Positions 1-64,000 of a stretch of 64,000 bases of DNA are shown one piece after another. This DNA comes from Variovorax paradoxus (GTDB lineage: Bacteria > Pseudomonadota > Gammaproteobacteria > Burkholderiales > Burkholderiaceae_C), in assembly GCF_009498455.1 (NCBI RefSeq), contig NZ_CP045644.1:3041001-3105000 (forward strand), in the 5' to 3' direction. Each line of letters begins with the position of its first letter. Within the stretch, counting starts at the first letter, position 1. Under the pieces are notes generated by a model. That model saw only the letters and a program-made list of their open reading frames with translations, did not search any database and had not been told where the DNA came from. The position numbers and the translations under genes were made by a program.

Positions 1-5
1 ACAGC

Positions 6-374
6 ATGAGCGACCAGCGTATTCCGCTGTGCAATGCCTCGGACCTGGTCGAGGGCGGCAACGCCGTGCCCTTCGATGTGGTCCATGGCGGCGAAACCTG
101 CCGCGCCTTCGCGGTCCGCTTCGAGGGCCTGCCGCATGCGTACCTGAATCGCTGCAGCCACGTGGCGATGGAGATGGACTTCCAGCCCGACCGCTTCTTC
201 GACGACAGCGGCCAGTGGCTGCTGTGCGCCACCCACGGCGCCGTCTACAAGCCCGACACCGGCGAATGCGCGGGCGGGCCGTGCCGCGGCGGGCTCGTGA
301 AGATCGCGCTGAGCGAAGAAGACGGCGTGGTGCACTGGCATACTGACTGGAACCTCCAACCTCTTTCCTTCTGA
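6..374 (+). CDS. Rieske [2Fe-2S] domain protein
   Basis: This is a 122-residue single-domain Rieske ferredoxin-like protein. The cluster ligands are visible as C50-x-H52 (in RCSH) and C74-x-x-H77 (in CATHG), the classic CxH...CxxH arrangement. There is no signal peptide or membrane segment, so it is probably a cytoplasmic electron carrier or an accessory protein. The next gene (S49 peptidase) starts one base after its stop, which indicates co-transcription. The electron partner cannot be told from sequence, and there is no oxygenase gene beside it within the window. Confidence 0.9.
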   Translation: MSDQRIPLCNASDLVEGGNAVPFDVVHGGETCRAFAVRFEGLPHAYLNRCSHVAMEMDFQPDRFFDDSGQWLLCATHGAVYKPDTGECAGGPCRGGLVKIALSEEDGVVHWHTDWNLQPLSF

Positions 375-375
375 C

Positions 376-1416
376 ATGACCGATCCGAACCGCAGGGAAC
401 CCCGGGGTTTCGAACCGCTGGAGCCGGCCGCCCCCCTCACGACATCCCAAGACAGTCCCCGCACCATGGCCCAAGACCCCACACAGCGCCCCGGGTGGGA
501 GCGCGCCACCCTCGAGAAACTCGCTTTTGCCTCCCTGAACGAGCAGAAGGCCACGCGCCGCTGGAAGACCTTCGTGCGCCTGGGCTGGCTGGCCTTTTTC
601 GTGTTCCTGGCCTGGTTCGCGCTGTCGCGCAGCACGCCCAGCACCGCCAAGACCACGGCTCACACGGCCGTCGTCGAGATCAAGGGCGAGATCGCCAACG
701 GCGGCGACGCCAGCGCCGAGTTCGTGATCGCCGCCATGAAAACGGCCTTCGAGGACGAGGGCGCCAAGGGCGTGGTGCTGCTGATCAACTCGCCCGGCGG
801 CAGCCCGGTGCAGGCCGGCATCATCAACGACGAGATCCGACGCCTGAAGGCCAAGCACAAGAAGCCGGTCTATGCAGTGGTCGAAGAAACCTGCGCATCG
901 GCGGCGTATTACATCGCCGCCGCCGCCGACAAGATTTTTGTCGACAAGGCCAGCATCGTCGGCAGCATCGGCGTGCTGATGGACGGCTTCGGCTTCACCG
1001 GCGTGATGGAAAAGGTCGGCGTCGAGCGGCGGCTGCTGACGGCCGGCGAGAACAAGGGCTTCCTCGATCCGTTCAGCCCGATGAACGACGCGCAGCGCGC
1101 GCATGCCCAGTCGATGCTCGACCAGATCCACACGCAGTTCATCAACGTGGTGAAGACGGGCCGCGGCGACCGCCTCAAGCTCGATACCCCGGGGCTGTTC
1201 AGCGGCTTGTTCTGGAGCGGCGAGCAGGCCGTCGAGTTCGGCTTGGCCGACCAGCTGGGCAACGTCGACTTCGTGGCACGCGAGGTGATCAAGGCCGAGG
1301 AAGTCATCGACTACACGCGCCGCGACAACGTGGCCGAGAAGCTGGCCAAGAAGTTCGGCGCCGCCATGGGCGCGGCCTCGGTGGGTGCGCTGAAGACCTC
1401 GCCAGCGCTGCGCTGA
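376..1416 (+). CDS. S49 family (SppA-like) signal peptide peptidase
   Basis: This 346-residue membrane-anchored serine protease belongs to the SppA/protease IV family, which degrades signal peptides left in the inner membrane. A single transmembrane segment spans roughly residues 67-85, and the protease domain lies outside it. S175 (in CASAAYY) and K227 (in GENKGF) are 52 residues apart, the spacing known for the Ser/Lys dyad of the short Bacillus-type SppA. The usual SGGY around the serine reads SAAY here. The first ATG follows the Rieske stop by one base; an internal ATG at 466 is an alternative start that would remove a disordered N-terminal stretch. Confidence 0.92.
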   Translation: MTDPNRREPRGFEPLEPAAPLTTSQDSPRTMAQDPTQRPGWERATLEKLAFASLNEQKATRRWKTFVRLGWLAFFVFLAWFALSRSTPSTAKTTAHTAVVEIKGEIANGGDASAEFVIAAMKTAFEDEGAKGVVLLINSPGGSPVQAGIINDEIRRLKAKHKKPVYAVVEETCASAAYYIAAAADKIFVDKASIVGSIGVLMDGFGFTGVMEKVGVERRLLTAGENKGFLDPFSPMNDAQRAHAQSMLDQIHTQFINVVKTGRGDRLKLDTPGLFSGLFWSGEQAVEFGLADQLGNVDFVAREVIKAEEVIDYTRRDNVAEKLAKKFGAAMGAASVGALKTSPALR

Positions 1417-1429
1417 GCGCGGCTTTTTT
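1401..1429 (+). terminator. Intrinsic terminator of the Rieske-S49 operon
   Basis: GCC-(A)-GCGCT at 1401-1409 pairs with AGCGC-GGC at 1416-1423, and six T follow at 1424-1429. The hairpin overlaps the stop codon of the S49 peptidase gene. It sits between two convergent operons. Confidence 0.6.
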
Positions 1430-2595
1430 CAGGCGGCGCTGTTGTCGCCGCTGCCGGTGAATTTGGCCGAGGCCGCCAGCGCGGCGGCAAAGGCCACCAC
1501 CACATAGAGCGCGGCGGTCAGCGAGCTGACCCGCGCCAGCAGGCCGATCACCGCGGGCCCCGCCATGAATCCCAGATAGGCGATGGCCGACACGGCGGCA
1601 ATGCCGTTGGCAGGTGCCACACCCGGCACGCGGGCCGAGGCCCCGAACAGGATCGGCACCACGTTCGCAAAACCGACGCCGACCCCCGCAAAGCCCAGCA
1701 ATGCGAGCCATGGCAGATCGGTCAGCAGCACCAGCGTCATGGCCGCCGCTGCGAGTAGTCCGCTGCCGCGCAGCAGGGCGGTCGGCGAAAAGCGCGCGCG
1801 CATTGCGTCGCCACCGAAACGCGCGGCCGCCATCGCGGCGGAAAAGCTCGCATAGGCCAGCGCGGCCTGCTGCTGCGGGCTGCCCAGTTCCTGGTGCATG
1901 TAGAGCACGCTCCAGTCGTAGATGGCGCCCTCGGCGATCAGCCCCAGCGCGGCCAGCACGCCGAGCACCGCGAGTACCCCGCGCGGCAGGCGGAAGCCGT
2001 GGTCCGCTGCGGCCGCGCCGTCAGCGGGCGCGGCCGGCGTAGGCAGCATGCGCGTCGACGCGATCGCGACCACGCCGATCATCGCCACGGCCACGGTCCA
2101 TAGGTGCGTCTGCGGCGCCATGCCGGCGGCCAGCGCCGCGCTGCCGCTCGCGGCCCCGACCATGCCGCCAAGGCTGAACATGCCGTGCATGCCGCTCATC
2201 AGCGGCTGATTGCCGCGCAACTCGAGCTGCGCGGCCTCGGCGTTGATCGCCACGTCGAACACGCTGGTGACGAGGCCGAAGACGGCGAGCAGGCCCAGCA
2301 GTGCGGCGTAGCCCGGCATCGCGATGAGGCCGGCGATCAGCAATGCGTAGATGCAGCCGCAGAGCGCGGCCATGCGGCGCGGGCCGTGGCGGCCGATCCA
2401 GCGCCCGGCGCTGGTCAGGCCGACCATCGCGCCGGCGCCTGCCGCGAGCATGGCGAGCCCGAGTTGCGCCTCGTCGATGGCGTAGTGCGCCTTGACCGTC
2501 GGTACGTGCACGCCCCAGGTCGCAAAGATGAAGCCCGACGCGAAGAACTGGGCGCGCGACGCCCAGCGCGTACCGGCCGTGACGCCCGGCCCCAC
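1429..2595 (-). CDS. MFS transporter
   Basis: This 388-residue protein has about twelve hydrophobic segments and belongs to the major facilitator superfamily. The N-terminal half contains the pattern LAMLAAGAGAMVGLTSAGR, and a GRxGxRR-like loop follows the second helix region (GRWIGRHGPRR), the usual MFS motif A position. It resembles YbjJ-type or sugar/drug-efflux MFS proteins, but the substrate cannot be inferred. It is the last gene of a minus-strand operon, 2 bases after the methyltransferase gene, so it is probably translationally coupled. Confidence 0.85.
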   Translation of the reverse strand: MGPGVTAGTRWASRAQFFASGFIFATWGVHVPTVKAHYAIDEAQLGLAMLAAGAGAMVGLTSAGRWIGRHGPRRMAALCGCIYALLIAGLIAMPGYAALLGLLAVFGLVTSVFDVAINAEAAQLELRGNQPLMSGMHGMFSLGGMVGAASGSAALAAGMAPQTHLWTVAVAMIGVVAIASTRMLPTPAAPADGAAAADHGFRLPRGVLAVLGVLAALGLIAEGAIYDWSVLYMHQELGSPQQQAALAYASFSAAMAAARFGGDAMRARFSPTALLRGSGLLAAAAMTLVLLTDLPWLALLGFAGVGVGFANVVPILFGASARVPGVAPANGIAAVSAIAYLGFMAGPAVIGLLARVSSLTAALYVVVAFAAALAASAKFTGSGDNSAA

Positions 2596-2597
2596 CG

Positions 2598-3365
2598 TCA
2601 GCGCCCGATCGCGAACACGGCGGGCAGGCGCTCGTCGGTCGTGGCCTGCGGCTTGGCGGCGCGCCAGGCTTTCACCGTCTCGCTGCGGACCTGCGCGGTC
2701 GCCAGCGTCAGGCCGCGCGCGACGGCGAGCCGGGTGTTGTGCTGCAGCGTCTGCACCAGTGCCTGCAGCAAGGCGGCGTTGCGGTACGGCGTTTCGATGA
2801 AGAGTTGGGTCTGGCCGGTCTTGAGCGCGAGCGCCTCCAGTTCGCGGATGCGCGCCTGGCGCTCGCCGCCGTCCTGCGGCAGGTACCCGACGAAGGCGAA
2901 GTTCTGTCCGTTCAGGCCGCTTGCGGCGAGCGCCAGCAGCAGCGAGACCGGGCCGATGAGCGGCACGACGGTGATGCCCAGGTCGTGCGCGGCGCGCGCC
3001 ACCGACGAGCCGGGGTCCGCCACGGCGGGCATGCCGGCTTCGCTCAACAGGCCGACGTCGTGGCCTTCGAGGGCTGCAGCCAGCAGCGGGCGGGCGTCGA
3101 ACTGGCCCGCGTGGTCGCCTTTCTTGTGCACTTCGCGCGGCAGCTCCTGGATGTTCTGCGCCTGCAGCGGCGCGGCCAGCGGGGCGACCGCATCGATGCG
3201 CTTCAGGTAGGCGCGCGCCGACTTGGCGTTTTCGCAGATCCAGTGCGTGATGCTGGCGGCCGTCTGCAGCGTGCCCAGCGGCAGGGCGTCCTGCAACGGC
3301 GCCTGGAGATCGCAGCCGAAATCGAGCGGGGCGGGGACGAGATAGAGCTTGCCTGGGGTGGTCAC
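2598..3365 (-). CDS. RsmI-like SAM-dependent methyltransferase
   Basis: This 255-residue protein has the tetrapyrrole-methylase fold also used by RsmI, the 16S rRNA C1402 ribose methyltransferase. Typical features are LYLVPAPL at the start, the glycine/proline-rich SEAGMPAVADPGS around residues 105-117, and PLIGPVSLLLALAASG. It differs from true RsmI because the usual ATPIGN start reads PAPLDF and an inserted segment follows. It is therefore probably a paralogue and may have another substrate. Its start overlaps the maf stop by 4 bases (ATGA). Confidence 0.85.
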   Translation of the reverse strand: MTTPGKLYLVPAPLDFGCDLQAPLQDALPLGTLQTAASITHWICENAKSARAYLKRIDAVAPLAAPLQAQNIQELPREVHKKGDHAGQFDARPLLAAALEGHDVGLLSEAGMPAVADPGSSVARAAHDLGITVVPLIGPVSLLLALAASGLNGQNFAFVGYLPQDGGERQARIRELEALALKTGQTQLFIETPYRNAALLQALVQTLQHNTRLAVARGLTLATAQVRSETVKAWRAAKPQATTDERLPAVFAIGR

Positions 3366-3943
3366 AGCAGGTCGACCCCCGCGGCGCGCAGCATCCGGCA
3401 GGTGCGGATCAGGGGCAGGCCGACCAGCGCGGTCGGGTCGTCGCTGTCGATGGCGTCGAGCAGCGCGATGCCGAAGCCTTCGCTCTTGGCGCTGCCGGCG
3501 CAGTCATAAGGCTGCTCCACTAATAGATAGCGCTCGATGGCGGCGTCCGAGAGGTCGCGGAACACCACGCGCACGGGGGCGATGTCGCGCTGGACGAAGA
3601 ACGTGGCATGGCAGACGACGGCCACGGCGGTCTGGAAGATCAGCGTCTGGCCGCGCATCCGGCGCAATTGGGTGGTGGCCCGCGCGTGGTCGCCGGGCTT
3701 GCCGAGCGCTTCACCCGCCAGGTCGGCGACCTGGTCGGAGCCGATCACGACCGCGTCGGGAAAGCGCGCGGCCACGGCATTGGCCTTTTCCAGCGCCAGG
3801 CGCTCTGCCAGCGCGCGGGGCGTTTCGTTTGCGTGCGGAGTTTCGTCGACGTCGGGCGCGTGCATGTCGAAGGGCAGATGGAGGCGGGTGAGCAGTTCTC
3901 GGCGGTAGCGCGAGGTCGAGGCAAGGATCACGGTGCGTTGCAT
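3362..3943 (-). CDS. Maf/YceF-type nucleotide pyrophosphatase
   Basis: This 193-residue Maf family protein hydrolyses modified nucleoside triphosphates to monophosphates. The N-terminal LASTSRYRRELL phosphate-binding motif and the catalytic Asp in VIGSDQ (D70) are present. Its position next to yceD-rpmF-plsX matches the YceF subgroup, known to act on 7-methyl-GTP. That subgroup assignment is by family context. It is the first gene of the operon maf / methyltransferase / MFS and is divergent from yceD. Confidence 0.92.
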   Translation of the reverse strand: MQRTVILASTSRYRRELLTRLHLPFDMHAPDVDETPHANETPRALAERLALEKANAVAARFPDAVVIGSDQVADLAGEALGKPGDHARATTQLRRMRGQTLIFQTAVAVVCHATFFVQRDIAPVRVVFRDLSDAAIERYLLVEQPYDCAGSAKSEGFGIALLDAIDSDDPTALVGLPLIRTCRMLRAAGVDLL

Positions 3944-4029
3944 GCAGCGATTGTGCGTGAGCGACCGGACCCGACCCGTCCGGTGGGTTGCTCGCCTGGG
4001 AAGCCCGCGGGCGCGCTAGACTGGGGCGG

Positions 4030-4587
4030 ATGAAGAGAGAATTTGCCCCCGAAAGGCTCAATGTGCCCGCGTTCACCGCGGCGGCCGCCACGCTGGAAGG
4101 CGACGACCCGGTCCCGGGCTTTGCGCGCCTCGTTGCCGAACTGGCAACGCCGGCCACCGACGTCGTGGTCCGCTGGGAAGCGACCGGCGAGGAGCGCCCC
4201 GGTGCCGACGGCAAGGCGACGTCCTGGCTGCACCTGGACGTCGAAACCACCGTGCCGCTGGTGTGCCAGCGCTGCCTGTCCCCCGTCGATACCGACCTGT
4301 TCGTGGACCGCTGGTTCCGTTTCGTGGCCGACGAAGCCACGGCCGAGGCGGAAGATGAAGACTCCGACGAAGACCTGCTGGTGATCAGCCGCGATTTCGA
4401 TCTGCGCGAGCTCATCGAGGACGAACTGCTGATGGAAATCCCCACCATGCCGGTGCACGACGAGTGCCCTACGCCGGTTCGCCTGTCCTCGAGCGACGAC
4501 GATTTTCAGGCGGCCGAAGAGGCCAAGCCGAACCCCTTTGCCGTGCTCGGCGCGTTGCGTCCGCGCAAGCCGGAAGAGGGCAAGTAG
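4030..4587 (+). CDS. YceD family (DUF177) protein
   Basis: This 185-residue DUF177/YceD protein is a conserved neighbour of rpmF, implicated in 23S rRNA accumulation or large-subunit assembly in other bacteria. A CxxC motif ([10 protein letters not shown]) sits in the middle and is followed by a very acidic stretch ([10 protein letters not shown]), both typical of the family. I chose the ATG at 4030 ([10 protein letters not shown]) because the longer open frame from 3988 adds a non-conserved tail. It lies upstream of rpmF in the same direction. Confidence 0.88.
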
Positions 4588-4607
4588 CCCTTTCTCTGCG
4601 GCTGGGC

Positions 4608-4613
4608 TATAAT
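4608..4613 (+). promoter_or_regulatory. -10 element of a probable rpmF promoter
   Basis: A perfect TATAAT lies in the yceD-rpmF gap, about 150 bases before rpmF. No convincing -35 hexamer sits 17 bases upstream, so recognition would rely on the -10 or on activators. The long leader could allow additional control. Confidence 0.45.
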
Positions 4614-4760
4614 CATGGGCTTCGCGCGCGCCGCCTTGAGCAGCAATGCAAACAAGGCAAAGGCAGAACGTGGCATTCCATGCATGCCGCCGGAGCTTTC
4701 GTCTCATTGCCACCGCTTGAGCCCGCATCCAGTCACCCACCTAACCGTCCAGGAGCCATC

Positions 4761-4943
4761 ATGGCCGTCCAGCAAAACAAGAAGTCGCCTTCCAAGCGCG
4801 GCATGCACCGTTCACACAACGCTCTGGTTGTTCCCGGCATCGCCGTGGAGCCGACCACCGGCGAAACGCACCTGCGCCACCACATCAGCCCCAACGGTTT
4901 CTACCGTGGCCGTCAGGTGCTCAAGAACAAGTCCGAAGCCTGA
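4761..4943 (+). CDS. rpmF: 50S ribosomal protein L32
   Basis: This 60-residue basic protein begins [19 protein letters not shown], the conserved L32 start, and ends with [14 protein letters not shown], also conserved. It is a structural protein of the large ribosomal subunit. The ATG at 4761 follows an AGGAG ribosome site. It sits in the classic yceD-rpmF-plsX-fab arrangement that links ribosome and lipid synthesis. Confidence 0.97.
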
Positions 4944-4960
4944 TCTCGAATCCCAAGGCC

Positions 4961-5003
4961 AAGGCCCGAAGCTACTTTTGCCGTAGCGTCGGGCCTTTGT
5001 TTT
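4961..5003 (+). terminator. Terminator-like hairpin between rpmF and plsX
   Basis: AAGGCCCGA (4961-4969) pairs perfectly with TCGGGCCTT (4989-4997), and GCTAC (4971-4975) pairs with GTAGC (4983-4987). The loop is TTTTGCC and the tail is TGTTTT. The tail runs directly into the plsX start codon at 5005, so the hairpin could partly terminate rpmF transcripts and also bury the plsX ribosome-binding region. Confidence 0.7.
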
Positions 5004-5004
5004 G

Positions 5005-6102
5005 ATGGCTGCGCCTTTTTCTCCCGAACTCACTGCTGCGCCCGCCGCAATCACGCTCGCCGTGGATTGCATGGGGGGTGACCATGGGCCGCGTGTCACG
5101 CTCGCGGCCTGCCGCGCGTTTCTTGAGCGGCACAGCGAAGCTTCGTTGCTGCTCGTCGGTGCGCCGGTCGCACTGGCGGGGTTTGCCGATCATCCGCGCG
5201 CTCGCATCGTGCCGGCCAGCGAAGTGGTCGGCATGGACGATCCCATCGAAATCGCCCTGCGCAAGAAGAAAGACTCTTCGATGCGTGTTGCGATCCAGCA
5301 AGTCAAGGATGGCACCGCGCAAGCGGCCATATCTGCTGGCAACACGGGTGCATTGATGGCCATCGCGCGCTATCTGCTCAAGACGCTCGATGGCATCGAC
5401 CGTCCCGCCATTGCGCCCCAACTGCCGAATGTGAAGGGCGGGGCGACCACTGTGCTCGATCTCGGCGCGAACGTCGATTGCGACGCAGAAGATCTGCTGC
5501 AGTTCGCCGTGCTGGGTTCGGCGCTCGTTTCGGCGCTGACCGGCAACGAGTCGCCTTCGGTAGGCCTGCTCAACATTGGCGAAGAGGCCATCAAGGGCAG
5601 CGAAACCATCAAAAAGGCGAGCCAACTGCTGCGTACGGCGGCCAACTCCAAGGATTTGAACTTCTACGGCAACGTGGAGGGCAACGACATTTTCAAGGGC
5701 ACGACCGACATCGTCGTGTGCGATGGATTTGTCGGCAACGTGGCGTTGAAGGCCAGCGAAGGCGTCGCTTCGATGATCGGCGAATTCATTCGCGTCGAAT
5801 TCTCGCGGAACATCTTCACCAAACTGGTTGCAGTTGTCGCTTACCCGGTGCTAAAAGCGTTCAAAGGTCGCCTGGATCACCGTCGCTACAACGGCGCAGC
5901 TCTTTTGGGCCTGCGCGGGCTGGTGTTCAAGAGCCATGGCTCGGCCGACGAAGTGGCTTTCGGCCATGCGTTGGATCGCGCTTATGATGCCGCTCGCAAC
6001 AACCTGCTCGATCGCGTGCGGGCCCGCATCGCCCACGCCGCGCCATTGCTCGCGCGGCAGGAGTCGGCGGCGCCGGCCGACGCGACAGCCCTTCACGCTT
6101 GA
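5005..6102 (+). CDS. plsX: Phosphate acyltransferase PlsX
   Basis: This 365-residue enzyme converts acyl-ACP plus phosphate to acyl-phosphate, the first step of phosphatidic acid synthesis by the PlsX/PlsY route. The diagnostic [11 protein letters not shown] is at about residues 19-29, followed by SAGNTGAL and a long PlsX domain. I chose ATG 5005 over the TTG at 5002. No clear Shine-Dalgarno is visible because the preceding bases form the terminator-like hairpin. Its stop overlaps the fabH start (TGATG). Confidence 0.96.
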
Positions 6103-7079
6103 TGACCCCTTTTTCGCGCATCACCGGCACCGGCAGCTATCTGCCCCCCCGCCGCGTCACCAATGACGATCTTGCCAAGGATCTGGCGACACGCGGCATC
6201 GAAACCTCCGATCAGTGGATCGTCGAGCGCACCGGCATCCACGCGCGCCACTTTGCGGCGCCCGATGTCAGCAGCAGCGACCTCGGCCTCGAGGCCGCGA
6301 AGCATGCGCTGGAAGCCGCCGGCCGCAAGGCAAGCGACGTCGACCTGATCATCGTCGCGACCTCGACGCCGGACATGGTGTTCCCGTCGTCGGCCGCGAT
6401 CCTTCAGCACAAGCTCGGCATCGCCGGCTGTCCGGCCTTCGACGTCCAGGCGGTCTGCAGCGGTTTTGTCTACGCACTGACCGTGGCCGACGCGATGATT
6501 CGCACGGGCACCGCGCGCTGCGCGCTGGTGATCGGCGCCGAAGTGTTCTCCCGCATCCTCGACTTCAACGACCGCACCACCTGCGTGCTGTTCGGCGATG
6601 GCGCGGGCGCGGTGGTGCTCGAGGCCTCCGACGAGCCCGGCATCCTGGCCAGCGACCTGCACGCGGACGGCAAGCACGTCGGCATCCTGTGTGTGCCGGG
6701 CCATGTGTCGGGCGGCAACGTGCTCGGCACGCCGCTGCTGCACATGGACGGCCAGGCCGTCTTCAAGCTGGCGGTCCGCGTGCTCGAAGAGGCCGCGCGC
6801 GCCACGCTCACCAAGGCAGGCAAGACAGAGGCCGACATCGATTGGCTGATCCCGCACCAGGCCAACATCCGCATCATGGAAGGCACGGCCAAGAAGCTGA
6901 AGCTGCCGCGCGAGAAGTTGGTCGTCACGGTGCATGAGCACGGCAACACCTCGGCCGCCTCGATCCCGCTGGCGCTCGACGAAGCTGTGCGCTCCGGCAA
7001 GGTGAAGAAGGGTGAAACTCTCATGCTGGAAGGCGTGGGTGGTGGCTTCACCTGGGGCGCGGTGCTATTGAATCTGTAG
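6102..7079 (+). CDS. fabH: 3-oxoacyl-ACP synthase III
   Basis: This 325-residue KAS III condenses acetyl-CoA with malonyl-ACP to start fatty-acid synthesis. The catalytic triad is visible: C119 in QAVCSGF, His in IPHQANIRI and Asn in GNTSAAS. The ATG at 6102 overlaps the plsX stop, which implies translational coupling. It is followed by fabD and fabG in the usual order. Confidence 0.97.
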
Positions 7080-7130
7080 TGCGTCGCGGCGCCCCGAAGC
7101 GGGCGTCGGCGCGGTGACGAAGAAACAACA

Positions 7131-8084
7131 ATGAAATCCTTTGCTTTTGTCTTTCCGGGTCAGGGCTCGCAGGCGGTCGGCATGCTCGACGCCTGGGGCG
7201 ATCACCCGGCGGTGGCCGAGACCCTGCGCGAAGCCTCCGAAGCGCTGGGCGAAGACATCGGCGCACTGATCAAGAACGGTCCCAAGGAAGAGCTGGCGCT
7301 CACCACCAACACGCAGCCCGTGATGCTGGTGGCCGGTGTGGCCGCCTGGCGCGCCTGGCTGGCCGAGGGCGGCCAGGCGCCGTCCGTCGTGGCTGGTCAT
7401 TCGCTGGGCGAGTATTCGGCGCTGGTGGCGTCAGGCGTGCTGACGCTCGCACAGGCGGCGCCGCTGGTGCGTTTCCGTGCGCAAGCCATGCAACAGGCGG
7501 TGCCGGTCGGCGTCGGCGCGATGGCGGCGATCCTCGGCATGGCGTCGGACAAGGTCATCGCCGGCTGCGCGGAAGCCACCGCCACGTTCGGGCCGGGCAG
7601 CGCCGAGGTGGTCGAGGCCGTGAATTTCAACGATCCGATGCAGACCGTGATCGCCGGCAGCAAGGCCGCGGTCGACAAGGCCTGCGAGCTGCTGAAGGCC
7701 AATGGCGCCAAGCGTGCGTTGCCGCTGCCGGTGTCGGCACCGTTCCATTCGAGCCTGATGAAGCCGGCGGCTGAAGCCCTGCGCGAGAAGCTCGCGAGCG
7801 TGGCGCTGGCCGCACCGCAGATCCCGGTGCTCAACAACATCGACGTGGCCGTCGAGACCGACCTCGATCGCATCCGCGACGCCCTGGTGCGCCAAGCCGC
7901 CGGCCCGGTGCGCTGGGTCGAAAGTGTTCAGGCCTTGAAACTGCGCGGCGTAACCTCCATCATCGAGTGCGGTCCCGGCAAGGTGCTGGCCGGCATGGTG
8001 AAGCGCATTGCCCCTGAACTGGACGCCGCGTCGGTGTACGACCCGGCCACTCTCGCGGACGTCCGACAATCGCTCGCCGGCTGA
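7131..8084 (+). CDS. fabD: Malonyl CoA-acyl carrier protein transacylase
   Basis: This 317-residue enzyme loads malonyl groups from CoA onto ACP. FVFPGQGSQ lies at the N terminus, the nucleophile S91 is in the GHSLGEY motif, and a conserved His is in SAPFHSSLM. It lies 51 bases after fabH in the fab operon. Confidence 0.97.
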   Translation: MKSFAFVFPGQGSQAVGMLDAWGDHPAVAETLREASEALGEDIGALIKNGPKEELALTTNTQPVMLVAGVAAWRAWLAEGGQAPSVVAGHSLGEYSALVASGVLTLAQAAPLVRFRAQAMQQAVPVGVGAMAAILGMASDKVIAGCAEATATFGPGSAEVVEAVNFNDPMQTVIAGSKAAVDKACELLKANGAKRALPLPVSAPFHSSLMKPAAEALREKLASVALAAPQIPVLNNIDVAVETDLDRIRDALVRQAAGPVRWVESVQALKLRGVTSIIECGPGKVLAGMVKRIAPELDAASVYDPATLADVRQSLAG

Positions 8085-8116
8085 ACGCCGCCAGGCACCG
8101 ATACTCTTTCTCTTTT

Positions 8117-9200
<1,084 letters not shown>

Positions 9201-9295
9201 TCGGCCAGCTGACACTGCAACGACGGCCGGCGGCTCTTTTTCAACCGCCCGCGCCGATCGGCAGCTGTCCAGCGCTTCCAGAAAGGTTTGCCGGC

Positions 9296-10540
9296 ATGAC
9301 CAAACGCCGCGTCGTCGTGACCGGGCTCGGTTGCATCGCTCCTGTCGGAAACACCGCAACCGAATCCTGGACCAACCTGTTGGCCGGGAAGTCGGGCATT
9401 GCGAACATCACCGCGTTCGATGCAAGCGCTTTCGCCTGCAAGTTCGCCGGTGAGGTCAAGGGTTTCGACATCACCCAATACATCTCGGAGAAAGAAGCGC
9501 GTCACATGGACCGCTTCATTCATCTGGGACTTGCCGCCGCCATCCAGGCGGTGCAGGACAGCGGACTGCCGACCGGCGACGCGCTGTCCTATGAAAAGGC
9601 CGTGCGCATCGGCTGCAACATCGGTTCGGGCATCGGCGGTCTGCCGATGATCGAACAGACGCACGGTGAATACGCGAGCCGCGGCCCGCGCCGCATTTCG
9701 CCGTTCTTCGTGCCGGCGTCGATCATCAACATGATCTCGGGCCACGTGTCGATCAAGTACGGCTTCAAGGGCCCGAACATCGCCGTGGTCACTGCCTGCA
9801 CCACCGGCCTGCATGCCATCGGCACGTCGGCACGCATGATCGAGTACGGCGATGCCGACGTCATGATCGCGGGCGGTGCCGAATCGACCATCTCTCCGCT
9901 CGGCATCGGCGGCTTTACCGCCCCTCGCGCGCTGAGCACGCGCAACGACGATCCCGCCACGGCCTCGCGCCCGTGGGACAAGGACCGCGACGGCTTCGTG
10001 CTGGGCGAAGGCTCCGGCGTGCTGGTGCTCGAAGAGTACGAACACGCCAAGGCGCGCGGCGCCAAGATCTACGCCGAAGTCTCTGGCTTCGGCATGACCG
10101 GCGACGCGTACCACATGACCGCGCCCGACGTCGACGGCCCCCGCCGGTCGATGGCGATGGCGCTGGCCAACGCAGGTGTCAATGCCGACGAGGTTCAGTA
10201 CCTGAATGCGCACGGCACCTCGACGCTGATCGGTGACCTCAACGAGACCAATGCGGTCAAGCTCGCCTTCGGCGATCACGCGAAGAAGCTCGTCGTCAAT
10301 TCGACCAAGTCCATGACCGGCCACTTGTTGGGCGGCGCGGGCGGCATCGAATCGGTGTTCACGGTGCTGGCTCTGCATCACCAGAAGAGCCCGCCGACCA
10401 TCAACATCTTCAACCAGGATCCGGAGTGCGATCTCGACTACTGCGCCAACGAGGCGCGCGATCTGAAGATCGATGTCGCGGTCAAGAACAACTTCGGCTT
10501 CGGCGGTACCAACGGTACGCTGGTGTTCAAGCGCGCTTGA
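9296..10540 (+). CDS. fabF: 3-oxoacyl-ACP synthase II
   Basis: This 414-residue KAS II elongates acyl-ACP with malonyl-ACP. The nucleophile C168 sits in VVTACTTG, and the two histidines lie in NAHGTST and MTGHLLGG. It begins 95 bases after acpP and closes the fatty-acid operon before the sigma-E genes. Confidence 0.97.
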   Translation: MTKRRVVVTGLGCIAPVGNTATESWTNLLAGKSGIANITAFDASAFACKFAGEVKGFDITQYISEKEARHMDRFIHLGLAAAIQAVQDSGLPTGDALSYEKAVRIGCNIGSGIGGLPMIEQTHGEYASRGPRRISPFFVPASIINMISGHVSIKYGFKGPNIAVVTACTTGLHAIGTSARMIEYGDADVMIAGGAESTISPLGIGGFTAPRALSTRNDDPATASRPWDKDRDGFVLGEGSGVLVLEEYEHAKARGAKIYAEVSGFGMTGDAYHMTAPDVDGPRRSMAMALANAGVNADEVQYLNAHGTSTLIGDLNETNAVKLAFGDHAKKLVVNSTKSMTGHLLGGAGGIESVFTVLALHHQKSPPTINIFNQDPECDLDYCANEARDLKIDVAVKNNFGFGGTNGTLVFKRA

Positions 10541-10553
10541 GCGTCGCTCTCCC

Positions 10554-11036
10554 ATGCACAGCGCACCGTCGGTGACCTATCCGGTGGGGCGCACCCGCGG
10601 CGCAACCCGGATTCTTCTCGCCCTTTGGACCCTGGGCGTCTGCTGCGCGGGCGCGGCCTGCTATCTGTTCGATAGCAATGGCTGGCGCCAGTTGCTGCTG
10701 CTGCTCAGCGTCGTCTTTTCTGGTGTCGCTGCGGGCTTCGGCCTGCGGCGGGATGGTGCGGCCATGCTGCACTTCGACGGATTGCACTGGTCGCTGACCG
10801 GTGCCGATCCCTCGCGCGGCGTGCTTGCTGCACGCGCCATCGTGGCGCTCGATTTTCAGTCGCTGCTGCTGATCCGCCTGGCTGAACCCGGTCGTGCGGC
10901 ACGCTGGGTCTGGCTCGAGCAACGGGCCATGCCCGAGCGCTGGCGCGACGTGCGCCGTGCGGTCTACGCGCGGCCCCCAGCGGCCGAACCGGCCGGCGAC
11001 CCCTGGCGCGCGACCGCTCCGGCCGATGCGCCCTGA
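10554..11036 (+). CDS. Small membrane protein, YgfX-like
   Basis: This 160-residue protein has two adjacent hydrophobic segments at about residues 20-60 (around LLALWTLGVCCAGAACYLF and LLLLLSVVFSGVAAGFG), then a soluble part containing HFDGLHWSLTG and WVWLEQRAMPERWRDVRRAVY. The architecture and the closing W-x-x-L-R/RAV pattern resemble the YgfX family of small inner-membrane proteins, but the match is weak. The ATG at 10554 is chosen, 13 bases after fabF. It precedes rpoE by 9 bases, a position commonly occupied by an uncharacterised protein in Burkholderiales. Confidence 0.7.
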   Translation: MHSAPSVTYPVGRTRGATRILLALWTLGVCCAGAACYLFDSNGWRQLLLLLSVVFSGVAAGFGLRRDGAAMLHFDGLHWSLTGADPSRGVLAARAIVALDFQSLLLIRLAEPGRAARWVWLEQRAMPERWRDVRRAVYARPPAAEPAGDPWRATAPADAP

Positions 11037-11045
11037 CCCGTTTCG

Positions 11046-11720
11046 ATGACCACTTCCTTGCCGCCCGTGCCCCCGGAGTCCGTGCTGCCCGATGGGGCAG
11101 CCGAGGCGCCGCGCCCGGGTGAGGTCGACTTCCAGCTGGTCCAGCGCACCGTCGCGGGCGACCAGAAGGCGTTCGAATTGCTGGTCATCAAGTACCAGCG
11201 ACGCATCGAACGCCTGATCGGGCGCATGGTGCGCGACGTCGACCTGGTCGAGGACATTGCCCAGGAGACCTTCATTCGCGCCTACCGCGCGCTGCACCAG
11301 TTCCGCGGCGAGGCGCAGTTCTACACCTGGCTGTACCGGATCGCGGTGAACACCGCCAAGAAGGCGCTGGTGGACATGAAGCGCGACCCCACCGTCTCCG
11401 AAAGCGCACTGCGTTCGTCCTCGGACGACGAAGATGAAACTTACCGCCCCGGAAACGAACCAACCACCGATGAAACCCCCGAATCGGTCATGGCGGCGAA
11501 TGAAATCGCCAGCGCCGTCGAGGCTGCCATGGAAGCGCTCCCCACCGAGTTGCGCCAGGCCGTCACGCTGCGCGAGATCGAGGGGATGAGTTACGAAGAG
11601 ATTGCCGAGGTCATGGATTGTCCGATCGGCACGGTGCGTTCGCGTATTTTCCGGGCGCGCGAGGCCATTTCGGCCAGGGTCAAGCCGCTGCTGGACAACC
11701 AGTCCGGCAAGCGTTGGTAG
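11046..11720 (+). CDS. rpoE: RNA polymerase sigma factor RpoE (AlgU)
   Basis: This 224-residue ECF sigma factor directs the envelope-stress response. After a variable Pro/Glu-rich N terminus of about 35 residues come region 2 (AFELLVIKYQRRIERLIGRMV...DIAQETFIR) and region 4 (LPTELRQAVTLREIEG with the helix-turn-helix IAEVMDCPIGTVRSRIFRAREAI). It is followed by its anti-sigma factor and the RseB and MucD genes, the standard regulatory loop. Confidence 0.97.
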   Translation: MTTSLPPVPPESVLPDGAAEAPRPGEVDFQLVQRTVAGDQKAFELLVIKYQRRIERLIGRMVRDVDLVEDIAQETFIRAYRALHQFRGEAQFYTWLYRIAVNTAKKALVDMKRDPTVSESALRSSSDDEDETYRPGNEPTTDETPESVMAANEIASAVEAAMEALPTELRQAVTLREIEGMSYEEIAEVMDCPIGTVRSRIFRAREAISARVKPLLDNQSGKRW

Positions 11721-11737
11721 ATCAGCAGGTGAATGAC

Positions 11738-12412
11738 ATGAATCAGACGATGACGGTTCGGGAACAGGTGTCCGCACTCGCGGACGGCCAATTGCAGGGC
11801 GAGGCGTTCGCGCGTGCGATCGAATCCGTCTGCGCTGAAGATGACTCGCGTGCGGCTTGGCACGCGTACCACGTGGTGGGTGATGTGCTGCGCTCGTCGG
11901 CGCATGCGCGCTGCAGCGACACGTCGGCCTTCCTGGCGCGTTTTCAGCAGCGGCTTGCCGAAGAGCCGGTCGTGATCGCTCCTCCTGTGGCCGTGGCACC
12001 GCTCGCCGCCGTGCCGGCCGCGATGCCCATGCGGCAACGCGCCGAGGCAGCCAATGAGCCGGTGTTCCGCTGGAAGTTGGTGGCGGGCGCCGCGTCGCTG
12101 ATGGCCGTGGCGGCCATCAGCTGGACGCTGGTCGGCAACGGCGCCGCGGTGCCGAACGGCGGTGCCCAACTGGCCGCAGTGCAGCCGCCCGTGGCGAATT
12201 CGGTGCTGGCGGCCGCTGCCGGTGCCAACGCGTTGCCCGGCAACGGCGCCCTGACGCCGACCCGTGTGCTGGTCGGCAACGGCAACCCGCAGGTCATGCT
12301 GCGCGATCCGCGTCTGGACCAGTTGCTCGAAGCCCATCAGCAGGCCGGTGGTGCATCGCAGATGCCTTCCGGTTTCCTGCGCAACGCCACCTTCGAGGGC
12401 CCCACGCGCTGA
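11738..12412 (+). CDS. rseA: Anti-sigma-E factor, RseA/MucA-like
   Basis: This 224-residue protein has an N-terminal RseA domain that begins MTVREQVSALADGQLQGEAFA, the typical sigma-binding start. It continues with a DSRAAWHAYHVVGDVLRS segment, a single transmembrane segment near residues 114-130 and an Ala/Gly-rich periplasmic part. It would hold RpoE at the membrane until stress-triggered proteolysis. I start it at ATG 11738 because the longer frame overlaps rpoE. The gap to rpoE is 17 bases. Confidence 0.92.
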   Translation: MNQTMTVREQVSALADGQLQGEAFARAIESVCAEDDSRAAWHAYHVVGDVLRSSAHARCSDTSAFLARFQQRLAEEPVVIAPPVAVAPLAAVPAAMPMRQRAEAANEPVFRWKLVAGAASLMAVAAISWTLVGNGAAVPNGGAQLAAVQPPVANSVLAAAAGANALPGNGALTPTRVLVGNGNPQVMLRDPRLDQLLEAHQQAGGASQMPSGFLRNATFEGPTR

Positions 12413-12435
12413 TTGCGCGCCCGTCGCCGCCTGCA

Positions 12436-13515
12436 ATGACCGTTCACATGCCGATTTCCGCACGCACCCTCGTGCTCGTGTTAGCCGTTCTCTGCCTGGG
12501 GCAGATGGCCGTCGCGCAGACCCGCTATGGGCCGGCCAACACGAAGAGCGTGCCCTCGGCGCAGAACGACGAGCCGCCGGCCATGGGCGTCACCGAGTGG
12601 CTGCAGCGCATGCACGCCGGTGCGCGTCAACGCAGCTACGTGGGCACCTTCGTGGTGTCGGCCCCGGGCGGCGACCTGTCGAGCGCGCGCATCTGGCATG
12701 TGCGCGACGGCGATCACCAGCTGGAGCGCATCGAAGCGCTGTCGGGCCCGCCGCGCTCGACGTTCCGGCGCAACCGCAACGTGATGACCTTCCTGCCCGA
12801 GGCGAAGGTCGTGAAGGTCGAGAAGCGCGAGAACCTCGACCTCTTTCCCAATCTGCCCGACAAGCCCGATTCGTCGGTGGGCGACTACTACGACGTGCGC
12901 GCGATCGGCAAGGACCGCGTCGCGGGCTTCGACGCCGACGTCGTGCAGCTCGTGCCGCGCGACGGCCTGCGCTTCGGTTACCGCATCTGGAGCGAACGGC
13001 GCTCCGGTCTCGTGGTGAAGCTCCAGACCGTCGACAGCGACACCCGCGTGGTCGAGCAGTCGGCGTTTTCCGAGCTGCAGCTCGATGCGCCCGTGAAGGC
13101 GCAGGCGCTGGCGCAGATGATGGCCAACACGACCGGCTACCGCATCGAGAAGCTCGAGCTCGAGCGCAGCACCGCTCAGGACGAAGGCTGGATGCTGCGC
13201 ACACCCGTGGCCGGATTCAAGCCCCGAAGCTTCTATCGGCGCCCCGCGCCGCCCAGCGGCGACGGCAAACCGCCCAAGCCCGAGGCGAGCACCGTCCAGT
13301 GGACCTTCTCCGACGGCCTCGCGACGGTCTCGCTCTTCATCGAACGCTACGACCCCACGCGCACGCCCAGCGACGGCGTGCTGACCATCGGCGCCACCAA
13401 CGCGATCCGCCGGCGCCTGCCCGCACCGGCCAGCGACTGGTGGCTGACTGCGGTCGGCGAGGTGCCGCAGCAGACACTCAATGCCTTTGCCCAGAGCCTC
13501 GCGCGCACGCGCTGA
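12436..13515 (+). CDS. rseB: Sigma-E regulatory protein RseB/MucB
   Basis: This 359-residue periplasmic protein carries a signal peptide (about residues 1-28, ending VAQ) and the MucB/RseB fold. Signature segments are EWLQRMHAGARQRSYVGTFV, YRIWSERRSGLVVKLQ and a C-terminal SDGLATVSLFIE. In relatives it binds RseA and senses lipids or mislocalised LPS. It follows rseA by 23 bases. Confidence 0.93.
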   Translation: MTVHMPISARTLVLVLAVLCLGQMAVAQTRYGPANTKSVPSAQNDEPPAMGVTEWLQRMHAGARQRSYVGTFVVSAPGGDLSSARIWHVRDGDHQLERIEALSGPPRSTFRRNRNVMTFLPEAKVVKVEKRENLDLFPNLPDKPDSSVGDYYDVRAIGKDRVAGFDADVVQLVPRDGLRFGYRIWSERRSGLVVKLQTVDSDTRVVEQSAFSELQLDAPVKAQALAQMMANTTGYRIEKLELERSTAQDEGWMLRTPVAGFKPRSFYRRPAPPSGDGKPPKPEASTVQWTFSDGLATVSLFIERYDPTRTPSDGVLTIGATNAIRRRLPAPASDWWLTAVGEVPQQTLNAFAQSLARTR

Positions 13516-13623
13516 CGGGCGATGGGCTGACGCCATGCAGGCGTTCATGCTGAACCAAGCCGACGTAGCCTACTCATAGCCTCTGTCGTTATTTGCAGCT
13601 CTGTTCTTTTGGAAAGACAACCG

Positions 13624-15105
13624 ATGATGTTCAAAGTCGAGGGACACAAGCTTCGTTCCGGTCTGCTGGCCTTTGCGCTGGCACTGACGGCCGGTGCCAC
13701 TTTCCTGCCGGTCGAGTCGGTGCATGCGCAGACGCGCACGCTGCCCGACTTCACCGACCTGGTCGACCAGGTCGGCCCGTCCGTGGTCAACATCCGCACT
13801 GTCGAGAAGGTTGCGCAGCGCGGCGGCGGCAACGGCGAGATGGACGAGGAGATGCAGGAGTTCTTCCGCCGCTTCTTCGGCCAGCCGGCGCCGGGCACCC
13901 CGCGCCAGGGGCCGCGCCCGAACCGTCCGCAGCAAGAGGAAGAGCAGCGCCCGCGCGGCGTGGGCTCGGGCTTCATCCTGACGGGCGACGGCTACGTCAT
14001 GACCAATGCGCACGTGGTGGAAGACGCCTCCGAGGTGCTGGTCACGCTGCCCGACAAGCGCGAGTTCAAGGCCAAGATCATCGGCGCCGACAAACGCACC
14101 GACGTGGCCGTGGTCAAGATCGAAGCCACGGGCCTGCCCGCGGTGAAGGTGGGCGACATCTCGAAGCTGCGCGTCGGTGAGTGGGTCATGGCGATCGGTT
14201 CGCCGTTCGGCCTCGAGAACACCGTCACGGCCGGCATCGTGAGCGCCAAGCAGCGCGACACCGGCGAGTACCTGCCGTTCATCCAGACCGACGTGGCCAT
14301 CAACCCCGGCAATTCGGGCGGTCCGCTGATCAACATGCGCGGCGAAGTGGTGGGCATCAACAGCCAGATCTATTCGCGCTCGGGCGGCTTCATGGGCATC
14401 TCGTTCTCGATACCGATCGACGAAGCGATCCGCGTCAGCGAGCAGCTGCGCACCGCGGGGCGCGTGTCGCGCGGCCGCATCGGCGTGCAGATCGATCAGG
14501 TCACCAAGGACGTGGCCGAGGCCATCGGCCTGGGCAAGGCGCAGGGCGCGCTGGTGCGCGGCGTCGAAGCCGGTTCGCCGGGCGAGAAAGCTGGCGTGGA
14601 GCCAGGCGACGTCATCACCAAGTTCGACGGCAAGGCGATCGAGAAGCCGAGCGACCTGCCGCGCCTCGTAGGCAATACGAAGCCGGGCACCAAGAGCACG
14701 CTGACCGTGTTCCGCCGCGGCAACTCGCGCGACCTGAGCGTGACCATTGCCGAGATCGAACCGGACAAGCCCGCCAAGCGCGCCGCCGACCGCGACGAGC
14801 CGGCTGCGAAGCCGCCCGCATCCGCAGCCCTCAAGTCGCTCGGCCTCGCGGTCAGCGACCTCAGCGATGCGCAGAAGAAAGAACTCAAGCTGAAGGGCGG
14901 CGTGAAGGTCGACGCTGCCAACGACGCGGCGGCACGGGCCGGCCTGCGCGAGGGCGACGTCATCCTGGCCGTGGGCAATCTCGAGGTGGCGAATGCCCGC
15001 GAATTCGAGGCTGCGGTGGCCAAGGCGGACAAGGCTAAGTCGCTGAGCGTGCTCTACCGCCGGGGCGACTGGGCGCAGTACGCGCTGATCCGACCCGCAC
15101 GCTGA
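13624..15105 (+). CDS. Periplasmic serine endoprotease DegP/MucD-like
   Basis: This 493-residue protein has a signal peptide (cleavage probably after VHA, residue 35), a trypsin-like domain with the triad H130 (TNAHV), D160 (RTDVAV) and S231 (GNSGGP), and two PDZ domains after residue about 280. It degrades or refolds damaged envelope proteins and closes the sigma-E module. The ATG ATG start at 13624 with an upstream GGAAAGA is preferred to the TTG at 13609. Naming it mucD or degP is a matter of convention. Confidence 0.95.
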   Translation: MMFKVEGHKLRSGLLAFALALTAGATFLPVESVHAQTRTLPDFTDLVDQVGPSVVNIRTVEKVAQRGGGNGEMDEEMQEFFRRFFGQPAPGTPRQGPRPNRPQQEEEQRPRGVGSGFILTGDGYVMTNAHVVEDASEVLVTLPDKREFKAKIIGADKRTDVAVVKIEATGLPAVKVGDISKLRVGEWVMAIGSPFGLENTVTAGIVSAKQRDTGEYLPFIQTDVAINPGNSGGPLINMRGEVVGINSQIYSRSGGFMGISFSIPIDEAIRVSEQLRTAGRVSRGRIGVQIDQVTKDVAEAIGLGKAQGALVRGVEAGSPGEKAGVEPGDVITKFDGKAIEKPSDLPRLVGNTKPGTKSTLTVFRRGNSRDLSVTIAEIEPDKPAKRAADRDEPAAKPPASAALKSLGLAVSDLSDAQKKELKLKGGVKVDAANDAAARAGLREGDVILAVGNLEVANAREFEAAVAKADKAKSLSVLYRRGDWAQYALIRPAR

Positions 15106-15123
15106 TACGGCGTCGGCGTCAAG

Positions 15124-15160
15124 TGGCCCCACCCGGCAGTCGGGTTTGGGGCCATTTTTT
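15124..15160 (+). terminator. Intrinsic terminator after mucD
   Basis: TGGCCCC (15124-15130) pairs with GGGGCCA (15148-15154), with an inner CCCG/CGGG stem, and six T follow. It is a textbook hairpin 18 bases after the mucD stop, so the rpoE module ends here. Confidence 0.9.
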
Positions 15161-15575
15161 CGAGGTGTTTACGACGCTTCGGCGCCGGCCTCTAAAAAAA
15201 TCCGAGGCCTCCAAAACGCCAATATTTGTTTGCATTCACTAACTTATAAAGGGGCTAAGGATGGATTTCGGTAGAATAGACAGCTCTCGGCAGCCAGTCA
15301 GCGCATAAAGAGGGCGAAGGCCTTCACGATGCGAGATGTCAGACAGCCGTCCACCGGTGCTCCACAGATCGCCCACAAGTTGTTCAGTGAGTGCTCCACC
15401 GTTCCTGTGGATAACCTGTTTGTATCTTTAATGTTGTGGACCTGCAACGAGCCCTTTGGACCCTGTTCCCGGATGTACGTGCTTCCCTTTTTGCCTACAA
15501 TGAAGTTCCAACTACTGCAGTTGCCATTGCTTGTTGGTTCAGGGCGCGTCTCCAGAAGACGCGCCCTTTTTTCTT
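15161..15575 (+). ncRNA. Orphan transcription unit: lepA leader or small RNA candidate
   Basis: These 415 bases lie between two strong terminators and contain no convincing gene. TATAAA at 15245, TAGAAT at 15272 and TACAAT at 15496 are possible -10 elements, none with a good -35. A GGCCTC/GAGGCC hairpin (15187-15209), a CCAAC/GTTGG pair (15508-15536) and a terminal hairpin are visible. A perfect DnaA-box sequence TGTGGATAA is at 15406-15414. Either a small RNA ends at 15575 or this is an attenuated leader of lepA. The 99-codon open frame at 15329-15628 runs through the terminator into lepA and looks spurious. Confidence 0.4.
15541..15575 (+). terminator. Strong intrinsic terminator just before lepA
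   Basis: GGGCGCGTCT (15542-15551) pairs perfectly with AGACGCGCCC (15557-15566), and a T-rich tail TTTTTTCTT follows. It ends about 50 bases before the lepA start, leaving little room for a separate lepA promoter. Confidence 0.9.
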
Positions 15576-15627
15576 GGCCTCGCCCCTCGGCGCCCGAGCC
15601 AATTCAAGTACTTAAGCGTTCCCGTTG

Positions 15628-17439
<1,812 letters not shown>

Positions 17440-17450
17440 TCACCACGAAC

Positions 17451-18416
17451 ATGGCATACCTCACCACCCTGGTTCTCGCGGCGTTCGCCAGCTATGTCGG
17501 CGCCTGGTATTTCGGCGCGCTCGAAGGCAACTTCGCGCTGCTGCTGTTCGTGGCCACGGTGGTCACCGGGGTCTACTGGCTGGCCGAGCGCTTCTATTTC
17601 CTGCCGAAGCGTGAACGTGCCGCTGCTGCGCTCGACAGTTCCATCGCCGAACGCAACACGCGGCTGGCGGGGCAGGGCATCACCCAGGTCGACACCACCG
17701 ACGCCAAGGCCAGTGAGCGCCTGCTGATGCAGCCCTGGTGGCTCGACTGGACCGCGGGCCTGTTCCCGGTGATCCTGGTGGTGTTTCTGCTGCGCTCGTT
17801 CCTGTACGAGCCCTTCAAGATTCCCTCGGGCTCGATGATGCCCACGCTGCTGACCGGCGACCTGATCCTGGTCAACAAGTTCACCTATGGCCTGCGCCTG
17901 CCGGTCATCAACACCAAGCTCACCGACGGCACGCCGCTGGCGCGTGGCGACGTGGTGGTGTTCCGTTACCCGCCCAAGCCCAGCATGGACTACATCAAGC
18001 GCGTGGTCGGCATCCCGGGCGACGAAGTGGCCTACCTGAACAAGAAGCTCACGATCAACGGCCAGCCGGTGGGCAAGGCCCCGATCGCCGACTACCTCGA
18101 TGGCGAGTCGATGCGCATCCTGAAGCAGTTCGACGAAGACCTCGGCGGCAAGCAGCACAAGATCCTCAATGACGAGAACGCCCCTGCCTTCGTGCCGGGT
18201 GCCAGCGACTTCCCGTTCCGCGAGAACTGCCGCTACTCGGTCGAAGGCGTGGTGTGCAAGGTGCCCGAAGGCAACTACTTCATGATGGGCGACAACCGCG
18301 ATAATTCGGCCGATTCCCGTTTCTGGGGATTCGTACCGGACAAGAACATCGTGGGCAGGGCCTTCTTTGTCTGGATGAACTTCGGCGATCTCGGTCGCAT
18401 CGGTCCGTTTCAATAA
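17451..18416 (+). CDS. lepB: Signal peptidase I
   Basis: This 321-residue inner-membrane protease removes Sec and Tat signal peptides. Two N-terminal membrane segments (about residues 3-20 and 28-46) are followed by a third at 103-117. The catalytic serine S128 is in PSGSMMPT and the lysine K183 in YIKRVVGIPGDEV. The C-terminal GDNRDNSADSRFWGFVP box is intact. The start at 17451 is 11 bases after lepA. Confidence 0.96.
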   Translation: MAYLTTLVLAAFASYVGAWYFGALEGNFALLLFVATVVTGVYWLAERFYFLPKRERAAAALDSSIAERNTRLAGQGITQVDTTDAKASERLLMQPWWLDWTAGLFPVILVVFLLRSFLYEPFKIPSGSMMPTLLTGDLILVNKFTYGLRLPVINTKLTDGTPLARGDVVVFRYPPKPSMDYIKRVVGIPGDEVAYLNKKLTINGQPVGKAPIADYLDGESMRILKQFDEDLGGKQHKILNDENAPAFVPGASDFPFRENCRYSVEGVVCKVPEGNYFMMGDNRDNSADSRFWGFVPDKNIVGRAFFVWMNFGDLGRIGPFQ

Positions 18417-18457
18417 TTAATCAACAGTCAACGTTACTGTTCGAGGGGTAAGAGGGC

Positions 18458-18829
18458 ATGAGAACCAACAGTCGGTCCGTCCGTGGCAGTGCTGCGCGCC
18501 AGCGCGGTATCTCGTTCATCGGTTTGCTGTTCGTCGCGGTGGTGCTGGGCTGCGCGGGCGTCGTCGTCGCGCAGGTCATTCCGACGCTGATCGAATGGCA
18601 GGCGATCGACAAGGCCGCCAACAAGGCCAAGGAAGGCGCCACGGTGCCTGAGATCCGCGCGATCTTCGACCGCGCCCAGGCCATCGACGACTTCAAGTCG
18701 GTCAGCGGCCGCGACCTCGAGATCAAGAAGGTGGGCGACAAGGTCGTCGTGTCGTATGCGTACGAACGCGAGATTCCCCTGTTCGGACCGGCCTACCTGA
18801 CACTCAAATACAAGGGCGCGTCCCGCTGA
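18458..18829 (+). CDS. DUF4845 membrane protein
   Basis: This 123-residue protein has one N-terminal membrane segment (about residues 18-42) and matches the DUF4845 family, which is found almost always between lepB and rnc in betaproteobacteria. The segment [13 protein letters not shown] resembles a type IV pilin-like leader, but no processing signal is certain. Function is unknown. It ends 5 bases before rnc. Confidence 0.85.
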
Positions 18830-18834
18830 CCGCG

Positions 18835-19536
18835 GTGTCGAACAAGAAGGTGGACGGCAGCCTCGTCGCGCTGCAGGCGCGCCTTCAGTACACGTTCTCG
18901 GACCCGCGGCTGCTCCAGCTCGCGCTCACGCACCGCAGTTTCTCGGCCGACCACAACGAGCGCCTCGAGTTTCTCGGCGACTCGGTGCTGAACCTGGCCG
19001 TCTCGCACCTGCTGTACATCCGTCTCTCGGAGTTGCCCGAGGGCGACCTGTCGCGCGTGCGGGCCAACCTGGTCAAGCAGGACACGCTGCACCGGCTCGC
19101 GCTGGGGCTGGCCCTGTCGCCGCTGCTGCGCCTGGGTGAAGGCGAGGCCCGCTCGGGCGGCCCGAACCGGCCTTCCATCCTCGCCGATGCGCTCGAAGCG
19201 CTGATCGGTGCGGTCTACCTCGATGCCGGCTTCGCGGCCGCGCAGTCGCTGGTGCACCGGCTCTACGAGGCGGTCGAGATCAATCCGCGCATGGAAGCCG
19301 CCGCGAAAGACCCGAAGACCGAATTGCAGGAATGGCTGCAGGGCCACAAAATGAAGCTGCCGGTGTACCGCGTGGCAGCGACGCTGGGTGCAGCGCACAA
19401 GCAGACTTTCGATGTCGAGTGCGAGGTGCCCGAGCTGGGCCTTCGCGAGCGCGGCATCGGCGGCTCGCGCCGCGCCGGCGAGCAAGCTGCCGCGGCCGCC
19501 ATGTTGATCCGGCTCAAGGCACGCGGCGCCGCGTGA
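18835..19536 (+). CDS. rnc: Ribonuclease III
   Basis: This 233-residue double-strand RNA endonuclease matures rRNA and regulates mRNAs. The signature [12 protein letters not shown] and a second acidic site in [14 protein letters not shown] mark the catalytic domain. A dsRNA-binding domain begins near residue 160 ([12 protein letters not shown]). The start is GTG, 5 bases after the preceding gene. Confidence 0.96.
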
Positions 19537-19543
19537 AATCAGA

Positions 19544-20509
19544 ATGAACGACGTTACCAATCCCCAAGCGGGACCCGAAGACACCGCAGGCGACACGCCT
19601 GCCACCGGGCCGCAGCACTGCGGCCTGATCGCCATCGTCGGCAAGCCCAATGTGGGCAAGTCGACGCTGCTCAATGCGCTGGTCGGCCAGAAGATCAGCA
19701 TCACCTCGCGCAAGGCGCAGACCACGCGCCACCGCATCACCGGCATGCGCACGCTGGGCGCCACGCAGTTCGTGTTCGTCGACACGCCGGGTTTCCAGAC
19801 CCTGCATGCCAACGCGCTGAACAAGTCGCTCAACAAGACCGTGCAGGGCGCGGTAGGCGATGTGGACCTGATCCTGTTCGTGGTCGAGGCCGGCAGCTTC
19901 ACGCCGGCCGACGAGCGCGTGCTCAAGCTGCTCGGCAAGGGCATCCCGACCGTGCTGCTGGCCAACAAACTCGACAACGTGCACCGCCGCGGCGACATCG
20001 CGCCCTGGCTGCAGACCATGCAGGCCAAGCACGCGTTCGCCGAGTTCGTGCCGATGTCGGCCAAGAACGCGAAAGACGTCGAGCGCCTGTTCGGCATCTG
20101 CGAGAAGTACCTGCCCGAGCAGCCCTGGTTCTACGCCGAGGACGAACTCACCGACCGCAGCGAGAAATTCCTCGCCGGCGAGCTGGTGCGCGAAAAACTC
20201 TTCCGCCTCACGGGCGACGAGCTGCCCTACACCTCGACCGTCATCATCGACAAGTTCGAGGAAGAGCCGCCCCAGAAGAAGGGCCAGAAGCGCCTGCTGC
20301 GCATTGCCGCCACCATCGTGGTCGAGCGCGATGGCCACAAGGCCATGGTGATCGGCGACAAGGGCGAACGCATCAAGCGCATCGGCATGGAAACCCGCGT
20401 CGAGCTCGAGAAGCTGGCCGACGCCAAAGTGTTCCTCGAACTGTGGGTGAAGGTGCGTTCCGGCTGGGCCGACGACGAGGCGCGCGTGCGCTCCTTCGGT
20501 TACGAATGA
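19544..20509 (+). CDS. era: GTPase Era
   Basis: This 321-residue essential GTPase binds the 3' end of 16S rRNA during 30S assembly. G1 [10 protein letters not shown]3 DTPGFQ and G4 NKLD are present, and a C-terminal KH domain includes [13 protein letters not shown]. The first 25 residues are a non-conserved extension. It follows rnc by 7 bases. Confidence 0.97.
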
Positions 20510-20510
20510 A

Positions 20511-21284
20511 GTGGCCGCCACCCATCGCGTTTCGCATGAACCGGCTTACGTGCTCCATCGCTACGACTGGAGCGAGTCGAGCCTGATCCTCGAGGTCTTC
20601 ACCCGCCACCACGGGCGCATCGCGCTCGTGGCCAAGGGGGCGAAGCGGCCGAGTTCCAATTTCCGTCCGGTGCTGCTGCCGCTACAGCCGCTGCAGCTCA
20701 ACTACGGTGGCGACGCCGAGATCCGCACGCTGAAAGGCGCCGAGTGGATGGGCGGCCACGTCATGCCGACCGGCGAGGCGCTGCTCTCGGGCTACTACGT
20801 CAACGAACTGCTGCTGCGCCTGCTGGCGCGCGACGACGCGCATGAGGCGCTGTTCGACGCCTATGCCGGCGTGGTGCAGGTGTTGGCCGGCGACCACGCA
20901 GGCGCCCAGGCCGCAACACAGGCTGCCGCGCTGCGTGCCTTCGAGCTGCTGCTGCTGCGTTCGGTCGGCCTGTTGCCCTCGCTCGACGTGCAGACGCTCA
21001 CCCTGGAGCCGCTGGCGGCCCGCACGCGCTACAGCCTTGTGCCCGAAGCCGGCCTGCGGCAGGCGGCCAAGGACGAGGCCGCGCTGGCCGGTGCCGACTG
21101 GCGGGCGCTGCATGAGGTGCTCGACGACCGCACGCCGTTCACCGCCACCCTGCGCGAGGTCGCGACCATGAACGCCGGCAGCAACAGTGCCCTGCGAAAC
21201 CAGCTGCGCACCTTGCTCAACTACCATTGCGGCGTGACCACGCTGCGCACGCGGCAAATGATGAGAGATCTGCAAGCACTATGA
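20511..21284 (+). CDS. recO: DNA repair protein RecO
   Basis: This 257-residue protein helps load RecA on SSB-coated DNA in the RecFOR pathway. It has an N-terminal OB fold ([20 protein letters not shown]) and an alpha-helical C-terminal domain. The start is GTG one base after the era stop, and the stop overlaps pdxJ (ATGA). No zinc cysteines are seen, as in proteobacterial RecO. Confidence 0.94.
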
Positions 21285-22045
21285 GCACTTCAGGTAACGC
21301 CGGGACCACCTCGCTGTCGGTCAACCTCAACAAGGTCGCCCTCGTGCGCAACACGCGCCACCTCGGTATCCCGAGCGTGGTGGGCGCCGCCCAGGCCTGC
21401 CTCGCCGCGGGCGCGCAGGGCATCACCGTGCACCCGCGGCCCGATGCGCGCCACATCCGCGCGCATGACGTGAGCGATCTGTGGTCACTGCTCGCCAAAG
21501 ACTGGCCGGCCGTCGAGTTCAACATCGAAGGCAACCCCTTTCACAACCTGATGGACTTCGTGCGCGAGATCAAGCCGCACCAGGCCACCTTCGTTCCCGA
21601 CAGCGAAACCCAGTCGACCAGCGACCATGGCTGGAGCTTCCCCGAAGACGCCGAGCGCCTGCGCCCGCTGATCGCCGAAGCCAAGGCACTGGGCGTGCGC
21701 GTGAGCCTGTTCATGGACCCGATTCCCGAGATGATGGCTGCCGTCAAGGCCGTGGGGGCCGACCGCGTCGAGCTCTACACCGAAGGCTACGCCGCCTCGC
21801 GCGGCACGCCGCAGGAAGCCGCCGTGCTCGCGCGCTACGTGGCCGCGGCACAGGCCGCCCACGCGGTGGGCCTGGGCGTCAACGCCGGGCACGACCTGAG
21901 CCGTGACAACCTCACGCCGTTCCTGCGCGCGGTGCGCGGCGTGCACGAGGTGTCGATCGGCCATGCCTTCGTCGCCGATGCGCTTGAACTCGGGTACGCC
22001 GCCGCCACGCGCGACTACCTGCGCTGCATCGCCGACGCCGCATGA
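21281..22045 (+). CDS. pdxJ: Pyridoxine 5'-phosphate synthase
   Basis: This 254-residue TIM-barrel enzyme makes pyridoxine phosphate from deoxyxylulose phosphate and aminoacetone phosphate derivatives. It has [14 protein letters not shown] near the start, a [13 protein letters not shown] loop and FNIEGNP. The ATG at 21281 overlaps the recO stop, and its own stop overlaps acpS, so all three genes are translationally coupled. Confidence 0.96.
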
Positions 22046-22434
22046 TCTACGGCATCGGGACCGACATCTGCGACGTGCGCCGCATCGCGGCCACCTTCGA
22101 GCGCCAGGGCGAGCGCTTCGCCCGCAAGGTGTTGAGCGACGCCGAATTCGCCATCTGGCAGGCCCGCGCCGCACGCTGGCCCAAGCGCGGCCTGAGCTAC
22201 CTTGCCACGCGCTTTTCCGCCAAGGAAGCCTTCAGCAAGGCCATCGGCCTGGGCATGCGCATGCCGATGACCTGGCGCTCGTGCGAGATCGCCAACCTGC
22301 GCAGCGGCAAGCCGGTGATCGTGCTGCACGGTGAGCTGAAAGACTGGTTCGAGGCGCAGGGCCTGACGGCGCATGTGACCGTCACCGACGAAACCGAGTA
22401 CGCCGCCAGCTTCGTGGTGGTGGAAAAAGCCTGA
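22042..22434 (+). CDS. acpS: Holo-ACP synthase
   Basis: This 130-residue enzyme transfers the phosphopantetheine arm from CoA to AcpP. The conserved [12 protein letters not shown] start and the [12 protein letters not shown] motif are present, with the Asp and Glu that bind magnesium. Its start overlaps the pdxJ stop by 4 bases. Confidence 0.96.
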
Positions 22435-22482
22435 ACGAATCTCCGGCGCCGTCGCGCCTTGCCGACTGATCGATCGACAGAC

Positions 22483-23580
22483 ATGACCGAACTGAACCAC
22501 GCGCCGCTCCTCATCGATGTGGCCGGCACCGAACTCACCGCCGCCGACCGCCGGCGTCTCGCGAACCCGCATGTGGGCGGCGTGATCCATTTCACCCGCA
22601 ACTGGCAGGACCGCGCGCAGATGACAGCGCTCAATGCCGAGATCAAGGCGATCCGGCCCGACCTGCTGATCTGCGTCGACCACGAAGGCGGCCGCGTGCA
22701 GCGCTTTCGCACCGACGGCTTCACGCGGCTGCCCTCGATGCGCAGCCTGGGCGAACTGTGGATGCGGGATGCGCTGCGCGCCACGCAGGTCGCCACCGGC
22801 GCAGGGCAGGTGCTGGCCGGCGAGCTGCGCGCCTGCGGTGTCGACTTCAGCTTCGCCCCCGTGCTCGACCTCGACTACGGCGGCAGCAGCGTGATCGGCG
22901 ACCGCAGCTTTCACCGCGACCCGCGCGTGGTCGCGCTGCTCGCCAAGAGCGTGATGCACGGCATGCTGCAGATGGGCATGCGCAATTGCGGCAAGCACTT
23001 TCCGGGGCATGGCTTCGTGCAGGCCGATTCGCACGTCGAGATTCCGGTCGACCCGCGCAGCCTGAAGGCCATCCTGGCCGACGACGCGCGACCCTACGAC
23101 TGGTTGGCCGGCACGCTCGCCGCTGTCATGCCCGCGCACGTGATCTACCCGAAGGTCGACAAGCGGCCGGCAGGCTTCTCCGAAAAATGGCTGAAGGACA
23201 TCCTGCGCCAGCGCTTCGCGTTCGATGGCGCCGTGTTCAGCGACGACCTGAGCATGGAAGCCGGCCGCTACATCGACGGCCAACTGCTGAGCTACACAGA
23301 CGCCGTGCTGGCGGCCCTCGCGGCGGGTTGCGACCTGGCGCTGCTGTGCAACCAGAGCATCGGTGAGGGCAAGCCGCTCGACGAGATGCTCGACGGCTTC
23401 ACCGCGGCGGCGGCCGACGGGCGCTGGCAGGGCGATGCGGCCAGCGAAGCGCGGCGCCGGTCGCTGTTGCCCGGCGATGAGGCGCTCGACTGGCAGGCGC
23501 TCACGGCCTCGACGCGCTATGTGCAGGCGCAACGCCTGCTGGCCGGCGCTCAGTCCCGGAAGGGCCGCACCGGCAGCTGA
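22483..23580 (+). CDS. nagZ: Beta-N-acetylhexosaminidase NagZ
   Basis: This 365-residue family 3 glycoside hydrolase removes GlcNAc from muropeptides during cell-wall recycling. DHEGGRVQRF, the KHFPGHG motif containing the catalytic His, and SDDLSMEA with the nucleophile Asp are all present. I start it at ATG 22483. Its 3' end overlaps the convergent glycosyltransferase gene by 31 bases, so the two coding ends share sequence. Confidence 0.95.
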   Translation: MTELNHAPLLIDVAGTELTAADRRRLANPHVGGVIHFTRNWQDRAQMTALNAEIKAIRPDLLICVDHEGGRVQRFRTDGFTRLPSMRSLGELWMRDALRATQVATGAGQVLAGELRACGVDFSFAPVLDLDYGGSSVIGDRSFHRDPRVVALLAKSVMHGMLQMGMRNCGKHFPGHGFVQADSHVEIPVDPRSLKAILADDARPYDWLAGTLAAVMPAHVIYPKVDKRPAGFSEKWLKDILRQRFAFDGAVFSDDLSMEAGRYIDGQLLSYTDAVLAALAAGCDLALLCNQSIGEGKPLDEMLDGFTAAAADGRWQGDAASEARRRSLLPGDEALDWQALTASTRYVQAQRLLAGAQSRKGRTGS

Positions 23581-25436
23581 TTCGCCGCGGGGCCGAGCAA
23601 CGCGGCCACCTCGGGCGTTTCGAACAGCGACTCCAGCCAGGGCTTGTCGGCCAGGCCGGCCTGGAAGAACACCTGCAGCAGCCGCAGCGCTTCGGTGCGC
23701 AGCGCGCGCGTCAGCATTTCAGCGTCGATCCGCGGTGCGTCGGCGGGCGCGGCACAGGCATGCGCCAGCGTGCGCAGCAGCTGTTCGGCAAAGTCGCGCT
23801 GCGGCGGCCAGAGGTGAGCGTAGAGCTGGGCGATCCGGTCGATGTCTTCCACGCGGCTGCGCGGCAGCAGGTGACGCAGCACCGCGCGCCGCGCGCGCAT
23901 GGCGAGCGAGGCGGCATGCGCGGGATCGGCCGGCGGCGCGATCGGCGCGAGGCGGTGCAGCACCTCTGGAATGACCGCGAAGCGCGCGCCGGCCACGATG
24001 CAGCGGCAGAGCATCTGCAGGTCGTCGTGGATCGCGAACTCGGGGCCGTGGCGCACGCCGGTGCGCTCCAGGAAGCGGCGGCGGACCAGGCAGGCCGACA
24101 GCCGCAGCGGCTCGGGGCCCAAGGCTTCGGCCACGATTTCATCGTGGCGCTGGGCGTACTTCAGCGGCCCTGCGGGTGTTTCGCTCCAGCAGCCGACGAT
24201 GTCCAGGTCCGGGCAGGCGGCAAGCAGCGCGGCTTGCCGCTGCAGGCGGCCGGGCATGGCGCGGTCGCCTGCAGCGGCGAAGACGACGTGCTCGCCGGTG
24301 GCCTGTGCAAGCGCAAGGTTGCGCAGGGTGGCGCGGTCGCAGGGCACGGGCAGTGCGATCCACCGCAGGTCCGGGACGATGGCGCGCGCCTCGCTTTCGG
24401 CTGCGGCAGGAAGGCCTGTCGCCACCACGACCAGCTCCAGCGCCACGTCGGCCTGCGCCGTCCAGTCGCGCAGGTCCTGCAGCCAATCGTCGCGGGTGCC
24501 GTCGGGCGTCAGGCAGACCGTCACGCGCGGCATGACGACGGGCGGCACGCGGTCGGGCTGCTGCGCGCGCCAGGCGAAGTAACGTTCCAGCGCGGGGCCG
24601 ATGTCCGGCGGCGCGAAAGCCCGCTGGAGCGTGTCGAGCCCGTCGCGTTCAAGCTGGGCGCGGCGCGGCGCATCGGCGACCAAAGCCACCACGGTGTCGA
24701 CCAACTGGTCGTAGGGCACGCCCACCACCGCGTCGCGAAAGGCCGGGTCGACCTCGCTGTCGGGGTAAAGCTCACAGACGACGGCCTTGCGATGGCGCAG
24801 CAGGATCGACAGCCGCGGGGCCTCGACCACGCGCGACTCTTCCCAGTTGTGCAGGTTCAGCATGACCTTGGCGCGGCGGATGCGGTCTTCGCGCTCGGCC
24901 TGCGTCCAAGACCTCCCACGCGTCACTTCGACGCGCAGGCCGCGCGCCATCAGCGCCTCGAGAATGTCGATCCGTCGCCGCGTGAGCGAGCCGAAGAAGC
25001 AGACATCGATGTCGCGCGCCTCCTCGGGCAGGACTTCCGGCAAGGGCAGGATGCGCGCCGCATCAGGCTCCCATCCGAGCGGCACGTAGTCCGCGTTCTG
25101 GTAGCCGAGTTCGCGGTGGCGCTGGAAGTTGGTCTTGCTGTACTCCCACAGGTAACAGCGCGGGATCAGGTCGCGGTAGTTGGCGTTCCAGGCATGCGTG
25201 CCTTCGACCATCGGCTCGTAGTTGACGACGATGCAGTTCGGATGAAGCGACGCGACGCTCTCCCAGGGAACGTCCCAGAAGAAGAACAGGATGTTGATCG
25301 CACTCGCATCGATCGTGGCCGGTGTGTAGGTCGTCGGGTAACCCAGCCGTTCGGCCGCCAGCCGGTAGGTCTGCACGATGTCGCCGCAGACCGCGTCTTC
25401 GGACAGTGAGGTGAAGTGCAGCCGTGGCAGGGTCAT
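23550..25436 (-). CDS. Two-domain glycosyltransferase (CgeB-like plus GT-A)
   Basis: This 628-residue protein joins two glycosyltransferase-like parts. Residues 1 to about 300 resemble CgeB-type GT-B proteins, with FFFWDVPWESV, VNYEPMVEGTH and a late MLNLHNWEESRVVEAPRLS that resembles a nucleotide-sugar site. Residues about 303-540 resemble a GT-A fold (TVCLTPDGT..., LRNLALAQATGEHVVFAAAGDR), where the usual DxD is replaced by AAGD, so catalytic activity of this half is uncertain. It is the last gene of an operon with an Hsp70-like and a YgjP-like gene. Substrate unknown; probably surface glycan or protein glycosylation. Confidence 0.8.
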   Translation of the reverse strand: MTLPRLHFTSLSEDAVCGDIVQTYRLAAERLGYPTTYTPATIDASAINILFFFWDVPWESVASLHPNCIVVNYEPMVEGTHAWNANYRDLIPRCYLWEYSKTNFQRHRELGYQNADYVPLGWEPDAARILPLPEVLPEEARDIDVCFFGSLTRRRIDILEALMARGLRVEVTRGRSWTQAEREDRIRRAKVMLNLHNWEESRVVEAPRLSILLRHRKAVVCELYPDSEVDPAFRDAVVGVPYDQLVDTVVALVADAPRRAQLERDGLDTLQRAFAPPDIGPALERYFAWRAQQPDRVPPVVMPRVTVCLTPDGTRDDWLQDLRDWTAQADVALELVVVATGLPAAAESEARAIVPDLRWIALPVPCDRATLRNLALAQATGEHVVFAAAGDRAMPGRLQRQAALLAACPDLDIVGCWSETPAGPLKYAQRHDEIVAEALGPEPLRLSACLVRRRFLERTGVRHGPEFAIHDDLQMLCRCIVAGARFAVIPEVLHRLAPIAPPADPAHAASLAMRARRAVLRHLLPRSRVEDIDRIAQLYAHLWPPQRDFAEQLLRTLAHACAAPADAPRIDAEMLTRALRTEALRLLQVFFQAGLADKPWLESLFETPEVAALLGPAANQLPVRPFRD

Positions 25437-25460
25437 GGGCGACGACTGTAGCGGGTCGGG

Positions 25461-25988
25461 TCAGTCCGAGCCTGGTGTGCCCACCGCAGAAGGCCACAGC
25501 GGCGCGCCGCCCGCTTCCAGGTGCGTCAGATACAGCCGCAGCTCGAACTCGAAGCGGTGGTACTCGGGCTCCATGTGCGTGCACAGCGCGTAGAAGGGCT
25601 TGTCGTGGTTCTTCTCGCGGCTGTGCGCCAGCTCGTGCACGACGATCATGCGCAGCCATTCGAGCGGCACGGTCTTGAACAGGCTGGCTACGCGGATCTC
25701 GCGCTTGGTCTTGAGCTTGCTGCCCTGCACGCGCGCAATGGTGGTGTGGGTGCCCAGCGCATGGCGCACCACGTGCAGCTTGTTGTCGAACACCGCCTTG
25801 GCCAGCGGCTCGGCCTTGCGCATGTACTCGCCCTTGAGCTCGCAGGCGTAGTCGTACAGCGCGCGGTCGGTGCGGATGTCGTGCAGGCCGGCATAGCGTC
25901 CGCGCAGCAGGGCGCCGAGCTTGTCGGCGGCCATCAGCTCGCTCACCTGCGCCAGCAGCGCGGGCGGGTACGCGGACAGGTACTTCAT
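25461..25988 (-). CDS. YgjP-like metallopeptidase
   Basis: This 175-residue protein belongs to the YgjP/SprT-like zinc metallopeptidase group (DUF45). The zinc-binding HELAH motif is at residues 118-122 and a further His is at 128 (KNHDKPF), with a C-terminal helix containing HRFEFELRLYL. Its cellular target is unknown. It lies 7 bases after an Hsp70-like gene and 24 bases before a glycosyltransferase gene, all on the minus strand. Confidence 0.85.
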   Translation of the reverse strand: MKYLSAYPPALLAQVSELMAADKLGALLRGRYAGLHDIRTDRALYDYACELKGEYMRKAEPLAKAVFDNKLHVVRHALGTHTTIARVQGSKLKTKREIRVASLFKTVPLEWLRMIVVHELAHSREKNHDKPFYALCTHMEPEYHRFEFELRLYLTHLEAGGAPLWPSAVGTPGSD

Positions 25989-25995
25989 CTGTGGC

Positions 25996-27261
25996 TTATC
26001 CCGCCGTGCGCGCCGAATAGGCGAGTCCGGCCGCGACGCCGCCGAGCAGGTCGCCCTCGATGAGCGGCACGCCCGCGAAGCTCGCGCGCAGTGCGCGCTG
26101 GAATGGGCGCAGGGCCGACGAGCCGCCGGTGAGGTAGATGGCGTCCAGGTCGCCGCTGCGCAAGCCGGCGCGCTTCACGCAGGCGTGGGCGCAGGCCACC
26201 ACGTTCTCGAGCGGCGCCGCGAGCTGCTGCGCCATGTCGGCCGGCGTCAGCGCGGAAACGAGCCCGGGTTCGATGCACGACAGGTCGATCTGCACCTCGG
26301 CGTCGCTGACCGAGCCATTGATCTTGGCCTGTTCGACCTCGCTGGCGATGCGGTGGCCGTGGCGCTCTTCGAGCACCGTCATCAGGCGGTCGTGCAGCTG
26401 CCGGTCGCTGTAGCTGGTGCGCAGCTCGCGTGCTTGGCGCACGGCCTTCGGGGCATAGAGCCAGTTGATCAGGTGCCAGGACGACAGCTCGAAGAACACC
26501 TTGCTGGGCACCTCGCGCCCGCTCGGGCCGAGATGGCGCAGCCCGAGCATCGGCATCACGCGCTCCAGGTTCAGGCGCTGGTCGAAGTCGGTGCCGCCGA
26601 TGTGCACGCCGCTGGTGGCCAGCACGTCGTCGGCGCGGTCGGCGCGCGCCATGCGCTCCGGACCCAGGCGCACCACGGTGAAGTCGGAGGTGCCGCCGCC
26701 GATGTCGACGATGAGGATCAGCGACTCGCGCGTGACGCGCTGCTCGTAGTCGAAGGCAGCGGCAATGGGTTCGTACTGGAACGAAACGTCGCGCAGGCCA
26801 GCCGCGCGCGCGGCGTGGCGCATGCTTTCTTCTGCGCGCTGGTCGCGCTTGGCGTCGTCGTCGACGAAGTGCACCGGGCGGCCGATGACCACGCGCTCGG
26901 GGCGCGTGCCCAGCTCGCGTTCGGCGCGCGACACCAGCTCGTGCAGGAAGCGCGCAATGATGTCCTCGAAGCTGACCAGCCCGTCATAGACGGCGGTCTT
27001 CTCCTGCATCAGCGGGCTGCCGAGCAGGCTCTTGAGCGAGCGCATGAGTCGGCCTTCCACGCCGGACAGGTACAACGCGATGGCGTCGCGGCCGAAGTGC
27101 GTGCTGCGGTCCTCGGCATTGAAGAAGAGGGCGGTCGGCAGGGTGGTGGCGCTGCCTTCGATGGGCAGCAGGCGCGCGGCATCGCCGGGGGAGGCGTAGG
27201 AGACCGCGGAATTCGACGTGCCGAAATCGATGCCGATGGCCGGGGTGCGTAGGGGATTCAT
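25996..27261 (-). CDS. Hsp70-family protein, YegD-like
   Basis: This 421-residue protein contains only the Hsp70 ATPase part. Phosphate loops IGIDFGTSNSAV and VDIGGGTSDFTVV and the adenosine motif YLTGGSSALRP are present. The peptide-binding domain of DnaK is absent, which matches YegD-type proteins. It heads a minus-strand operon with the YgjP-like peptidase and the two-domain glycosyltransferase. Function is unknown beyond a probable ATP-dependent chaperone role. Confidence 0.87.
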   Translation of the reverse strand: MNPLRTPAIGIDFGTSNSAVSYASPGDAARLLPIEGSATTLPTALFFNAEDRSTHFGRDAIALYLSGVEGRLMRSLKSLLGSPLMQEKTAVYDGLVSFEDIIARFLHELVSRAERELGTRPERVVIGRPVHFVDDDAKRDQRAEESMRHAARAAGLRDVSFQYEPIAAAFDYEQRVTRESLILIVDIGGGTSDFTVVRLGPERMARADRADDVLATSGVHIGGTDFDQRLNLERVMPMLGLRHLGPSGREVPSKVFFELSSWHLINWLYAPKAVRQARELRTSYSDRQLHDRLMTVLEERHGHRIASEVEQAKINGSVSDAEVQIDLSCIEPGLVSALTPADMAQQLAAPLENVVACAHACVKRAGLRSGDLDAIYLTGGSSALRPFQRALRASFAGVPLIEGDLLGGVAAGLAYSARTAG

Positions 27262-27355
27262 TCAAGCAGGAAATCGGAGGGCCCAAGAGTGTAGAGGGTC
27301 GGCCGGAGCGCGCGATAGACTGCGGCCCAATGACCACCCCACCCGGAAGCCGTCG

Positions 27356-28690
27356 ATGCCGTTGTGCCTGACATTCTTCGACCGGTTCGACGAGCCGGTG
27401 CTGCGCAACCACAGTCACTACTGCCGCCGTTTCGGCTACCCCCATGCCTGGGTGGAGAGTGACCGCGCCGGGCACTCCGCGCTGCGCGATTGCGCGAAAT
27501 ATGCCGAGATGCTGCGCCGCCTGCGGGCGCTCGACGAGGGCGACTGGCTGCTCTTTCTCGACGGCGATTCGGTGGTGTTCCACCCCGTGGCCGTCGAGCT
27601 GCTGATGGAAGGCCGCGACCTGCTCGTGGTGGACGGGCCCAAGGGCCTGCCGCTGTGCAACTTGATGATCTTGCGCAACACGGCGGCCAACCGCGCGCTG
27701 CTGCATGCGTTCATCCGGGCGGCGAGCCAGGTCGTGGCGCGCGTCACGCCCCGCCTCGACGCGGCCGAGCTGCTGCGGCCGGCCGGCTTGCTGCCCTGCA
27801 ACGGGCCCATCGGCGACTGCTACGTGAACGTCTCATGGCGCATCGCGAGCTGGTTCACCGCCCGCATCTTCGTGGTGCACCTGGCGGCCCTGCCGGAGCT
27901 GGATGCCGAGGGCCGCGTGCTGGAAGAGCTGCTGCACGACGCGAACCTGCAGCGCCTGATGGTGCGCCGGGTGAACGCGGCGCTGATCGACGGCGAGCCC
28001 GTGCTGCCGCCGCCGGCCTACCCGGCGATCTCGGAGGACGCGTATTCGTGCCTCAACCCGCACGCGCCCATCGCCTTCGTCACGCTCTACACGCACCACA
28101 TCAACGACTACGCGCGCGTGTCCGAGCACAACGTGCGGCGCTACTGCGAGCGGCACGGCCATGGGTATCACGTCTACCGCGCCATCCCGGACGAACTCGA
28201 TCCGTCGATCAGCGGCGCCTGGGTGAAGAGCTGGCTCGTGAAGCGGCACCTCGCGCAGCACCAATGGGTGGTGTGGGTCGATGCCGACACGCTGTTCGTC
28301 AACCAGGCGAAGCGCATCGAACCGCTGCTCGAAGGCCGCGACCTGCTGTTCGCCAAGGACATCGGCGCGTGGGATGTGAACTCGGGCGTGATGGGCTTCC
28401 GCCACACCGAGCGCAACCTCGCGCTGCTCACGCAGCTGTGGGAGCGCATCACCGGCGTCGACGACAAGTCGACCGTGTACGCCAGCCAGGGCGACCAGTA
28501 CTACACGAACGTGGTGCTGGCCGAGCACGGCCTGATCGGCGATGCGGTCGTGACGGACCTTCTGAGCATCAACACGCCGCCGCACCTGGCGGGCGACGAC
28601 AGCCTGCTGGTGCATTTCGTGGGGCTCGGGGAGCCCTACCGGTCGGTGTACATGGCGGACGTCGACGCGCGGTCGAAGCGCCTGGGCTGA
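27356..28690 (+). CDS. Tandem-domain glycosyltransferase (GT-A type)
   Basis: This 444-residue protein appears to hold two similar GT-A modules. The first has D69-G-D71 in LLFLDGDSVVF followed by ELLMEGRDLLVVDG. The second has D309-A-D311 in VVWVDADTLFV followed by PLLEGRDLLFAKD. The second half resembles the galactosyl/mannosyltransferase GMA12/MNN10 family, including a NSGVMGFRHTERN segment. Each DxD would bind a metal-nucleotide sugar. The ATG at 27356 was chosen because upstream codons overlap the divergent Hsp70 gene. Acceptor unknown. Confidence 0.8.
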   Translation: MPLCLTFFDRFDEPVLRNHSHYCRRFGYPHAWVESDRAGHSALRDCAKYAEMLRRLRALDEGDWLLFLDGDSVVFHPVAVELLMEGRDLLVVDGPKGLPLCNLMILRNTAANRALLHAFIRAASQVVARVTPRLDAAELLRPAGLLPCNGPIGDCYVNVSWRIASWFTARIFVVHLAALPELDAEGRVLEELLHDANLQRLMVRRVNAALIDGEPVLPPPAYPAISEDAYSCLNPHAPIAFVTLYTHHINDYARVSEHNVRRYCERHGHGYHVYRAIPDELDPSISGAWVKSWLVKRHLAQHQWVVWVDADTLFVNQAKRIEPLLEGRDLLFAKDIGAWDVNSGVMGFRHTERNLALLTQLWERITGVDDKSTVYASQGDQYYTNVVLAEHGLIGDAVVTDLLSINTPPHLAGDDSLLVHFVGLGEPYRSVYMADVDARSKRLG

Positions 28691-28711
28691 GGGGGCGGCG
28701 CGCGCTGCGCG

Positions 28712-29506
28712 TCAGCCGCCGAAGGTGTAGGTTGTCGGGTAGCTGTTCGACCCCATCTCGCGCTCGTGGTCGTCGCGAAAATCGCCGTGGTGCGGGCTGA
28801 GCAGGTAAAGGTTGCGGTCGGCGCACAGCCGCGCCAGGTCGTCGGCCGATGCCACCTGCAGGGAGAGCCCGCCCAGCGTCAGCACCAGCGGGAAGGGCTC
28901 GGCCTGGTGGCGCTCGTAGATGCCGCGGCCTTCGCCGAGGTAGTCGAGCCGGTGGTCGATCACGCGAAACCCGGTTTGATAGAACATCTTGCGGGCGTCG
29001 AAGTCCGTGAAAAAGCGCAGGTGCGTGAAGTCGAGCAGGCCCCAGTGGGTGTAGCGCCAATGCCCGCGCATGGCGTCGTACAGCATCGGCAGGTTGGACG
29101 CATTCGGCAGGCTGACCAGAATCTGTGCATCCGGCGCGACGATGCGCTTCAGGCCGCTGAGCAGTTGCCACGGATTGACGAGGTGCTCGAGCACGTCGAA
29201 CAGGCACACGAGATCGAAGGGGCGGGTGAGCCCCTGCGCGGCGAAGTCGACGGTTTCCACGTCCTGCTCGACGACCTTGTCGAAATGCGCGCGTGCGAGC
29301 TGTGCCGCTGCGGCGTTGAACTCGCAGCCCCAGAGTTCGCAGCCGGGGTGGCGTTGGCGCAGCGCGTGACCAACGCCCCCGGAGCCGCAACCGATGTCAA
29401 GGGCGACCGCGGGCGGACGCTGGACCATGTCCAGGCATTCGGGCCTGGGGCTGAAGGGGTAGACGTACTCTTTCTTGTCGCGGTCTTGCCAGAGAAAGTC
29501 GGTCAC
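28712..29506 (-). CDS. Class I SAM-dependent methyltransferase
   Basis: This 264-residue protein has the class I fold: motif I ALDIGCGSGGVGHAL near residues 35-49, and CLFDVLEHLVNPWQLL, the pattern of Methyltransf_23-type enzymes that often modify glycans or lipids. It lies 19 bases after lysS on the same strand and is convergent with the tandem glycosyltransferase gene. Function by family only. Confidence 0.82.
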   Translation of the reverse strand: MTDFLWQDRDKKEYVYPFSPRPECLDMVQRPPAVALDIGCGSGGVGHALRQRHPGCELWGCEFNAAAAQLARAHFDKVVEQDVETVDFAAQGLTRPFDLVCLFDVLEHLVNPWQLLSGLKRIVAPDAQILVSLPNASNLPMLYDAMRGHWRYTHWGLLDFTHLRFFTDFDARKMFYQTGFRVIDHRLDYLGEGRGIYERHQAEPFPLVLTLGGLSLQVASADDLARLCADRNLYLLSPHHGDFRDDHEREMGSNSYPTTYTFGG

Positions 29507-29525
29507 AGCGTCCCCGTGTGGTGGG

Positions 29526-31088
29526 TCAGAGTTCGCGGCGCAGCGCCGGGAAAAGAATCACGTCGCGAATGCTCGGCGAATCGGTCAGCAGCATCATGAG
29601 GCGGTCGATGCCGATGCCGCAGCCGCCGGTGGGCGGCATGCCGTATTCGAGCGCGCGCACGAAGTCGTGGTCGTAGAACATGGCTTCGTCGTCGCCGCTG
29701 TCCTTGGCAGCCACCTGCGCGTTGAAGCGCGCGGCCTGGTCTTCGGCGTCGTTCAGCTCGCTGAAGCCGTTGCCGAATTCGCGGCCTGTGATGTAGAGCT
29801 CGAAGCGCTCGGTGACCTCGGGGCGATCGTCGTTGGCGCGCGCCAGCGGCGAGATCTCGGTCGGGTGCTCCATGATGAAGGTCGGCTGCCAGAGCTTCTC
29901 TTCCACGGTCTCTTCGAAGTACATCACCTGCAGGCTGGCCAGGCTGCGCTGCGAGAGCTTGTCTTTTTCTTCGCTCAGGCCGAGCTTGCGCAGGGCGTTG
30001 ATGAGCCAGGTGGTGTCATCGACCCCGTCACCTGCCTCGGTGTGTTTCAGGATCGCTTCGCGGATCGTCAGGCGCTCGAAGGGCTGGGTCAGGTCGACCG
30101 GCTTGCCGCCGTAGGTGAGCTGCTGCGTGCCCACAGCCTTGTCGGCGATGGTGCGGATCAGCGTCTCGGTGAAGTCCATCAGGTCGCGGTAGTTCCAGTA
30201 GGCCGCGTAGAACTCCATCATCGTGAACTCGGGGTTGTGCCGCACCGAGATGCCTTCGTTGCGGTAGCTCCGGTTGATCTCGAACACGCGCTCGAAGCCG
30301 CCGACGATCAGGCGCTTGAGGTACAGCTCGGGCGCAATGCGCAGGAACATTTCCTGGTCGAGCGCGTTGTGGTGCGTCTTGAAGGGCTTGGCGTTGGCGC
30401 CGCCCGGAATCGGGTGCAGCATGGGCGTCTCGACCTCGAGGAAGTCGTGCGACACCATGAACTCGCGCAGCGCGCTCACGGCCTTGCTGCGCGCGGTGAA
30501 GCGCACGCGGGCCGACTCGTCGGTGATCAGGTCGACATAGCGCTGGCGGTACTTCTGCTCCTGGTCGGCCATGCCGTGGAACTTGTCGGGCAGCGGGCGC
30601 AGGCTCTTGGTGAGCAGGCGCAGGCGGGTCACCTTGACCGACAGCTCGCCGGTCTTGGTCTTCATCAGCGTGCCTTCGGCGCCGAGGATGTCGCCGAGGT
30701 CCCAGCGCTTGAAGTCGGCGTACGCCTCTTCGCCGATGGCGTCGCGCGTCACGTACAGCTGGATGCGGCCGGTGGCGTCCTGCACGGTCGCGAAGCTGGC
30801 CTTGCCCATCACGCGCTTGAGCATCATGCGGCCGGCCACGCTCACGGAAACGGCCTGCGCTTCGAGCGCTTCGGCCTCGGTGCCGTCGTGCTGCGCGACC
30901 AGCGCCGCAGCGCGGTGGCCGGGTTTGAAGTCGTTCGGGAACGCAACCCCCTTGCCTTCGGACTGCGCCGTGCGCAGCAGCTTGAGCTTTTCGCGGCGTT
31001 CGACGATGAGCTGGTTGTCGTCGACGGCGGGCGCCGAGGAAGGAACTGCAGCGGGCGCGGGAATGGGGGGGGTCAGGTGATCGGACAT
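29526..31088 (-). CDS. lysS: Lysyl-tRNA synthetase (class II)
   Basis: This 520-residue class II synthetase charges tRNA-Lys. It has an OB-fold anticodon domain (about residues 60-170), motif 2 in [20 protein letters not shown] and motif 3 in [13 protein letters not shown] near the end. The Ala/Pro-rich first 25 residues are not conserved. The ATG at 31088 (MSDHLTPP) is chosen over the longer frame from 31190. Confidence 0.96.
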
Positions 31089-31210
31089 GAGGAGCGGATG
31101 AGGCGCAACCGGAGCGTGCGCGGCCCGGCATTTTAGCCGATCGGTCTTGAACGAAACCGCCTGCGAGCGCCCGTCAATTCTGCGCAGCACGCTATGAAAA
31201 AAGAAGCAAA

Positions 31211-31855
31211 CTATTCAGTGATACCGGTGCGCGCCAGCAGGTCGCTGACCAGTTCGAGGCGCATCAGCGGGCTGTCGAGCTCCATCAGGCGCTGCTTCAG
31301 CGCGACCTGCATCGGCACCAGTTCGCACCAGCGGTTCGCCACCCAGCCGCAATCGTCGAAGCGGTAGGGCGCGCGGATCGGCAGGCGCACCGTGTCGCCT
31401 TGGGCGTGGCGGCGCGCTTCGAGGGTGTCGACGAGGCGGCGCAGCGCGGTGGCGGTATGGCGCAGGTCGTCGGGAATATCGAGCGCGAGGTCGTCGGCGA
31501 CGGCTTCGACCTCGGCGATCCAGAGGCCGTTCTTCTGCAGCGCGCTGTGGCGCACGCGAAAGCGCGTCGTGCCGACGCATTCGATCTGCAACAGGCCGCT
31601 TTGCGGGGCGTCGAACGCGTGGATGTCGGCGAGCGTGCCGACGGCGGCAAAGCTTTCGGCTTCGGCACCGGCCTTGCGGACCTCGGTGCCGCTCGTCAGG
31701 CTGACCACGCCGAAGGGGACACCGGCCTTGCGGCACTTGCCGATCATGTCGAGGTAGCGGACCTCGAAGATGCGCAAGGGCAGCAGTCCGCCGGGGAAGA
31801 GCACCGTACCGAGCGGGAACAATGGCAGTGAATGCAGAAGGGGTTGTGTCGTCAT
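31211..31855 (-). CDS. Lon N-terminal (substrate-binding) domain protein
   Basis: This 214-residue protein has only the LON substrate-binding domain and no ATPase or protease part. [25 protein letters not shown] is split by a conserved FPxG turn, and GVVSLTSG follows. I start at ATG 31855 because it has an AAGG about 7 bases upstream; the longer frame begins at 31906. The role is unknown; such proteins are widespread next to lysS in this order. It is divergent from yggT with a 49-base gap. Confidence 0.87.
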
Positions 31856-31904
31856 CGAAGAACCTTGCGTGGCTATCATCGCATTCCGCTCACGGCTGCG
31901 TTCC

Positions 31905-32465
31905 ATGCTCTATCAGATTCCTTCGTTTCTTCTCGACGTGATCGTCGGCCTGCTTGGCGGCGCCTGCCTGCTGCGCCTGTACATGCAATACCACCGCGTG
32001 CCCTTCGGCAATCCGCTGGGGCGTTTCGTGTTTGCCATCACCGACTGGATCGTGCTGCCGCTGCGGCGCATCGTGCCCGCCGTGAAGCGCTGGGACCTCG
32101 CAAGCCTGATCGCGGCCTGGCTGCTGGTGATGCTCAAATTTTTGGTGCTGTGGCTGCTGGCCGGCAGCCTGATGCGAATCACGGCGCTGCCGCTGGTTTC
32201 GCTGGTCGGCCTGCTGCAGCTCGCGGTGTCGGGCCTCACGGCGCTGCTGGTGGTGTACGCGGTGCTGTCGTGGATTCCGGGCGCGTCGCCGATGCTGCTC
32301 GACCTGATCTCGCGCCTGGCCGAGCCGCTGGTGCGGCCCTTCCGTCGCTTCATTCCGCTGATCGGCGGGGTCGACCTGTCGCCGCTGGCCGCCATCGTGG
32401 TGCTGCAGGTGGTGGCGATCGTGCTGGGCAACCTGCTGGTCTTCGCGTTCCGACTTGGCGCCTGA
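31905..32465 (+). CDS. YggT family membrane protein
   Basis: This 186-residue protein has two tandem YGGT domains, each with two hydrophobic segments, and the repeated pattern P(L/A)xRxxRRxxP (FVFAITDWIVLPLRRIVP and LAEPLVRPFRRFIP). It is an integral inner-membrane protein of unknown function, linked to cell envelope or osmotic tolerance in other bacteria. The ATG at 31905 is chosen. Confidence 0.9.
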   Translation: MLYQIPSFLLDVIVGLLGGACLLRLYMQYHRVPFGNPLGRFVFAITDWIVLPLRRIVPAVKRWDLASLIAAWLLVMLKFLVLWLLAGSLMRITALPLVSLVGLLQLAVSGLTALLVVYAVLSWIPGASPMLLDLISRLAEPLVRPFRRFIPLIGGVDLSPLAAIVVLQVVAIVLGNLLVFAFRLGA

Positions 32466-32486
32466 GGGCGTCACGCCGCAAAGCAA

Positions 32487-32521
32487 AACGCCCGCATCGC
32501 CTTTCACAGCGTGCGGGCGTT
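32487..32521 (-). terminator. Terminator between yggT and accD
   Basis: AACGCCCGCA (32487-32496) pairs perfectly with TGCGGGCGTT (32512-32521). Read on the minus strand the hairpin is followed by TTTTGCTTTG, so it best serves accD. It may also work weakly for yggT from the other side. Confidence 0.75.
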
Positions 32522-32549
32522 CAGGCCGGAGCCTAAGCTCAGGTGAGGG

Positions 32550-33422
32550 TCAGAGCACCGCGTCGGCCGGCTGGCGCAGCAGCATGGCCAGCGTGCTGGC
32601 GATGGTCTTGCGCAGTTCGCGGCGGTCGCTGATGAAGTCGATCGCGCCCTTGGTCTGCAGGAACTCGGCGCGCTGGAAGCCTTCGGGCAGAGTCACGCGC
32701 ACGGTCGATTCGATCACGCGCGGGCCGGCAAAGCCGATCAGCGCCTTGGGCTCGGCGATCACCACGTCGCCCACGAAAGCAAAGCCGGCGCTCACGCCGC
32801 CCATGGTCGGGTCGGTCAGCACGCTGATGTAGGGCAGGCCCTTCTTCGCCAGGCGCGTGAGCGCGGCGTTGGTCTTGGCCATCTGCATCAGCGAGAGCAG
32901 GCCTTCCTGCATGCGCGCGCCGCCGGTGGCGGTGAAGCAGATGAAGGGCACCTTCTGCTCGATGGCCGTTTCGACGCCGCGCACGAAGCGCTCGCCGACC
33001 ACGCTGCCCATGGAGCCGCCCATGAACTCGAACTCGAAGCAGGCCACGACCACGCTGATGCTGTGGACGGAGCCGCCCAGCACGACCAGTGCGTCGGTCT
33101 CGCCGGTGTTCTCCAGGGCTTCCTTCAGGCGCTCGGGGTACTTGCGGCTGTCCTTGAACTTCAGGGCATCGACCGGCAGCACTTCTTGGCCGACTTCGTA
33201 GCGGCCTTCGGCGTCCAAAAAGGCATCCAGGCGCGCGCGGGCGCCGATGCGGTGGTGGTGGCTGCAGCTGGGGCAGACGTTCTGGTTGTGCTCGAGGTCG
33301 GTCTTGTACAGAACGGTCTCGCAGGCCGGGCATTTGATCCACAGGCCCTCGGGCACCTGGCGGCGCTCGGACGGGTCGGTTTGTGCGATCTTGGCGGGTA
33401 GCAGTTTTTCAAGCCAGCTCAT
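32550..33422 (-). CDS. accD: Acetyl-CoA carboxylase, carboxyltransferase beta subunit
   Basis: This 290-residue subunit transfers carboxyl groups to acetyl-CoA in the first step of fatty-acid synthesis. An N-terminal four-cysteine zinc finger (C31, C34, C50, C53) is followed by the crotonase-like domain with [11 protein letters not shown] and [17 protein letters not shown] ribosome site precedes the ATG on the minus strand. It follows trpA, as in many betaproteobacteria. Confidence 0.97.
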
Positions 33423-33438
33423 GGGACTCCGAATTTCT

Positions 33439-33457
33439 CAGGAAGGAAGCCTTCCTG
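33439..33457. repeat. Inverted repeat upstream of accD
   Basis: CAGGAAGG (33439-33446) and CCTTCCTG (33450-33457) form an 8-bp perfect hairpin with a 3-base loop. It lies in the short trpA-accD gap, 17 bases before the accD start codon, and could influence accD translation or partial termination. Confidence 0.5.
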
Positions 33458-33467
33458 ACACTTAGCT

Positions 33468-33504
33468 CCCCTCTCCCGCACGGGAGAGAGGTTGGGGTTG
33501 AGGG
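33468..33504. repeat. Intergenic CTCTCCC-type repeat element
   Basis: CCCCTCTCCCG and CGGGAGAGAGG form a perfect hairpin (CTCTCCCG 33471-33478 with CGGGAGAG 33481-33488) followed by TTGGGGTTGAGGG. The form matches a short intergenic repeat common in many proteobacterial genomes. There is no T-tract, so it is probably not a simple terminator. Confidence 0.55.
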
Positions 33505-33513
33505 CAGTGGCGA

Positions 33514-34359
33514 TTATCGGCCAGCCGCGTTCTTGGCGGTAGCAGCCGGCAGGGCGTCGAGCGCCTCGCGGATGCCGGCCAGGAATTCGCGCACCGTGGG
33601 CACCACGTTTTCGCGGGGCTGGTCTTCGATGAGTTGAATGATCTTGGTGCCGATGACCACGGCGTCCGCCGCCGAGCCGACGGCCTGCGCCGTGCGCGCG
33701 TCGCGGATGCCGAAGCCCACGCCGACCGGAATGCTCACGTGCTCGCGGATGCGCGGGATCATGCGTCCGACCGCCTCGGTGTCGAGGTGGCCGGCACCGG
33801 TCACGCCCTTGAGCGACACGTAGTACACGTAGCCGCTCGCGATGCGCGCCACCTGCGCCATGCGCTCGGCGGTGCTCGTGGGGGCCAGCAGGAAGATCAG
33901 GTCGATGCCGGCAGCCTTCAGGTCGGCGGCGAAGTCCTCGCATTCCTCGGGCGGATAGTCGACGACCAGCAGGCCGTCGACGCCGGCCGCGGCCGCGTCG
34001 CGGATGAAGGCCTTCTTGCCGTGCACGAGGTCGTAGCGCTCGACCGGGTTGGCATAACCCATGAGCACGACCGGCGTGGTCGTGTCCTGGGCGCGGAACG
34101 CCGCCACCATGGCGAGCACCTGCTTCATGCCCACCCCCAATGCCAGCGCGGCTTCACCGGCCTTCTGGATCACGGGACCGTCGGCCATCGGGTCGGAGAA
34201 GGGCACGCCCAGCTCGATCACGTCGGCTCCGGCCTCGACCATGCCGTGCATGAGTTCGGGCGTGATGTCGGCGAAGGGGAAACCGGCGGTGACGTAAGGG
34301 ATCAGCGCGCGACGGCCCTGCGTTTGCAGGGTCTGGAACTTGGCGGCAATGCGGCTCAT
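33514..34359 (-). CDS. trpA: Tryptophan synthase alpha subunit
   Basis: This 281-residue TIM barrel cleaves indole-3-glycerol phosphate to indole. The catalytic residues E49 (in [12 protein letters not shown]) and D60 (in PMADGP) are at the same numbers as in the enteric enzyme. The ATG at 34359 overlaps the trpB stop, ensuring coupled synthesis of the alpha2-beta2 complex. Confidence 0.97.
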
Positions 34360-35645
34360 CACTTGCCTCCCTTCACGCTCAGACCGCGCATCGAGGGCCG
34401 GTCGTAGAAGTCGACACCCGACAGGTCGGCGACGGTGCCGATGTCCTTGTCGCCGCGGCCCGAGAGGTTCACGAGGATCGACTGGTCGGGGCGCATGGTC
34501 TTGGCGAGCTTCAGGGCGTAGGCCACGGCGTGGCTGGATTCGAGCGCGGGAATGATGCCCTCCGTGCGGCACAGGTAGTGGAAGGCTTCGAGCGCCTCCA
34601 TGTCGGTGATGCCGACGTATTCGGCGCGGCCGATGTCGGCCAGGTGCGCGTGCTCTGGGCCCACGCCGGGGTAGTCGAGGCCGGCGCTGATGCTGTGCGT
34701 TTCGGTGATCTGGCCGTCGTCGTTCTGCAGCAGGTAGGTGCGGTTGCCGTGCAGCACGCCCGGGCTGCCGCGCAGGATCGAGGCGGCGTGCTTGCCGCTG
34801 TCCAGTCCTTCGCCGGCCGCTTCCACGCCGATGAGGCGCGTGCCCGCGAACGGAATGTAGGGGTGGAAGATGCCGATCGCATTGCTGCCGCCGCCCACGC
34901 AGGCCACCACCACGTCGGGCTGCTTGCCCTCGGCTTCACCGGTGATGCCGTTGGCCGCGAGCATGGCGGGCATCTGAGCGATGCACTCGGTGCCGATCAC
35001 GCTCTGGAAGTCGCGCACCATCGTCGGGTAGGGGTGCGGGCCCGCCACCGTGCCGATGATGTAGAAGGTGTTTTCGACGTTGGTGACCCAGTCGCGCATG
35101 GCTTCGTTGAGCGCGTCTTTCAGCGTCTTGCTGCCCGATTCAACGGGCACGACGGTCGCGCCCAGCAGGTTCATGCGGTAGACATTGGGGCTCTGGCGCT
35201 TCACGTCCTGGCTGCCCATGTAGACCACGCATTCGAGGCCGTAGCGCGCACAGATGGTGGCGGTGGCCACGCCGTGCTGGCCGGCGCCGGTCTCGGCGAT
35301 CACGCGGGGCTTGCCCATGCGGCGCGCGAGCATCGCCTGGCCGATCACGTTGTTGATCTTGTGCGCGCCGGTGTGGTTGAGGTCTTCGCGCTTCAGGTAG
35401 ATCTGCGCGCCGCCCATTTCGCGGCTGGTGCGCGCGGCGTGGTAGATCGGCGAGGGGCGGCCGACGAAGTGCTTCAGCTCGTAGTGGAACTCGGCCAGGA
35501 AGGCCGGGTCGTCCTTGAACTTGGCGTACGCGTCGCGCAGCTCGTTGATCGCGTGGGTGAGCGTTTCGCTCGCGAAGGTGCCGCCGTAGGGGCCGAAGTG
35601 GCCGCTGGCGTCGGGTTGCTGGTAGTCCTGGAATTGGCTTTGCAT
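34359..35645 (-). CDS. trpB: Tryptophan synthase beta subunit
   Basis: This 428-residue PLP enzyme joins indole to serine. The PLP lysine K96 is in [12 protein letters not shown], and the phosphate-binding GGGSNAIG loop is present. It follows trpF by 48 bases and overlaps trpA. No trp leader peptide or TRAP-like repeats are visible in the gap. Confidence 0.97.
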
Positions 35646-35693
35646 GGTTCTCGATCGATGGGCCGCGGCCCGAATCGCGATCGGGTGCGGCGG

Positions 35694-36428
35694 CTAACTG
35701 GAGAAGGACGAAGCGTCGGCTGCCGAGGCTTTGACCGCATCTGCGGCTCTCACGGCGGCGACGAATGCCCGGATCTTTCCGGCGTCCTTGAGGCCCTTGT
35801 GCCCGGGACCGTCGATTTCGACGCCCGAGCTCACATCAACGGACAGCGTCTTGCAGCGCGTCCGCAGGCTGTGAATGCCATCGCTCACGTTTGCAGGTGT
35901 GAGCCCACCACTCAAGACGAGGTGAGCGTCGACGGCGGGTGGAAGAAGTGACCAATCGAAAGCCTTGCCGCCTCCGCCATAACCTTCGACATGGGCGTCG
36001 AGCAGGATGGCCTGGGCGTGGGAGTAATCGGACGCGTATTTTACGAGGTCGAAGCCGGCCCCGGCCGCACCGAGCGGAATGCGGGCGGCGCGCATGTAAC
36101 GAAAGCCCCCCGGACCGGTGGCTTCCTCACATTGTTCGGGCGTTTCTTCCCCGTGAAATTGCGCCATGGCGCCCGGCACACGGGCCAGCGATGCTATGAC
36201 TTCGGGAGCATCTGCATTGACGAACAGCAGCACGGGCGTGATGAAGGGCGGCAGGCGCGAGGCCAGTTCGGCGGCGCGCTCGGCGCTCACGGCGCGCGGG
36301 CTCTTCGGGTAGAGCACGAAACCGATCGCGTCGGCGCCGGCCTCGACCGCCGCGTCCACGTCGGCCTCACGCGTGAGGCCACAGATCTTGATGCGGGTGC
36401 GCGGGGCGAGGAGGGCGGGGGATGTCAT
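35694..36428 (-). CDS. trpF: Phosphoribosylanthranilate isomerase
   Basis: This 244-residue TIM barrel isomerises phosphoribosylanthranilate. KICGLTREADV near the N terminus holds the catalytic Cys, and LSGGLTPANV is near the end. The start overlaps the truA stop by 4 bases. It is slightly long because of N-terminal and C-terminal Ala-rich extensions. Confidence 0.95.
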   Translation of the reverse strand: MTSPALLAPRTRIKICGLTREADVDAAVEAGADAIGFVLYPKSPRAVSAERAAELASRLPPFITPVLLFVNADAPEVIASLARVPGAMAQFHGEETPEQCEEATGPGGFRYMRAARIPLGAAGAGFDLVKYASDYSHAQAILLDAHVEGYGGGGKAFDWSLLPPAVDAHLVLSGGLTPANVSDGIHSLRTRCKTLSVDVSSGVEIDGPGHKGLKDAGKIRAFVAAVRAADAVKASAADASSFSS

Positions 36429-37249
36429 GGCGGGCCATCATACGAAGCCCGGTCGCCCTGGAACGTGGCCTCGGCCGGCAGACCCCACTTGGCGTCGTAC
36501 AACGGGCCGAGGAAGTACAGGCCGTCGGCGGAGAAGGTGGGCGCCGCCACCTTGCGGCTGCGCGCTTCGAGCACCTCGGTGATCCATTCGGGCCGCTCGT
36601 CGCCGCGGCCGATGCGCACGAGGCTGCCCATCAGGTTGCGGATCATGTGGTGCAGGAAGGCGTCGGCCTCGAACTCGAAGTGCCAGCGGCAGCGCTCGCC
36701 GTCGCCCACGCGCGAAATTTCGAGGCGCCGCAGGTCCTTGACCGGCGAGAGGGCCTGGCAGGCCGAGGCGCGGAACGAGCTGAAATCGTGCCGGCCGACG
36801 AGCAGTGCCGCCGCGGCGCGCATCGCGTCGCCGTCGAGCGCGTACATCGACCAGCCGACCCGGCCCGCATCGAGGCTGGGCCGCACGGGCGATTGCGAGA
36901 GCACGTAGACGTAGCGACGCGCCAGGGCACTGGCGCGGCAATGGAATTCGGCGGGCACCGGGTGCGCCCACTGCACCGCGATGTCGTCGGGCAGGTAGCG
37001 GTTGGTGCCGCGCATCCAGGAGAAAGGGTCGCGTTCGATGTCGGTGTCGAAGTGCACCACCTGCATGAGCCCGTGCACGCCGGCGTCGGTGCGGCCGGCG
37101 CACAGCGTGGTGACTCTGCTGCCGGCGGGCAGCCCGGCGAACTTCGCGAGGGCGGCTTCGAGCTTGTCCTGCACCGTGCGGCCCGAGCGCTGGCTCTGCC
37201 AGCCCTCATATGCCTGGCCGTTGTAGCGGATGCCGAGTGCCAGCCTCAC
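36425..37249 (-). CDS. truA: tRNA pseudouridine synthase A
   Basis: This 274-residue enzyme makes pseudouridine 38-40 in the tRNA anticodon arm. The catalytic Asp D55 is in CAGRTDAGVHG, and the family motif FHHM-like FLHHMIRNLMG is present. It lies between fimV and trpF, the conserved order in this group. Confidence 0.96.
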   Translation of the reverse strand: MRLALGIRYNGQAYEGWQSQRSGRTVQDKLEAALAKFAGLPAGSRVTTLCAGRTDAGVHGLMQVVHFDTDIERDPFSWMRGTNRYLPDDIAVQWAHPVPAEFHCRASALARRYVYVLSQSPVRPSLDAGRVGWSMYALDGDAMRAAAALLVGRHDFSSFRASACQALSPVKDLRRLEISRVGDGERCRWHFEFEADAFLHHMIRNLMGSLVRIGRGDERPEWITEVLEARSRKVAAPTFSADGLYFLGPLYDAKWGLPAEATFQGDRASYDGPP

Positions 37250-37280
37250 GAAGCGATCAGAAGGGCAGTCGGCAACAGGC

Positions 37281-40082
37281 TCAGCGCAGTTCGGCGAGCA
37301 GTTGCTTGGCTTGCGACTTGAGCTCGCCAGCGCTTTCGGCTTCGACTTCCTCGACCAGCGAGCGCGCGCCTTCGACGTCGCCGATGGCCTGCAGTTCGCG
37401 CGCCAGCGAGAGCTTCACGGCGTGCGGGTTGTCGTCGCCGTCGTCGTCCAGTTCGGACGGCGAGGTGGCCACAGCCGCAGAGCGCGGTGCTTCGGCAGCG
37501 GCAGAGCGGGCCGGCAGTCCGGCGAGTGCGCTCATGTCGAACTCGATAAAGCCCGAATCGGCGGGCAGCGTGTCGCGCAGCATGGCCGGGCGGGTGTTGT
37601 GCTCCGCGTCGCTGAGTGACGAGGGGCGCGTGTTGGCGGTCAGCGCGCCGGGGGCGGTGTCGAAATCATTCTCGAGGTCGACAGGTGCTGCGGCGTGGCC
37701 GTTGCTCAGCGGGGCCGGTGCGGGCGCCGGCGCATAGACCGACTTCGGCAGGCTGGCGCCCACAGGAGCGGGCGCCGGTGCCGGCGGCTGGGTCAGGTCG
37801 AGGTCGAAGTCCAGCGGCGCGACCGAAGGCATGAAGGCCGGCGGTGCCGACGCGACGGGCGGTGCGGCAGGAGGCGGCGGCGGTGCCACGACGGGGGCGG
37901 CGGCCGGCTTGGCGGCGGCTGCCAATGCCCCGGCAAACGCGGCGGTTTCGGCCTGGCTCGCGCCACGTGCGGTGCTGCCCGTGCCCGATTCGTACAGCGG
38001 GTTGCCCGGATCGAGGTCCTTGCCCATGTCGACCACGCGGTTCCATTCGGAGCCCGCGCCGTTGGTGAGCTTGTGCACTTCGGTGGCCAGGCCGTCGAAG
38101 GCGCGCACGTCGCGGCGCTTGGCATGGATCTCGAGCAGCTTGAGATGGATGGCGGTGCGGTCCGGGTTCAGGCGCAGCGCTTCACGCAGGATTTCCTCGG
38201 CCTGCAGGTCGCGGCCATAGGCGAGGTAGACGTCGGCTTCGGCGACCGGATCGACATCGCCCGCGTCGAGTTGGCTCGGCGAGTACGAGAGTGACGACAC
38301 AGTGGAGTCGCCGCGGTTCTTGGTGTCGACCGATTCACCGCCGCTGGCGCCGAAGAACGAGTCCTTGGGAATGCGGCTCTCGAGGAACACGCTTTCGCTC
38401 ATCTCTTCGCGGCGGCGGCCCAGCACGCGGTACAGCAGGAAGCCGATCAGCAGCGCGATCAGCGCGGCGCCGGCGAGCATCAGCGGGTTGTCGAGCAATT
38501 CGTCGAGGAAGCTGCGCTCCGGCGGGGGCGGCGGCGGAGCGGCCTTCACCACGGGCTTGGGCGCGACGACGGGGGCTGCAGCGGCCGCAGCGCTGGCAGC
38601 GGCTGCCGCTGGGAGGGCGGCCGCGTCGGTGGCGGACGGTGTGGCTGCTGCGGCGGGTGCAGCAGCAGAGGCCGCGGCGACAGGGGGCGTTGCCGTGGGA
38701 GCGGCTGGTGCAGTGGCCGGAGCTGGCGTTGCCGGTGCGGTGGCGGCAGCTGCAGGCGCTGCGACGGGCGCAGGTCCTGCCGTGACCGCCGGCGACGGCG
38801 TCGTGGCGCCGGTCAGAGGCGCGGGAACGGCAACGCCGGGCGTGGTGGCCGGCGTTGCAGGTGCAGCAGCAGCGGACGATCCGGTGCCGGTACCCGCACC
38901 GGCCTTGAGCTTGTTCAGCTCGTTGATGTTCTTCGTGAGTTCGGCGACGCGGTTGCTGCTGTCCTGCGCCTGGCGGGCCTGCGCAACCTTTTCGTCGGCG
39001 GCGCGCGCGGCGGCGTTGCCTTGCGACACTGTGAGCTTGTCGGGGGCGCTGGCGGCGGCGTTGCGATCTTCCACGCTGGCCTGCAGCTTGCCCGAGGCCT
39101 GGCGGCTCGCGGCGGCCACGTTGGTGGTGGGGGCGTTTTCGGCGAGGCGCTGACGGTAGCTGCCGAAGTCGCGGCTTTGCGCGGTGATCGTGCGGCGCGC
39201 GTCGGCGGCTGGCACGGCGCTCGCTGCGGCGGCGTTGGGCAGGTCGAGCACGGCACCGGCCTTCATCCGGTTGACGTTGCCGCCGACGAAGGCGTCGGGA
39301 TTGGCGTTCAGCAGCGCGACCAGCATCTGGTCGAGCGACACATCGGCGGGCTTGTGAGCGGAGGCAATCTTGCCGGCGGTGTCGCCGCGGCGCGTTGTGA
39401 CTTGCTCGCCACTGCCGCCACTGGGCGCGACGACGGCGGCACGTGCCGGCGCAGGAGCCGGTGCGGCAGCAGGGGCCGGCGCCGCAGCAGCGGGTGCCGG
39501 CGTTGCCGCGACCGCCGGTGCAGGTTCGCGGCGCACACGCGGGGCGGGCGCGGGGCGCTCGACCGGCGTGGCGATCTGCGGTGCGATGGGCGCCACCGGT
39601 GCGGCGGCCGCCTGGCGCGTGGCCGGCGGATCGAGCAGCACGGTGTAGTCGCGCACGATGCGGCCCGAGGCGCCGTTGGCTTCGAGCAGCAGGTCGATGA
39701 AGGGGTCGTTGAGCGGACGGTTGCCGGCCAGGCGCACGACGTACTGGCCGCCGGCGCGACGTTGCAGCGTGGCTTTCACGTCGCCGAGGGCCGCGTTGTA
39801 CGGGATGCCTGCATTCTTGAAGGCTTCGGCCGTGGCGATGTTGATCTTCAGGCCTTCCGCTTCATTGGCGGCCATTTCGGTGACATCGATCTCGGCGCGC
39901 AAGGGTTCGCCCAGTGCCGACTGCACCCGCAGCGGCCCGAGCGCGAACGCGCTGGCGTCAGGGCTGGCGAGCCCCAGCGTCAGGGCGGCGGCAGCGCCCA
40001 GGATGGAAAGGCGCCAGCCATTTGACGGCAGGGCGGGGCGGGCGGCCGAAGGGCGGGCCGCGGGCAACAGATGTCTTGTCAT
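37281..40082 (-). CDS. fimV: FimV/HubP-like polar LysM protein
   Basis: This 933-residue envelope protein resembles FimV, which organises the cell pole, type IV pili and peptidoglycan in relatives. A signal peptide (to about residue 45) precedes the FimV N-terminal domain (ALGPLRVQSALGEPLRAEIDV), and a LysM-like peptidoglycan-binding region lies near residues 230-277. A long Ala/Pro-rich linker (about 385-535), a single membrane segment near 540-560, a TPR-like part (about 620-700) and the FimV C-terminal domain (last 45 residues) follow. Most of the linker is low complexity. Confidence 0.9.
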   Translation of the reverse strand: MTRHLLPAARPSAARPALPSNGWRLSILGAAAALTLGLASPDASAFALGPLRVQSALGEPLRAEIDVTEMAANEAEGLKINIATAEAFKNAGIPYNAALGDVKATLQRRAGGQYVVRLAGNRPLNDPFIDLLLEANGASGRIVRDYTVLLDPPATRQAAAAPVAPIAPQIATPVERPAPAPRVRREPAPAVAATPAPAAAAPAPAAAPAPAPARAAVVAPSGGSGEQVTTRRGDTAGKIASAHKPADVSLDQMLVALLNANPDAFVGGNVNRMKAGAVLDLPNAAAASAVPAADARRTITAQSRDFGSYRQRLAENAPTTNVAAASRQASGKLQASVEDRNAAASAPDKLTVSQGNAAARAADEKVAQARQAQDSSNRVAELTKNINELNKLKAGAGTGTGSSAAAAPATPATTPGVAVPAPLTGATTPSPAVTAGPAPVAAPAAAATAPATPAPATAPAAPTATPPVAAASAAAPAAAATPSATDAAALPAAAAASAAAAAAPVVAPKPVVKAAPPPPPPERSFLDELLDNPLMLAGAALIALLIGFLLYRVLGRRREEMSESVFLESRIPKDSFFGASGGESVDTKNRGDSTVSSLSYSPSQLDAGDVDPVAEADVYLAYGRDLQAEEILREALRLNPDRTAIHLKLLEIHAKRRDVRAFDGLATEVHKLTNGAGSEWNRVVDMGKDLDPGNPLYESGTGSTARGASQAETAAFAGALAAAAKPAAAPVVAPPPPPAAPPVASAPPAFMPSVAPLDFDLDLTQPPAPAPAPVGASLPKSVYAPAPAPAPLSNGHAAAPVDLENDFDTAPGALTANTRPSSLSDAEHNTRPAMLRDTLPADSGFIEFDMSALAGLPARSAAAEAPRSAAVATSPSELDDDGDDNPHAVKLSLARELQAIGDVEGARSLVEEVEAESAGELKSQAKQLLAELR

Positions 40083-40199
40083 GCTGATAGGGGCGGCTCA
40101 GGCCCTGAATTTGTAAGAGGACGTTAGCATCATCAACATGCACTGACAAGGCAATGCGCCTGATCTACCCAGTGCGCGCATACTTCCGATGACATCCTG

Positions 40200-40217
40200 T
40201 GTTGCCTTTTGGCAACA
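40200..40217. repeat. Inverted repeat in the fimV-asd gap
   Basis: TGTTGCC, a TTTT spacer and GGCAACA make an 18-base palindrome upstream of fimV on the minus strand. A T-rich ATTTTTG follows only on the plus strand, where no upstream gene needs a terminator. A protein-binding site or mRNA hairpin before fimV is possible. Confidence 0.45.
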
Positions 40218-40249
40218 TTTTTGTATTTCAAGGCCCTGAGCAACCCGCA

Positions 40250-41395
40250 TCAGGCTTCGAGCAGGATGCGCAGCATGCGGCGCAGCGGTTCGGCCGCGCC
40301 CCACAGCAGCTGATCGCCGATGGTGAAGGCGCCGACGTACTCGGGGCCCATCGCCAGCTTGCGGATGCGGCCGACCGGGATGTCCATGGTGCCCGTCACG
40401 GCCACCGGCGTCAGGTCCTTCAGCGTGGCTTCGCGCGTGTTCGGCACGACCTTGGCCCAGGGGTTGTCGGCGGCGATCATCGCTTCGATGTCGGCCACCG
40501 GCACGTCCTTCTTGAGCTTGAAGGTCAGCGCCTGGCTGTGGCAGCGCATCGCACCGATGCGCACGCAGAAGCCGTCGACCGGCGTGGCAGCGGTGCCGAA
40601 GCCCGCGCCCTGGCCGAGGATCTTGTTGGTCTCGGCGCCGCCCTTCCACTCTTCCTTGGACATACCGTCGCCCAGGTCCTTGTCGATCCAGGGGATCAGC
40701 GAGCCGCCCAACGGCGCGCCGAAGTTGGCGATTTCGGAGGCGCTCAGGTTCTGCTGCTTGTGCAGCACCTTGCGGTCGATCTCGAGGATGGCCGACTTCG
40801 GGTCGTCGAGCAGGGAGCGCACTTCGGCGTTCAGCGTGCCGAACTGGGTCAGCAGCTCGCGCATGTGCTGCGCACCGCCGCCCGAGGCTGCCTGGTAGGT
40901 CATGCTGGTCATCCACTCGACCAGGCCGGCCTTGTAGAGGGCGCCCACGCCCATGAGCATGCAGCTCACGGTGCAGTTGCCGCCGACCCAGTTCTTGCCG
41001 CCCTTGGCGAGCGCGTTCTGGATCACGGGCAGGTTGACGGGGTCGAGCACGATGATCGCGTCATCGTTCATGCGCAGCGTGGAGGCCGCGTCGATCCAGT
41101 GGCCGTTCCAGCCGGCGGCGCGCAGCTTGGGGAACACCTCGCTGGTGTAGTCGCCGCCCTGGCAGGTGATGACGATGTCGCACTTCTTCAGCGCCTCGAT
41201 GTCGTTCGCATCCTTGAGCGCGGTTTCGTTCTTGGCCATCGCCGGGGCCTTGCCGCCGGCGTTGGAGGTCGAGAAGAAGACCGGCTCGATGAGGCCGAAG
41301 TCGCCTTCGGCCTGCATGCGGTCCATGAGGACCGAGCCGACCATGCCGCGCCAGCCTACGAGGCCGACCAGAGGTTGCTTGGATGCGTTCGCCAT
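40250..41395 (-). CDS. asd: Aspartate-semialdehyde dehydrogenase
   Basis: This 381-residue enzyme reduces aspartyl phosphate, feeding lysine, threonine, methionine and cell-wall diaminopimelate synthesis. [14 protein letters not shown] is the NADP-binding start and C141 in [10 protein letters not shown] is the nucleophile. It belongs to the longer gram-negative Asd type. It lies 90 bases downstream of leuB. Confidence 0.97.
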
Positions 41396-41485
41396 TTCAG
41401 TTTGCCCTTAGTGAAGAAAGAAAAAATCAGTCTTTTTTGCCCCCGACTCGTCGGCCGGGGGAGGGCGTGACGAAGCGGGCTGCGG

Positions 41486-42574
41486 TTAGCCGGTAATCGT
41501 CTTTTTGGTGATGGCTGCTACGACCGCGTCGCCCATTTCGCGGGTGCCGACGCGCTTCGTGCCTTCAGACCAGATGTCGCCCGTGCGCAGCCCGGAGGCG
41601 AGCACGTGCTTGACCGCCGACTCGATTCGGTCGGCAGCTTCGGGTTGGTTCAGGGAGAAGCGGAGCATCATGGCAGCGGACAGGATTGTAGCCAAAGGAT
41701 TGGCAACCCCTTTGCCAGCAATGTCGGGGGCACTGCCGTGGCTGGGCTCGTACAGGCCCTGGTTGCTCGCATTGAGCGACGCCGAGGGCAGCATGCCGAT
41801 CGAGCCGGTGAGCATCGCGGCCTCGTCCGAGAGGATGTCGCCGAACATGTTGCCGGTGACCACCACGTCGAACTTCTTGGGCGCCTTCACGAGCTGCATG
41901 GCCGCGTTGTCGACGTACATGTGGTCGAGTTCGACGTCCGGATATTCCTTGCCGACCTCGGTCACGATGTCCTTCCAGAACTGGAAGGTCTCCAGCACGT
42001 TGGCCTTGTCCACGCTGGTCACGCGCTTGCTGCGCTTGCGGGCCGCTTCGAAGGCCACGCGAGCGATGCGCTCGACCTCGGGGCGCGAGTAGCGCATCGT
42101 GTCGAAGGCTTCCTCGGCGCCCGGAAAGTGGCCGTCGGTGGCGATGCGGCGTCCGCGCGGCTGGCCGAAGTAGATGTCGCCGGTCAGCTCGCGGATGATG
42201 AGGATGTCCAGGCCCGCGATCAGCTCGGGCTTCAGGCTCGAGGCGTCCACCAGCTGCTCGTAGCAGATGGCCGGGCGGAAGTTCGCGAACAGCCCCAGGT
42301 TCTTGCGCAGCCCCAGGATGGCCTGTTCGGGACGCAGCGGGCGGTCGAGCTTGTCGTACTTCCAGTCGCCGACCGCGCCGAACAGCACCGCGTCGGATGC
42401 CTTCGCGAGCGCGAGCGTCGACTCCGGCAGCGGATGACCGTGCGCCTCGTAGGCCGCGCCGCCGACCAGGGCCGACTCCATCTCGAACTTCAGGTCGAGG
42501 ACGTCGAGCACCCTGACGGCTTCCGCCACGATTTCGGTGCCGATGCCGTCACCCGGGAGAACTGCGATTTTCAT
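41486..42574 (-). CDS. leuB: 3-isopropylmalate dehydrogenase
   Basis: This 362-residue NAD-dependent decarboxylating dehydrogenase belongs to the leucine pathway. [16 protein letters not shown] is typical, [13 protein letters not shown] and [14 protein letters not shown] are conserved substrate and cofactor loops. It follows leuD by 43 bases. Confidence 0.97.
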
Positions 42575-42617
42575 AAGTTGGTCTGAGGTTTGAATGCGGA
42601 AGAAATGCGGTGAGCGG

Positions 42618-43268
42618 TCACGAGATCATCGTGTGCGCGAGCCAGGGCTTCTGCGCCAGGCGCTCGGTCTCGAAGGCCTTGATCTTGTCCTTGTGGCGCA
42701 GCGTCAGACCGATGTCGTCCAGCCCGTTGATCAGGCAGTACTTGCGGAAGGCCTGCACGTCGAACGCGAGTTCGCCGCCGTCGGGCTTCACGACCACCTG
42801 GCGCTCCAGGTCGATGGTCAGCGCGTAGCCGGGGAAGGCCAACGCTTCGTCGAACAGCTGCGCAACCTGCGCTTCGCTCAGCACGATCGGCAGCAGGCCG
42901 TTCTTGAAGCTGTTGTTGAAGAAGATGTCGGCGTAGCTCGGCGCAATGATCGCGCGAAAGCCGTACTGGTCGAGCGCCCACGGCGCATGTTCGCGCGACG
43001 ACCCGCAGCCGAAGTTCTTGCGCGCCAGCAGCACCGAGGCGCCTGCGTAGCGCGGCTGGTTCAGCACGAAGTCGGGGTTGGGCTTGCGGCTGGCCGGGTC
43101 CTGGCCCGGAAAGCCGGCGTCCAGGTAGCGCCACTCGTCGAACAGGTTCACGCCGAAGCCGGTCTTCTTGATCGACTTGAGGAACTGCTTGGGAATGATC
43201 GCGTCGGTGTCGACGTTCTCGCGGTCCATGGGGGCCACGAGGCCCTTGTGCACGGTAAATTTCTGCAT
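42618..43268 (-). CDS. leuD: 3-isopropylmalate dehydratase small subunit
   Basis: This 216-residue subunit pairs with LeuC to isomerise 2-isopropylmalate to 3-isopropylmalate. [14 protein letters not shown] and [15 protein letters not shown] are diagnostic. The ATG at 43268 is 14 bases after the leuC stop; the much longer open frame upstream is an overlap with leuC. Confidence 0.97.
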
Positions 43269-43282
43269 GTGATGTCTCCAGA

Positions 43283-44704
43283 TCAGGCGAAGGTGCGCAC
43301 GTCGACGAAGTGACCGTGCACGGCAGCAGCGGCGGCCATCGCGGGGCTCACGAGATGGGTGCGGCCGCCGGCGCCCTGACGGCCTTCGAAGTTGCGGTTG
43401 CTGGTCGATGCGCAGCGCTCGCCGGGCTCGAGACGGTCGGCATTCATCGCCAGGCACATCGAGCAGCCGGGCTCGCGCCATTCGAAGCCTGCGGCCTTGA
43501 AGATCAGGTCGAGGCCTTCGCGCTCGGCCTGTTCCTTCACCACGCCCGAGCCGGGCACGACCATCGCGAGCTTCACGTTCTTCGCGACCTTCTGGCCGAG
43601 CTTCTTCACCACGGCGGCGGCTTCGCGCATGTCCTCGATGCGGCTGTTGGTGCACGAGCCGATGAACACCTTGTCGATGAAGATGTCGTTCATGGCCTTG
43701 TTGGGCTCCAGGCCCATGTAGACCAGTGCGCGCTCGATGGCGCCGCGCTTGCTGGCGTCCTTTTCCTTGTCGGGATCGGGCACGCGGCCGTTGATGTCGA
43801 CCACCATCTCGGGCGAGGTGCCCCAGGTGACCTGCGGCGGGATGGTCGCGGCGTCGAGCTCGACCACGGCGTCGAAGGTGGCGCCCGGGTCGGACTGCAG
43901 CGTGCGCCAGTAGCTCACGGCCTGGTCCCATTCGACGCCGGTGGGCGCGAGCGGGCGGCCCTTCACGTAGGCGATGGTCTTCTCGTCGACCGCCACCAGC
44001 CCGGCGCGCGCGCCGGCTTCGATGGCCATGTTGCAGACCGTCATGCGGCCTTCCATGCTCAGGTCGCGAATGGCCGAGCCGGCAAATTCAATGGTGTAGC
44101 CCGTACCGCCGGCGGTGCCGATCTTGCCGATGATGGCCAGCACGATGTCCTTGGCCGTGCAGCCCAGGGGCAGCTTGCCTTCGACCTTCACGAGCATGTT
44201 CTTGGCCTTCTTGCCCAGCAGCGTCTGCGTGGCCATCACGTGCTCGACCTCGCTGGTGCCGATGCCGTGCGCCAGCGCGCCGAACGCGCCGTGCGTGGAG
44301 GTGTGCGAGTCGCCGCAGACGACCGTCATGCCCGGCAGCGTTGCGCCGCTTTCCGGGCCGATCACGTGCACGATGCCCTGGCGCTTGCTCAGGAACGGAA
44401 AGAACGCGGCGGCACCGAACTCGGCGATGTTGTGGTCCAGCGTGGTGACCTGTTCCTTGCTGGTCGGGTCGGCAATGCCTTCGTAGCCGCGCTCCCAGCC
44501 GGTGGTGGGCGTGTTGTGGTCGGCCGTGGCCACCACCGAGCTGATGCGCCACAGCTTGCGGCCGGCTTCGCGCAGGCCTTCGAAGGCCTGCGGGCTGGTG
44601 ACTTCGTGCACCAGGTGGCGGTCGATGTAGAGGATCGCGGTGCCGTCTTCCTCGGTGTGGACGACGTGTTCGTCCCAGATCTTGTCGTAGAGCGTGCGTG
44701 CCAT
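43283..44704 (-). CDS. leuC: 3-isopropylmalate dehydratase large subunit
   Basis: This 473-residue aconitase-family protein carries a [4Fe-4S] cluster. Cluster ligands lie in [12 protein letters not shown] and in [11 protein letters not shown]. Substrate recognition [12 protein letters not shown] is intact. It lies 46 bases downstream of a LysR-type gene on the same strand. Confidence 0.97.
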
Positions 44705-44750
44705 GTCGGTCTCTTCTTTCGTGGGGAAATGGATTGTCTGTCGATGCGGT

Positions 44751-45704
44751 CTAGGCCGCGAGTCGTTCGGTGGCGCCGGCCGAGTCGGCCGCCGCGTGCA
44801 GGTGGTTCACCAGCGTGCGCGCGGCCACCGGCAGGGTGGAGAAGTCGCGCGCCACCAGCCGGATTTCGCGCGCCGCCCAGGCGTCGTTGAGCGTCACGCT
44901 CACGAGGCCCCGGCCGATGCCGTTGTGCATGAGCTCGAAGGCGCGCTGCGGCATCACGCCGATGCCCAGGCCGTTGTCGATCATCCGGCACATGGCGTCC
45001 AGGCCTGTGACGTGGATGCGCAGCTTGACGCTGCGGCCGGCACTGAGCGCCGCTTCGTGCATCGCCACGTAGATCGAGCTGTTGGTGTGCAGGCCGACAT
45101 GGTCGAAGGCCAGCGAGTCGATGAAATCGATCGTGTCCTGCGCGGCCAGCGCGTGCCCCTCGGGCACGATCAGCGCGAGGCGGTCGTGCCGGTAGGAAAG
45201 GCTCTGCAGCTCGCCCGCGCCGCCAGCCACGTGGCACACGCCGAGGTCGGCCGCGCCTTCCTGTACCGCGCGGATCACCTCGCTGCTCAGGTGCTCTTCG
45301 AGGTCGATCTTGATGGCCTCGTGTTCGCGCGAGAACACGCCCAGGTCTTCCGGCAGGAACTGCACGATGGCCGAGATGTTGGCGTGCACCCGCACGTGGC
45401 CGCGCACGCCGTCGGCGTATTCGCTGAGCTCGCCCTGCATCTTCTCGAGGCTGTAGAGCACCGAGCGGGCGTGGTGCAGCAGGCTTTCGCCGGCCGGCGT
45501 GAGGTCGACGCCGCGCGCATGGCGGTAGAGCAGGGCGGTGCCGAGCGTGGCTTCCAGGTCGGACAGCCGCTTGCTCACGGCCGAGGCCGCAATGAATTCA
45601 CGCTCCGCCGCGCGCCCGATGCTGCCCAGCTCGCACACGGCCACGAACAGCTGCAGCGACGTGAGGTCGATGCGGCGGGCAAAGTTGCGTTCGGAGGTGC
45701 TCAT
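44751..45704 (-). CDS. LysR-type transcriptional regulator
   Basis: This 317-residue regulator has an N-terminal helix-turn-helix ([17 protein letters not shown]...[15 protein letters not shown]) and a periplasmic-binding-like effector domain. The ATG at 45704 is chosen because upstream codons are not conserved. It immediately precedes leuC on the same strand and may control the leu genes, though autoregulation or another target is possible. It belongs to the group whose members lack a known ligand. Confidence 0.88.
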
Positions 45705-45828
45705 GGGGGCTCGGGCATCGCGTTTGGCGATGAGTTGGCTATTTTCTTCCTGTTTTCTAGCCGTTGCCATCGCGATGCGCGATGACCTCGCTGCCGGCTG
45801 GCGAGGAGGGACATGCCGAACGGGCAAT

Positions 45829-45854
45829 AAAAAAGCTGCCCGGAGGCAGCTTTT
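45829..45854 (-). terminator. Terminator of the sdh-gltA operon
   Basis: AAAAGCTGCC and GGCAGCTTTT (45831-45854) form a perfect 10-bp stem with a CGGA loop. On the minus strand the hairpin is followed by a run of T ending TTTTTTATTG, an excellent terminator 30 bases after the gltA stop. Confidence 0.9.
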
Positions 45855-45883
45855 CAGGGAGCGGAGGTTCCGCGCTCGGTCGA

Positions 45884-47194
45884 TCAGCGAGCCGAGATCG
45901 GCTTCACGTCACGCTTGGGCGAGCCTTCGAACAGCTGGCGCGGGCGGCCGATCTTGTACTCGGGGTCGCCGATCATTTCGTTCAGCTGGGCGATCCACCC
46001 GACCGTGCGGGCCAGCGCGAAGATCGCGGTGAACAGCGGCACCGGGATGCCGATGGCGCGCTGCACGATGCCCGAGTAGAAGTCGACATTCGGGTAGAGC
46101 TTGCGCGACACGAAGTACTCGTCTTCCAGGGCGATCTTTTCGAGTTCCTTGGCGAGCTTGAACAGCGGGTCGTTTTCCAGGCCCAGCTCGGTCAGCACTT
46201 CGTTGCAGGTTTCCTGCATGAGCTTGGCGCGCGGGTCGTAGTTCTTGTACACGCGATGGCCGAAGCCCATCAGCTTGACGTTCGAGTTCTTGTCCTTGAC
46301 CTTCTTGATGAACTCGCCGATCTTTTCCACGCCGCCTTCGCGCTGGATGTCGTACAGCATGTTCAGCGCCGCTTCGTTGGCACCGCCGTGGGCCGGGCCC
46401 CACAGGCACGCCACACCGGCTGCAATGGCCGCGAAGGGGTTGGTGCCCGACGAGCCGCACAGGCGCACGGTCGAGGTCGAGGCGTTCTGCTCGTGGTCTG
46501 CGTGCAGGATGAAGATGCGGTCGAGCGCGCGCTCGAGCACCGGGTTCACCTTGTACTCTTCGCACGGCGTGGCGAACATCATGTGCAGGAAATTGCCTGC
46601 ATAGCTCAGTTCGTTCTTCGGGTACATGTACGGCTGGCCGACGGTGTACTTGTAGGCCATGGCCACGAGCGTGGGCATCTTCGCGATCAGGCGGATCGCA
46701 GCGATCTCGCGGTGCTCGGGATTGTTGATGTCCGTGCTGTCGTGATAGAAGGCCGACAGGGCGCCCACGAGGCCGGTCATGATGGCCATCGGGTGGGCAT
46801 CACGGCGGAAGCCGCGCAGGAAGAACTGCATCTGCTCGTTGACCATCGTGTGGTTCGTCACGAGCTTCGTGAAATTGGCCTTCTTGCCAGCATCGGGCAG
46901 CTCGCCGTACAGCAGCAGGTGGCAGGTCTCTAGGAAGTCGCAGTTGGTCGCGAGTTGCTCGATGGGGTAGCCGCGATACAGCAGCTCGCCCTTGTCGCCG
47001 TCGATGTACGTGATGGCCGACTGGCAGGCGGCGGTCGACATGAAGCCCGGGTCGTACGTGAACATGCCGGTCTGTGCATACAGCTTGCGGATGTCGATCA
47101 CGTCAGGGCCGATGGTGCCCTTGTAGATCGGCAGTTCGACGTTGTCGCCGCCATTGCTGAACGACAGCGTGGCCTTGGTATCGGATGCTTTCAT
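45884..47194 (-). CDS. gltA: Citrate synthase (type II)
   Basis: This 436-residue enzyme condenses acetyl-CoA with oxaloacetate. The catalytic His lies in [11 protein letters not shown], the second in [14 protein letters not shown], and [15 protein letters not shown] is conserved. The N-terminal domain is that of the NADH-sensitive hexameric type. It is the last gene of the sdhCDAB-sdhE-gltA operon, 24 bases after sdhE. Confidence 0.97.
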
Positions 47195-47218
47195 TTCGGT
47201 TTACTTTCAGAGGAGGAT

Positions 47219-47533
47219 TCAGGACGAAGGAGAGATTGCGGGACGCTGCGCGCCATCGGTACGCATCAGATGCAGCAATGCGACCACCTCGGCGCCGGCC
47301 CATTCGGGCTCGGGCTCCTTTCTGCGCAGCAAAAGGTCCAGGAGGTCGTTGTCCGACAGGTCCATCAATGTCTCCATCGCTCCCGCCTGACCGTTGGTCA
47401 TGTGGGATTCGTGCCGCTCGAAGAAGCGGGCGATGAACAGGTCGTTCTCGAGCAGGCCGCGCCGGCAACGCCATTTCAGTTTGCTCAGCGCACGTTCGCT
47501 GAGCGGCTGCTGGAGTTCGTCGGCGGTTTGCAT
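47219..47533 (-). CDS. sdhE: FAD assembly factor SdhE
   Basis: This 104-residue small protein promotes covalent flavinylation of SdhA. The conserved RGxxE motif is R25-G26-L-L-E29 in RRGLLENDLF. The ATG at 47533 is chosen because the longer frame is an overlap with sdhB. It lies 20 bases after sdhB, so cofactor insertion is co-expressed with its target. Confidence 0.93.
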   Translation of the reverse strand: MQTADELQQPLSERALSKLKWRCRRGLLENDLFIARFFERHESHMTNGQAGAMETLMDLSDNDLLDLLLRRKEPEPEWAGAEVVALLHLMRTDGAQRPAISPSS

Positions 47534-47553
47534 GGTGGTGTCTTGAAAGAAGG

Positions 47554-48255
47554 TCAGATGGCGCGACGCACCATCAGTTCCTTGATCTTGCCGATGGCCT
47601 TGGTGGGGTTCAGGCTCTTCGGGCACACGTCGACGCAGTTCATGATCGTGTGGCAGCGGAACAGGCGGTACGGGTCTTCCAGGTTGTCCAGGCGCTCGGC
47701 GGTGGCTTCGTCGCGGCTGTCGGCGATGAAGCGGTAGGCCTGCAGCAGGCCGGCCGGGCCGACGAACTTGTCGGGGTTCCACCAGAAGCTCGGGCAGCTC
47801 GTGGAGCAGCTCGCGCACAGGATGCACTCGTACAGGCCGTCGAGCTCTTCGCGCTCTTCGGGCGACTGCAGGCGTTCCTTCTCGGGCGGCACGGTGTCGT
47901 TCTGCAGGTACGGCTTGATCGAGTTGTACTGCTTGAAGAACTGGGTCATGTCGACGATCAGGTCGCGGATGACGGGCAGGCCCGGCAGCGGCTTGAGCAC
48001 GACGGTGCCCTTGAGCGTGTTCATGTTGGTCAGGCAGGCCAGACCGTTCTTGCCGTTGATGTTCATCGCGTCGGAGCCGCAGACGCCTTCGCGGCACGAG
48101 CGGCGGAACGACAGCGTGGGATCCTGCGCCTTGAGCTTCATCAGGGCGTCCAGCAGCATGCGTTCGTGGCCGTCGAGTTCGACCTCGACCGTCTGCATGT
48201 AGGGCTTGGCGTCCTTGTCCGGGTCGTAGCGGTAGATCTGGAATGTGCGCTTCAT
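47554..48255 (-). CDS. sdhB: Succinate dehydrogenase iron-sulfur subunit
   Basis: This 233-residue subunit of complex II carries three clusters. [13 protein letters not shown] holds the [2Fe-2S] ligands, [12 protein letters not shown] the [4Fe-4S], and [17 protein letters not shown] the [3Fe-4S] ligands. It passes electrons from SdhA to ubiquinone. Confidence 0.97.
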
Positions 48256-48277
48256 CGTATGGACCTTGTAAATATTC

Positions 48278-50086
48278 TTAGAACGTGCGGACCTTGGGTG
48301 GCACCGATGCCACCGTCAGCGGCTGCAGCTTGACGGGCTTGTACGAGAGGCGGTTGTCCGCGCTGTACCAGAGCGTGTGCTTCATCCAGTTGGCGTCGTC
48401 GCGGCCCAGCGGTGCGACCGGGTCGTCCGCGGGACGCTCGTAGTCTTCCACCGTGTGGGCGCCGCGGCATTCCTTGCGGGCGGCGGCCGAGACCATGGTG
48501 GCCTGCGCCACTTCGATCAGGTTGTCGACTTCCAGCGCTTCGATGCGGGCGGTGTTGAACACCTTGGACTTGTCCTTCAGGCCGATGCCCTTGACGCGCT
48601 CGCGCACGGCGGCGATCTTGACCACGCCTTCGTCCATCGAGGCCTGCTTGCGGAACACGGCGGCATGCTGCTGCATGACGGCGCGGATCTCGCCGGCCAC
48701 GTCCTGGGCGTACTCGCCGCCGGTGGAGGCTTCGAGTTCGTTCAGGCGCTGCAGGGTGCGGTCGGCCGCATCCTTGGGCAGTTCCTTGTGTTCCTTGAGC
48801 TTGTCGTTGAACTCGACGATGTGATTGCCGGCCGCGCGGCCGAACACCAAGAGGTCGAGCAGCGAGTTGGTGCCCAGGCGGTTGGCGCCGTGCACGCTCA
48901 CGCAGGAGCATTCGCCTACGGCGTAGAGGCCGTTCACGATGGCGCTGTTGTCTTCGCCCTTCTGGATGACGACCTGGCCGTTGATGTTCGTCGGAATGCC
49001 GCCCATCTGGTAGTGGATGGTGGGCACCACGGGAATCGGTTCCTTGGTGACGTCCACGTTGGCGAAGTTGATGCCGATCTCGTAGACCGACGGCAGTCGC
49101 TTGTGGATGGTGTCGGCGCCCAGGTGGTCCAGCTTCATGTGGATGTAGTCCTTGTTGGGACCACAGCCACGGCCTTCCTTGATTTCCTGGTCCATCGAGC
49201 GCGACACGAAGTCGCGCGGTGCCAGGTCCTTCAGGGTGGGCGCATAGCGCTCCATGAAGCGTTCGCCGTTGCTGTTCAGCAAGATGGCGCCTTCGCCGCG
49301 GCAGCCTTCGGTCAGCAGCACGCCCGCGCCGGCCACGCCGGTGGGGTGGAACTGCCAGAACTCCATGTCCTGCAGCGGGATGCCCGAACGTGCGGCCATG
49401 CCCAGGCCGTCGCCGGTGTTGATGAACGCGTTGGTGGACGCACCGAAGATGCGGCCTGCGCCGCCGGTGGCCAGCAGCACGGTCTTGGCCTGCAGGATGT
49501 GCAGGTCGCCGGTTTCCATTTCGAGAGCGGTCACGCCGACCACGTCGCCTTCGTCGTCGCGGATGAGGTCGAGCGCCATCCATTCGACGAAGAACTGGGT
49601 GCGGGCTTCCACGTTCTTCTGGTAGAGCGTGTGCAGCATCGCGTGGCCGGTGCGGTCGGCCGCGGCGCAGGCGCGTTGCACGGCCTTCTCGCCGTAGTTG
49701 GCCGTGTGGCCGCCGAACGGACGCTGGTAGATGGTGCCGTCGGGGTTGCGGTCGAAGGGCATGCCGAAGTGCTCGAGCTCGTACACGACCTTCGGGGCTT
49801 CACGGCACATGAACTCGATCGCGTCCTGGTCGCCGAGCCAGTCGGAACCCTTGATCGTGTCGTAGAAGTGGTAGTGCCAGTTGTCTTCGCTCATGTTGCC
49901 GAGCGAAGCGCCCACGCCGCCCTGGGCAGCCACGGTGTGCGAACGGGTCGGGAACACCTTGGAGAGCACGGCCACGTTGAGGCCGGCACGGGCGAGTTGC
50001 AGCGAGGCGCGCATGCCGGAGCCGCCGGCACCGACGATCACGACGTCGAACTTGCGCTTGGTGATGTTTTCTTTTGTGTAGGTCAT
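48278..50086 (-). CDS. sdhA: Succinate dehydrogenase flavoprotein subunit
   Basis: This 602-residue flavoprotein oxidises succinate to fumarate. It has the FAD-binding start [14 protein letters not shown] and the SHTVAAQGG motif with the His that carries FAD covalently. [16 protein letters not shown] and the catalytic Arg region ([15 protein letters not shown]) are intact. It sits 6 bases after sdhD. Confidence 0.97.
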
Positions 50087-50092
50087 GGTGGG

Positions 50093-50458
50093 TCAGATCT
50101 TCCAAAGCACTTGAATAGCCCAACCCGCACAACCGACAAGCCAGACGATGGTGAAAACTTGCAGCACGAGACGGATGGCGACAGGCTGGACGTAGTCCAT
50201 CCACACGTCGCGCATGCCGACCCACACGTGATAGAGCAGGGCAACGATCACGGAGAAGGTCAGGACCTTCATCCACTGTGCGGCGAAGATGCCGGCCCAC
50301 AGGTCGTAGCCGATGGGGCCGCGCGAGAAGACCACCTGCGCGAGCAGGATGATCGTGAAGAGCGCCATCAGGGCGCCGGTGATGCGTTGGCTGAGCCAGT
50401 CGCGCAGACCGTAATGTGCGCCGACGACGATGCGCTTGGAGCCGTAATTCACAGACAT
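50093..50458 (-). CDS. sdhD: Succinate dehydrogenase membrane anchor SdhD
   Basis: This 121-residue protein has three hydrophobic segments and anchors the enzyme. VGAHYGLRDWLSQRITGALMAL with YHVWVGMRDVWMDYV places the haem and quinone ligands. It follows sdhC by 13 bases. Confidence 0.92.
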   Translation of the reverse strand: MSVNYGSKRIVVGAHYGLRDWLSQRITGALMALFTIILLAQVVFSRGPIGYDLWAGIFAAQWMKVLTFSVIVALLYHVWVGMRDVWMDYVQPVAIRLVLQVFTIVWLVGCAGWAIQVLWKI

Positions 50459-50471
50459 GGTTGGCTCCTTC

Positions 50472-50918
50472 TCAGTACAGGCCGAACAGCTTGGCGCCGA
50501 GCGCCAGCGTGAGGATGATGCTTGCAGCCAGCGTGAAGATGGCCGAGCTGTGACCGAATTCCTTGGTCACGGCGGAGTGGCTCACGTCCATCCAGAGGTG
50601 ACGCAGGCCGGCGATGAAGTGGTGCAGGTAGGCCCAGATGAGCGCCAGTGCGACGAGCTTGAAGAACCATCCCGGAGCGAAGCCGACGCCGATGTTGAAA
50701 ACGGACTTGAATTTCGCGAACGAATAGTCAGATGACAGCGAGGTGTCGAACATCCAGATGATGAAGGGCATCAGCAGGAACATGATCACGCCGCTCACGC
50801 GGTGCAGGATCGACACGATGCCGGCCGGCGGCAGCCGGTAGGTCGTGAGATCGGTGAAGGCATTGATGTTCCGGAATTCGCGACGCGGCGGCCGGGGAGG
50901 AGTTGCAAGCTCTGTCAT
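50472..50918 (-). CDS. sdhC: Succinate dehydrogenase cytochrome b556 subunit
   Basis: This 148-residue membrane subunit starts the sdh operon. SILHRVSGVIMFLLMP (quinone Ser/Arg site) and HHFIAGLRHLWMD (haem His) are typical. The ATG at 50918 is chosen over the longer frame from 51002. The 235-base gap upstream to the GntR gene should contain the operon promoter, but no clear hexamer pair was found. Confidence 0.94.
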   Translation of the reverse strand: MTELATPPRPPRREFRNINAFTDLTTYRLPPAGIVSILHRVSGVIMFLLMPFIIWMFDTSLSSDYSFAKFKSVFNIGVGFAPGWFFKLVALALIWAYLHHFIAGLRHLWMDVSHSAVTKEFGHSSAIFTLAASIILTLALGAKLFGLY

Positions 50919-51153
50919 AGGGAGATGGCTTTCGTGGCTTTTGTGACTTGTTGGCTTGTTCTGAGAGCGAACGCTTTTGTTTCTTCTGCGGAATGCAAAC
51001 AACGCAAAATTCTATTGCAATGCACCATCGCGCACTGGACGCGCAGGAGTCAACGCACTGCGGCAGTCGGATGCTCGCGATGCGAGGCTGCGTTGCGCGG
51101 GCTGAGTGTGCGCGTTTGTGCCCGCGCGGGCGAGGTTCTTCGGCGCCATCGGA

Positions 51154-51912
51154 TCAGCCCAGCTGGTTGCGGTAGTGGTGGGTGTCGGTGCGGTACAGGC
51201 CGCGTCGCAGTTCCATCGGCATGTCGTGGTACGTGTGCGCCACGCGCTCCACGCTCAGCAGCGGCATCTGCAACGGCACGTCGAGCAGCTGGGCCTGTTC
51301 GGCATCGGGCAACACGGCGCGGATCTTTTCTTCGGCACGCACCATGCGCACGCCGAATTCGGTTTCGAACATCGCGTACATCGGGCCGGGCCACGCGCGC
51401 AGCCGGTCGGCCGTGAGGCCCTTGAAGGGCGCGCCGGGCAGCCAGAGGTCTTCGAGGATGGTTGGCACGCCCGCGTAGGCGAGCACGCGGCGCACCTGCA
51501 GCACGGCGTCGCCGGTGCGCAGGCTCAGTGCGCGCGCCACGTCGGCCGAGGCGCGCAGGCGCTTGCAGTCGACGATGGTGCGCTCGGCCGGGCCTTCGGC
51601 GCTCGGGCTGCCGGCGTCGGGCACGAGCTTCAGAAAGCGGTACTGCACATGCTGCTCGGCATGCGTGGCCACGAAGGTGCCCTTGCCCTGGCGGCGCACC
51701 ACCAGGTTTTCGGCCGACAGTTCGTCGATCGCCTTGCGCACCGTGCCCTGGCTCACGCGAAAGCGTACGGCCAGGTCCATCTCGCTGGGGATGGGCTCGC
51801 CCGGCTTCCACTCGCCGGCCTGCAGGCTCTGCAGGATCAGGGTCTTGATCTGCTGGTAGAGCGGACTGAAGGACGGCGTCGTGGGCTCGTCGAGGGTGGA
51901 GGGCGTGTTCAT
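51154..51912 (-). CDS. GntR family regulator (HutC/UTRA type)
   Basis: This 252-residue regulator has an N-terminal winged helix (FSPLYQQIKTLILQSLQAGEWKPG...RFRVSQGTVRKAIDELSAENLVVRRQGKGTFV) and a C-terminal UTRA ligand-binding domain. It stands between the sdh-gltA genes (same strand, downstream) and the divergent mdh-acnB genes, so it is a strong candidate for a TCA-cycle regulator. Its ligand is unknown. Confidence 0.9.
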   Translation of the reverse strand: MNTPSTLDEPTTPSFSPLYQQIKTLILQSLQAGEWKPGEPIPSEMDLAVRFRVSQGTVRKAIDELSAENLVVRRQGKGTFVATHAEQHVQYRFLKLVPDAGSPSAEGPAERTIVDCKRLRASADVARALSLRTGDAVLQVRRVLAYAGVPTILEDLWLPGAPFKGLTADRLRAWPGPMYAMFETEFGVRMVRAEEKIRAVLPDAEQAQLLDVPLQMPLLSVERVAHTYHDMPMELRRGLYRTDTHHYRNQLG

Positions 51913-51952
51913 GGCAGCGGTGGGGTGCGCCGTGGCGGACCCCCAGAGGATA

Positions 51953-51972
51953 TCTTATATAAGACATAAGAC
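51953..51972. promoter_or_regulatory. Candidate GntR operator between gntR and mdh
   Basis: TCTTATATAAGA at 51953-51964 is a perfect 12-bp palindrome. A second half-site ATAAGAC follows directly, so the segment reads as ATATAAGAC then ATAAGAC. It lies 40 bases before the gntR start and 120 bases before mdh, a suitable place for autoregulation and mdh control. AT-rich against a high-GC background. Confidence 0.6.
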
Positions 51973-52094
51973 GGCCTTTGTCGATTCGGCTTAAAATGCG
52001 GGCCGGTCCCGCGCCGCGGGAAAGCTTCCCCCCGCAGGACCGCTGGCGCCCCACGAGAGCGCAGCCCCGTTTCACTACCTTCTGGAGTCTTCCC

Positions 52095-53081
52095 ATGAGC
52101 AAAAAGCCTGTCCGCGTTGCCGTTACCGGTGCCGCCGGTCAAATCGGTTATGCCCTGTTGTTCCGTATCGCTTCCGGCGAAATGCTCGGCAAAGACCAGC
52201 CGGTCATCCTGCAACTGCTCGAAATCCCCGACGAGAAGGCCCAGAAGGCCCTCAAGGGCGTGATGATGGAGCTCGACGACTGCGCCTTCCCGCTGCTGGC
52301 TGGCATGGAAGCCCACGGCGACCCGATGACCGCCTTCAAGGACGCCGACTACGCCCTGCTGGTCGGCTCGCGCCCCCGCGGCCCCGGCATGGAACGTGCC
52401 GAACTGCTGGCCGTCAACGGCGCCATCTTCACGGCACAAGGCAAGGCGCTGAACGCCGTGGCCTCGCGCAACGTGAAGGTGCTGGTCGTCGGCAACCCTG
52501 CCAACACCAACGCCTACATCGCCATGAAGTCGGCACCGGACCTGCCGCGCAAGAACTTCACCGCCATGCTGCGCCTGGACCACAACCGCGCTGCCAGCCA
52601 GATCGCTGCCAAGACCGGCAAGGCCGTGGCCGACATCGAGAAGCTCACCGTCTGGGGCAACCACTCGCCCACGATGTACGCCGACTACCGTTTTGCGACC
52701 ATCAACGGCGAAAGTGTCGCCAAGATGATCAACGACCAGGAATGGAACGCCAACACCTTCCTGCCGACCGTCGGCAAGCGCGGCGCGGCCATCATCGAAG
52801 CACGCGGCCTGTCGTCGGCTGCTTCGGCCGCCAACGCCGCCATCGACCACATGCGCGACTGGGCCCTGGGCACCAACGGCAAGTGGGTCACGATGGGCAT
52901 CCCGTCGGACGGCCAGTACGGCATTCCGAAGGACGTGATGTTCGGCTTCCCGGTCACCTGCGAAAACGGTGAGTACAAGCTGGTCGAAGGCCTCGACATC
53001 GACGCATTCAGCCAGGAACGCATCAACAAGACGCTCGAAGAACTCGAAGGCGAACGCGCCGGCGTCGCCCACCTGCTGTAA
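52095..53081 (+). CDS. mdh: Malate dehydrogenase
   Basis: This 328-residue NAD-dependent enzyme oxidises malate to oxaloacetate. [20 protein letters not shown] is the dinucleotide fold, [12 protein letters not shown] and [14 protein letters not shown] hold the Arg and catalytic His. It is the cytosolic (MDH2-like) bacterial type. The ATG at 52095 is chosen. It starts the plus-strand TCA group. Confidence 0.97.
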
Positions 53082-53099
53082 GTCAAGCAAATCGCCCGC

Positions 53100-53888
53100 A
53101 TGCTCGACTGGAACCCCGCGCTCTACCGTCGCTACGAGGACGAGCGCACCCGGCCCGCACAGGAACTCCTGGCGCGGGTCCCGCTTGCCGAGGCCGCCCA
53201 TGTGGTCGACCTCGGATGCGGACCGGGCAATTCCACCGAGCTGCTGGCACATCGGTTCCCCAAGGCGAAAGTCACGGGCACCGACAACTCCGAAGCCATG
53301 CTGGTCAGCGCGCGCGAGCGCCTGCCGGCGGCGCGCTTCGAGTTGAACGACATCGCGACCTGGGCGCCGCGTGAAACAGAAGCGCCCGATCTCATTTATG
53401 CCAACGCGTCCCTGCAATGGGTGCCGGATCACGAGACGCTGATCCCCCGCCTGTTCGACGCGCTGGCTCCGGGCGGCGTGCTCGCCGTCCAGATGCCCGA
53501 CAACCGGCAAGAGCCTACGCACCGCCTGATGCGGGCGGTGGCGGCCGAAGCGCCCTGGGCCGAGCCCATCGGCGACGCCGACAAGCTGCGCACCTTGCTG
53601 CTGCCGCTCGGCGGTTATTACGACCTGCTGGCCGCGCGTGCGGCCCATGTCGATGTCTGGCACACCATCTACCAGCACCCGATGGCGGACGCCGCGGCCA
53701 TCGTCGAATGGGTGCGCAGCACCGGGCTGAAGCCTTTCGTCGACCGGCTGCCGCCCGACCTGCAGGCGAGCTACCTCGCTGAATACGAACGCCGGGTCAA
53801 CGAGGCCTACCCCGTGCGCACCGACGGCAAGCGCCTGCTCGCCTTCCCGCGCATGTTCATCGTGGCGCACAAGAAAAAAGACGCATGA
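53100..53888 (+). CDS. tam: Trans-aconitate 2-methyltransferase
   Basis: This 262-residue class I methyltransferase has motif [17 protein letters not shown] and the Tam-specific [18 protein letters not shown] and YRHAL-like C-terminal pattern. In relatives Tam methylates trans-aconitate, a spontaneous inhibitor formed from the aconitase intermediate. Its location near acnB supports this role. Start and stop lie close to mdh and the CoA lyase, with an overlap of 4 bases to the latter. Confidence 0.88.
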
Positions 53889-54898
53889 CCACCCAGACCG
53901 TCGCTCATCCCGCGGACGTGCTGCTCGGCGCCCAGGCCGGCGCCGTGACCCTGCCGGTATGCGACCACTACAGCGGCGTCGAAGCCCGCATGAAGAAGAG
54001 TCTCGCGCTCCAGGCCGAGATGGCCGAGGAGTTCGGCGCCTGCGTGTTCGATGTCACCCTCGACTGCGAAGACGGCGCCCCGGTCGGCGGCGAGGCGGAG
54101 CATGCCGCGCTCGTCACCGAACTCGCGCTGGCCGCGAAGCCCGGCATGCGCGTCGGTGTGCGCGTGCACCCGGTCGATCACCCCGCATTCGCTGGCGACG
54201 TGATCACCATCGCCGGTCGTGCGGGCGATCGCCTGAGCCACCTGATGGTGCCGAAGGTCGAATCCGTGGCCGATGTGTTGCAGGCTGTTGCGGCGCTCGA
54301 CGCGGCCGATGCCGGCGCGCTGCCGCTGCACGTGCTCATCGAATCGCCGCTTGCGGTGCACAACGCCTTCGAGATCGCCGCGCATCCGCGCGTGCAGTCG
54401 CTGAGCTTCGGTCTCATGGATTTCGTGTCGGCGCATGCCGGCGCCATTCCCGCCGACGGCATGGGCGCGGCGGGGCAGTTCAGCCATCCGCTGGTCGTGC
54501 GTGCCAAGCTGGCACTGGCTTCGGCCGCGCATGCCTACGGCAAGGTGCCTTCGCATTGCGTGGTCACCGAGTTCAACGACACCGATGCAATGCGCACCGC
54601 GGCCCGCAAGGCGGCCACCGAATTCGGCTACACGCGCATGTGGAGCATCCACCCGAACCAGATCCGTCCGATCCTCGAGGCCTTCGCGCCCGACGAGGCG
54701 CAGATTCAAATTGCCACAAAAATCATTACAAAAGCCGCCGACGCGGATTGGGCACCGACACAAATTGATGGCACATTGCACGACCGCGCGAGCTACCGCC
54801 ACTTCTGGCAGGTCCTGACGCGTGCCCACGCAACAGGGCGCGCGTTGCCCTCCGAGGCGAAAGCCTGGTTTGCATCGCGGTCTCCTGAAACCCACTGA
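53885..54898 (+). CDS. HpcH/HpaI aldolase / citrate lyase family CoA ester lyase
   Basis: This 337-residue protein belongs to the CitE/malyl-CoA lyase superfamily. VFDVTLDCEDGAPVG and VLIESPLAVHNAFEIAAHPRVQSL are the metal- and substrate-binding loops. Its substrate might be malyl-CoA, citryl-CoA or a related thioester; sequence alone cannot decide. It overlaps the tam stop by 4 bases and lies in the mdh-acnB group. Confidence 0.82.
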   Translation: MTTQTVAHPADVLLGAQAGAVTLPVCDHYSGVEARMKKSLALQAEMAEEFGACVFDVTLDCEDGAPVGGEAEHAALVTELALAAKPGMRVGVRVHPVDHPAFAGDVITIAGRAGDRLSHLMVPKVESVADVLQAVAALDAADAGALPLHVLIESPLAVHNAFEIAAHPRVQSLSFGLMDFVSAHAGAIPADGMGAAGQFSHPLVVRAKLALASAAHAYGKVPSHCVVTEFNDTDAMRTAARKAATEFGYTRMWSIHPNQIRPILEAFAPDEAQIQIATKIITKAADADWAPTQIDGTLHDRASYRHFWQVLTRAHATGRALPSEAKAWFASRSPETH

Positions 54899-54921
54899 AT
54901 CAGCCTGAAGGAACCCCGCAC

Positions 54922-55479
54922 ATGAAAAAAATTGCCCTGATCGCCGCCGTTGCGCTGGCCCTGCCGTTCGCCGCCGTGGCGCAAAACGCCACCGCCACCA
55001 AGCCGGCCGCCGCCAAGTCTGAAGCCAAGAAGGCCCCGCCGAAGCGCCAGGTGACCCGCAAGGCGGCCAAGGCCGTCGAAGAAGTCACGCCGATCGCCGA
55101 CGACACGAACATCGTGCTGTCCGAGTCCGACCTGGCCGTGGCGCAGCGCGTGTCCATCGGCAAGGCCCAGTGCGAACTCGGCGCCGACGTCACCGTCACG
55201 CCCGACGAGAAGAAGCCCGGCTTCTTCAACGTGACCACCAAGGGCCTGAAGTACCGCATGCACCCGGTCGAAAGCCGCACCGGCGCCATCCGCCTCGAAG
55301 ACCCGCGTGCCGGCGCCATGTGGCTCCAGCTGGGCAACAAGTCGATGCTGATGAACCAGAAGGCCGGCCTGCGCATCGCCGACGAATGCCAGACGGCAGC
55401 CCAGGTTGCCTTTGCCGACGAAATGAAGAAGAACCCCCCGAAGGCCCTTTTCGAAGGTGCCGACGCAGCCAAGAAGTAA
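54922..55479 (+). CDS. Secreted/periplasmic protein of unknown function
   Basis: This 185-residue protein begins with a clear signal peptide (to about residue 20, ending VAAVAQN) and a Lys/Ala-rich segment. The rest contains KAQCELGADVTVTPDE, a Cys and RMHPVESRTGAIRLEDPRAG. I do not recognise a family. It lies between the CoA ester lyase and acnB on the plus strand and is probably co-transcribed. Confidence 0.75.
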   Translation: MKKIALIAAVALALPFAAVAQNATATKPAAAKSEAKKAPPKRQVTRKAAKAVEEVTPIADDTNIVLSESDLAVAQRVSIGKAQCELGADVTVTPDEKKPGFFNVTTKGLKYRMHPVESRTGAIRLEDPRAGAMWLQLGNKSMLMNQKAGLRIADECQTAAQVAFADEMKKNPPKALFEGADAAKK

Positions 55480-55572
55480 GAAGAGCACCGAACCCGGGGT
55501 GCGGCGCGGCTCTTGCTTGGCCGCTCGAGCCCGTTCCGCACGTCCGATAGCCTAGTTTCCGGAGAAAAGAAG

Positions 55573-58158
55573 ATGTTGCAAGCCTACGTTGATCATGTTG
55601 CCGAACGCGCCGCGCTCGGTATCCCGCCGCTGCCCCTGAGCGCGAAGCAGACCGCCGAAGCGATCGAGCTCCTGAAGAGCGCGAATGCCAAGGACGGCGC
55701 CTTCCTGCTGGACCTGCTCACCTACCGTGTGCCCGCCGGCGTCGACGACGCCGCCAAGGTCAAGGCGAGCTACCTCGCGGCCGTGGCCCACGGCACCGAG
55801 AAGAACGCGTTCATCTCGCGCGCCCGCGCCACCGAACTGCTCGGCACCATGCTCGGCGGCTACAACATCAGCCCCATGATCGACCTGCTGGACGACGCCG
55901 AAGTCGGCGCTGTCGCAGCCGAAGGCCTGAAGAAAACCCTGCTGATGTTCGACCAGTTCCACGACGTCAAGGAAAAAGCCGACAAGGGCAATGCCCACGC
56001 CAAGGGCGTGCTGCAAAGCTGGGCCGATGCCGAGTGGTTCACCAGCCGCCCCGAAGTGCCGCAAAGCATCACTGTCAGCATCTTCAAGGTGGCTGGCGAA
56101 ATCAACACCGACGACCTGTCGCCCGCACCCGATGCCACCACGCGTCCCGACATTCCGATGCACGCCCTGGCGATGCACAAGAACGCGCGCCCCGGCATCG
56201 TTCCTGAAGAAGACGGCAAGCGCGGCCCGGTGAAGTTCATCGAAGACCTGCGCGCGCGCGGCCACCTCGTGGCCTACGCCGGCGACGTGGTCGGCACGGG
56301 TTCGTCGCGCAAGAGCGCCACCAACTCGGTGCTGTGGTTCACCGGCGAAGACATTCCCTTCGTGCCGAACAAGCGTTTCGGCGGCGTCTGCCTCGGCGGC
56401 AAGATCGCTCCCATCTTCTACAACACGATGGAAGACTCGGGCGCACTGCCCATCGAGCTCGACGTGACGCAGATGAACATGGGCGACGTGGTCGAGCTGC
56501 GTCCCTACGAAGGCAAGGCCCTGAAGGACGGCAAGGTCATTGCCGAGTTCACCGTCAAGAGCGACGTGCTGTTCGACGAAGTGCGTGCCGGCGGCCGCAT
56601 TCCGCTGATCATCGGCCGCGGCCTCACGACCAAGGCGCGCGAAGCGCTGGGCCTGCCCGTCTCGACGCTGTTCCGCCTGCCGCAAAGCCCGGTCGACACC
56701 AAGAAGGGCTACTCGCTCGCACAGAAGATGGTCGGCCGCGCCTGCGGCCTGCCCGAAGGCACGGGCGTTCGCCCGGGCACGTACTGCGAACCCAAGATGA
56801 CCTCGGTCGGCTCGCAGGACACCACCGGCCCGATGACCCGCGACGAGCTGAAGGACCTGGCCTGCCTGGGCTTCTCGGCCGACCTCGTCATGCAGTCGTT
56901 CTGCCACACGGCGGCGTACCCGAAGAAGGTCGACGTCAAGATGCACCACGAACTCCCCGAGTTCATGGCCAACCGCGGCGGTGTCTCGCTGCGTCCGGGC
57001 GACGGCGTGATCCACAGCTGGCTCAACCGCCTGCTGACGCCCGACACCGTGGGCACGGGCGGCGACAGCCACACCCGTTTCCCCATCGGCATCAGCTTCC
57101 CCGCAGGCTCCGGCCTCGTGGCCTTCGCGGCTGCCACCGGCGTCATGCCGCTGGACATGCCTGAGTCGGTGCTCGTACGCTTCAAGGGCAAGATGCAGCC
57201 CGGCGTCACGCTGCGTGACCTGGTCAACGCCATTCCGCTGTACGCCATCAAGTCGGGCCTGCTGACCGTGGCCAAGCAAGGCAAGAAGAACATCTTCTCG
57301 GGCCGCATCCTCGAAATCGAAGGCCTGCCCGACCTGAAGGTCGAACAAGCCTTCGAACTGAGCGACGCCTCGGCCGAACGCTCGGCCGCCGGCTGCACGG
57401 TGCACCTGAACAAGGAACCGATCCAGGAGTACATCAACAGCAACATCACGCTGATGAAGTGGATGATTGCCGAAGGCTACGCCGACGCCCGCACGCTGGC
57501 CCGCCGCATCGCCGCGCAGGAAGCCTGGCTCAAGGACCCGCAGCTGCTCAAGGGTGACGCTGACGCCGAATACGCCGCAGTCATCGAGATCGACCTGGCC
57601 GAGATCCACGAACCCATCGTGGCCTGCCCGAACGACCCCGACGACGTGAAGACGCTGAGCGACGTGGCCGGTGCGCAGATCGACGAAGTGTTCATCGGTT
57701 CGTGCATGACCAACATCGGCCACTTCCGTGCCGCATCGAAGCTGCTCGAAGGCAAGCGCGACATCCCGGTCAAGCTGTGGATTGCGCCGCCGACCAAGAT
57801 GGACGCGCAGCAACTCACCGAAGAAGGCCACTACGGCGTGTTCGGCAACGCCGGCGCCCGCACCGAAATGCCGGGCTGCTCGCTCTGCATGGGCAACCAG
57901 GCCCAAGTGCGCGAAGGCGCCACGGTGATGTCGACCAGCACCCGCAACTTCCCGAACCGTCTGGGCAAGAACACGAACGTGTACCTGGGCTCGGCCGAAC
58001 TGGCCGCCATCTGCTCGCGCCTGGGTCGCATCCCGACGCGCGAGGAGTACATGGCTGCCACGGGCGTGCTCGATGCTTCGAGCAGCCAGATCTACCAGTA
58101 CCTGAACTTCGACAAGATCGAAGACTACAAGGGCGTGGCGGACACGGTTGCGGCCTGA
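55573..58158 (+). CDS. acnB: Aconitate hydratase B
   Basis: This 861-residue AcnB interconverts citrate and isocitrate and contains a [4Fe-4S] cluster. The AcnB-specific N-terminal HEAT-like domain comes first, then the swivel domain ([26 protein letters not shown]), and finally the cluster ligands in [11 protein letters not shown] and CSLCMGNQA. The ATG at 55573 has a GGAGAAAAGAAG ribosome site. An intrinsic terminator follows. Confidence 0.97.
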
Positions 58159-58204
58159 AAGCGCGACAGCCGGCGAGCGATTGATCCGCCGGCCCCATGA
58201 AACG

Positions 58205-58229
58205 AGCCCCGCTTTTGGCGGGGCTTTTT
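58205..58229 (+). terminator. Intrinsic terminator after acnB
   Basis: AGCCCCGC (58205-58212) pairs with GCGGGGCT (58218-58225), with a five-base loop and a run of T behind. It lies about 45 bases after the acnB stop and separates it from the convergent glycosyltransferase operon. Confidence 0.9.
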
Positions 58230-58251
58230 CATGGGCGTTCGTTCGGTGGTG

Positions 58252-59112
58252 TCAGCCGTGCGGCGGATTGGGCTTCAGGTGCTCCTGGCCCTTCAACACC
58301 ATCGCCATGCCGGCGGGCCCGCCGACCGCGTAAGGCAGCGACGCCTGCAGCGAGTGGGCGAAGTCCCCCCGGTACAGCTTGGCGCCCTGGTGGGTCAGGT
58401 TCGAACTGGCGTCGATGTAGATCGACTCGCCCAGGCCTGACCACAGGCGACAGAAGCCGTAGTCTTCCGACAGGTAGCGCCGCGTGACCGGGTCGACCAT
58501 CACGTCGAAGAAGCGGTAGTGCAGCCCTCGGTCGGCTTCGCCGATGCTGTCGGGCACGTACTGCAGGTCGGGGTAGGCGGCCATGAGCCGTTCGAACACC
58601 TGGCGTCGGATCACCATGAAGCCTGTGGGTGCCTCGGTCATCTTCATGAAGCCGTCGGGCTGCACCTCGAGTTCGATCTGCGTCGCGCCTTCCTCGGCCT
58701 TGGCATTGACCGTGTAGCGCGTGAAGCCGGCCTCGAACTGTTGCTGCGTGGTGCCTGCGACCACGCCGTCCTCTGGCCAGTTCTCGCGCTTCAGCGGGTA
58801 GACGCCGGCGGCGATGTCGTAGCCCGACAGCAGCAGGCGAAAGGCCGCCTCGGCCGAGAACCCGATGTCGGCGTCGATCCAGAACAGGTGTGTCCACTCC
58901 GTGTTGGCCAGGAACTGGGCCACGCAGTTGTTGCGCGCGCGCGTGACCAGGCTCTCGCCCTGGTGCATCAGCACCTGCATCTTCATGCCGGCACGTTCGG
59001 CGTGGATGGTGAAGTTCAGCAGCGATGCCACGTAGTTCTGGAAGAACTTGCCGTCGTGGCTCGGCGTCACGATCACGGGATAGAAGTGCCGGAGTTCGGA
59101 CGGGTCGAGCAT
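58252..59112 (-). CDS. Anp1-like glycosyltransferase
   Basis: This 286-residue protein resembles the Anp1/Mnn9-type GT-A group. D80-A-D82 in LFWIDADIGFSAEA is a plausible DxD metal site. Other landmarks are HQGESLVTRARNNCVAQFLA and YDIAAGVYPLKRENW. It is the last gene of a minus-strand operon with the DUF2827 gene (31-base gap) and the DUF4019 gene. Acceptor unknown; surface adhesin modification is a hypothesis. Confidence 0.82.
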   Translation of the reverse strand: MLDPSELRHFYPVIVTPSHDGKFFQNYVASLLNFTIHAERAGMKMQVLMHQGESLVTRARNNCVAQFLANTEWTHLFWIDADIGFSAEAAFRLLLSGYDIAAGVYPLKRENWPEDGVVAGTTQQQFEAGFTRYTVNAKAEEGATQIELEVQPDGFMKMTEAPTGFMVIRRQVFERLMAAYPDLQYVPDSIGEADRGLHYRFFDVMVDPVTRRYLSEDYGFCRLWSGLGESIYIDASSNLTHQGAKLYRGDFAHSLQASLPYAVGGPAGMAMVLKGQEHLKPNPPHG

Positions 59113-59143
59113 GCGGGAGGGCTCCGTGTGTCTGGCTGACTAG

Positions 59144-60286
59144 CTAGCGGGCAGGGCGCTGCATCAGGCCCTGCAGCAGGGTGTCGTAAGTCTGTGTGGC
59201 CGCCGTGTCGCCGGGCAGGTACCGCGCAATGAGTGCGCGCTGCCGTTCGCGATAAGCGTCTGCCTGGACGTCGTGCCCGTCGATGGCCTCGAGCACGCGG
59301 GCGCTGCCTGCGGCCACGTCGTTCTCGGCGTAGTAGTAGCCCAGGTCCGCGCACAGGTGCGCGTTGTGGACCAGCGGATAGCCCTGCCAGCAGGTCTCGA
59401 GGTAGAAGTAGTTGAGCGGGTTCTCCCACTGGTGGGAGACCACGATGTCGGTGTTCTGCGCCAGGAACACCGGCGTTTCATGCCGGCCCAGGAAGACCGC
59501 CTTGTGCTGGCGCACCAGGTCGAGCTGGTTCATCAGCGTGATGAACTCCATGCTGTCCTTGGCCATGCGCTCCGCGTTCGTGACCTGCAGCAGCGCGACC
59601 GCGTCGGGCCGGGTGCGGTACGCCAGCTCGGCAATCAGGATCGGATAGACGCAGAACTTCACCACGTTGATGTTCGGCTCCATCACGCTGAGCCGCCGCG
59701 GGCCGCTGCGCGGCTGGTACGCGCCGCGCTCGGGCAGCGCGCGGGAGCGCTCTTCGAGGAACACCGGGCTCCAGACGAAGGGCACGGCGCGCGCCTCGGC
59801 GCGGCGCAGCACCTCGAAGTACGGCTGGCTGATGTGCGCCACCTGCGGAACCATCCAGATGTCGTCGTAGCGCTGGTTGACGAACAGGTTGCGGCCCCAC
59901 AGCGGCTTGCCGAACAGCATCGACTCCATCGCGTGCACGTACTCGAAGCCGCAGCAGTACGACACCAGCCGCGCGCCGCGGCGCTTCAGGTGCTCGGTCT
60001 GGTCGGCATCGATCTGGCCGCCCAGTTCGATCAGCACGTCCACGCTGTCCTTGGCCGCCTCGAAGGTCACGGTCGGCCAGCGGGCCTGGTCCCAGGGCAG
60101 GGCGGGGGTGATGGGAGTGGCGGTGGTGTTGACCAGCACCACGGAGGCCACGCTGGGGCAGTGTTTCAGTGCCTCCGCCAGGAACACGGCGTTCTGCTTG
60201 ATGCCGTTGTTCCAGAGCGTCTCGGCCTCGTGGTGGAGGCCGATCGTGATGCCGATGCGCAGGCCCGCACCCGAGGCGGTGGTCAT
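59144..60286 (-). CDS. DUF2827 family protein, glycosyltransferase-like
   Basis: This 380-residue protein matches the DUF2827 family, found in Burkholderiales near surface-structure genes. It looks like a GT-B-like fold: an N-terminal IGITIGLHHEAETLWNNGIKQ, central FEYVHAMESMLFGKPLW and a C-terminal SHQWENPLNYFYLETCWQGY that resembles a nucleotide-sugar site. Enzyme activity is not established. It overlaps the DUF4019 gene by 4 bases and precedes the Anp1-like gene. Confidence 0.82.
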   Translation of the reverse strand: MTTASGAGLRIGITIGLHHEAETLWNNGIKQNAVFLAEALKHCPSVASVVLVNTTATPITPALPWDQARWPTVTFEAAKDSVDVLIELGGQIDADQTEHLKRRGARLVSYCCGFEYVHAMESMLFGKPLWGRNLFVNQRYDDIWMVPQVAHISQPYFEVLRRAEARAVPFVWSPVFLEERSRALPERGAYQPRSGPRRLSVMEPNINVVKFCVYPILIAELAYRTRPDAVALLQVTNAERMAKDSMEFITLMNQLDLVRQHKAVFLGRHETPVFLAQNTDIVVSHQWENPLNYFYLETCWQGYPLVHNAHLCADLGYYYAENDVAAGSARVLEAIDGHDVQADAYRERQRALIARYLPGDTAATQTYDTLLQGLMQRPAR

Positions 60287-60723
60287 TGGTTTTCGCGCGG
60301 GACGTAGCCCGTCAGCCGCCAGCCGTCGGGTTCGAGGCGGAAGCTGACTTTTTCGAAGACGGTCTTGTCGTTGGCAAGCCGGGTGGAGAAGTCGACGTTG
60401 GCATACAGGCCGGCCGGAATGCCGGCGCTGTCGTCCGGGTTACGGATCCGCGTGATGCCGGCCCAATCACGTCGAGCAACGGTGCCCACGGTCTGACGGG
60501 CGCGTTGTGTATTGGCGACAAAGTCAGCTCGTGGGTACCGGGTCTTGATGAAAGCCGAAGCGGTGTCCCAGATTTCCCCTGCCCGGCCTTCGTCGATTTG
60601 CTTCAGGGCGGTGAGGCCCGCCTGCACGAGTTCGTCGGCGGAAGAGCCGTCCTGTGCCAGGGCGCAGGAACTGGCGAGGGCCAGCGTGCATGCGGCCAGG
60701 AAACGGGAGAGGAACGGCTTCAT
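60283..60723 (-). CDS. DUF4019 secreted protein
   Basis: This 146-residue protein has a signal peptide (about residues 1-23, ending ALAQ) and a small domain resembling DUF4019, with EIWDTASAFIK, VARRDWAGITRI and a final GWRLTGYVPREN. Function is unknown. It heads the operon with the DUF2827 protein and the glycosyltransferase, so it may act in the periplasm in the same pathway. The operon is divergent from the adhesin gene across a 317-base gap. Confidence 0.8.
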   Translation of the reverse strand: MKPFLSRFLAACTLALASSCALAQDGSSADELVQAGLTALKQIDEGRAGEIWDTASAFIKTRYPRADFVANTQRARQTVGTVARRDWAGITRIRNPDDSAGIPAGLYANVDFSTRLANDKTVFEKVSFRLEPDGWRLTGYVPRENQ

Positions 60724-61040
60724 TTTGGCAACCTTTGTGCGGAAAACCGCTGTGACAGACAGCGGCGGCGATTCTAGGCGGGGCGTTCGGATCGACGTTC
60801 CGCGCCGGGTTCGCCCGCTCCTAAATTGTCTCCAATCGTGAAATTTTGTGAACTAAATCATCATTTTCAAGTTTCCGATGCACACGAATGGCTCCAAATG
60901 TAAACGGCTGCGTACATTACCGCGTCCATTGTGAACGTCAGGGTAACTACGACCCTGGCGGGGGTGACGAACCGCGGGCGGTCGTTGCCTTCCTCCTCCG
61001 TTGATACCGCGCCCGCCTTTGTGAACCGAGCTCGAAGAAT
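60724..61040. promoter_or_regulatory. Shared divergent regulatory region
   Basis: These 317 bases separate the DUF4019 operon and the adhesin gene and must hold both promoters. The region around 60826-60890 is AT-rich compared with the rest. No clear sigma-70 hexamer pair, palindrome or riboswitch was recognised, and no additional gene is supported. Confidence 0.4.
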
Positions 61041-64000
61041 ATGAACAAGTCTTATCGAAGTATCTGGAATGAAGCCTTGGGGGCCTGGGTTGCGGCGTCT
61101 GAATTGACTTCGGCGCGAGGGAAGAAGAGCAAGTCGCGAGTGGCGACTGTGGCTGCTTTGGTGGTGGCGGAGCGGCGGCGGGGTATGGGGTGGGGCGTTG
61201 GCTCAATACGCGCTCAACGGGAGTACGGCAACAGATGAATCGATAGCTATCGGCAGCAGTAACGCCAATGGTGACCGGGCCACTGCGTCGGGCAACGGGG
61301 CTGTTGCGATAGGGCAAAACGCGAAAGCAACCGGTGGCGTTGCCATCGGCGGCAGTGCCAATGCCAATGGCACAGGGGCTGTCGCGATGGGGCAATCTGC
61401 GCTCGCCAACGGCACCCACGCCGTTGCCATCGGGCAGCAGGCCACTGCGGTCAGCGGTGGCGTCGCCCTTGGATACAACGCTCAGGCACCCCAGGACGCG
61501 GCGGTCGCGATCGGATGGGGCGCGAATGCGACCGGGTCGGCCTCGGGCATCGCCATCGGCGATCGTTCCAACGCCACGGGCACCAATGCGATTGCGATCG
61601 GCGGCAATGCTGGCGCGACGGCCACGTCGGCAAACGGCGCCGGCGCCCTTGCGGTGGGTTCTGGCGCGCAGGCTAGCGGGACGGGCGCGGTGGCGTTCGG
61701 CGGTCTGGGCGGTACCGTCGGTGGCTCCCGCGCCACCAACACGTATGCCGTTGCCATCGGCGCTGCGGCCCAGGCGACAGGCTCCGGTGCTGTCGCACTG
61801 GGTGGCGACGCCACCAGTGCCGCAGTCGCGGCCGGCACCAATTCCCTGGCTTTCGGTGCGGGCGCCACAACGAACACAGGTACGTCTGGTGCCGTAGCCA
61901 TGGGCGCCAACGCTCAGGCCACGGCTTCCGACGCGTTCGCCATGGGCACGGGGGCCAAGGCCAACGTTGCCGGCGCGATGGCATTGGGCTTGAACGCGCA
62001 GGCGATTGCGGCCAACGCGGTTGCCATCGGCGCCAATGCGATTGCCAGCACTGCCACTGCGACGTCCAGCGCGACGATCGGCTCGGTGACCTACTCGGGC
62101 TTCGCCGGCACTGCGCCCATTGGCGTGGTCAGCGTGGGCACGGCCGGTGGCGAGCGGCAGATCACCAACGTGGCGGCTGGACGGATCACGGCGACCAGCA
62201 CCGATGCAATCAACGGCAGCCAGTTGTACTCGACGCTGAGCACGACCAACAGCAGCATCGGCAGCCTGTCCACCGGCCTGAGCACCACCAACAGCAGCGT
62301 CAGCAGCCTGTCGACGTCTGCATCGTCGGGCCTGAGTACGGCCACCAGTCGCATCACCAGCCTGTCGACGTCGACGTCGTCCGGGCTGAGCACGGCCACC
62401 AGCGGCATCTCGAGCCTGTCTACGGGCCTGAGCACGACGAACAGCAATGTCAGCAGCCTCTCGACGTCCACGTCGAGCGGGTTGAGCACTGCCAACAGCA
62501 ATGTGAGCAGCCTGTCGACCTCGACGTCGTCGGGGCTGAGCACGACCAACAGCCGCGTCGACAGCCTGTCAACGTCGACGTCGTCCGGACTGAGCACGGC
62601 GACCAGCGGTATCTCAAGCCTGTCCACGAGCCTGAGCACAACGAATAGCAACCTCGGCAGCTTGTCGACGTCTACTTCGTCGGGGCTGAGCACGGCGAGC
62701 AGTCGAATCAACAGCCTGTCGACCTCGACGTCGTCCGGCCTGAGCACGGCGACCAGTGGCATCTCCAGCCTGTCTACGGGCCTGAGCACGACGAACAGCA
62801 ATGTGAGCAGCTTGTCGACCTCGATGTCGTCGGGCCTGAGCACAGCGACCAGTGGCATCTCCAGTCTGTCGACCGGGTTGAGTACCACCAACAGCAACGT
62901 CAGCAGCCTCTCGACCTCGACCTCCTCGGGCCTGAGCACGGCCGCCAGCGGTATTTCCAGTCTTTCGACCTCGACGTCGTCTGGCCTGAGCACGACCAAC
63001 AGTCGTGTCGACAGCCTCTCGACGTCCACGTCTTCTGGTTTGAGCACAGCCACCAGTGGCATCTCCAGCCTGTCGACAGGTTTGAGCACCACGAACAGCA
63101 ACGTCAGCAGCCTGTCGACGTCGACATCGTCCGGCTTGAGCACCGCAACGAGCGGCATCTCCAGCCTGTCCACGGGCCTGAGCACCACGAACAGCAACGT
63201 CAGCAGCCTGTCGACCTCGACGTCGTCGGGCCTCAGTACAGCCACCAGCGGTATCGCGAGCCTGTCCACTGGCCTGAGCACTACCAATAGCAACGTCAGC
63301 AGTCTTTCGACCTCCACCTCGAGCGGTCTGAGCACGGCCACCAGCGGCATCTCCAGCCTGTCCACGGGCCTGAGCACCACGAACAGCAATGTGGGCAGTC
63401 TGTCGACGTCCACGTCGACTGGCCTCAGCACGACCAACAGCCGCATCGACAGCCTGTCGACGTCGACGTCGAGCGGCCTGAGCACCGCCACGAGCGGTCT
63501 CTCGAGCCTGTCCACCGGCCTGAGCACAACGAACAGCAATGTCAGCAGCCTGTCGACTTCCACGTCGTCGGGTTTGAGTACGGCTACCAGCGGCATCTCC
63601 AGCTTGTCGACAGGTCTGAGCACCACGAACAGCAACGTCAGCAGCCTGTCGACCTCGACATCGTCTGGTCTGAGCACGGCGACGAGCAGCATCGACAGTC
63701 TGTCGACGTCCACTTCGAGTGGTCTGAGCACGGCGGCCAGTGGCATCTCGAGCCTGTCTACGGGTCTGAGCACGGCAAACAGCAACGTCAGCAGCCTGTC
63801 GACTTCGACGTCGTCGGGTTTGAGTACGGCTACTAGTGGTATCTCCAGCCTGTCCACCGGCCTGAGCACCACCAACAGCAACGTCGGCAGCCTGTCGACC
63901 TCAACATCGAGCGGCTTGAGTACGACCAACAGCCGCATCGATAGCCTCTCGACGTCGACGTCGTCGGGCCTGAGCACTGCCACGAGCAGCATCGACAGCC
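61041..64000 (+). CDS. Trimeric autotransporter adhesin, partial, frameshifted
   Basis: This is a YadA/Hia-type adhesin that continues past the window end. It starts with an ESPR extended signal (MNKSYRSIWNEALGAW, 61041 onward). In that frame a stop occurs at 61236. The head repeats (AVAIG-, AVAMG-type, about 61201-62090) run in the frame shifted by one base, meeting the signal between about 61164 and 61196. One extra base, possibly in a G-rich tract, would explain this. The head is followed by a neck motif (ERQITNVAAG...STDAINGSQLY, 62143-62229) and a long Ser/Thr repeat stalk from 62239. The membrane anchor is beyond the window. Confidence 0.8.
62239..64000 (+). repeat. Two-module Ser/Thr-rich stalk repeat array
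   Basis: In the head frame this region is made only of two modules: 13 copies of a 14-residue unit (like STATSGISSLSTGL) and 22 copies of an 18-residue unit (like STTNSNVSSLSTSTSSGL), 35 complete modules in total, then a partial one from 63973. Hydrophobic residues sit at 7, 10 and 14 in the first, and 7, 10 and 18 in the second, compatible with a trimeric coiled coil. Ser plus Thr make up 8 of 14 and 12 of 18 residues. Codons vary between copies while residues stay the same. Confidence 0.9.

Follow-up and report, generated by a model that had tools for sequence, protein, structure and literature searches.

DUF2827 proteins as candidate O-glycosyltransferases for the Ser/Thr-rich stalks of trimeric autotransporter adhesins

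In Variovorax paradoxus, the ORF list contains a compact unit of three minus-strand genes, encoding a DUF4019 protein, a DUF2827 protein and a glycosyltransferase (GT)-like protein, that diverges from the gene of a Ser/Thr-rich adhesin. This raises the question of whether the unit modifies the adhesin. The window, meaning the whole 64,000-base stretch of DNA analysed here (C1:3041001-3105000), belongs to a genome of one contig of 7,288,087 bases (Table 1). A preliminary description had proposed an adhesin-modification system from layout. Our results support that proposal on more than layout, and we infer that the modification is glycosylation: with a probability of roughly 0.8, DUF2827 proteins are transferases dedicated to O-glycosylating Ser/Thr-rich adhesin stalks.

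Table 1. Features of the adhesin locus, numbered from the first base of the window unless given as C1 (contig) positions.
Feature	Position	Strand	Remarks
GT-A-like protein ("Anp1-like" in the preliminary description), apparently accessory	58252-59112	-	286 aa
DUF2827 copy A, predicted GT-B glycosyltransferase	59144-60286	-	380 aa
DUF4019 protein, signal-peptide-like N-terminus (by eye)	60283-60723	-	146 aa; PF13211 74.6 bits (cut-off 26.5)
Divergent intergenic region, operon / adhesin	60724-61040	.	promoter-like sites
Adhesin signal-peptide start (MNKSYRSIWNEALGAW...), out of frame with passenger	61041-61238	+	65 codons
Passenger frame, trimeric autotransporter adhesin	61108-64000, on to C1:3115289	+	YadA_head, YadA_stalk
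Ser/Thr-rich SLST stalk, first part	62221-64000	+	3,672 residues in all
DUF2827 copy B	C1:3115385-3116536, outside window	same strand as adhesin	directly downstream of adhesin
DUF2827 copy C	C1:3116533-3117696, outside window	same strand as adhesin	4-base overlap with copy B

The ORF list bears out the tight operon divergent from the adhesin, with 4 bases shared by DUF4019 and DUF2827 (60283-60286) and 31 bases between DUF2827 and the GT-like gene (59113-59143), and the arrangement extends beyond the window. Copies B and C lie directly 3' of the adhesin, so DUF2827 is present on both of its sides. The small gene that follows copy C has a product that looks secreted by eye. Within the divergent intergenic region are two minus-strand promoter-like sites (60870-60843 and 60852-60825), which are consensus matches only, with 0.2 expected in shuffles. 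The adhesin frame (L004:3199-16290, or C1:3102198-3115289) has 4,363 codons, is 55% Ser+Thr overall and runs past the window end. Its stalk, described earlier as more than half Ser/Thr, is 62% Ser+Thr over the full length and has a 50-residue periodicity. YadA_head, YadA_stalk and YadA_anchor match the C-terminal part in Pfam, the anchor lying outside the window, and the protein carries all three parts expected of a trimeric autotransporter. Of this genome's four YadA-anchored frames, it is the sole Ser/Thr-rich one.

All three DUF2827 copies match PF10933, at 486.6, 406.2 and 458.5 bits against a cut-off of 25, and the family labels first given to DUF2827 and DUF4019 are sound. The closest named relatives are from Variovorax: the DUF2827 of a V. 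boronicumulans record and that of Variovorax sp. Root473 are both 96% identical. Sequence searches recovered no known GT family: Pfam returned PF10933 alone (copy A at E<=0.01, copies B and C at E<=1), the DUF2827 profile against PDB sequences gave no GT and only noise at E<=10, and NCBIfam gave nothing useful. The structural model (pLDDT 91.8) has two Rossmann-like domains in the GT-B arrangement and is thus predicted to be a GT-B glycosyltransferase fold, an assignment that rests on a second look with VIA, where a family absent from the listing may still match. Fold likeness by itself proves no function, and this, along with the lack of a known GT family by sequence, counts against stalk glycosylation. 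The family consists of three old paralogue clades, A, B and C, which recur beside trimeric autotransporters in many betaproteobacterial genera.

The preliminary description had suggested surveying DUF2827 neighbourhoods for trimeric autotransporters. We scanned the loci of the best 80 of 120 DUF2827 relatives (the named loci) with home-made profiles and repeat counts. An adhesin signal is present in the flank of 69 of the 80, across many genera; the home-made "ANCH" profile drifted into stalk repeats on iteration, so that this figure represents "ANCH" plus simple repeat counts, and anchors proper were counted with PF03895. The adhesin lies at most 1.5 kb from a DUF2827 gene in 65 of these 69 loci and at most 0.5 kb in 46. 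The typical gene orders are adhesin-B-C with A on the far side of the adhesin (Variovorax), adhesin-B-C-x-A (Paraburkholderia) and B-C-A-adhesin (Caballeronia). For the YadA_anchor survey, 60 loci were first chosen, and 48 loci minus L083 and L110 gave 45 genomes. Every one of the 45 has both YadA_anchor and DUF2827, with exactly three DUF2827 genes in 32. Among the matches listed, at least 30 of the 45 have an anchor within about 12 kb of DUF2827 on the same contig; at a random place, the chance is about 2% by a rough estimate (some five anchors in 7 Mb). Of the 33 genomes in which the listing allows a judgement, the three that have no anchor near DUF2827 are G431 (judged from its twin G017), G454 and G458, whose adhesin is cut by a contig end. 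Annotated records give a similar picture. Conjugative Burkholderia ambifaria plasmids have a "YadA-like family protein", an "OmpA family protein" and then three or two DUF2827 genes, and the gene order of a B. glumae plasmid is similar. A B. cenocepacia replicon carries an adhesin frame of 2,744 codons and 94 SLST motifs, which we do not equate with BCAM2418; three DUF2827 genes come after it in the same orientation, a fourth being nearby.

We then considered whether it is the Ser/Thr-rich adhesins that keep this company. All 75 YadA-anchored frames of 41 genomes, our own and 40 relatives, were measured, taking about 50% Ser+Thr over 150 residues as Ser/Thr-rich. Beside DUF2827, five of eight frames are Ser/Thr-rich, and two of the remaining three are contig-end stubs. 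Elsewhere in DUF2827 genomes the figure is 6/44, and in genomes without DUF2827 it is 0/23, with a maximum of 35%. These counts indicate that Ser/Thr richness accompanies DUF2827, with known exceptions. In the named loci, 53 of the 69 adhesin signals attain this 50% level over 150 residues. The 16 below this level, some of them contig-end stubs, count against stalk glycosylation, as does the linked adhesin of G022, which is Ser/Thr-poor with a maximum of 36%. YadA anchors occur in 23 of the 41 genomes and DUF2827 in 11, and trimeric adhesins as such therefore do not require DUF2827; that they are common without it also weighs against our reading.

Presence and absence were then compared over wider samples, using a 200-residue stalk probe with at most eight candidates scored per genome, so that weak or rare matches can be missed in the counts that follow. 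DUF2827 is over the cut-off in 7 of 399 evenly sampled Burkholderiales genomes, with an eighth, G335, below it. At E<=1e-3, the probe matches at least 18 of the 399, comprising all seven with DUF2827 and 11 others. In five of the seven, the match is 1.6e-15 or better, far above the rest; the best without DUF2827 is G113 (1.9e-6, 27.5 bits, 31% identity). The other two, G137 (E 1.9e-5) and G304 (E 1.4e-4), match at background level, which counts against stalk glycosylation, but in both the matching stretch shares a contig with DUF2827 and is no more than a few kb away. Across 398 Pseudomonadota, DUF2827 occurs in six genomes, five of which have a stalk match, and at least nine others match weakly (best 28.4 bits); the two samples overlap, with five of the six DUF2827 genomes common to both. 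The one DUF2827 genome without a stalk match, G799, carries a lone DUF2827 gene; it lies 123 bp behind a trimeric adhesin with repeats that are 46% Ser+Thr and lack SLST.

DUF2827 genes without a nearby adhesin had been named in the preliminary description as evidence against the link. Such loci do occur (11 of the 80 named loci), yet the genomes of all seven that were probed for the stalk contain a strong match. The seven genomes (three Collimonas, Hydromonas, a Paraburkholderia MAG, Variovorax J22G73 and Comamonas) each have a best stalk E of 1.9e-17 or better, and in six of them the stalk matches listed lie on other contigs or at a great distance from DUF2827. The Comamonas match, although strong, has no place among those listed, and its locus L104 starts at a contig end. 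The probed set is all but L111, L055, L083 and L123, and the genome of L111 has anchors beside its other DUF2827 clusters. Like Collimonas, G031 has no anchor near its DUF2827 genes and carries three Ser/Thr-rich adhesins elsewhere. Altogether, 12 of 15 genomes probed have a stalk match, the other three being G021, G022 and G799. In G021, a lone DUF2827 gene of clade B follows a type Va autotransporter with PATR repeats at a distance of about 40 bp.

A rival reading is that DUF2827 makes another surface glycan, such as a modification of LPS or exopolysaccharide, which the adhesin needs or binds while itself remaining unmodified. LPS and polysaccharide synthesis often relies on enzymes with GT4-like folds, such enzymes are in the VIA list, and the Hydromonas DUF2827 genes are found among GT34, GT2-like and methyltransferase genes, not beside an adhesin. 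We find this explanation unlikely, however, since the association tracks the Ser/Thr-rich stalk even with the genes apart, many trimeric adhesins occur without DUF2827, and G021 and G799 each have a lone copy immediately after an autotransporter.

Among the closest known systems is SdgA/SdgB of Staphylococcus aureus (structure 7vfm). A dedicated transferase adjoining an autotransporter, as predicted for DUF2827, is known from the BAHT heptosyltransferases TibC and AAH, which pair with TibA and AIDA-I and modify several passenger serines, according to the portion of PMC4358343 available. The same text describes an iron finger with four Cys in TibC. Membership of DUF2827 in the BAHT family was considered and rejected, as the four conserved Cys are lacking; the best-conserved Cys columns hold 25, 23, 22 and 18 of 44 sequences. 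DUF2827 thus belongs to a different enzyme family from TibC. It is also usually present as a set of three paralogues, and in place of TibA or AIDA-I it mostly accompanies a trimeric autotransporter that has SLST repeats. BimC, a BAHT protein encoded beside BimA in Burkholderia, resembles DUF2827 in being a GT-type protein (predicted in our case) next to an adhesin-type autotransporter, though of a different family; in the accessible part of PMC6439308 it is reported to lack the expected glycosyltransferase activity, which shows that linkage and fold can mislead.

With BimC as precedent, DUF2827 proteins could be non-catalytic GT-fold helpers, for example chaperones that keep the stalk before export, as BimC may for BimA. 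The GT4 acidic position in the DUF2827 alignment is E in 22 and D in 22 of 44 sequences, which would suit such a role. The putative donor-site region is otherwise strongly conserved, with E/D297, N292, Y293, H307 and N308 in 44 of 44 and K210 in 43 of 44. An inactive helper would not need this, and we regard the idea as quite improbable. That the association merely reflects shared ancestry or joint transfer on a mobile island, as copies on conjugative plasmids, nearby recombinase genes and a patchy distribution within the genus (11/41 genomes) might suggest, is hardly credible when co-occurrence persists with the genes far apart, the pair is kept while gene order varies among genera, and three old clades are retained together.

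Returning to stalk glycosylation, we infer the catalysis, substrate, order of action and donor sugar of DUF2827 rather than observe them. The GT-B-fold enzymes would act on the stalk of the partner trimeric autotransporter in the cytoplasm, before export, a location suggested by the absence of a signal peptide by eye. They would place O-linked sugars on many Ser/Thr, of which each stalk chain has approximately 2,300. The usual trio of A, B and C would work on the same adhesin, most simply with one initiating and the others extending. Clade B is our best guess for the initiating enzyme because it usually adjoins the adhesin, and the lone DUF2827 behind the type Va autotransporter is also in clade B. 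A bolder version, which we hold tentatively and as slightly more doubtful than not, is that A, B and C together make up a cytoplasmic pathway of three steps, which builds an oligosaccharide on thousands of Ser/Thr per trimer. This would make the stalks rod-shaped and mucin-like, the Gram-negative equivalent of Ser-rich repeat glycoproteins, and the family would also have been recruited to other type V adhesins: a type Va adhesin in G021 and, in G799, one with Ser repeats that lack SLST.

The link first drawn between the operon and the adhesin thus stands for the DUF2827 set, on neighbourhoods, presence and absence over 399 genomes and the GT-B fold model, but not for the exact DUF4019-DUF2827-GT combination. 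The GT-like gene is found in 18 of the 80 named loci (best 80 of 120 relatives), all labelled Variovorax, and DUF4019 in 25 of the 129 loci scanned, a set with some overlap. Both look accessory, the conserved adhesin partner being the DUF2827 set. The "Anp1-like" label could not be sustained either, as no Pfam family matches the GT-like protein at E<=0.01 or at E<=1, and PDB sequences gave only noise. It does match phrog_1574 (E 3.7e-35), which has no assigned function, and otherwise has weak glycosyltransferase matches. At E<=0.001 it has 1,035 homologues, with one named Collimonas among the best 120 listed. D80 and D82 are invariant over 30 aligned relatives, and the structural neighbours listed for its model, a poor one with pLDDT 53, are mostly GT-A enzymes.

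In the literature searched, which included few subscription papers, one paper mentions DUF2827: a description of a database, which tabulates the family under "Uronic acid pathway". Among the papers listed for trimeric autotransporters together with glycosyltransferases, within the same coverage, none named DUF2827 in its listing, and those listed for Snodgrassella adhesins included none naming the organism. SLST repeats have been described in the Burkholderia trimeric adhesin BMA1027 (PMC4021183), and putative O-glycosylation of Ser/Thr-rich repeats has been suggested for BCAM2418 (PMC7142374). Both are the same kind of adhesin as the one in the window, and the available portions of these papers name no enzyme for either. 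Our results thus propose a testable function for a family nearly absent from the literature searched, and candidate enzymes for an O-glycosylation so far only suggested, in the text seen, for SLST adhesins such as BCAM2418 (PMC7142374). If true, unmodified recombinant adhesin pieces would miss the sugar coat, a Ser/Thr transferase set for simple repeats would become available to study, and an adhesin-coating sugar system not recognised before would be added.

The start of the adhesin shows one peculiarity. From the signal-peptide start at 61041 the frame stays open for just 65 codons, the nearest stop upstream of the passenger frame is at 61105-61107, and no signal peptide in frame with the passenger was found for the window adhesin. 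Relatives' adhesins have the signal-peptide start in frame. Of 43 distinct such starts in the fetched loci, 42 open at least 242 codons, many to the contig or locus end, and the exception is the one in the window. An assembly error, gene decay or a switch could account for this out-of-frame start.

The DUF2827 genes, which encode predicted glycosyltransferases, are not confined to the neighborhood of YadA-type adhesins. In one genome (G021), a lone DUF2827 gene starts about 40 bp after an autotransporter of type Va that contains PATR repeats, raising the possibility that the family serves further type V adhesins. The surroundings of the DUF2827 genes in Hydromonas look like a larger glycan cluster. 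The small gene behind DUF2827 copy C had no match in Pfam or NCBIfam, and a gene of this kind is present again in 35 of the 129 scanned loci.

Features at the window locus and in related loci
Feature	Location	Strand	Context
Adhesin signal-peptide start	window 61041-61238	+	reading frame differs from that of the passenger
CoA ester lyase-like gene (by eye)	window 53885-54898		flanks DUF2827 region
Region of a single DUF2827 gene, clade B	L041:6672-11425 (G021)		adjoins type Va autotransporter
Region of three DUF2827 genes	L130:5554-15824 (Hydromonas)		neighbors GT34, GT2-like and methyltransferase genes
Small gene	L004:18709-19308		after DUF2827 copy C; start signal-peptide-like

The same start type is in frame with the passenger in relatives, but out of frame in the window genome. 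In Variovorax Root473 (L044, L054), the DUF2827-linked adhesin is broken across several reading frames, which may reflect repeat misassembly or decay.

The Comamonas DUF2827 locus (L104) has in its vicinity a gene of the type that also flanks the DUF2827 region of the window (CoA ester lyase-like by eye), so this position in the chromosome may be an old one for the family. The adhesin-OmpA-DUF2827 module is also carried by three Burkholderia plasmids (L210, L211 and L212), two of them typed conjugative, and recombinase genes lie near it in all three.
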